Positions 1 to 29,680 of a stretch of DNA of 29,680 bases are shown here, one piece after another. Position 1 is the first letter of the stretch. Every line of letters begins with the position of its first letter. The position numbers and the translations under genes are program-made. Where the stretch lies: positions 1 through 29,680 of IMG/VR virus record IMGVR_UViG_3300009158_000151, one strand, 5' to 3'. The notes beneath the pieces were generated by a model. It did not search any database and was not told where the DNA came from. It saw nothing but the letters and a program-made list of their open reading frames with translations. The DNA is from a virus.

Positions 1-780
1 ACCCATCAATTCTTTTGTTAGTCTAGATTTATCTATAAATTCAGAATGTTTGAATACATTATCAACTCCATATTTTTGCATACAGGTCTTTATAATCTTC
101 TCTCTTATTATTTCTTTATTCATTGAATATTTTAACTTCCAATCATCTGTCTTTGAATATGAATCTACTCCATATTTCTCTATAAATGTATTTCTAATCT
201 TTTCATTTATTTGATATTTTTTATCTTTAATTACTTCCTTAAATTCATCTGTTTTTGAATAAGATTCAACTCCATATTTACTCATTAAAGTTTCCTTAGA
301 CTTTTCTTTGAACTCATCCGAACTCATCCACTTTCTATTCATATCTCTCATTTCTTGTGTTTTGAAAAATGAATCAACACCATATTTCTCAATCATGGTC
401 TTTTTACCCTTTTCAGATCCCTTTTGTATTCCTTTCCATTTAATACTTTCAGACTCTTTAAATACATCAGTCATTGAAAATGATATTACCCCATATCTAT
501 TCAAACATGTCTTTTCTTTCTCTATATTTTTACAACCAAAACAAGAGTAATATCCTTTATTATTTCTATCTCTATTCAAAATATATTTACTATAAGATAT
601 GTAGTTTTCGGACTTACATATCTCACACACAGCGGTCACCTTAGTCTTACTTCCACTTTTCAGATCACACACACTTACCTCTAATATCTTAACATCTTTA
701 TCAAACACATATCCAATATTATTAAAGTAACCGGAGTTTCTTATATTTATGGGTATGAAAACTTTTTCTTCTTTTATCAT
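1..780 (-). CDS. Zinc-ribbon, KYGV-repeat homing-endonuclease-like protein (3' end outside window)
   Basis: The reverse-strand frame is open from ATG at 780 to the window edge (260 codons, no stop), so the C-terminus is missing. Residues C52, C55, C80 and C83 form a zinc ribbon (CEIC ... CFGC). After it come five units of about 35 residues, each opening with (E/S/Q)(K/R)YGV: RYGVISF, KYGVDSF, KYGVESY, KYGVDSY, KYGVDNV, followed by motifs such as SKTDEFKE. This architecture is familiar from phage proteins of the homing-endonuclease type, where the repeats are thought to bind DNA and a nuclease domain lies at the C-terminus; here that domain would be off the window. It lies antisense to, and just upstream of, a broken DNA polymerase gene, as expected for a mobile endonuclease that has split a target gene. 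The nuclease activity itself is inferred, not seen. Confidence 0.6.
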   Translation of the reverse strand, partial: MIKEEKVFIPINIRNSGYFNNIGYVFDKDVKILEVSVCDLKSGSKTKVTAVCEICKSENYISYSKYILNRDRNNKGYYSCFGCKNIEKEKTCLNRYGVISFSMTDVFKESESIKWKGIQKGSEKGKKTMIEKYGVDSFFKTQEMRDMNRKWMSSDEFKEKSKETLMSKYGVESYSKTDEFKEVIKDKKYQINEKIRNTFIEKYGVDSYSKTDDWKLKYSMNKEIIREKIIKTCMQKYGVDNVFKHSEFIDKSRLTKELMG

Positions 781-848
781 ATAAAAAATATATTTAATTA
801 TATATTAAAAATCAAAAGTCCCCTTTAGGACATATTTATAAACAAAAC
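781..848. promoter_or_regulatory. Divergent AT-rich promoter region between the HEG-like gene and the polymerase fragment
   Basis: This 68-bp spacer carries TTATATATTAA at 798-808, which reads TTAATATATAA on the other strand, the box found upstream of most genes here. A second AT-rich run (TATTTATAAAC, 833-843) lies just before the ATG at 849. Between them, GTCC (818-821) and GGAC (828-831) can pair into a small hairpin. The frame leading into the polymerase fragment is open from 798, so the true start or a splice boundary could lie anywhere in 798-849. Confidence 0.4.
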
Positions 849-2325
849 ATGACAAAGCAAGAAAAAATAGAAAAGATTGAGTCATTAAAAAAAAGAGCTA
901 GTGAGCTGAAGAAGGAAGTTGATTATTTCAACGCTCTTCAGCTTGCTGGATAACCCCCTCTGATTTATCAGAGGGGGTAAATGAGCACTAAAACTAGTAC
1001 TTAACGGTTCTTATGGAGCATTTGCTACGTCCTACTTCATATTATATAACAATCACGTAGCAGGTACAATCACAGCACAAGGCCGTGACCTTACCAAAAC
1101 AATGGATAAGGTTAATGAAGACTATTGGTATAATCAATGGCAAAATGACCATGAACTTCATTATAAAATGGGTATTAAAAACATAACACCTATTTCAAAA
1201 GATGAACATGTTTCTATTTATGCTGATACAGATTCTCTATTTGTTTCATTCAAACCAGCAGTAGATCATTGTGACTGGACCAATCTTATATTCAATGATG
1301 ATTATCTTAATTCAGTAGATAAAAAGTTCATCATCCTTTCTAAAGAACTTCCAAAATTCAACAATACTAATTGTGTAGGAACTGCGCATAATATTAAAGA
1401 GTTTAGTGAACTATTAAACGCAGAACATGAGTTAGTTTTAATATGTGGTAACTTTGTTAAAGATAGAGATTTAGTAAAGATGATTAAATCTGGTTCTGTA
1501 AAGAATGAGATAAAATGGAACTGGTCTAATGAAATAGATTTCATACAAGGATTAGACCATTATAGATATGGTGGTTATTTTAAAAAGTGTTTAGAAGATT
1601 ATGCTGGATCTTTTGGTGTAGAGAACAAAGAAGACTTTGAGTTAGAAAGAATATCAGAATCTATTATCAATATTGCTAAAAAGAAATACATTCAACATAT
1701 CTTATTCGAGGATGGTATTCCTTATGATAGATTAAGTTATATCTATCCTAAAGGTGTAGAACTTGTTAGGTCATCTACTCCAGCTTTTGCTAGAGATAAA
1801 ATTGTTGGTATTGTTAAATATTTATTCACACATCCGGATACTTTTAATATTAAAGATTTACTAAAACTAGTTAAAGGACTAAGAAAAGAATTTGAATTGG
1901 CGGATATAGATGATATTTGTATGCAATCTTCTGTTTCTAACTATGAAATAAAAGTTCTTAATGATAAGTCATTGCCTTTAAACTTTATAAGTGGTGCTCA
2001 CTTTGCGGTTAAGTCAGCAGCTCATCATAACTATCTTTTACTAAAGAGTAAAGAATATCAACAGAAATATGAGTTTATAAAATCAGGTAATAAGATTAAA
2101 TATTATTGTTGTAAAGATAAATCTATAACTGATATGTTTGCTTATACTCGTGGTTCTTTTCCGGTTGAGTTCGCTCCGCCTATAGACTATGACGAACAAT
2201 TTTCTAAGTCTATCTTATCCCCTATCAATTCAATTATTGAACCATTAGGAATGCCTGAGATTACTAAAAGGTTGTCGGTGGTAATGGATATTTTCTCAGG
2301 TATGGGTGGAAAAGGAGGTTTCTAA
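849..2325 (+). CDS. Family B DNA polymerase, C-terminal fragment (T4 gp43-like), interrupted by a 40-nt insert
   Basis: Codons from ATG 849 encode 33 residues ending in DYFNALQLA, then GGA TAA. The continuation is in another frame, open from 985: A-LKLVLNGSYG. Joining GCT (945-947) to CTA (988) gives QLALKLVLNGSYG, which matches PolB motif B (Kx3N-x-x-YG; compare QLALKVSANSVYG in eukaryotic pol delta) including the Q-to-K spacing. Motif C follows (YADTDS, 1219-1236), then the thumb motif KGVELVRSSTPAF. The C-terminal VMDIFSGMGGKGGF sits where T4-type polymerases have a clamp-binding tail. The exonuclease domain and motif A are missing and must be encoded elsewhere, presumably beyond the endonuclease-like gene. 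The first ATG in the second frame (1102) lies downstream of motif B and would give an inactive protein. The 3' end overlaps the converging gene by 4 nt. Confidence 0.85.
948..987 (+). other. 40-nt hairpin insert in polymerase motif B: candidate translational bypass element
   Basis: The insert lies between GCT (945-947) and CTA (988). It starts GGA TAA, so a stop follows directly. It holds a perfect 10-bp stem (CCCCCTCTGA at 954-963 with TCAGAGGGGG at 968-977, loop TTTA), then TAAATGA and GCA (985-987). Its length shifts frame by +1, and leaving it out restores QLALK exactly. No U-tract follows the stem, unlike the terminators in this window, and 40 nt is too short for a group I or II intron. 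The layout recalls the T4 gene 60 bypass: take-off codon, stop, hairpin, landing codon. Synonymous Ala codons GCT and GCA flank the gap and could serve as take-off and landing sites. Bypassing is inferred; an assembly error, pseudogene or unusual RNA processing is possible. Confidence 0.6.
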
Positions 2326-3128
2326 TCTTCTTTATAAACAAAGTTCTTATCAGGTATTAAATAATAATTAACTCCATTTTCATCTAATTGAGTTTTAATA
2401 TCTTTTCCTTTGAATATCAAGTTACCTAAATTTTTATTCACATCTGATATTAAAACTAAGTAGTGGGTTTTAATTTCTGTGAAATATCCACTTATATAAA
2501 CTTTATAAAATTCACCTTCTTTATTAATTGAAGAAAGTGTTTTTGTTTGTATAGTGTATGTATTTCCTTTATAATTGAAAGTACCATCAATACCAGCAAT
2601 ATCAACTTTATGTGAAGATGGTTTATCAATTGATATATCTGTTTTAAGTATTTGAGTTGCGAATTTAGAAAAGAATGTATTTGCTATTTCTTCTTGTGAT
2701 TGACCTTTATCAGATGCTCCTTCTAAAATTCTATAAATTCTTTCAAACCATTTTCCACCTGGTTCAAATAGTTTTAACTTATTAGTTTCAATCCAATCAA
2801 TCATACTATCTGGTGTTGAGAATGTAGCTCTTCCGTTATCAATCTCATTAGCTATTCTAATCATCTCCCAAAGTATAGCAATATTCTTTTGAGCTTTTGT
2901 TAATAATTCCGCTCTAACTTCTCTGCCTTTATGAGTTAAAATTTCATTACCACTGAAACTACCATAGATTTCTTTTAATATTCTTCTAATAGCTAGTTCT
3001 TTTTTCTCTGCCTTTTCCTCAGTGAATAAGATAGATTTACCATTCATAAATAACTTAACAGGTTTATATGAAGCTTTATATTTATCATTATAAGCTTCTT
3101 TTATAAAGGTTGAATACTTTTTAATCAT
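2322..3128 (-). CDS. Putative head-packaged protein with PD-(D/E)xK-like nuclease motif
   Basis: The 268-aa product begins MIKKYSTFIKEA, very close to the T4 capsid-targeting sequence MKTYQEFIAEA, which directs internal proteins into the prohead core and is cut after I-x-E. Here IKE|A at residues 9-12 fits the same rule. The middle is charged and helical. At residues 174-197 the pattern KVDIAGIDGTFNYKG followed by YTIQTKT looks like a restriction-type core (D176 or D181, then Q194-x-K196 in place of E-x-K). A packaged nuclease-like protein would act early after injection, but this is inference. TATATATA lies 6 nt before the start, so any leader is very short. The stop overlaps the polymerase stop by 4 nt, tail to tail. 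I do not recognise the family by name. Confidence 0.55.
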   Translation of the reverse strand: MIKKYSTFIKEAYNDKYKASYKPVKLFMNGKSILFTEEKAEKKELAIRRILKEIYGSFSGNEILTHKGREVRAELLTKAQKNIAILWEMIRIANEIDNGRATFSTPDSMIDWIETNKLKLFEPGGKWFERIYRILEGASDKGQSQEEIANTFFSKFATQILKTDISIDKPSSHKVDIAGIDGTFNYKGNTYTIQTKTLSSINKEGEFYKVYISGYFTEIKTHYLVLISDVNKNLGNLIFKGKDIKTQLDENGVNYYLIPDKNFVYKED

Positions 3129-3159
3129 GATGTATATATAAAATAAGGATATATAAATT
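3129..3159. promoter_or_regulatory. Divergent AT-box promoter pair
   Basis: The 31-bp gap between two divergent genes holds TATATATAA (3132-3140) beside the reverse gene and GATATATAAATT (3148-3159) directly against the forward ATG. Each box is only 0-6 nt from its start codon, so transcripts starting about 7 nt past a -10-like box would be leaderless or nearly so. Confidence 0.45.
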
Positions 3160-3390
3160 ATGAAAAATGATGAATTATATCCAGAATTTATTACTTATTT
3201 AGATAGTCAAGTAAATGAGGGAAGAATTAGTAAAAATAAGTTTGCTCTTTTGAAAATAAGTCATTCTTACTTTCAAACATTTAAAACAAAGTTTGAAATA
3301 GATGAACTTTTTAGGGAAAAGGTTATAAAACTACGTAAGTCTGAAATAAGAGACAAAAAAATTGATGATATATTCGATGATATTGATTGA
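3160..3390 (+). CDS. Small charged hypothetical protein (76 aa)
   Basis: The product starts MKNDELYPEFITYLDSQV and is charged and mostly helical, with an acidic end (KKIDDIFDDID). No domain, signal peptide or membrane segment is visible, and I do not recognise it. It is the first of three tightly packed forward genes: its 3' end overlaps the next reading frame, and the third starts on the stop of the second, so they are probably co-transcribed and translationally coupled. The start at 3160 lies right after GATATATAAATT, and no other ATG is close. Confidence 0.6.
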   Translation: MKNDELYPEFITYLDSQVNEGRISKNKFALLKISHSYFQTFKTKFEIDELFREKVIKLRKSEIRDKKIDDIFDDID

Positions 3391-3787
3391 TGAAACAATT
3401 ATAGATAATGTAGAAGTTAAATTCTATGAAGGTATGGATATTGATAAACTTTTAAATCATCCAAAAGATGGATCTAATGGTTTTATCTATTGCTTTATAG
3501 AGAATTGGATAAATGAAATTAAAACTTATAATAGACAAAGAAAAATATCATCTGTAATTGATGATATAAAATATAAAGTGTTTGAGTGGGATAGTATAAA
3601 TAACAATTATATATGTGTTTATCAAACAGAGGGAATGTTAATCAAAGATGTTTATGAAACAATAAGAAAGAAATTGGAAGTAAATCAATTTTCAAATCAA
3701 TCTTGGATTCCAGTCAGTGGAATAGACAAAGGGGCAATTAAGATAGAAAATAAAAAAATAGTTATTGAGAATAAATATATATCATAA
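3377..3787 (+). CDS. Hypothetical protein in a coupled three-gene run
   Basis: The product begins MILIDETIIDNVEV and has about 136 residues. The frame is open further upstream, with another ATG at 3365 and a TTG at 3362. I chose 3377 because it gives the smallest overlap (14 nt) with the preceding gene. The fold looks mixed alpha/beta, with alternating hydrophobic stretches (SNGFIYCFIENWI) and a C-terminal segment VSGIDKGAIKIENKKIVI that looks like beta hairpins. There is no cysteine cluster, catalytic motif or membrane helix I can name. Its TAA shares its last A with the next gene's ATG (TAATG), a classic coupling arrangement. Confidence 0.55.
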   Translation: MILIDETIIDNVEVKFYEGMDIDKLLNHPKDGSNGFIYCFIENWINEIKTYNRQRKISSVIDDIKYKVFEWDSINNNYICVYQTEGMLIKDVYETIRKKLEVNQFSNQSWIPVSGIDKGAIKIENKKIVIENKYIS

Positions 3788-4263
3788 TGATTATGAAACA
3801 TCTAATGAGATATGAGGGATATACATCCAAAGAAAGAACTGATGATATTTTAGATAAAATATCTAAATATGGTATTGTATCACTGACGCATTCAGAAAAA
3901 GATTTTTTAGACTCACACTCATCTGGTGATGAAGAAGAGTTTCATGATAAAATAGCAAAGAAAGAACAAGAAACAGTATTTGAAGATGATAGTGGATATT
4001 TCAAATTTGAACACAAAGAAATAGAATTATTTGATGATGAAATACATTATATAGGAACTTTTTATGTTCCGGATTTAGAACTACCAAATGGTAAAAGAAT
4101 TGAAGGTAGATTAGATGGTAAAATAATAGTCTATAAAAGTGGACAAAACTCACCCGATTTTGAGAAAGATGATTATGATATATTTGAATTCTGTAATGGA
4201 TTAGAATATGAGCTTGATAATTTTATTGATTATGTTGTCGGTGAATTAGAAGAAAAAAACTAA
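3787..4263 (+). CDS. Acidic hypothetical protein with an ILDKISKYGI/SLTHSEKDFL helical motif
   Basis: The 158-aa product starts MIMKHLMRYEGYTSKE; the second ATG (3793) is an equally possible start. Residues 20-45 carry ILDKISKYGI...SLTHSEKDFLDS. I know this helix-turn-helix-like pair from the C-terminal tails of Bacteroidota rhomboid-family proteins, which points to the host group. The remainder is very acidic (EEEFHDK, DDYDIFEF) with a beta-rich stretch around IHYIGTFYVPDLELPNG. The N-terminus MKHLMRYEGY loosely resembles the capsid-targeting-like leaders of neighbouring genes but lacks the I-x-E cleavage pattern. It follows the previous gene with a one-base overlap. No enzymatic motif is visible. 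Confidence 0.6.
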   Translation: MIMKHLMRYEGYTSKERTDDILDKISKYGIVSLTHSEKDFLDSHSSGDEEEFHDKIAKKEQETVFEDDSGYFKFEHKEIELFDDEIHYIGTFYVPDLELPNGKRIEGRLDGKIIVYKSGQNSPDFEKDDYDIFEFCNGLEYELDNFIDYVVGELEEKN

Positions 4264-4312
4264 TATTTCAATTTTAATATATATAATCTATAATAAAAAA
4301 TAATTTAATATC

Positions 4313-4873
4313 ATGATTAAAAAATATAACGCTTTTGTTGAAGGTAAAGTAAATGAAGAGTTTGTAATGGCTGAGCCTAGACCAGGAACTACTGAAGTAT
4401 CTCCAGGTACAATTGAAAAACCAGGTACAATGCCTGAGCCTCCAACTCCTATCAAAAAAGATAGAACTTCTCCAGTTCCAGCACCTGCTAAAGCAGAACT
4501 TGAACCTATGGAAGAAGAAGGTAGTGAATATATGGGTGTACAAATGTTACAAAATTTAGCTGATGTTTTAGGAACAGAAGTTGTTGATAATTCAGTTGAA
4601 TATAATGATAGAAAAATTAACTTTTACTCAGAAACAGAAATGTTCCATGTTGATAAAAAGAAATTCAAAACTGTTGAAGAAGTTGTTGCTTACTTAAAAG
4701 CTAGTGAGCCAGATGAAGAAGTTGAAATGACTGCCGGAAGAGAAGAGGAAATAAAAACTGAATTAGACAATATAGTTAATGATGATGACAACTGGAATAA
4801 TGAAAACTCTTTTGAATCTAAGAGTTACAAATCAACAAGAAAATTTGAAAGTTTTAAGAATAAAAAGAAATAA
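4313..4873 (+). CDS. Pro-rich, acidic putative prohead core or internal protein
   Basis: The 186-aa product begins MIKKYNAFVEGKVNEEF, like the targeting leader of the reverse gene at 2322-3128 (MIKKYSTFIKEA) and the T4 capsid-targeting sequence. A proline-rich low-complexity linker follows (PGTTEVSPGTIEKPGTMPEP, about residues 22-65), then a compact region with NLADVLGTEVVDN and KKFKTVEEVVAYLKA, then a strongly acidic end. It closes with RKFESFKNKKK, matching the end of the acidic protein at 11582-11956 (LKTFESFITKKKKK). Acidic, low-complexity proteins of this sort are typical of T4-type prohead cores (gp67/gp68), so a head-core role is plausible but unproven. The gene is followed at once by a strong bidirectional terminator. 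Confidence 0.55.
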   Translation: MIKKYNAFVEGKVNEEFVMAEPRPGTTEVSPGTIEKPGTMPEPPTPIKKDRTSPVPAPAKAELEPMEEEGSEYMGVQMLQNLADVLGTEVVDNSVEYNDRKINFYSETEMFHVDKKKFKTVEEVVAYLKASEPDEEVEMTAGREEEIKTELDNIVNDDDNWNNENSFESKSYKSTRKFESFKNKKK

Positions 4874-4903
4874 AAAAAACCCACTCAATTGAGTGGGTTT
4901 TTT
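4874..4903. terminator. Bidirectional intrinsic terminator
   Basis: The palindrome CCCACTCAATTGAGTGGG (4880-4897) is flanked by a run of A on the left and TTTTTT on the right, so it works on both strands. It lies between the converging genes ending at 4873 and 4916. Confidence 0.9.
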
Positions 4904-4915
4904 AATTTAAGTAAA

Positions 4916-5236
4916 TTACTTAGTTTCAGTTGGTTCATCAGTAGTTGTTGTATTTCCAGCTTCTGCATTATGTTTAGCTACACTTACTTTACTTCCTGTA
5001 AAATTCTTATAACCAATTAGGGCGGCACCAATCATTGTAAAAGCAACAGCTTGATTAATTACATCCATACTTTTATCAATAAACATTCTGTCAATTACTC
5101 CAAGTAAAAATGATAGGCTACCAATAGTTACAATCATAAATCCAGATGTAGATGTTACTGATGTTTTTCCATCAGGATTAGAAGTCATTTCACCAAATGA
5201 CCATTTTTTAATGTCTCCAATTTTAGGTAAATTCAT
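4916..5236 (-). CDS. Small two-helix membrane protein, holin-like in shape
   Basis: The 106-aa product has two hydrophobic segments, roughly residues 32-52 (SGFMIVTIGSLSFLLGVIDR) and 59-78 (VINQAVAFTMIGAALIGYKN). Each terminus is a hydrophilic tail of about 30 residues; the last part is Thr/Glu-rich (TTTTDEPTETK). There is no cleavable signal peptide. Size and topology fit small phage membrane proteins including class II-type holins, but the sequence carries nothing specific to holins and no recognised endolysin gene is adjacent, so the lysis role is only a possibility. It shares the palindromic terminator with the converging gene. An AT box (TATATATAATT) sits about 25-35 nt upstream of the start. 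Confidence 0.6.
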   Translation of the reverse strand: MNLPKIGDIKKWSFGEMTSNPDGKTSVTSTSGFMIVTIGSLSFLLGVIDRMFIDKSMDVINQAVAFTMIGAALIGYKNFTGSKVSVAKHNAEAGNTTTTDEPTETK

Positions 5237-5316
5237 AGTAATATTATTATTTTTTATAAGATATATATAATTTTAGGAAAGTAACATTTTTCAATATATA
5301 ACTTATTGAAAAAATT

Positions 5317-5790
5317 ATGAGATTAATAAGAATACTAAAATTTCTATACACATCAGAACATCCACACTTCTTATCAGTAGATAAAGACTTTTACTCCAGG
5401 TGGAAATTGATTATCAGAGGAACAGTAACACTAAATAAAAATTATAAATCATGTGAGATTTATAGAAAGAAATACAAAATGATGGAAGATTTTGTAGTTA
5501 TTGGACTTAAATACAATGGTAAAAATGTTAAAAGAAGAACTAGCGGATATGCTAAGGAATTTATAGACCAACACAAAGACGCGAAATGTCTTTATTGTGA
5601 AACTAAACTAAATGATAGAAATGCTACAGCAGACCATATAGTTCCAATATCAAAAGGCGGTAATAATACACAAGTTAATTTAATAGTTTGTTGTAAGGAT
5701 TGTAATAATGAAAGAGGTGATATAGAATTCAAAACTTATATTTCAATGAAAAATAAGAAATATAAAAATATAAATAAATTGTTTATTTAA
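5317..5790 (+). CDS. HNH endonuclease (free-standing, homing-type)
   Basis: The 157-aa product has a clear HNH core in its second half: CLYC (C91, C94), ADHIVPISKGG with D106-H107, N121, and CCKDCN (C126, C129, N130). The four cysteines bind structural zinc, and the DH...N residues form the beta-beta-alpha metal active site that cuts DNA. The basic first 80 residues (KRRTSGYAK and others) have no recognised domain and may give specificity. It stands alone between a membrane protein and a 66-aa gene that converges on it with no gap. This fits a free-standing homing endonuclease, the third endonuclease type in the window. No interrupted gene is visible beside it. Confidence 0.85.
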   Translation: MRLIRILKFLYTSEHPHFLSVDKDFYSRWKLIIRGTVTLNKNYKSCEIYRKKYKMMEDFVVIGLKYNGKNVKRRTSGYAKEFIDQHKDAKCLYCETKLNDRNATADHIVPISKGGNNTQVNLIVCCKDCNNERGDIEFKTYISMKNKKYKNINKLFI

Positions 5791-5991
5791 TTATCTCCAA
5801 GTAAGATGTTTATACTTATCTCTAAATGTATTCGAGGTCGCGGTAGTTGCTAATGTTAATTTTTTATATTCTTTTTCAGAATAAATTCTATTAGCACCCT
5901 TTAACTTATAGTAGATTCTACCATTTGACCCTACTCGGTATAACCAACGGCCATCTATATTTGTCCAACCTATATCTGGTAAAATTATCAT
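5791..5991 (-). CDS. Small hypothetical protein (66 aa)
   Basis: The product begins MIILPDIGWTNIDGRWLYRV and has a short aromatic-rich segment that could form an SH3-like or WW-like beta sheet (GRWLYRVGSNGRIYYKLKG), then a basic end (RDKYKHLTWR). I do not recognise it. It ends exactly one base after the HNH stop and lies just upstream of the primase on the same strand, with a 20-nt gap, so it is probably read through after the primase. An AATATATAGATT box abuts its ATG. Confidence 0.5.
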   Translation of the reverse strand: MIILPDIGWTNIDGRWLYRVGSNGRIYYKLKGANRIYSEKEYKKLTLATTATSNTFRDKYKHLTWR

Positions 5992-6011
5992 AATCTATAT
6001 ATTAATATAAA

Positions 6012-7205
6012 TTAAAGATTTTTTACAGAATCAAACTTTTTATTATAATCAGCAACTTCTACATCTCTTTTCTTTCTCCTGAACTTTGGAATCCATTTGA
6101 TGTCTAATATATCTTTACTGAAAAAGTCTTCCAGATTCAATTTCTTGTAAGGATCCGGTACTAATTCTGCTAACTTATTAATATCCTTTACTTTACTTAT
6201 TCTATGTAATAATCTAAAAGGATCTTCTGCATTCTTTTTATCAACTATATCTTCAAATAATTTCCTCCACAAAAAAACTGAGAATTTTTCTTTTATCTTT
6301 TCTTCTGATTTTTTATAACCAGCTTCATCATTATCAAAGAAATATTGAATATCCAGATTATTATCTTCTAAGAATCTATAATCAGTATTAACACCAACTA
6401 ATCCAATAGAATTTGGGAAGAATAAGGAATCCAAATAACCTTCAAATACAGTTATTCTTTCTCCTAAATCAACATTTAAAATGTTAAAGTAGTAAGATAA
6501 TTTGTTATAAATAACTAACTCTGTTAAATCTGGTTCTGGTAAGTCTTTACCAAGACTTATCCATTCAAGTAGATTCTCATAGTTATAAATTTTAAAACTA
6601 CGACGCTTACCTTCTTTTAGATTACGAGTTTGCATTCCCAAAACTTTATTACCTCTTCTATTTAGTGAAACTATAATCCATTCAGATTCATCTTCATTCT
6701 TCCAATATTTAGCTTGATAAATGTTTGTATGATATTCAGGCGGTATTCCTCTTCCAACTAAATACTTATAAACTCCACCATTAACTTGAATAGGTTTGAA
6801 ATCAGATATAGGCGTTAGATCAGCACTAAAAACTCTTTCTAGTTCTGTTAAATCAATTAAATTTTCAAACTTAGCATCAACAAAATCACCTTCATAATCA
6901 GAATAAGTCATAACACTATTTAAGTGTTCAATCATTTCTAATTTTTTATCAGGATCTAAAACCTCATTGAAGTCCTTACATATTCTATCAAATGTGGTTT
7001 TCTTATCACAGTTGAAACAAATAAAGATTAAACGGTTGTAATAAAGATTACCTCTTTTAGCATGATTATTTTTATGCGAATCTCCGCAATATGGACAAGC
7101 CATATTGATCCTATCTACATAGTCAACTACCTTTCTCTTACTTTGGTTAGAAAATTCCTTGTTAAGAATATTCTGAATCATATGCCTGATATAAACTTTA
7201 TCCAT
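6012..7205 (-). CDS. DNA primase, zinc finger plus TOPRIM (T4 gp61-like role)
   Basis: The 397-aa protein has an N-terminal zinc finger, CPYCGDSH (C37, C40, H44) and CFNC (C63, C66), as in primases that read the template start site. The TOPRIM catalytic core follows: ITVFEGYLDSLFFP (E255, D259), GLVGVN, then YFFDNDEAG (D291, N292, D293), which bind the metal ions for RNA primer synthesis. Residues 143-215 match the primase pattern of KYLVGRGIPPEYH and IIVSLNRRGNKVLGMQTRNL. It would make lagging-strand primers together with a replicative helicase not in this window. Length is close to small phage primases. The start at 7205 is supported by AATATATC about 7 nt upstream. Confidence 0.88.
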   Translation of the reverse strand: MDKVYIRHMIQNILNKEFSNQSKRKVVDYVDRINMACPYCGDSHKNNHAKRGNLYYNRLIFICFNCDKKTTFDRICKDFNEVLDPDKKLEMIEHLNSVMTYSDYEGDFVDAKFENLIDLTELERVFSADLTPISDFKPIQVNGGVYKYLVGRGIPPEYHTNIYQAKYWKNEDESEWIIVSLNRRGNKVLGMQTRNLKEGKRRSFKIYNYENLLEWISLGKDLPEPDLTELVIYNKLSYYFNILNVDLGERITVFEGYLDSLFFPNSIGLVGVNTDYRFLEDNNLDIQYFFDNDEAGYKKSEEKIKEKFSVFLWRKLFEDIVDKKNAEDPFRLLHRISKVKDINKLAELVPDPYKKLNLEDFFSKDILDIKWIPKFRRKKRDVEVADYNKKFDSVKNL

Positions 7206-7264
7206 ACATGATATATTAAATAAACTTATTTAAGTTTTAAGTTATAATTTAGTATATTTGTATT

Positions 7265-7519
7265 ATGAATTTAAAAGAAGTATTCGAGAGTAAAAGAGAT
7301 ATTAGAGATTCTGATATTCCAAATGAATGGAAAGAAAGCTTTAATCAATTTATGATGGGTCAGACCTGTCAAGTAGAAACTAATGAAGATGGTTCTCTAA
7401 AAGAGTTTATCTACTACTTTCACGACTTCAGTAGATGGTATTATATTCATCAACAAACAATTGAAAGAGATATTAAAATAGGAAATATCTTAGAAAATGG
7501 AGAAACTCACAACAATTAA
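7265..7519 (+). CDS. Small hypothetical protein (84 aa)
   Basis: The product starts MNLKEVFESKRDIRDSDIP and contains an aromatic-rich middle (FIYYFHDFSRWYYIHQQ). No domain is recognised. The opening LKEVFESK recalls the F-E-S-(F/K) pattern near the ends of other proteins in this window but is too short to interpret. It precedes the ABC-type membrane protein by 15 nt on the same strand and probably shares its transcript. An AT box (TAGTATATTTG) lies just upstream of the ATG. Confidence 0.55.
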   Translation: MNLKEVFESKRDIRDSDIPNEWKESFNQFMMGQTCQVETNEDGSLKEFIYYFHDFSRWYYIHQQTIERDIKIGNILENGETHNN

Positions 7520-7534
7520 AGAAAGAATTAAGTT

Positions 7535-8359
7535 ATGAGCAAACTCATTGTTATATTTAAACAATACAAAATCCAATTAACATGGATATATGTGTTTATG
7601 TTACTCACCGAACTTTCTATATTATCAACTCCATTTTTACTTGGAAAAAGTATTGATGGATTAATTGTTGGCAATTGGTATTGGATGGTTCTTTTAGGTC
7701 TTTCCTATTTTATATCAAACTTCTTCAATTACAAACGAATGGTTTATGACACAAAAGTCTACACTAAGATTTATAACAACATAGCCTTAAAATTCCTTAA
7801 AAGGAATGATGTTGATGTTTCCACTAAAGTAGCCAGAACAGATATGGCTCGTGAAGTTGTTAATGTTCTAGAAGGTTATGTACATTATTATATTGCAACA
7901 CTTGTAACTATAATTGGATCACTTATTTTTATATTTTCAGAGAATTGGCAAGTTGGTGTCCTAATCAGCTTTGCAATTGTTTTTATTATAAGCGCAGTAT
8001 TTATACTTTATAAAAAAATAAAACAAGGCATTAACACATTTAACAATCATTATGAGAAAAAAACAAAGTCTATTGAAGGTGGATATACAAGTTCTGAATC
8101 TTTCTTTAGGAGAAGAAGAAAGATAGAAATATGTCAATCAACTATACAGGGTAAGAATTGGTTTTTAGTAAACTCTATTAAGTATGTGTTTTTAATTTTA
8201 TCAATTATATTACTAATCACTACTACAAAAAATATTACAATAGGTAGTGTAGTAACTGTATACTCATATGTAAATAATTTTCTTATAGCTCTGATGTCAG
8301 CACCCGTTGCAATTGAAATGGTTTTGCGCATTAGCGATGTAATGAAGAGATTAGATTAA
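7535..8359 (+). CDS. ABC-exporter-type six-helix membrane domain protein without ATPase
   Basis: The 274-aa product has six predicted membrane helices, about residues 14-34, 47-64, 115-135, 139-160, 213-231 and 237-258. The phrasing is that of ABC exporter type 1 domains: TPFLLGKSIDGLI after helix 1, long cytoplasmic loops, NNFLIALMSAPVAIEM in helix 6. The nucleotide-binding domain is absent: no Walker A, signature or Walker B, and the gene stops soon after helix 6. Stand-alone six-helix proteins of this type are known from bacteria, including Bacteroidota, so it was probably captured from a host. It may pair with a host ATPase or act as a decoy or pore; none of this is shown by the sequence. 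Confidence 0.75.
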   Translation: MSKLIVIFKQYKIQLTWIYVFMLLTELSILSTPFLLGKSIDGLIVGNWYWMVLLGLSYFISNFFNYKRMVYDTKVYTKIYNNIALKFLKRNDVDVSTKVARTDMAREVVNVLEGYVHYYIATLVTIIGSLIFIFSENWQVGVLISFAIVFIISAVFILYKKIKQGINTFNNHYEKKTKSIEGGYTSSESFFRRRRKIEICQSTIQGKNWFLVNSIKYVFLILSIILLITTTKNITIGSVVTVYSYVNNFLIALMSAPVAIEMVLRISDVMKRLD

Positions 8360-8374
8360 CAATTAAATCAATTT

Positions 8375-10270
8375 TTATAGTATGTTAAGAAACACATATC
8401 TTTTATAAACTTCTTTACCAAATAAATCATAGTCAAATGAGTCACATATTTTTGATATAACTCTAATCATTCTAGAATCTGTTCCAAGCCAGATATGATA
8501 TTTTTTCTGCAATTCTTCATCTATTTTGTCACCACTAACACAAAATGTTTTTATATTATCTGTGAATCCACTAAGAGTAAGATTGGACACTCTATTATTA
8601 GTATTAAACTTATTATACTCAACACACCAAGCAAAAAGAGCAGGTATGATATCTTCAGCTTCTGGTGTTTTATCCTTAGCAACTCCCCAATAAACACCTC
8701 TTAATTGTTTTCTAAACATATCATTAGATTCTATTTCTCTTATAACATCTTCTTTATTGAATTTACCTTCTCTATTAATTGTTCTTATTTGTTCTACAAC
8801 AATAGGTCTTACTATACTTCTGTAGTCTAAACCTCTTTTTTCTTTATCAATTAGTTCTTTTCCCAATTTATCATAAAGATCACCAGAATAATTACCATCA
8901 TTTAAAAATTGGTATTCATTTGTAAATGGGTCTTTTATATACTTTTTCCTACTATAATACTTACCATCTATTTCAATATAAAGATCAGTTCTACTCTTTA
9001 CACAATGGTCAATCTCATCATCTGCTCCTATCTTAACTCTAATAACTGATTCATCTTTAGGATATAACCAATCAACTAACATCTCTGAATAAATAACATC
9101 TTCAGAGAAAAAGTTTTCACTGTGATAGTCCGAGTAAACAACATCATCATTTGGTGCAGCATACTCATCTTTATATTCTAAATATTTAGCATCATCTCTA
9201 TATAAAAAATCATTAACATTTTTACAATAAACAGCACCTTCCTTTGATATATACTCACCACTCCACTCAGACCAAACAACATCATCTGATATATAACCAC
9301 CATCAGTTTCTTGTATCTTGATATAACCACCATCTGGCCAAAGAGATTCATCATTACACAGGAGTAGACTTTCATTATTATAACACACAAATGTGTCCAT
9401 ATAAGGATAATATTCAAAATCACTACTATCTAATTTAACATACATAATCCAATCTGTTTTAGATTGACCATAATATCTCATTCCTTTTTTATCAGCCCAC
9501 TCTTGAAATAGTATTTTATCAGAATCATTATTTGTATAAATTCTATCCATGTAGTAATCTTCTTTACAAAATTGTCTACCTTCCTTGTGATGATATAGTT
9601 TCCAAATAAGAGCTCTTCCAGTTATCTTATCATCGTCACCTTTTAGAATTAGTATTTGACAAACTTTAGGATTTTTAACATAGATATCTAAATATTTTTG
9701 ACAGTTCTTATATCTCATACAAGAAGCACCTAACTGACCTTTTCTATTTTCATAATTATCTTCTAAATACCAGTGTCTAATATCTTCACCAGATAATAAT
9801 TGTAAATTAGAATTGTCTTCGTCTTTACTATCAAATGTTGCTTTATATAAATTAACAAATTTTTCAATGTCTGAATCTGGAATAGATTTACCAGCTTCTG
9901 AGAATGTTCTTCTAGACCATCTACCAATATTCATCTCAGTTCTAGATTCATTCCAGAACTCAGTACCATTTATTTTAATATAATCTCCTTTTGTAAATAG
10001 TTCTTTATCAATTTCCATCTCAGGATATTTTCTCAATATTCTATTTACTTGAACAAATGAAACAGTATCATTTTTATCAGTTATATCTATTAGGGTATAT
10101 TGTGTAAGAACTTGGTTAGATCTTTCAGATAAAAGAAGTAATTTAGCTACTTCCGATTTATTTTCTATTTTTTTAAGTAAACTTCTGAATTTTTCAGAAT
10201 AATATAATTGAGAGGTATTACTTTTAACAGTCTCTAAAATATAGTCTAAATAATCTGATAAATATCTCAT
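8375..10270 (-). CDS. Large phage protein with tandem aromatic/acidic repeats, unknown function
   Basis: The 631-aa product begins MRYLSDYLDYILETV. Around residues 180-225 is a block I associate with large-phage hypothetical proteins: LGASCMRYKNCQKYLDIYVK followed by NPKVCQILIL and TGRALIWKL. Around residues 325-410 there are about five tandem units of 15-17 residues with the shape D-D-x-V-(W/Y)-S-x-(W/Y)-x-x-E-(Y/F), for example DDVVWSEWSGEYIS, AKYLEYKDEYAA and DVVYSDYHSENFF. The C-terminal 150 residues are helical and charged. No catalytic motif is recognised. It is divergent from the gene at 10292, with one palindromic AT box between them, and converges on the ABC-type gene. Confidence 0.7.
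   Translation of the reverse strand: MRYLSDYLDYILETVKSNTSQLYYSEKFRSLLKKIENKSEVAKLLLLSERSNQVLTQYTLIDITDKNDTVSFVQVNRILRKYPEMEIDKELFTKGDYIKINGTEFWNESRTEMNIGRWSRRTFSEAGKSIPDSDIEKFVNLYKATFDSKDEDNSNLQLLSGEDIRHWYLEDNYENRKGQLGASCMRYKNCQKYLDIYVKNPKVCQILILKGDDDKITGRALIWKLYHHKEGRQFCKEDYYMDRIYTNNDSDKILFQEWADKKGMRYYGQSKTDWIMYVKLDSSDFEYYPYMDTFVCYNNESLLLCNDESLWPDGGYIKIQETDGGYISDDVVWSEWSGEYISKEGAVYCKNVNDFLYRDDAKYLEYKDEYAAPNDDVVYSDYHSENFFSEDVIYSEMLVDWLYPKDESVIRVKIGADDEIDHCVKSRTDLYIEIDGKYYSRKKYIKDPFTNEYQFLNDGNYSGDLYDKLGKELIDKEKRGLDYRSIVRPIVVEQIRTINREGKFNKEDVIREIESNDMFRKQLRGVYWGVAKDKTPEAEDIIPALFAWCVEYNKFNTNNRVSNLTLSGFTDNIKTFCVSGDKIDEELQKKYHIWLGTDSRMIRVISKICDSFDYDLFGKEVYKRYVFLNIL
9045..9295 (-). repeat. Tandem ~15-17-residue repeats within the 631-aa protein
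   Basis: About five degenerate units carry the pattern (D/A)(V/K)(V/I/Y)(W/Y)SE(W/Y/M), separated by 15-17 codons. They are repeated at protein level rather than as near-identical DNA, so they are old repeats, not a recent expansion. Confidence 0.55.
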
Positions 10271-10291
10271 AAAAGTATATATAAAAAAACC
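10271..10291. promoter_or_regulatory. Single palindromic AT box shared by two divergent genes
   Basis: The 21 bp between the two divergent ATGs contain one TATATATA (10278-10285), which reads the same on both strands. It lies about 6-7 nt from each start, so both genes probably use one symmetric -10-like element and near-leaderless transcripts. Confidence 0.5.
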
Positions 10292-10498
10292 ATGGAAGAA
10301 ATGCAGGCATTTGATAAAAAAATTAAAATAGTAAAGTGTAGCTATGATACATTTTGGTATAAAGACCTAGTGGGTCAAACTTTAACATTTGAGGATTATT
10401 CACCAAGAGATTATTATGTTAGAACTAGAGATGGTATACTGCGTAGTATATTAGTAAATGATGTAGAATTTGTAGATAAAAAAAGTCCTCTTATTTAG
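10292..10498 (+). CDS. Small hypothetical protein (68 aa)
   Basis: The product begins MEEMQAFDKKIKIVKCSYDT; ATG 10301 is an alternative start. The rest looks like a small beta-barrel: WYKDLVGQTLTFED, YYVRTRDGILRSILVNDVEF. No family is recognised. Its final codons and TAG stop lie inside the stem-loop of the terminator at 10480-10508, so the gene and its terminator have been compressed together. It shares a divergent AT box with the 631-aa gene. Confidence 0.55.
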   Translation: MEEMQAFDKKIKIVKCSYDTFWYKDLVGQTLTFEDYSPRDYYVRTRDGILRSILVNDVEFVDKKSPLI

Positions 10499-10508
10499 AG
10501 GACTTTTT
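10480..10508. terminator. Bidirectional intrinsic terminator overlapping a stop codon
   Basis: AAAAAGTCCTCT (10480-10491) pairs with AGAGGACTTTTT (10497-10508) across a 5-nt loop, giving a stem with A-rich left and U-rich right ends. It serves the converging genes ending at 10498 and 10511. Confidence 0.88.
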
Positions 10509-10510
10509 AT

Positions 10511-11575
10511 TTAATCTTTTTTTTTACGATTCTTAAAAATTTCTTTTGTTGTTTTTGTCAAAAATCTTGTTTGAGCTTTTAATCTATCTCTAAAAGGATT
10601 ATTCTCAGAACCTCCTTGTAAAGTGTTACTAGAAAGTTCTCCAGTTGCTAGTGTATTAAAATTAGTAAAAGGCATAATTGAAGATGACATTGGATCACCT
10701 GCTCCTCCACCAAAATTAGATTGAGTTTCAAATGTTCTAATTTTCTTAGTTATATTCAAAGGATCCTTAGTTCCTTTAACAACTATTTCTTTAATATTTG
10801 GAAATCTTTCATTGCGTAAACTATCAATTAAGTCTTCAATATGTTTAACATTCTTTAAATCATCATCAGAGAAACCAATTTTAGCTTCCATTCCTAATAA
10901 TCCAGCAAATTTATTAATTTTATCCTTGAACTCTAAAAGAACTTCTTCTTTAGCCTTTTCAGGATTTGAAGGAGAACCACCTCTTGATGGAGAGGAAACT
11001 CCAACAAAATCACAAGTGTCTAAATACATTTTAACTAATTCATTTTTTGATGGTTGTCCTTTTAATATTCTTTCTTGTGTTATATCTTGTTTAAATAAGT
11101 AAGAGAACTTCAAAAGATTATTATACATAGAATATAATTGATCCTCTGTTAAAACATTATCAATTATCCAATCAATACCTAACCTCATTCCTTCTGATTC
11201 ATGTCCTCTTGCTGTTATAATAGCAAATACCGATCCATTTGATAGACATTCTATAAAATCATTCCAAGCTGGTCCAAATCTTTTCATAGATATAGCTTTT
11301 TTCACATCTTCTAAAAAGGCATTCATTCCTCTAGGTCCATTATCTCTAAATTCAGAGAAAGCATCTTCTTGAGTTCTCCAATTTTCCTTGTCTCCTCTAA
11401 CCTCAGCAAACTCAGCAGTTGATACATCTGTAGGTATCCACTCACCTTCAATAAAGTGATCCATGTGTATAACAGTAGTCATATTAAGGATATTATCATC
11501 CCAATCAAAAGCATAGTAAAGTAAATAGTCAGAATCTTTATTTTCTGAGATATATTGATTAAATCTTTTAATCAT
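10511..11575 (-). CDS. HAD-superfamily phosphatase-like protein with capsid-targeting-like N-terminus
   Basis: The 354-aa product shows the HAD core in order: AFDWDDNIL (D24, D26; nucleophile and acid), AIITARGHESEG (motif II, T121), and IGFSDDDLKNV (acidic motif around D237-D239). The long insert between motifs (residues 35-110) would be the cap. The final 80 residues are Gly/Ser/Asn-rich with a basic end (KNRKKKD). It starts MIKRFNQYISENK, matching the T4 capsid-targeting pattern with a possible ISE|N cut, so it may be carried in the head and injected. Substrate is unknown; phage HAD proteins include nucleotidases and polynucleotide phosphatases. It follows the acidic gene by 6 nt on the same strand, so the two are probably one transcript. 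Confidence 0.72.
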   Translation of the reverse strand: MIKRFNQYISENKDSDYLLYYAFDWDDNILNMTTVIHMDHFIEGEWIPTDVSTAEFAEVRGDKENWRTQEDAFSEFRDNGPRGMNAFLEDVKKAISMKRFGPAWNDFIECLSNGSVFAIITARGHESEGMRLGIDWIIDNVLTEDQLYSMYNNLLKFSYLFKQDITQERILKGQPSKNELVKMYLDTCDFVGVSSPSRGGSPSNPEKAKEEVLLEFKDKINKFAGLLGMEAKIGFSDDDLKNVKHIEDLIDSLRNERFPNIKEIVVKGTKDPLNITKKIRTFETQSNFGGGAGDPMSSSIMPFTNFNTLATGELSSNTLQGGSENNPFRDRLKAQTRFLTKTTKEIFKNRKKKD

Positions 11576-11581
11576 ATAAAA

Positions 11582-11956
11582 TTACTTCTTTTTCTTTTTA
11601 GTGATAAAAGATTCGAAAGTCTTTAATGATTCCATTTTTTCTTCCTCTTCGTTTTGAGTTTCTTCCTCTTCATCTTGAGTTTCTTCTTCATCTTGAATTT
11701 CTTCAATTTCGTCTTCTAAATCTTCAGATCCGTCTTTTCCATCGAAATCTTCTTCTTCACCACCAAAGTCAGCAAATGATTTTACCGCAGATCCTTCTTC
11801 AGATCCTTCTTCAGATCCTTCTTCAGATCCTTCTTCACTTGTTTCAAGAGAAAATTCTTCAACAGTCTCACCGTCTTTCATAGCAGTAACTGATAATACA
11901 CCAGCAGTTTCTTCAATAACGATTTCGTAACCGTTCATTTCTATTGTAGTTTTCAT
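11582..11956 (-). CDS. Very acidic repeat protein, putative prohead core/scaffold component
   Basis: The 124-aa product starts with a small beta-type domain (MKTTIEMNGYEIVIEETAGV), followed by four SEEG units, then a long Glu/Asp run, and ends SLKTFESFITKKKKK. The same basic end occurs in the 186-aa protein at 4313-4873. Small, extremely acidic proteins of this composition occur in T4 prohead cores (gp67 type), and the shared tail suggests that the two proteins dock on the same partner. This is inference from composition and tails only. The tandem DNA repeat inside it may vary in copy number. An AATATATATAA box lies upstream. Confidence 0.55.
   Translation of the reverse strand: MKTTIEMNGYEIVIEETAGVLSVTAMKDGETVEEFSLETSEEGSEEGSEEGSEEGSAVKSFADFGGEEEDFDGKDGSEDLEDEIEEIQDEEETQDEEEETQNEEEEKMESLKTFESFITKKKKK
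11788..11835 (-). repeat. Four perfect 12-bp tandem repeats coding for SEEG units
   Basis: CAGATCCTTCTT occurs four times head to tail without mismatch. On the reverse strand each unit adds the four residues G-S-E-E. In-frame units of this kind can change number by slippage without breaking the gene. Confidence 0.95.
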
Positions 11957-12076
11957 ATAAATAGTTATTTTTTTTATATATATTAATTATCAAATATTAA
12001 AATTCGACAATACTAATATCTTTTATATATTAAACTTTTACTCCTATTATTTATAAAAAATAAAAACAATTCAAAT
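11957..12076. promoter_or_regulatory. Divergent intergenic region with AT boxes
   Basis: This 120-bp gap between the acidic protein and clpP carries TTATATATATTAA near 11974-11986 (facing left) and TTTTATATATTAAAC near 12019-12033 (facing right). The clpP leader is therefore unusually long, over 40 nt, and A-rich. No hairpin or operator-like repeat stands out. Confidence 0.4.
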
Positions 12077-12736
12077 ATGAACGATTTTAAAAAATTTGCA
12101 AATGATAAAATGGTTAGTACTACTTATCTTAATGACTATTTTAGAAAAATAAATATAAGAAATAACACAACTCAATTAATTGAAAGTAATGGAATATCAG
12201 TAGATATATTCTCAAAGCTTCTGGATGATAGAATAATATTTCTATGTACTGAAATAGATTCAGATATATGTAATATCATTAAAGCTCAGTTAATGTATCT
12301 TGAAACACAAAGTGATGATGATATTAAAATCTATATTGATTCACCAGGTGGATCTGTTTATAGTGGGTTAGGTTTATTAGATGTTATGGATTATGTTAGT
12401 CCTGATATCATTACAGTCAATACGGGACTAGCTGCGTCAATGGCAGCAGTTATACTATGTTCTGGTTCAAAAGGTAAAAGAAGAGCTCTTAGGAGAAGTA
12501 GGACAATGATTCACCAGCCAATGAGCTATGGAGGCTATGTCCAACAAGCATCTGATATGGAAATTGAAGCGAAAGAAATGAATTCTATTAAGAAAGAACT
12601 TTATGAGATCATTTCAGAAAGGACTGGTCAAAACTATGATAGAGTTCATAAAGATGGTGATAGGGATTATTGGATGAGTGCTCAAGATGCTAAGAAATAT
12701 GGTATGATTGATGATATCATAATAAAAAGAAAGTAG
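12077..12736 (+). CDS. clpP: ClpP-family serine protease
   Basis: The 219-aa product follows the ClpP plan: YIDSPGGSVYSGLGLLDVM, the nucleophile elbow GLAASMAA (S121), MIHQP (H146), and GDRDYWMSAQDAKKYG (D197), giving a complete Ser-His-Asp triad. It aligns with E. coli ClpP nearly throughout, with about 20 extra N-terminal residues. ClpP forms a double heptamer fed by ClpX/ClpA-type unfoldases; no unfoldase is encoded here, so it may use the host's. Alternatively, ClpP-fold enzymes serve some phages as prohead maturation proteases, which would suit the nearby proteins with cleavable targeting leaders. The methyltransferase ATG follows directly on its stop. Confidence 0.92.
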   Translation: MNDFKKFANDKMVSTTYLNDYFRKINIRNNTTQLIESNGISVDIFSKLLDDRIIFLCTEIDSDICNIIKAQLMYLETQSDDDIKIYIDSPGGSVYSGLGLLDVMDYVSPDIITVNTGLAASMAAVILCSGSKGKRRALRRSRTMIHQPMSYGGYVQQASDMEIEAKEMNSIKKELYEIISERTGQNYDRVHKDGDRDYWMSAQDAKKYGMIDDIIIKRK

Positions 12737-13474
12737 ATGAAGAATAAAATATTTAATGAGAACAATATAGATACAATGATTAGAATATCTGATGGTTCTA
12801 TATCCGGTATTATAACTTCACCACCTTATAACATCACATCAAAAAGAAAAGATGTTTATTATAATAACGGTTACTCTAATATAGATGGATTAAGTGAAGA
12901 TGAATACTTAAGAGTTAGAGTATATGAATTTGTTCAGTTCTCAAGAATATTAGAGAACACTGGTGTTATTTGCTATAATATCTCATATCATAATGAGAAT
13001 CCAATTCTACCCACTCTTTTGATTAGTAAGATACACAAAGAAACAGATTTGACTGTTGCTGATATTATAACTTGGAAAAAATCAACATCTATTCCATTTC
13101 AAACAAGTCCTACTAAACTTTCAAGAATATGTGAATTGGTTTATGTAATTGTTAAAAAAGAATTCTTACATGAGTTTAAGACAAATAAAGAGATTAGTAA
13201 GATAAATGAAAAAACTGGACAAAAGTTTTATAAAAATTATACTAATTTAATTGAAGCTAAAAATAATGATAGTATAAAATGTAAATTAAAAGCTTCTTTC
13301 TCAGAAGACTTTGTTACAAAACTACTTGATATTTATTTTCACGAAGGTTCTTTAATTTATGATCCATTCATGGGAATTGGAACAACAGCAAGAGCTTGTA
13401 AAAAATCATCAAGAAATTATATCGGATCTGAATTAGATAAAGAACATTTTGATATTTCTATTTCTCTTCTTTAA
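12737..13474 (+). CDS. DNA methyltransferase, beta-type (N6-adenine or N4-cytosine)
   Basis: The 245-aa product has the catalytic motif first (ITSPPYN, residues 26-32) and the AdoMet-binding motif last (YDPFMGIGTTARACK, from about residue 208, then NYIGSELD). That order defines the beta group of amino-methyltransferases. The TSPPY form is common in m4C enzymes but also occurs in m6A ones, so the modified base is unsettled. The target recognition region would be the variable middle (residues 100-190). No restriction enzyme is beside it, so it more likely protects phage DNA or acts as an orphan methylase. It starts on the base after the clpP stop and is probably translated by coupling. Confidence 0.88.
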   Translation: MKNKIFNENNIDTMIRISDGSISGIITSPPYNITSKRKDVYYNNGYSNIDGLSEDEYLRVRVYEFVQFSRILENTGVICYNISYHNENPILPTLLISKIHKETDLTVADIITWKKSTSIPFQTSPTKLSRICELVYVIVKKEFLHEFKTNKEISKINEKTGQKFYKNYTNLIEAKNNDSIKCKLKASFSEDFVTKLLDIYFHEGSLIYDPFMGIGTTARACKKSSRNYIGSELDKEHFDISISLL

Positions 13475-13484
13475 TATATAAGAA

Positions 13485-14150
13485 ATGAAAAAGTTTTCTA
13501 AATTAATAACAGAATCAAAACAAGAAACATGGACAAAACATCCATTAGTCAATCCTGTTGATTGGGATGAGATATTCAAGCCTTTAATAGAACATATTAA
13601 TAGTAATCTTATATCAAAAGTACCACCTCCAGGTGAAGGAATTTTTAGTAGCAGAACAAGTAGAGCTTTAGATCAATTAATATATGAAATTTCTGAAGAC
13701 TATTCTCAATATTTTCAAAATGTTGTTGCTGATGGATCACAAGAATCATTCTTTGGGGCGTATGATATAAAAGTATCTTATAATGATATTATGGATTGTA
13801 TTCAACCTATTTTAGACCAAACAAATGAAGTTGACGATTATCCAAATTGGAATGGTGGCTATTTTTACCTAGGTGCCAAAAATTTGAACTATAGAAATTT
13901 AGAAGAATTTATAGAAGATATAGAAGATATTCATTTAAAGTTAAAAATGTTGAATGTTGATTATAAAATCCAAATACACACCCGTAATACAGATGTGAAT
14001 CTAATCAAAACATCTACAGATATAACTAAGAAAATAAAAAATGTAACTGATTTACCTGGATCATCTTCCGAGAAGGCAGTTAAATCAGTTAAGGAAGTTT
14101 CATTTTTCATTTTTAATAAAGATACAGTTCAAGTTGAAGATTTAGACTAA
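13485..14150 (+). CDS. Hypothetical protein with capsid-targeting-like N-terminus
   Basis: The 221-aa product begins MKKFSKLITESKQETW, fitting the pattern of a T4-type capsid-targeting leader with a possible ITE|S cut. The rest has alternating helices and strands (WNGGYFYLGAKNLNYRNLEE, DVDYKI-like beta strands), with no recognised catalytic motif. Its box TTAATATATAAG lies only 4 nt before the ATG, so either its transcript is leaderless or it is read mainly from the clpP-methyltransferase transcript. It is closed by a strong terminator. Packaging in the head is inferred from the leader alone. Confidence 0.55.
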   Translation: MKKFSKLITESKQETWTKHPLVNPVDWDEIFKPLIEHINSNLISKVPPPGEGIFSSRTSRALDQLIYEISEDYSQYFQNVVADGSQESFFGAYDIKVSYNDIMDCIQPILDQTNEVDDYPNWNGGYFYLGAKNLNYRNLEEFIEDIEDIHLKLKMLNVDYKIQIHTRNTDVNLIKTSTDITKKIKNVTDLPGSSSEKAVKSVKEVSFFIFNKDTVQVEDLD

Positions 14151-14152
14151 TA

Positions 14153-14183
14153 AAAAAACCCACTAAAAAGTGGGTTTAATTTT
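14153..14183. terminator. Bidirectional intrinsic terminator
   Basis: AAACCCACT (14156-14164) pairs with AGTGGGTTT (14169-14177) across a loop of A residues, followed by AATTTTTT. It lies between genes converging at 14150 and 14200. The stem resembles the one at 4874-4903. Confidence 0.88.
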
Positions 14184-14199
14184 TTACAAAAAAATCTAA

Positions 14200-14544
14200 T
14201 TATTTCTTTTCAGAAGGTTTAGCCTTTTTCACCGCTGGTTTAGCAACTGTTTTTGTAGCTGGTTTAACTTGCTTCGCAGCAGGCTTAGCAACTGTTTTTT
14301 CAGTCTTAACATCAGTTTTTGCTTTAGATTTAATATCTTTAGCAGTAACTTTTTTCTCAGCAGCTATTTCAGCTAATCTGTTTTCAATTACTTTAGTTGC
14401 TTCTTCAACTTTAGCTTTCTCAACCTTAGGAGCTTCAACCTTAGGAGTTTCAGTTTTTACAACTTTTACAACTGGCTTTTCAGCTATTACAATAGCTTCT
14501 TCTTTCTTCCCAAATAGATTTTTAAAGAATGATAATATACTCAT
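14200..14544 (-). CDS. Lys/Ala/Pro-rich basic protein, histone H1-like tail
   Basis: The 114-aa product begins with an amphipathic, membrane-like or docking helix (MSILSFFKNLFGKKEE). Then come Val/Lys/Pro repeats (VVKVVKTETPKVEAPKVEKA), a short helix (ENRLAEIAAEKKVTAKDI), and a basic tail of AKPA-type units (KPAAKQVKPATKTVAKPAVK). Such tails bind DNA nonspecifically in histone H1-like bacterial proteins, so a DNA-condensing or host-nucleoid role is possible; a scaffold or membrane-tethered role is also open. It is monocistronic, bounded by a terminator at its 3' side and an AT box upstream. Confidence 0.6.
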   Translation of the reverse strand: MSILSFFKNLFGKKEEAIVIAEKPVVKVVKTETPKVEAPKVEKAKVEEATKVIENRLAEIAAEKKVTAKDIKSKAKTDVKTEKTVAKPAAKQVKPATKTVAKPAVKKAKPSEKK

Positions 14545-14654
14545 AATTTAGTTTATTTTTTATTATATATCTATTTTTTTACCGCCCCTCTATAAAAAAC
14601 CTCAAAAATTCCACAAATTTAAACACTTAGTATTATTTTATATATAACAATGAG
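14545..14654. promoter_or_regulatory. Divergent intergenic region with two AT boxes
   Basis: The 110-bp gap has TATTATATATC (14561-14571) facing the reverse gene and TATATATAA (14639-14647) 7 nt before the uvsW ATG. The middle holds an ACCGCCCC patch that is GC-rich for this genome; no clear dyad was seen. Confidence 0.4.
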
Positions 14655-15752
14655 ATGAAATTTAGATATGATAAAGAAACTGAAGAAATAGTTGTTACGT
14701 CAGCAACTAGAATCGAATACCATCAAGTTGGTCTTTGGTTAACTCGTCATGTCAAGGGATATAGATATATGCCAGCATTTAAAATGGGTGTTTGGAATGG
14801 ACAACAATCATATTTCAAAAATGGTAGAGTAAATATAGGTCTTTGGAAAGAAGCTATGAGGGGATGTAAAGAAATTGATGCTCCTTTTATTTTAGAAAAT
14901 AAAGAAGACTTTCCACTAAACAAAGATGTAACATTAGAAAAGGTTAAAAACTTCTGTAATGAATTCTTTAAGGATCATAAAGTTAAAACTAAAGATGGTC
15001 AATGGGTTCCTTTTACACCCTATGAACATCAAATAGAATCAGCATTTAAAATACTTAAAAATAGATTCTGTATGGCAGAGGTTGCTACATCTGGTGGTAA
15101 GTCACTAATCATATCTATAGTAATGTTTTATACATTAAAGAATATGAATCCAGATGCTAAGTTTCTTATCATAGTTCCATCAATTACTTTAGTTACTCAA
15201 TTCTATGATAATATAGTAGAATATAATTTTGGTATTAATAATCTAGTTGAGATGAGAGAAAAAAATAGTGATACTATAATAAGTGGTAGTCATGTACCAT
15301 GTGATGTTAGAGTAGAAGAAGTTATGTCTGATAGACCAAGAAAGTTTTCAGGTACACAAAATCCTAATGTTTATATTGGTACTTATCAATCATTAGAAAA
15401 ATGGCCTAAAGAATTCTTTCAACAATTTCATACTGTTGTTACTGATGAGTGTTTACATCCTGATAGTCTAGTTCATATGGCTGATGGTAGTTTTAAAAAA
15501 ATATCTGAAATTAAAATAGGTGATTGTGTAAAAACAATAAATGAAGTAACCAAAGAAATAGAAAATAAAATGGTTGAATATGTTTATGAAAATTTATCTA
15601 TTGATAATGATATGTATGAGATTGAAATGGAAGATGGTAGAATTTTAAAAATAACCGGAAATCACAAAGTATATACTAATGATTTTACTTGGAAAAAGGT
15701 TGAAGATTTGACAGAAAATGATGAAATATTAGATTTTAATTTTAATATATAA
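14655..15752 (+). CDS. uvsW: UvsW-type helicase N-terminal part fused to N-intein
   Basis: Residues 1-265 are the first half of a superfamily 2 helicase: a UvsW-like N-terminal domain, YEHQ (Q-like motif, 123-126), Walker A ATSGGKS (144-150), and VVTDE, the start of the DECH box. The frame then enters an intein at C266: CLHPDSLVHMADGSFKKISE (block A) and ILKITGNHKVYTND (block B, with the TxxH pair), ending after 100 intein residues with a stop. The helicase continues in the gene at 16592 with CHQAK, rebuilding DECHQAK; T4 UvsW also has DECH there. UvsW remodels branched DNA and R-loops in recombination-dependent replication. The two halves are useful only after protein trans-splicing. The start lies 7 nt after TATATATAA. 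Confidence 0.9.
   Translation: MKFRYDKETEEIVVTSATRIEYHQVGLWLTRHVKGYRYMPAFKMGVWNGQQSYFKNGRVNIGLWKEAMRGCKEIDAPFILENKEDFPLNKDVTLEKVKNFCNEFFKDHKVKTKDGQWVPFTPYEHQIESAFKILKNRFCMAEVATSGGKSLIISIVMFYTLKNMNPDAKFLIIVPSITLVTQFYDNIVEYNFGINNLVEMREKNSDTIISGSHVPCDVRVEEVMSDRPRKFSGTQNPNVYIGTYQSLEKWPKEFFQQFHTVVTDECLHPDSLVHMADGSFKKISEIKIGDCVKTINEVTKEIENKMVEYVYENLSIDNDMYEIEMEDGRILKITGNHKVYTNDFTWKKVEDLTENDEILDFNFNI
15450..15749 (+). other. N-half of a split intein (100 residues)
   Basis: It begins with the nucleophilic Cys directly after the helicase DE, carries blocks A and B with T-G-N-H, and ends at a natural stop. The length fits known split N-inteins. No endonuclease domain is included. Confidence 0.88.
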
Positions 15753-15768
15753 ATAAAAATGGAGACTC

Positions 15769-16602
15769 ATGATACAAAGTCAAAAAGATAGAATATATGA
15801 TCTTATAAATGAAAATAGATTTTCAATATTTAATAATAAAAATAAAGAGAAGAATTTTTTAAAATTTTTAAATGATAATAATATTATTCTACCAATAGAT
15901 GAATATTCACTGATGAAAGTTATATCATTTTTAAAAAATGTTAATATTAAATGTGGAATAGAAGGTTGTGAAAATAATAGAGTTTTTGAGGGAATAAGAA
16001 ATAATAATAGAACAGAATTTGGATTTAAAAAATTCTGTTCAAGTCAGTGTGAACATAGGGGAAGATCAATTAGACAAAGTGGTAAAAATAATACATGTCA
16101 TAGAATGACAGAAGAAAGCTTTAAGTCAATGCGTATTAAAAACTCAATTATAATGAAGGATAAAATAAAAAATGGAGAATTTACACCAAATATAACAAAT
16201 AGTTGGAATTATGGAACATCCTATCTAATAAAAAATGGTTTGAAAATAAAATACAGATCATCTTGGGAGGCTTTTTTTCACTTATGTAATGAAAATTTAG
16301 AATATGAAAAAGTAAGAATTGAATATGAATATAAAAATGAACTACATTATTATATTGTTGATTTTATTGACACTATTGATAAAAAGTTATATGAAATAAA
16401 ACCAATATCACAAATCAGTAATCCAATTGTTAAAATAAAAGAAGAGTATTGTTTAAAATGGTGTGTTGAAAATGGATATGAATTTATTTTCATAACAGAA
16501 GATTGGTATATTAATAACCTAGGTAAGTCAAAGAATCTTCTAAATGACCAACCAGATGGTGAGAATATTTATAAAAAATTAAAAAAGTTTGATGAAAATT
16601 AA
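15769..16602 (+). CDS. PD-(D/E)xK homing endonuclease inside the fractured uvsW locus
   Basis: The 277-aa product has a zinc-binding region (C62, C67, C90, C94; CGIEGCENN ... FCSSQCEHRG) and a C-terminal nuclease core: YRSSWEAFF (E167), YYIVDFID (D198) and LYEIKP (E209, K211), an E...D...ExK set. It lies between the two halves of a split-intein gene, the position of the endonuclease in 'fractured gene' loci described from phage metagenomes, and would spread the locus by cutting uninterrupted uvsW. A GGAG stretch 4-8 nt before its ATG is one of the few Shine-Dalgarno-like sites in the window. The stop overlaps the start of the downstream half by 11 nt, so translation is coupled. AT content is even higher than in its neighbours, which suggests separate origin. 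Confidence 0.82.
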   Translation: MIQSQKDRIYDLINENRFSIFNNKNKEKNFLKFLNDNNIILPIDEYSLMKVISFLKNVNIKCGIEGCENNRVFEGIRNNNRTEFGFKKFCSSQCEHRGRSIRQSGKNNTCHRMTEESFKSMRIKNSIIMKDKIKNGEFTPNITNSWNYGTSYLIKNGLKIKYRSSWEAFFHLCNENLEYEKVRIEYEYKNELHYYIVDFIDTIDKKLYEIKPISQISNPIVKIKEEYCLKWCVENGYEFIFITEDWYINNLGKSKNLLNDQPDGENIYKKLKKFDEN

Positions 16603-16696
16603 AAAAATTAAAAAAATAGAACATTCTGATAATGTTTATAATTTGAGAATAGAAGATAATCACAATTATTTTGTAAATAATCTTTGTGTTAGTAAT
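16592..16696 (+). other. C-half of a split intein (35 residues)
   Basis: It starts at its own ATG and ends SN followed by Cys +1 of the C-extein. Block F carries DNHNYFVNN. Its size matches known C-inteins of split inteins. Confidence 0.86.
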
Positions 16697-17512
16697 TGTC
16701 ATCAAGCCAAAGCAAAAAGTTATTTAAAAATATTAGGACAAACATTTGGACATGCTTATTCAAGATTTGGAGTTTCAGGAACAACACCATCAGAGGAAAC
16801 TTGTGAAATACTAACCATACAATCAGTGTTAGGTCCAAAGATTACAGAGGTTTCCGCAAATGAATTAAAAGAAAAGGGTATCATTACACCAATGGATATT
16901 AAAGTTGTGATAATGAATCATAATGACTCTGAATTTGCTGAGAGAATTAATATAATAAAGAAAAGTGGAAATGGTAAAGACGCATTTGATTTAGAAAAAG
17001 ATTACATTCACATATCAGAAAGAAGATTAGATTTTATTAAAAAGATAGTAGATAAATGTGACTCAAATACTTTATTACTTTTTCATACAATTGAATATGG
17101 TCAAAGTATATTTAATAAGTTACAGAAGGAGTGTGTAGATAAAGAGTTTTATTATATTGATGGTGAGATATCTGGTAAGAAAAGAGAGATTATAAAAAAA
17201 GATATGGAGAATACAGATGGTAAAACCAAAGTATTATGTGCGAGTTTTGGAACATTATCAACAGGTGTCTCGATAAATGCCATCTTTAATGTTATCTTTG
17301 CTGATTCATTTAAGTCAGAACAAATTATTATACAATCAATAGGTAGAGCACTTCGTTTACATGATGATAAAAAGAAAGCAAATATATTTGACTTAGTTGA
17401 TGTTTTCTCATCCGGTGAGATGTCTAATATATTATTCAGACATTTTAAAGAAAGAGAAAAATTCTACATAAAAAGAGGATACCCTTATAAGATTACTAAG
17501 ATTAATCTTTAG
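16592..17512 (+). CDS. uvsW: C-intein fused to UvsW-type helicase C-terminal part
   Basis: From ATG 16592 the first 35 residues are a C-intein: MKIKKIKKIEHSDNVYNL, then RIEDNHNYFVNNLCVSN (blocks F and G) ending in Asn just before Cys (TGT 16697). The remaining 271 residues complete the helicase: CHQAKAKSYLKILGQTFGHA, FGVSGTTPSE (motif III), LLLFHT, CASFGTLSTGVSINA, and QSIGRALRLHDD (motif VI). With the 265 N-terminal residues this makes a 536-residue helicase, a normal size for UvsW. The frame is also open from a TTG at 16589, but ATG is more likely. The residue before the terminal Asn is Ser rather than the usual His. The gene ends tail to tail with a 4-nt overlap against the baseplate block. 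Confidence 0.9.
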   Translation: MKIKKIKKIEHSDNVYNLRIEDNHNYFVNNLCVSNCHQAKAKSYLKILGQTFGHAYSRFGVSGTTPSEETCEILTIQSVLGPKITEVSANELKEKGIITPMDIKVVIMNHNDSEFAERINIIKKSGNGKDAFDLEKDYIHISERRLDFIKKIVDKCDSNTLLLFHTIEYGQSIFNKLQKECVDKEFYYIDGEISGKKREIIKKDMENTDGKTKVLCASFGTLSTGVSINAIFNVIFADSFKSEQIIIQSIGRALRLHDDKKKANIFDLVDVFSSGEMSNILFRHFKEREKFYIKRGYPYKITKINL

Positions 17513-19554
17513 AAATCTGCGTTTATAGAAATAGACTTCTGGCCTTCTCCCTTTCTAAGTGCTGGTAGAATAAACTTGAAGAAGTTATTTTTATCAATAG
17601 TTGCTTTTTTCAACGAAGCCAGTTGGTTCTTAAATAGTGTTTGATGTTCAGAAGTTAATTTTGATATAGATAACTTATTATACCAAGTCTGTTGTTTTGC
17701 CATTGTTTTTAATCCAAATAACTCATATAATCTATTAACCGCACCATTAGTATCATCTCCAAAGGTTGCCTTAAAGTCATAAAAGAGAGCTTTTTGATTT
17801 GGTGTATAGTTATTATCACCTAATTTATATACATTCTCAATTAGTTTCACTAAATTTTGATATTCATTAAATGATTTTTGATCTGCTGGAGAAATAGGAG
17901 TATTATTTTGAGCTGCTGCACCAGCACCAGCACCGGCACCAGCACCACCTGCTCCACCACTTTGAGAATCTTCTACATCCTTAGATGTTATTAAAGTATA
18001 AGTGAATTTATTACCATACTTAGCCTTATGTTTATCTAATAACCCAAATATTTGGTCTAAGTGAGCTGGGTCTGGTATGACCTGACATCCTTCAGACCAG
18101 TTATAAACACCATAAGTATTTTTACCTTGAGCTCTATTAAATGCTTTGTGTATTAACATACCAGCTGCTCCAGAACCTTCTTTACTAAAAGTTATTTTTT
18201 CATCACCATTTGCAGCATCTCTATAAAACTTTTGTACACCAGGTCTTAAACATTTATCACCATGATAATCACCAATTTGCCAAGAATCAACATACTGAGC
18301 AGGCTTCAATATTCCCAATCCACCTCTTTGTTTAATATGTGGTATATCTTTGTGTAATATAGTGTATTTTCCACCAACCTTAGAGTCTGAATTACTTCCA
18401 TATTTACCCGGTAGAGTAGAGATAGGAAACCAAACTGCTTTTAACGCACCTTCATCATTTTTATAAACAAGATAAATTCTATCTTTGAATTGATTTGAAT
18501 ATCCCTGACCAGGATATTGATATCTAACTCCGACTATATTCATTTCCCAAGGCTTATCATAGACAACATATCCCTTTTTTCTAAGTGCATTTAGTATACC
18601 AGCAGCATCAGCATTTACTTCTTTTGATGCTGGTGGTATATTATCAGCAGTTATAGGTGGTCCACCAGGAGTACCTGGTTCAGTACTAGGTTGATTAACA
18701 TTACCATTGGTATCACCAGCAGCTGTAGTTAGGGTACCGTCAATTGGAGTGGCTGCCTTAGGAGTAAAGTTAATAGGTTCCCTCATAACTAATTCATTCT
18801 TCTTAACTGTTGATTTCCATGAATCACCAACTTGACCATCAGTCACTCTATTATCTTGTGCAGGTATAATAGAGGAATCAATATACCCATTATCATTCAA
18901 ATTAACATTCTTAGAAAGAAATTTAGGATCTTTAAGAGCTTTATACTTTGCCAGAACATCTATAAATGATGAGTTTGCAATTACTGGAGCAAATAAATTA
19001 CCTAAATAGGGACCGTTTAATAGATTATCCACAAACTCATCAAACCAATTTAAGAAGTTAGTGCCTAATATAGCTTGTTGATTTGCGTTACCAGAACCAA
19101 TATTAATAGTACCCATATTATCTTTTAGATTCATATCAATACCACCATCTCTTAAATTTATTTGAGTTATCTTATAATCTAAAACAACACCTTCTTTATC
19201 ATTAACAAAAAATTGAGTTTTGTGATCAAAGATAATAGACTTCATTGAAGTATAATCTTTACCATCTAACTTTTTTAACTTTTGTTCTAGGTTGATATTA
19301 TAGTGTTCAGAGTATAAAAATTCAGGTTTGTATATATTACCTTGATCAAAAACAATAGTAACTATTTTACCTTTTTCAGGAACATTAAATCCGTTACCAT
19401 TTAAGTCTTTCCAAGGATTGGCCCAAGGTATATCTTCTATAGGTATTTCATCAAATATATCCAATACTCTAATTCTAACCCTTCCGAGTTTTTTAGGATC
19501 ATCATTATCTTCGACTACACCAATATAAGTTTTATTAGCTTCAATTTGAATCAT
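17509..19554 (-). CDS. gp5-like baseplate hub/spike protein with L,D-transpeptidase-like (YkuD) domain
   Basis: Residues 1-90 form a gp5/VgrG-type OB-fold (YIGVVEDNDDPKKLGRVRIR, PEKGKIVTIVFDQGN). A beta-rich stretch (about 100-155, INLRDGGIDMNLKDNMGTI) looks like the start of a needle. A linker precedes a domain at about 315-525 with LIHKAF (H469) and NWSEGCQVI (S487 to C490), the His...S-x-G-C arrangement of YkuD-type L,D-transpeptidases. Then comes a Gly/Ala linker (535-548) and a helical tail. T4 gp5 has a lysozyme domain instead. The Cys domain would act on peptidoglycan during penetration, either cutting or rearranging cross-links; the reaction is not settled by sequence. It is the last gene of the baseplate block. 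Confidence 0.78.
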   Translation of the reverse strand: MIQIEANKTYIGVVEDNDDPKKLGRVRIRVLDIFDEIPIEDIPWANPWKDLNGNGFNVPEKGKIVTIVFDQGNIYKPEFLYSEHYNINLEQKLKKLDGKDYTSMKSIIFDHKTQFFVNDKEGVVLDYKITQINLRDGGIDMNLKDNMGTINIGSGNANQQAILGTNFLNWFDEFVDNLLNGPYLGNLFAPVIANSSFIDVLAKYKALKDPKFLSKNVNLNDNGYIDSSIIPAQDNRVTDGQVGDSWKSTVKKNELVMREPINFTPKAATPIDGTLTTAAGDTNGNVNQPSTEPGTPGGPPITADNIPPASKEVNADAAGILNALRKKGYVVYDKPWEMNIVGVRYQYPGQGYSNQFKDRIYLVYKNDEGALKAVWFPISTLPGKYGSNSDSKVGGKYTILHKDIPHIKQRGGLGILKPAQYVDSWQIGDYHGDKCLRPGVQKFYRDAANGDEKITFSKEGSGAAGMLIHKAFNRAQGKNTYGVYNWSEGCQVIPDPAHLDQIFGLLDKHKAKYGNKFTYTLITSKDVEDSQSGGAGGAGAGAGAGAAAQNNTPISPADQKSFNEYQNLVKLIENVYKLGDNNYTPNQKALFYDFKATFGDDTNGAVNRLYELFGLKTMAKQQTWYNKLSISKLTSEHQTLFKNQLASLKKATIDKNNFFKFILPALRKGEGQKSISINADF

Positions 19555-19593
19555 AAAATTATATATTAATAAAAAGTTTCTCTTATAAGAATT

Positions 19594-21966
19594 TTATAAA
19601 GGTCTTTTGCCTTTATTAAATAAATTTGAAATTGATTCACCCACAAAGTTTTCAAAAGAATCTCTAACCAATTTAGATGATAAATATAACTCACCATTAA
19701 AGTCACTTTCATATATATTCTTCGGTGGTAACATAGAACTATACCCGGCTTCATTAGCCATAGTATTTAGTGTTTTAGTTAAAAGAGCTGTTCTTTTTGC
19801 GATAAACTGATTAGCGGCTGCTATACCAGTATTAACAATTCTTTTTGCAAATCTAGCACCAGGACTATCAGAATTTAACCAAGACTCTTTTGGTGCTCCT
19901 GATTTAGTACCATCTAGTTCTGATTTAGACATTTTATCATTTTCTTGTTTAAATGAAGTTGGTTTTGAGTTAGCTTTCGCTTCGAAAATTTTAGTACGCT
20001 CCTCTAGGCTAACACCTTCATTAGTTTCTTTGAATTTGTTTGGATATTCAGGTCCTTCAAACCCCAATATTCTTTCACCATTTTCACTTCTTGTTGCTAA
20101 TCTCTTACCTTCTTTATATTTATCTACTTCAAATTCTTTCCTATAATCTGCGATATCTTTGAATATTGGCGGAAATTCAGGTTCTTCAAACCCCAATATT
20201 CTTTCACCATTTTTATTTCTGATGGTTGCTAATCTCTTACCTTCTTTATATTTATCTACTTCTTTTTTTATCATAGCCTTTCCAACAACTTCGAATGCAT
20301 TGGTGAAAGTTGATCCTATAGATACTTTCTGAATCTCTAGCGTTTCTTCGTCTTTGATAAAGACTGTCCTCACCGTGTTTGGTTCTACAAATCCTGTCAC
20401 TCTCAATGGACCACTACTTCCAAAAATCTTTTCTGAATTAATTGTTGATAATCTCTTACCTTCTTTATAATTATCTACTTCATCCCTATTTAATCCATAT
20501 TTTAAATAAGTAACAGATGCTGATTTGGCATCAAATATTGGATTTCTTGATAAATTAGGAAGAGTTTGGCCAGCTAGCTTAACAGAGTTTATATTACTTT
20601 TTCGTTCTGGTGGACCAGCTGGTTCATCATCTTCAGCACCAGAAGCAGAAGTCTTGGTTTTAGGAACACCATCAGAATCAGTACCCATTTCATCTGATGT
20701 TTCTATAGGCTCTGGTGGCGGTGGTGTTAACTCAATCTGTCTACCATAAGAATAATTAACAACGTCTATAATTACTGGAATTTCTGAGGCAATTGTAGTT
20801 TCTGATATGGTTGAACTTGTGGAACTAATTGGAACTGTTAGATTTAAAAATTTATCAAAAGGTGTTACAGAACGTGGTTTATAAGAACCATTATTTAAAA
20901 CTCCATAAGAGTTAGTATATGGATTAAAAACATCAACTCTCATAGTTGAATGTTTATAGGTAAATCCAATACTATATCCTTCAAATGCTGCTGGTTGAGT
21001 TGCTAAATCAATAACATCACCATGTGGCATTTTATCAAAAAATAATTGACAATCATATAAAGTATAAACATATCTATTAACATTATCTCTTAGTATGTTC
21101 AAACCACCACTTTTAAAGAAGATTTTATCATCAAGTCCATCATTATTAAGATCCGCCTCTACTATATTAGTTCCGCCCTCTAGAACATTTTTTAATTTTA
21201 CAAAATTTCTAACTTCTGAAACTATTATATCACAATCAAATCTTAATAGATTTTCAGGAATCATAGTTTTCCCAGACATTCTAGACCAATAAAGTGATTT
21301 GTAAAGAGCAGCCATTCTACCTATTCTTAAAGTAACATCTTCTGTAAAATCTAATTTAATCATATCTTTACCATAATCAACAAATGGGTTTGCTGTTTCC
21401 ATAGTATTTGCTTCTACCAAACCATCCAATCCTGTTACTTTAGTTAAGTAATAATAGAATCTAGAATTAAGAGGATTATCAGGATCAGCCGATTGACCAA
21501 GTGGTTGTGTATTATAACTAGACCTAAAAAATTGAAAAAATGTTTTCTTAAAATCTTGCCAAATCTCTATTCTAGACATCATTTCTTCACTAGGAACTAC
21601 ATTACTTTCAAAGAATTTACTAACACTCTCATCTATAACATCTGAGAAAAGCGGAGACTCCTGAGATCTGATTATCAAATCAAAACCAAACATCACAGGA
21701 TCTTCTTTGGCAGCTCTGTTACCAGTATCTGGTCCAAATGGAGAATAGTCTACAGTATTTGTAAATTGACTCAATGGTATTCCAGTACCACCGTCTATAC
21801 TAGATGGACTAACTTCTGAAAGACCATGTCTGAAAAGATCATGACCACCATCATTAAATAAGGCATATAAATTCCTAGTAGGCAAAGGTCTAGGTCCATC
21901 TTGAGCAAATGGTGATGTTGTTAGATTTTTGTTAAATCGGTCATAGGTTGTTAGAAATCTTGCCAT
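19594..21966 (-). CDS. Baseplate/tail structural protein with tube-like domain and internal repeats
   Basis: The 790-aa product begins MARFLTTYDRFNKNLTTSPF. Residues 100-350 look like a virion protein; the segment YDCQLFFDKMPHGDVIDLAT followed by EGYSIGFTYKHSTMRVDVFN resembles the beta strands of T4 tail-tube-type proteins (gp19/gp48/gp54), so a tube-initiator or tube-adjacent role is plausible. A Ser/Pro/acidic linker (about 430-470) leads to a region with three VD(K/N)YKEGKRL(A/S)T repeats, two of them followed by GERILGFE(E/G)PE(F/Y)P. The C-terminal 100 residues are helical and basic. It lies between the hub-lysin gene and the gp5-like gene, which places it in the hub region. Function remains inferred from position and fold impression. 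Confidence 0.6.
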   Translation of the reverse strand: MARFLTTYDRFNKNLTTSPFAQDGPRPLPTRNLYALFNDGGHDLFRHGLSEVSPSSIDGGTGIPLSQFTNTVDYSPFGPDTGNRAAKEDPVMFGFDLIIRSQESPLFSDVIDESVSKFFESNVVPSEEMMSRIEIWQDFKKTFFQFFRSSYNTQPLGQSADPDNPLNSRFYYYLTKVTGLDGLVEANTMETANPFVDYGKDMIKLDFTEDVTLRIGRMAALYKSLYWSRMSGKTMIPENLLRFDCDIIVSEVRNFVKLKNVLEGGTNIVEADLNNDGLDDKIFFKSGGLNILRDNVNRYVYTLYDCQLFFDKMPHGDVIDLATQPAAFEGYSIGFTYKHSTMRVDVFNPYTNSYGVLNNGSYKPRSVTPFDKFLNLTVPISSTSSTISETTIASEIPVIIDVVNYSYGRQIELTPPPPEPIETSDEMGTDSDGVPKTKTSASGAEDDEPAGPPERKSNINSVKLAGQTLPNLSRNPIFDAKSASVTYLKYGLNRDEVDNYKEGKRLSTINSEKIFGSSGPLRVTGFVEPNTVRTVFIKDEETLEIQKVSIGSTFTNAFEVVGKAMIKKEVDKYKEGKRLATIRNKNGERILGFEEPEFPPIFKDIADYRKEFEVDKYKEGKRLATRSENGERILGFEGPEYPNKFKETNEGVSLEERTKIFEAKANSKPTSFKQENDKMSKSELDGTKSGAPKESWLNSDSPGARFAKRIVNTGIAAANQFIAKRTALLTKTLNTMANEAGYSSMLPPKNIYESDFNGELYLSSKLVRDSFENFVGESISNLFNKGKRPL
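20050..20485 (-). repeat. Internal repeats in the 790-aa protein
   Basis: Two long near-identical DNA blocks (about 20050-20130 and 20179-20263) and a shorter third copy (about 20442-20480) encode the YKEGKRL units. The first two also share the GERILGFE segment. The high DNA identity of the first two suggests a recent duplication. Confidence 0.8.
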
Positions 21967-21986
21967 AGTGTTCTATATATTAATTT

Positions 21987-24900
21987 TTAAGCTATCTTTA
22001 TATTATCTAAACCTAAATCAGCAAAGTAGAGATTTTTACCACCATTACTTGGTAACTTACCATAAGGGCCTCTTTTAGCTAAATCTGGTAAATAATCAAA
22101 ATGCCATTCTTCTGTTGCTACTTCTCTTACAAATCCAAACTTCCAAGAATTCATAACCAACCACTTATATCTAGCTTCTGTAAGTGATTTTTTACCCCTA
22201 GATCCGGTATTTAAGTCTAATGCTATACCATTACCATGATTTGATCTACCTGGTTTTGCAGCCAAGTTAAATCCAGGCTTCTTAGCAATCCAACCATTAT
22301 ATAAATATTCCTGTGTAGTAACATTAAATGTTTTACCACTTTTTGTCTTACCGGTGACTTCTGGTCCATAAGCTGGTCTAAATCCACTTGATATAGATAA
22401 CTCAATACTTTCTTTTTTAGCGGCGGCTTTCATATCTAAATAAGCGTTAGCCACAAAATCGGTAGTAACCTTTCCATCAACCAACACTAAGTTGAAAATT
22501 CTTCCATCATTTGATTTGAGTTTATTCTTTGTAACATCATCTAAAACTAAATAGTCTAAGTTATACTTACCTGGTATAGGAGGTGTTGTATCATTCTTAA
22601 CAACAACTGGATCTTTTGCAGGACTTGGTGGTGGTTGATTAGCAGGTGTTCCGGATGTGCCGGCTTTTGTAGTATTTGGATTATAAGAATCAGCAGCCAC
22701 AGGAGCATCTGTATTTGTTAAATCACTTGGATTAGTTGTCTTCTCAACTGTGTTATTTTTAGGAGGCTCGGTTTCATTAGCAGAAGTAGTCTCCATTTGT
22801 TCTTCTTCAAATTCAACATTAGAAACTTCTAATTCTCTCTTAATCAAAGAAATTTCCTGATTATAAGATCCTCCGCTATAAACAAATTTTATTTCGGTTA
22901 TAAACCAATCACCTGATATTCTATCATTTTTAATATTAGCAGAAGGCGTTTTTCCTTTATTGGTAATTAATAATACAACCTTTTGAAATCTATATAAGTT
23001 ATAATTTGGATTTGGTAATGTTAATTTAATACCTATCTTTTGTAAGTCATCTATATTTTGAGAATTATGAACATATGAATAATTATAATTAATATGTGCA
23101 TTATCAGGATCTAATTTACCAATATAAGTACTATTGACATTTTCCTTATAGAAAGTTTCATCTTGAGGAGATCCTTTCATAATAATTGATGTATTACCTT
23201 CTGATGTTATAGAATCTATATCAAATATCAAATATTCCTTTTTAAAAGAATCATAATATTTTGAAATATTTAAATAACCCTTTTCTAAAGAAACAGATGT
23301 TGAATTATTTAGAATTTTATATTCACTAACATATGAATCAGACTCTTGAGCTGATCTATCATTACTTAATGATATTCTTTTAATTTTTTTATCATCAGCA
23401 GTAACATCTTTACCAAATCCAGATGAATCAACTCCCTTATCTTCTAAGACATCTCTTGATAATTCCTTTTCAATATCTACATAGTTAAAGTTATAAAAAA
23501 AGTCAACATACCCATATGAAAATCCCTCATCTGAAATATATGAGTAAGATAAAATTTCATCCATGAAATCATAAACTTTCTTACCAGTATTTATCCAAGT
23601 CATTTGATCTTTTGAATCGGATATATTTGAGTTAAATCCTAGACCAACTTCCTTACAAATATCTTGAAGTGCAAAAAAACTTGTCTTTTTACTATATGAC
23701 TTGAACTTACGTAAATGTAATCCATTAACATTTAAAACCCCTTTGATTGTATATACTTCTCCGTTTACAGAAAAATTAGCTATTTTAAATTCTAATAAAA
23801 TATGTCTAATATTTTTTGTTCTAGATGATAAAAATATTTTTATTTTAGTATCATCTAGTGGAAAACCTTTATCCTTCATTAAATTCATAGAATCTTTAAA
23901 TGTTAAGGTCAGTGTTGGTAAAAGACCGTCATGATAAAGAGCAAAATATTCTATATCTTTATCATCAATTTGATAAGAATTATACCAAACAAAAGGTCTT
24001 GTGCCAATATCAGATGACCATTCTTTTAAGAATTCTTTATCCTCTCCTTTGTGTTTTATTTTAATAGGTTCAACTTTAACTGTCGGAGGAAAAATGTTAC
24101 TTAAACCAGGAGTTACCTCATCAACCTTTTGCGGATTATCTTCATTTTTTTCATCATTATTACCTTTAGAACTTTCTTGAGCCACCGGATCATTTGAAGG
24201 TGTTGTTGTATTAGAAGATGAAGCAGTGGCTGTTTGTACACCATCAGTTGGTGGTGGTGTAATAGGAGCAGCTGGTATATTTGGATCCGCTGGTAAACTA
24301 CCTCCTGTTATTAATTTGTAAAAAAGAGGAGCTCTATTTCTAGCTTTTGTGTATCCAAATAAAACTTTATCATTTGGAAAAACTATATCACCATCACTAC
24401 TATAATTTTTTACATTTATACTACCAACGAAAGAACCTTCAAGATAATGAAGACCAACCAATTTACCACCTTCTTTATGACCAGGTCCAGCATTCAGTTG
24501 ATATAAAAGAGTAACCATAGCTCCTATATCTTTACAATTGTTAACCGTATCAATAACATTTGCTCCCTTCTTTATACCATAGGCTGTAACTAATCCACCA
24601 TTACTTTCTATTCCAGTGGAAAAATATAGAACAAGTGCTTTGGCAGCAACATCCAACTTATCTACAAGTTCTGGATGTCCTTCTAAATCTATACCTAATT
24701 TCTTACCAAACTTTGAATAATTACCTCTATAGGTTAATCCATTAAATCCTCTACCTCTAAATATCCAACCATCAGTTGATGCTGGTTCACCATCTCCGTA
24801 TCCAGGAGAATTTTGACCCTTAATACCAGGAAATACCGCTCCGTAATAATTTTTCCCAATTATAAGTTCTCCATAAACAATGCTAAAAAACTTTTTATCA

Positions 24901-25877
24901 TCAGACTTAATATTATCTATCTGTTGATCTGTATATGCTTTAAATCTAGCTCCAAATACTTTTCTAATACTTTCCGCACTATTATTTCTATAAGGAACCT
25001 CTCCTCTAGGATTAAAATCAGATTCTTTAGATACTATACCACATAAAGCAGCCTGAAAAATAGGATTAGTAAAACCTTGATCCTTACAAGCCTTAACTAC
25101 AAGAGAAATAGTATTTTTCTTGTTAGAATCTATGTTATTAAAATATTTTTGACTAGCTGATTTTTTACCAGATGCTGGTGACGGTGACGCTGCTGGTGTC
25201 GCTTGTTTAGCTGCAGGAGCCGCTTGTTGTGTAGGAGCAGCGGCAGCATTAGTTGGGGCATTAGTTGATAAGTTAGATTCTATTAAACTCTTATATTTAT
25301 TTAAAAATAAAATAGGCATCTGATTGTGGTCATATGAACTAGAGTTAGTATCAGTAACATTAGTACCAACCGCAGTTACTAAAGCAGGAAATCCATTTCT
25401 AATACCAGCATTTGCAGGTCCTTGCCAGTTTTTTGGATTATACACCATGAAAACATTTGTTCCATTGCTCTTAACCTTTGATGTTGTCCCAGCACCACCA
25501 GATGGATCCATCAACATTAAATTCTTCAGACCAGAAATACCAGTTAAACTTTTTTGAATAGATGTGCTTCCGTTACCACTACCAGAATATATACCAACAC
25601 TTACATTTAAAGTCTGTAAACCAAATGCAGTCATTTCAGATTCATATTGATTCTTTACTTTACTCCAATCAGTAGTATGTTGATTTGGTATAGAAATTAC
25701 GTATTTATCAAACCAAGTAGGAGCACCCTTTAATATCAAAGGAGGCATATATTCCTTACCTATCTTACCACCTACTGGTATTCCAGGATAAAATACAATT
25801 ACACTTACTTTACTCCCGCTCTTTATGCCCGGAATATATACAGTTGAGTCATTTAATTCTTTTTTAGTATAACCCAT
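21987..25877 (-). CDS. Giant baseplate hub protein: hydrolase-like, GH19 and M15 peptidase domains around a gp27-like core
   Basis: The 1296 residues show several domains. About 1-205: alpha/beta-hydrolase-like, with VGIYSGSGNGS as possible nucleophile turn, MDPSGGAG and YDHNQ. About 206-240: Ala/Pro linker. About 241-525: GH19 chitinase/lysozyme-like, with SKESDF (E285) and FRGRGFNGLTYRGNYSKFG. About 530-600: Ser/Thr/Asn linker. About 600-1060: gp27/late-control-D-type hub core (IDDKDIEYFALYHDGLLPTL, LHLRKFKSYSKKTSFFALQD, WINTGKKVYDFMDEILSYSY). About 1103-1296: M15 D-Ala-D-Ala or L-Ala-D-Glu-type peptidase, with SGFRPAYGPE, SNHGNGIALDLN (H1214, D1221) and EEWHFDY (E1257, H1259). It would cut both glycan and peptide bonds at the tail tip during entry. 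T4 gp27 has no enzymatic domains. Confidence 0.82.
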   Translation of the reverse strand: MGYTKKELNDSTVYIPGIKSGSKVSVIVFYPGIPVGGKIGKEYMPPLILKGAPTWFDKYVISIPNQHTTDWSKVKNQYESEMTAFGLQTLNVSVGIYSGSGNGSTSIQKSLTGISGLKNLMLMDPSGGAGTTSKVKSNGTNVFMVYNPKNWQGPANAGIRNGFPALVTAVGTNVTDTNSSSYDHNQMPILFLNKYKSLIESNLSTNAPTNAAAAPTQQAAPAAKQATPAASPSPASGKKSASQKYFNNIDSNKKNTISLVVKACKDQGFTNPIFQAALCGIVSKESDFNPRGEVPYRNNSAESIRKVFGARFKAYTDQQIDNIKSDDKKFFSIVYGELIIGKNYYGAVFPGIKGQNSPGYGDGEPASTDGWIFRGRGFNGLTYRGNYSKFGKKLGIDLEGHPELVDKLDVAAKALVLYFSTGIESNGGLVTAYGIKKGANVIDTVNNCKDIGAMVTLLYQLNAGPGHKEGGKLVGLHYLEGSFVGSINVKNYSSDGDIVFPNDKVLFGYTKARNRAPLFYKLITGGSLPADPNIPAAPITPPPTDGVQTATASSSNTTTPSNDPVAQESSKGNNDEKNEDNPQKVDEVTPGLSNIFPPTVKVEPIKIKHKGEDKEFLKEWSSDIGTRPFVWYNSYQIDDKDIEYFALYHDGLLPTLTLTFKDSMNLMKDKGFPLDDTKIKIFLSSRTKNIRHILLEFKIANFSVNGEVYTIKGVLNVNGLHLRKFKSYSKKTSFFALQDICKEVGLGFNSNISDSKDQMTWINTGKKVYDFMDEILSYSYISDEGFSYGYVDFFYNFNYVDIEKELSRDVLEDKGVDSSGFGKDVTADDKKIKRISLSNDRSAQESDSYVSEYKILNNSTSVSLEKGYLNISKYYDSFKKEYLIFDIDSITSEGNTSIIMKGSPQDETFYKENVNSTYIGKLDPDNAHINYNYSYVHNSQNIDDLQKIGIKLTLPNPNYNLYRFQKVVLLITNKGKTPSANIKNDRISGDWFITEIKFVYSGGSYNQEISLIKRELEVSNVEFEEEQMETTSANETEPPKNNTVEKTTNPSDLTNTDAPVAADSYNPNTTKAGTSGTPANQPPPSPAKDPVVVKNDTTPPIPGKYNLDYLVLDDVTKNKLKSNDGRIFNLVLVDGKVTTDFVANAYLDMKAAAKKESIELSISSGFRPAYGPEVTGKTKSGKTFNVTTQEYLYNGWIAKKPGFNLAAKPGRSNHGNGIALDLNTGSRGKKSLTEARYKWLVMNSWKFGFVREVATEEWHFDYLPDLAKRGPYGKLPSNGGKNLYFADLGLDNIKIA

Positions 25878-25928
25878 TTGTTATTTGATTTTTATTATAT
25901 ATAATATTTTGAATAAGCTATTAATAGA

Positions 25929-26426
25929 TTATGATGGAAGTAAACCACCACCTATAATAATGTCTGGTCCAGAAATATTAACAGCATTGGTTGGTGTTGG
26001 TAATATTGTTGGTGGTAATGAATAATTCTGTTCAATATATTTATTTCTACTATCATCTTTTCTAGTAGCTTTATTTCTATTAAGTAATTTCTGAACTGTT
26101 TGTTTCTGAGCTTCTTCTTCTACTCTAAATAAAATAATATCATTTATACTAGGATATCTAATAAAATCACCATTTTTAATATTTAAAGGGTTATCAATTT
26201 TATTAATATTTAATAAAATATCAATGAATTCAGTTGTTCCATATATTTTATAACAAATAATATCTATTCTCATATCCTCATCTGGTTGAACAACCCAATA
26301 GTTAAGAGAAACATCTGTTCTACTAAGAAAAGTACTTTGTGTCAAATCGAAAAAATATTGTTGACCTAATTCCTTATCAAGTTTTTGTTTAACCCTTCTT
26401 ACATTATCTAAATCATAAATTTTCAT
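25929..26426 (-). CDS. gp53-like baseplate wedge protein with LysM-like fold
   Basis: The 165-aa product matches the gp53/LysM-like baseplate pattern: YWVVQPDEDMRIDIICYKIY, then GTTEFIDILLNINKIDNPLN and IKNGDFIRYPS. In T4, gp53 joins wedges round the hub during baseplate assembly. The last 40 residues are Pro/Asn/Gly-rich (TILPTPTNAVNISGPDIIIG) and probably disordered. It lies between two larger baseplate genes on the same strand with gaps of about 50 nt. The upstream gap lacks the usual TATATA box, so it is probably transcribed from the gene before it. Confidence 0.72.
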   Translation of the reverse strand: MKIYDLDNVRRVKQKLDKELGQQYFFDLTQSTFLSRTDVSLNYWVVQPDEDMRIDIICYKIYGTTEFIDILLNINKIDNPLNIKNGDFIRYPSINDIILFRVEEEAQKQTVQKLLNRNKATRKDDSRNKYIEQNYSLPPTILPTPTNAVNISGPDIIIGGGLLPS

Positions 26427-26485
26427 GTTATTAATTTATTTATTTTTTCTTACTTCTTTCCTTAAACTAACTATTTAACATAATG

Positions 26486-28693
26486 TTAATTATAAGCCGT
26501 TCTGTTGTATGCTTTCATTGCCGCAAGTTCATCAGCTGCAGTTTCTTCCGCTGTCTTGTTCTTTGGATTACTCTTCGCTAGGTATGCAGCATATGCTGGG
26601 TCGGTTACTGTTACCTCTGTGATTTCACGTTCTGGACCAGGTGGTGGAGAAGGCACTGTTGGGTTAATTGATTCAACATTTCTTGCTTCTTGTTCTGTTG
26701 ATATCTTTTTCTTCTCTGTTTTTAATTCAATAGACTTTTCATTTGGCACACTTGCTGTTCCAAGTTTATTAGTATTAATCTTAACCGTTTCTGGTGTATT
26801 TTTTAACTCATTATCGATTTGTCCTTGTCTAGTAGATAACTGCTCATCAGATGCTTTAGGTATCTGACCATCTGTAATTGGTTTAGACTCACCTGTTTTT
26901 CCTGAATCAGGAGTACCCCCTGTATTAGATGTTGATGTTCCTTGTTGTTGAACTGCAATAGTTGGATCTGCTTTAACATCATTTGGTACAGTTGCTGGTG
27001 GCTCAGATATATTATTAGGATTTTTAACTACATCTGGATCTACTTTTTTACCAGTAGTTGATTCTTGTCCTTCACCTTGAGCAAATGTTTGATTAGATTG
27101 AGTTCCTCCGGTATTTTGTGTACCATCAGATGTACTACCAGCATCAGCAGGTCCACCAACTGGTGTATTATCAGATGATTGTGTAGATCCAGCAACTGGT
27201 TCAGGTGATGTATTATCACCTGCCGGAGGTGTGAAATCACCACCTGCAGTTTCCTGCCATGATGAAGGACCAGATTTATAAGATCTTCCCTGACCTTGTG
27301 CAAATCTAGCCATTATTTCTTGAAGACCTAGTGGTCTGGTGTTAGTCATAGTAAACTCAGCGGTTATCCTAGATGGTAAATCATTGAATGCTAATGTTTC
27401 TCCAAACTTTATATTTACTTCCTTTACAATCATATCACCTGAACAAAAAAGAGGTCTTTTAGGATTACCTATAGTCACATGATATGTACCAGATGCTTGA
27501 CCAGTTAAAGCATTTATAATACCAAATATTCTAACCTCAAATTTCTTAACAATACCAGAAACCACAGAGAGTAAAGAATTGATAAACTTATCAAAAATAG
27601 TTGCTCCATCCGGTTCTACAGGTTCCTCATCCGCATCTGGTTTCTTACCAAGACCTAAAGCATCTAAAAGTGTAGATGCTATTGCTTTTAGAGCATCTAC
27701 AGCGCCTTTTATTAAATCTACTATTGCTTGTCCTGGGTTATTTTTCATTTTTGTTATAAATGCTGTAGCTTTTGCACCAGCTGCTCCCCCACCATTTAAG
27801 TAAAATAAAGAATCTTGTGTGCCAAATTTAACAATATTACCTATAATATCATAAAATGCTTTAGTTGGGTCTAATCCACCTATAAATTTTTGTTCATACT
27901 CAGCTACAACTTTTACTGATATAGTACAATTTAAACCAGATCCAACTTCATCATCAGCAGTTGTTTTTCTCATCATAGCCTCTTTAACTAAATTTGGATT
28001 ACCAGAAGGTATTGCACTAGCTCCTTTTTCATCAATGAGTCCAATACTTTTCATAATTTGTCTTTGCCATATTTCAGTAAATCCAGGAAGTGGAGTTATA
28101 CCCATTCCACCAGCAGCACCATCACCTTGGCCACTTAATCTAAATTGCTCACCTATATCATTTAAAACTTTTTTAAATCCCCCTTCTGCTGCCACCCATT
28201 CTTCACCAAATGACATATCAAAAAAATCTGCACCCGGTTCTCTCCAGGTAACTATAGTAGAAACAGGAGCAGTTGCGGCAGATAAATCATTACCTACCGG
28301 AGCACCAAACTTTCTACAAACTATAAGTCTGTTATTCGGATAAACACCCAAAAATCTTAAATAAGCAAAATCTGCCTCTTTTAGTTGAACATTTTTTAAT
28401 GAAGTTTTTGACCAATCAATTATTGATTGTGTTCTAACATCATAAATATCATTAGTATGTGGTGAATCATTTACTTTTGCTATTTGTTTCTCAAATCTTC
28501 CATCTTCTTTATCTGAGCTGGTTGGAAAATAAGCAACAGAATCCGTATTTTTTGAAATCACATTACCATACATTGATTGTTCGTAGTTAGTGTTACCTTC
28601 GTCTTCACTTGCTTTAGTGAATCTATTATATTGAGTAGTTGCCTTATTCTTTTTAAAGTTAGGACTTGATACCAATCCAAGAGGTGATGACAT
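26486..28693 (-). CDS. gp48/gp54-like baseplate-tail tube protein with long disordered tail
   Basis: In the 735-aa product, residues around 400-460 carry SGTYHVTIGNPKRPLFCSGD, MIVKEVNIKFGETLAFNDLP and ITAEFTMTNTRPLGLQEI. This resembles the T4 gp48/gp54 tube-initiator family, which caps the baseplate and starts the tail tube. The N-terminal 330 residues are a structured domain of their own, with a Gly/Ala-rich stretch (YLNGGGAAGAKATAFITKMK) and helices. From about residue 475 to the end the protein is Ser/Thr/Gly/Pro/Gln-rich and repetitive in style (GGTQSNQTFAQGEGQEST), which is long for this family and probably unstructured. It is the first large gene of the baseplate block, preceded by AATATATAATA. 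Confidence 0.62.
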   Translation of the reverse strand: MSSPLGLVSSPNFKKNKATTQYNRFTKASEDEGNTNYEQSMYGNVISKNTDSVAYFPTSSDKEDGRFEKQIAKVNDSPHTNDIYDVRTQSIIDWSKTSLKNVQLKEADFAYLRFLGVYPNNRLIVCRKFGAPVGNDLSAATAPVSTIVTWREPGADFFDMSFGEEWVAAEGGFKKVLNDIGEQFRLSGQGDGAAGGMGITPLPGFTEIWQRQIMKSIGLIDEKGASAIPSGNPNLVKEAMMRKTTADDEVGSGLNCTISVKVVAEYEQKFIGGLDPTKAFYDIIGNIVKFGTQDSLFYLNGGGAAGAKATAFITKMKNNPGQAIVDLIKGAVDALKAIASTLLDALGLGKKPDADEEPVEPDGATIFDKFINSLLSVVSGIVKKFEVRIFGIINALTGQASGTYHVTIGNPKRPLFCSGDMIVKEVNIKFGETLAFNDLPSRITAEFTMTNTRPLGLQEIMARFAQGQGRSYKSGPSSWQETAGGDFTPPAGDNTSPEPVAGSTQSSDNTPVGGPADAGSTSDGTQNTGGTQSNQTFAQGEGQESTTGKKVDPDVVKNPNNISEPPATVPNDVKADPTIAVQQQGTSTSNTGGTPDSGKTGESKPITDGQIPKASDEQLSTRQGQIDNELKNTPETVKINTNKLGTASVPNEKSIELKTEKKKISTEQEARNVESINPTVPSPPPGPEREITEVTVTDPAYAAYLAKSNPKNKTAEETAADELAAMKAYNRTAYN

Positions 28694-28760
28694 TTTTATT
28701 AATTAATTTTTATTATATATTAATTAATTATTAATCTCTATTAAATCTTATGTCTGATTA
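28694..28760 (-). promoter_or_regulatory. Promoter-like AT box before the baseplate block
   Basis: On the reverse strand the gap contains TTAATTAATATATAATAAAAA, split here as TTAATTAATATATAA (28714-28728) followed by an A-rich leader of about 20 nt before the ATG at 28693. It may drive the whole block, since later gaps are short. Confidence 0.4.
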
Positions 28761-29150
28761 TTAATAGTCTCTTATTATTTGGCTGTTAGAAAATTTGGAT
28801 AAGTTACCAAATACATCATCTATGTATTCTGGATTTTTTCTAAATTCATTATAAAATATCAAAACATTGAAGTTATTTTGACCGAGTATTTTTTTAAGAT
28901 TAAGAAGTTTCTCTATTGAGAATTCATTATCAAAATCGGGTATGTAATAAATATCTTTCTTTTTATCTATGGCTTGTTGTATCTTTTGAAATATTAAAAT
29001 CTTAAGATATGTTCTATCATTGGAAAAGTCTACCTGTTCCTCGTCTATAATCTTTTTAATATCAATTATATACTTATTCTTTACTCTATTAATTTTGATA
29101 TACTTATCAAACTTCTTTCTTGTTTTGCAATAGACGCAGAAAAACTCCAT
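28761..29150 (-). CDS. Hypothetical protein (129 aa)
   Basis: The product starts MEFFCVYCKTRKKFDKYIKI, with a single CxxC pair (C5, C8), too few for a zinc ribbon unless it dimerises. The second half, YIPDFDNEFSIEKLLNLKKI followed by NFNVLIFYNEFRKNPEYIDD, has the look of a Rossmann-like strand-helix-strand and may bind a nucleotide or a protein partner, but no P-loop is present. I do not recognise the family. It lies just before the baseplate block on the same strand and has an AT box (TATATATAT) about 35-45 nt upstream. Confidence 0.55.
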   Translation of the reverse strand: MEFFCVYCKTRKKFDKYIKINRVKNKYIIDIKKIIDEEQVDFSNDRTYLKILIFQKIQQAIDKKKDIYYIPDFDNEFSIEKLLNLKKILGQNNFNVLIFYNEFRKNPEYIDDVFGNLSKFSNSQIIRDY

Positions 29151-29259
29151 TAATACTCATATTTTTTGTATAATTAAAAATATATATAAAAATAAAATCC
29201 TCTCCTGCACATTTTTATTATAATTTGATTTTGATAAAAGGATTTTAATATATACAAAC
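29151..29259. promoter_or_regulatory. Divergent intergenic region
   Basis: The 109-bp gap has AAATATATATAAAAA (29178-29192) for the reverse gene and TTTTAATATATACAAAC (29243-29259) directly before the forward ATG. No terminator-like stem was seen. Confidence 0.4.
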
Positions 29260-29680
29260 ATGAAGAAGTATTCAGATAAGTTTCTAAATCAAACAAATAA
29301 ATTAAAGAAAGCAAGGGTTGGCTTTGAATTTGAATTTTATATGAAAGATATATCTTTTTATAAAACCTTAGAACTATTAAACCAAGAATTAAGTCCTGTT
29401 AAAGTTTGGGGTTTCAGACAATATCACTCTGATTTCACACCAGATGAAAAGAATTTCAAAATTGAACCAGATTTATCAGGTGGATCTAACATGGTTGAAT
29501 TAGTTACAGGACCTTTAGATTATTATGACGCTAAATATTATTTAATTAAAATAGTTAAATTTATTCAAAACTACGGATACACAAATGAAAAATCATCTGT
29601 ACATTTTAACTTATCATTCAATGGTGATAAAAATCTTAATGACTTAAATACTCTTAAATTAATATTAAATACAGATGAAG
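29260..29680 (+). CDS. Amidoligase-like protein (3' end outside window)
   Basis: The frame is open from ATG 29260 to the window edge (140 codons). After a short basic start (MKKYSDKFLNQTNKLKKA) comes VGFEFEFYM, then EPDLSGGSNMVELVTGPLDY and KSSVHFNLSF. This order (G-x-E-x-E, D-x-S...E-(L/I)-V-(T/S)-x-P-L, then a His strand) is the pattern of putative amidoligases of the carboxylate-amine ligase/glutamine synthetase fold, which use ATP to join amines to carboxylates. Phage versions have been proposed to modify peptides or cell-wall components. The C-terminal half is not visible, so the family call is moderate. Confidence 0.6.
   Translation, partial: MKKYSDKFLNQTNKLKKARVGFEFEFYMKDISFYKTLELLNQELSPVKVWGFRQYHSDFTPDEKNFKIEPDLSGGSNMVELVTGPLDYYDAKYYLIKIVKFIQNYGYTNEKSSVHFNLSFNGDKNLNDLNTLKLILNTDE

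Follow-up and report, generated by a model that had tools for sequence, protein, structure and literature searches.

Results

A predicted hub gene within a baseplate gene cluster

The window (the whole stretch of DNA analysed, 29,680 bases from an IMG/VR record) is probably a fragment. On its (-) strand, at 21987-25877, it carries an open reading frame of 1296 codons which runs from ATG to stop unbroken and stays open through every linker. In a preliminary description, this chain had been read as four domains in a single polypeptide; the reading frame is indeed intact, and all four assignments turned out to be right. The parts of the gene are listed below, residue r corresponding to bases 25877-3r+1 to 25877-3(r-1).

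21987..25877 (-), hub gene, 1296 aa: alpha/beta-hydrolase, GH19, gp27-like core and M15 in a single chain
25263..25877 (-), residues 1-205: predicted alpha/beta-hydrolase fold (AlphaFold/Foldseek), candidate triad Ser100, Asp124, His184
25158..25262 (-), residues 206-240: Ala/Pro/Thr-rich linker (sequence), in which the start of the nearest relative, L001, falls
24402..25157 (-), residues 241-492: GH19-type lysin domain (sequence matches), with Glu285, Glu293 and Thr382
24126..24401 (-), residues 493-584: remainder of the GH19 region, then a linker (sequence, L001 alignment)
22809..24125 (-), residues 585-1023: gp27/VgrG-type hub core, as predicted by profile, AlphaFold (pTM 0.88) and Foldseek
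22575..22808 (-), residues 1024-1101: linker, in which homology with L001 ends
22053..22574 (-), residues 1102-1275: M15/VanY-type zinc peptidase domain (Pfam E=2.4e-12, alignment), with H1214, D1221, E1256 and H1259

The hub gene is surrounded by the following genes, in the order in which they are met along the (-) strand.

28761..29150 (-), 129-aa protein that opens the cluster: no family match, 84-100% identity with three huge-phage relatives
26486..28693 (-), 735-aa baseplate-cluster protein: conserved synteny, no family match
25929..26426 (-), gp25-like baseplate wedge protein, 165 aa: PHROG wedge/sheath matches, always adjoins the core
19594..21966 (-), 790-aa "mid" protein in the hub-spike interval: conserved synteny
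17509..19554 (-), gp5-like spike with an N-terminal OB domain (Phage_base_V): Pfam E=3.2e-08, PHROG baseplate hub/tail lysozyme E=1e-14
17965..18594 (-), C-terminal spike domain, perhaps resembling L,D-transpeptidases: the alignment shows a His and a WSEGC motif

This order (129-aa protein, 735-aa protein, gp25, core, "mid", gp5-like spike) recurs, with some inversions among loci, in the putative Mahaphages described below and in dozens of IMG/VR loci. The succession of gp25, hub, "mid" and gp5-like spike fits a contractile baseplate, and together with the fold of the core it would place the hub at the tail tip. The 129-aa protein is conserved far more strongly than its neighbours. No T4-type lysozyme was recognised in the spike. 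For its C-terminal domain, Pfam and PDB profiles gave no significant match in support of an L,D-transpeptidase, and the Cys of the WSEGC motif is replaced by Ser or Ala in many relatives; this assignment therefore stays tentative. The same domain is also found in crAss-like and Bacteroides phages.

Elsewhere in the window, a UvsW-like helicase is split (14655-17512, (+)) in a manner that looks like a split-intein fractured gene. Its parts, which are found in the same order in contig L002, are:

14655-15752 (+), N half of the UvsW-like helicase, with a Hint/intein N part at its end
15769-16602 (+), free-standing endonuclease inside the split helicase
16589-17512 (+), intein C part and Helicase_C

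A homing endonuclease also adjoins a partial DNA polymerase gene (1-780 (-) and 1102-2325 (+)). In Tenacibaculum phage PTm1, an intein-containing split DNA polymerase and a VSR endonuclease are annotated close to the hub genes.

The core is predicted to adopt the gp27 fold

Sequence libraries were almost silent on the middle of the chain. In Pfam, no family was matched by the central part or by residues 1-205, and the sole PHROG match of the centre was a family of unknown function. The Pfam Phage_GPD profile (PF05954) gave no match in the window, nor did the core profile match any PDB sequence, and structure was used for this reason; rows from the annotated phage collection were left out of the input for structure prediction. 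An AlphaFold2 model was built from 57 aligned cores (mean pLDDT 87.2, pTM 0.88). Searched against the PDB with Foldseek, it matched hubs of contractile injection systems with E down to 8.9e-18. The phage P1 hub (TM by target 0.74), T4 gp27 (1k28_D, E=1.5e-13, TM by target 0.60), Mu gp44, VgrG and diffocin (8v3w_H) were all among the matches, and the hub-fold matches as a whole spanned E values of 1e-11 to 1e-18. Because the model matches solved hubs, we conclude that the core has the predicted fold of a gp27/VgrG-type hub. The preliminary description had called it gp27/gpD-type: the gp27 half of that label is borne out by the model, and the gpD half holds at the level of the fold only, since the gpD sequence model found nothing. 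Its limits, first placed at residues 600-1060, lie nearer 585-1023. A hub identity is thus proposed for a core whose library matches had been to families of unknown function only. In BFVD, the best match of the model was A0A8D9CEH1, annotated in an uncultured marine phage as a "putative hydrolase" of 776 aa, shorter than the window chain and 50% identical in the core (E=7.5e-54).

Three putative enzymes flank the core

The GH19 region (residues 255-421) matched the PHROG endolysin family phrog_181 with E=2.7e-17, and its best PDB sequence matches were GH19-type lysins of phages (E=4e-6); the Pfam GH19 profile gave a weak hit (E=0.05), below its own cut-off. Glu285, singled out in the preliminary description, is invariant among 13 aligned GH19 domains and Thr382 nearly so; judged by its position, Glu293 is likely the second GH19 glutamate. 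Family and conserved residues suggest that this domain would cut glycan.

The M15 assignment was clearer, with a Pfam VanY/M15 match at residues 1142-1264 (E=2.4e-12, 47.2 bits for a cut-off of 25). R1167, H1214, D1221, E1256, W1258 and H1259 are all present, each conserved at 90% or more in the alignment, so that the full zinc-binding set expected from the outset is in place (ligands H1214, D1221 and H1259, catalytic E1256). The best PDB sequence matches came from LdcB/YodJ-like enzymes and D-alanyl-D-alanine carboxypeptidases. Carboxypeptidase activity, by which stem peptides are trimmed and cross-links left uncut, is frequent among M15 enzymes of the VanY type; M15 also has endopeptidase members. 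From its sequence, the domain would act on stem peptides, and may do so as a carboxypeptidase, not an endopeptidase. The preliminary description had named a core unlike gp27 and a loss of catalytic residues from the lysin domains as the points that could overturn it; both were checked, and neither was observed.

Residues 1-205, proposed at first to be hydrolase-like, were modelled with AlphaFold2 from six sequences (pLDDT 78.7, pTM 0.81), the weak part of the model being residues 163-182, beside the candidate His. Nearly all Foldseek matches with E<=1e-3 were alpha/beta-hydrolases, including a carboxylesterase, a dienelactone hydrolase, feruloyl esterases, a lipase and a PETase, and the model thus backs an alpha/beta-hydrolase fold ahead of the two lysins. 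Ser100, Asp124 and His184, all present in the window chain, form a plausible candidate catalytic triad; across the six homologues the Ser is kept in 6, the Asp in 5 and the His in 4, one of the two sequences devoid of the His having also lost the Asp. Ester hydrolysis is accordingly a putative function, held with less confidence than the fold. Searched by itself, the domain gave no relatives in the annotated phage collection, in IMG/VR (single-sequence patterns) or in GTDB contigs; an alignment with the relative in L045 then recovered five loci. Most of the relatives of the domain sit in these same clusters of baseplate genes.

Enzymes are exchanged around a conserved core

A tblastn search of the annotated phage collection with the core (residues 592-1015, approximately) found LR756502 (642 kb), LR745206 (634 kb), LR756504 (636 kb) and LR756501 (735 kb), as well as a 462 kb genome, Flavobacterium phage MaF61 and Tenacibaculum phage PTm1. 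The spike gene matched the same huge genomes. Mahaphages are a clade of huge phages defined by the terminase tree. Al-Shayeb et al. 2020 placed their largest genomes, of 634, 636, 642 and 735 kb, in this clade, with predicted Bacteroidetes hosts (PMC7162821), so the closest deposited hub and spike genes come from putative Mahaphage genomes. Core and gene order are there as in the window, and the differences are in what the core carries: two of the four hubs are bare, LR745206 has an Ig-like domain at its N terminus and a short C-terminal domain, and LR756502 has a C-terminal GH19. In several of the phages found with the core, it is a stand-alone protein of some 450 aa; MaF61 ORF96 is such a bare core.

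A profile search of IMG/VR for the core gave 241 encoding stretches, from which 80 loci were kept. The non-redundant set comprised 57 cores, 27 of them bare and 30 extended at the N terminus, the C terminus or both. Recognised extension domains were GH19 (at either end or at both), M15, another LAS-type peptidase, Amidase_2, Phage_lysozyme2 and GDSL esterase; many extended hubs bear domains outside any recognised catalytic family, such as an Ig-like one adjoining the core. Two-enzyme hubs were found in L001 (GH19 and LAS peptidase), L024 (GH19 and amidase) and L044 (GH19 and GDSL). By the profiles used, no chain among the 57 other than that of the window combined the core with three different enzyme folds.

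The nearest relative, L001, is identical to the window chain at 400 of 439 core positions (91%) and at 168 of 260 in GH19. Its first residue falls close to residue 238 of the window chain, and it hence lacks the alpha/beta-hydrolase; the homology then runs throughout GH19, linker and core before breaking off inside the linker 1024-1101, and a different LAS-type peptidase occupies the C terminus. In contig L002 the core-M15 junction is present, at 96% identity. A separate 553-aa gene placed directly after gp25 in L090 (5974-7635) encodes an alpha/beta-hydrolase and an M15 domain, the very pair that stands at the two ends of the window hub. We also noted in L052 (7053-10997) a 1314-aa hub with two GDSL-type esterase regions at its C terminus and a spike-type domain at its N terminus. 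The GDSL domains on the L044 and L052 hubs are unrelated to the alpha/beta-hydrolase, which suggests that ester hydrolysis recurs among the functions of hubs. On a quick tree of the core, with state labels set in part by profile thresholds, we counted 2 changes between extended and bare, at least 10 at the N terminus and at least 12 at the C terminus. The enzymes turn over while the core is conserved, and neighbouring genes carry them too.

Discussion

Taken as a whole, these results are best explained, and we say so with good confidence, by a gp27-type hub of a contractile-tailed, Mahaphage-related phage that bears exchangeable envelope-cutting enzymes. That GH19 and M15 are common in endolysins, and that the PHROG match is to an endolysin family, could suggest a lysis endolysin or a tail fibre. 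We rejected both as very improbable: the core has a hub fold, in dozens of loci the gene lies on the stretch from gp25 to the spike, and bare cores devoid of lysin occupy the same place. An assembly chimera of unrelated genes is, if anything, a shade more improbable. The fusion of alpha/beta-hydrolase to GH19 was seen in the window contig only, and no second contig with this junction was found; against a chimera stand the frame open across every linker, the match of L001 through GH19, linker and core, the core-M15 junction of L002, and the baseplate clusters in which the alpha/beta-hydrolase relatives mostly lie. On these grounds it was rejected as well.

Other doubts bear on what the flanking domains do on a genuine hub. 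Some of them, chiefly the alpha/beta-hydrolase, might be non-catalytic binders of surface polysaccharide or peptidoglycan, as the incomplete triads of two homologues and the many hub domains outside recognised catalytic families (Ig-like ones, for example) would allow. We hold this to be unlikely, given that the window chain keeps Ser100, Asp124 and His184 and that the catalytic residues of GH19 and M15 are complete and conserved. A more serious contender, to which we still give less credit than to its opposite, is that M15 is a D,D- or L,D-carboxypeptidase which trims stems, for instance blocking resealing by transpeptidases, the hub then cutting glycan only and leaving cross-links unsevered. 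The carboxypeptidases among the top PDB matches and the VanY family assignment point that way; M15 also includes endopeptidases, and specificity lies beyond what can be told from sequence alone. The proposal of the preliminary description that the baseplate cuts sugar and peptide bonds together therefore stays a tentative reading of the two lysin families.

Hubs of this kind have precedents. In T4 the hub is devoid of enzymes, the lysozyme being part of gp5. The window resembles T4 in having a gp27 fold (1k28_D) beside a gp5-like OB spike, and differs in that its enzymes sit on the hub, with no lysozyme recognised in its spike. The closest parallel is diffocin CD1368, in which a gp27-like hub, a lytic transglycosylase and an NlpC/P60 endopeptidase form one chain, trimeric and positioned for peptidoglycan degradation (PMC10996793). 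The two share a hub, a glycan cutter and a peptide cutter joined by flexible links, and the window core model matches the diffocin structure. Diffocin CD1368 is nevertheless shorter (581 aa), has both enzymes at the C terminus and no esterase fold (PMC10996793), and uses a lytic transglycosylase and NlpC/P60 where the window has GH19 and M15; moreover, diffocin is a bacteriocin against a Gram-positive, whereas the window encodes a phage hub. Evolved VgrGs of type VI secretion, such as VgrG2b, likewise have an effector enzyme covalently fused to a hub/spike protein (PMC6899460); they differ in that hub and spike are one protein, and in that the effectors, usually one and C-terminal, hit competitors. 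For hub lysins of huge phages, our literature search found only these diffocin and type VI parallels. Since both precede the present case, the principle was already known, and the combination can be called unusual in part only: a glycan and a peptide cutter on one hub have been published, and two-enzyme hubs recur in the relatives. Within the searches made, what appears to be new is the third, esterase-like fold, together with the presence of enzymes on either flank of the core and their rapid exchange.

The hub could work as follows. From the fold, three copies of the core would form a ring between the tail tube and the gp5-like spike, each subunit holding on flexible linkers the alpha/beta-hydrolase and GH19 on its N-terminal side and M15 on its C-terminal side. 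A trimer with three enzymes per subunit would gather up to nine catalytic domains around the tube tip. Upon contraction, the spike would pierce the outer membrane and the enzymes would be delivered to the envelope, where GH19 would cut the glycan strands of peptidoglycan and M15 would cut or trim stem peptides. The least certain step is that of the alpha/beta-hydrolase, which may remove ester groups such as the O-acetyl groups of peptidoglycan or of surface polysaccharide, or the acyl esters of lipids. The core would evolve slowly while flanking enzymes are gained, lost and replaced at the linkers, a turnover that presumably tracks host envelope chemistry.

More broadly, the hub may be a general cartridge holder in these huge phages, with ester-, glycan- and peptide-cutting enzymes carried on either side of the core, in neighbouring genes or on the spike, swapped faster than the core diverges, and with a tip content matched to the envelope chemistry of the host. 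We regard this generalisation as evenly balanced, and the matching of enzymes to envelope within it as a hypothesis. The hub nevertheless gives a testable account of how uncultured relatives of the largest phages, with predicted Bacteroidetes hosts, would breach the envelope. Its relatives make up a natural series of enzyme combinations on one scaffold, with which envelope chemistry could be linked to host range, and the enzyme domains of these hubs are candidate lysins for Bacteroidota.
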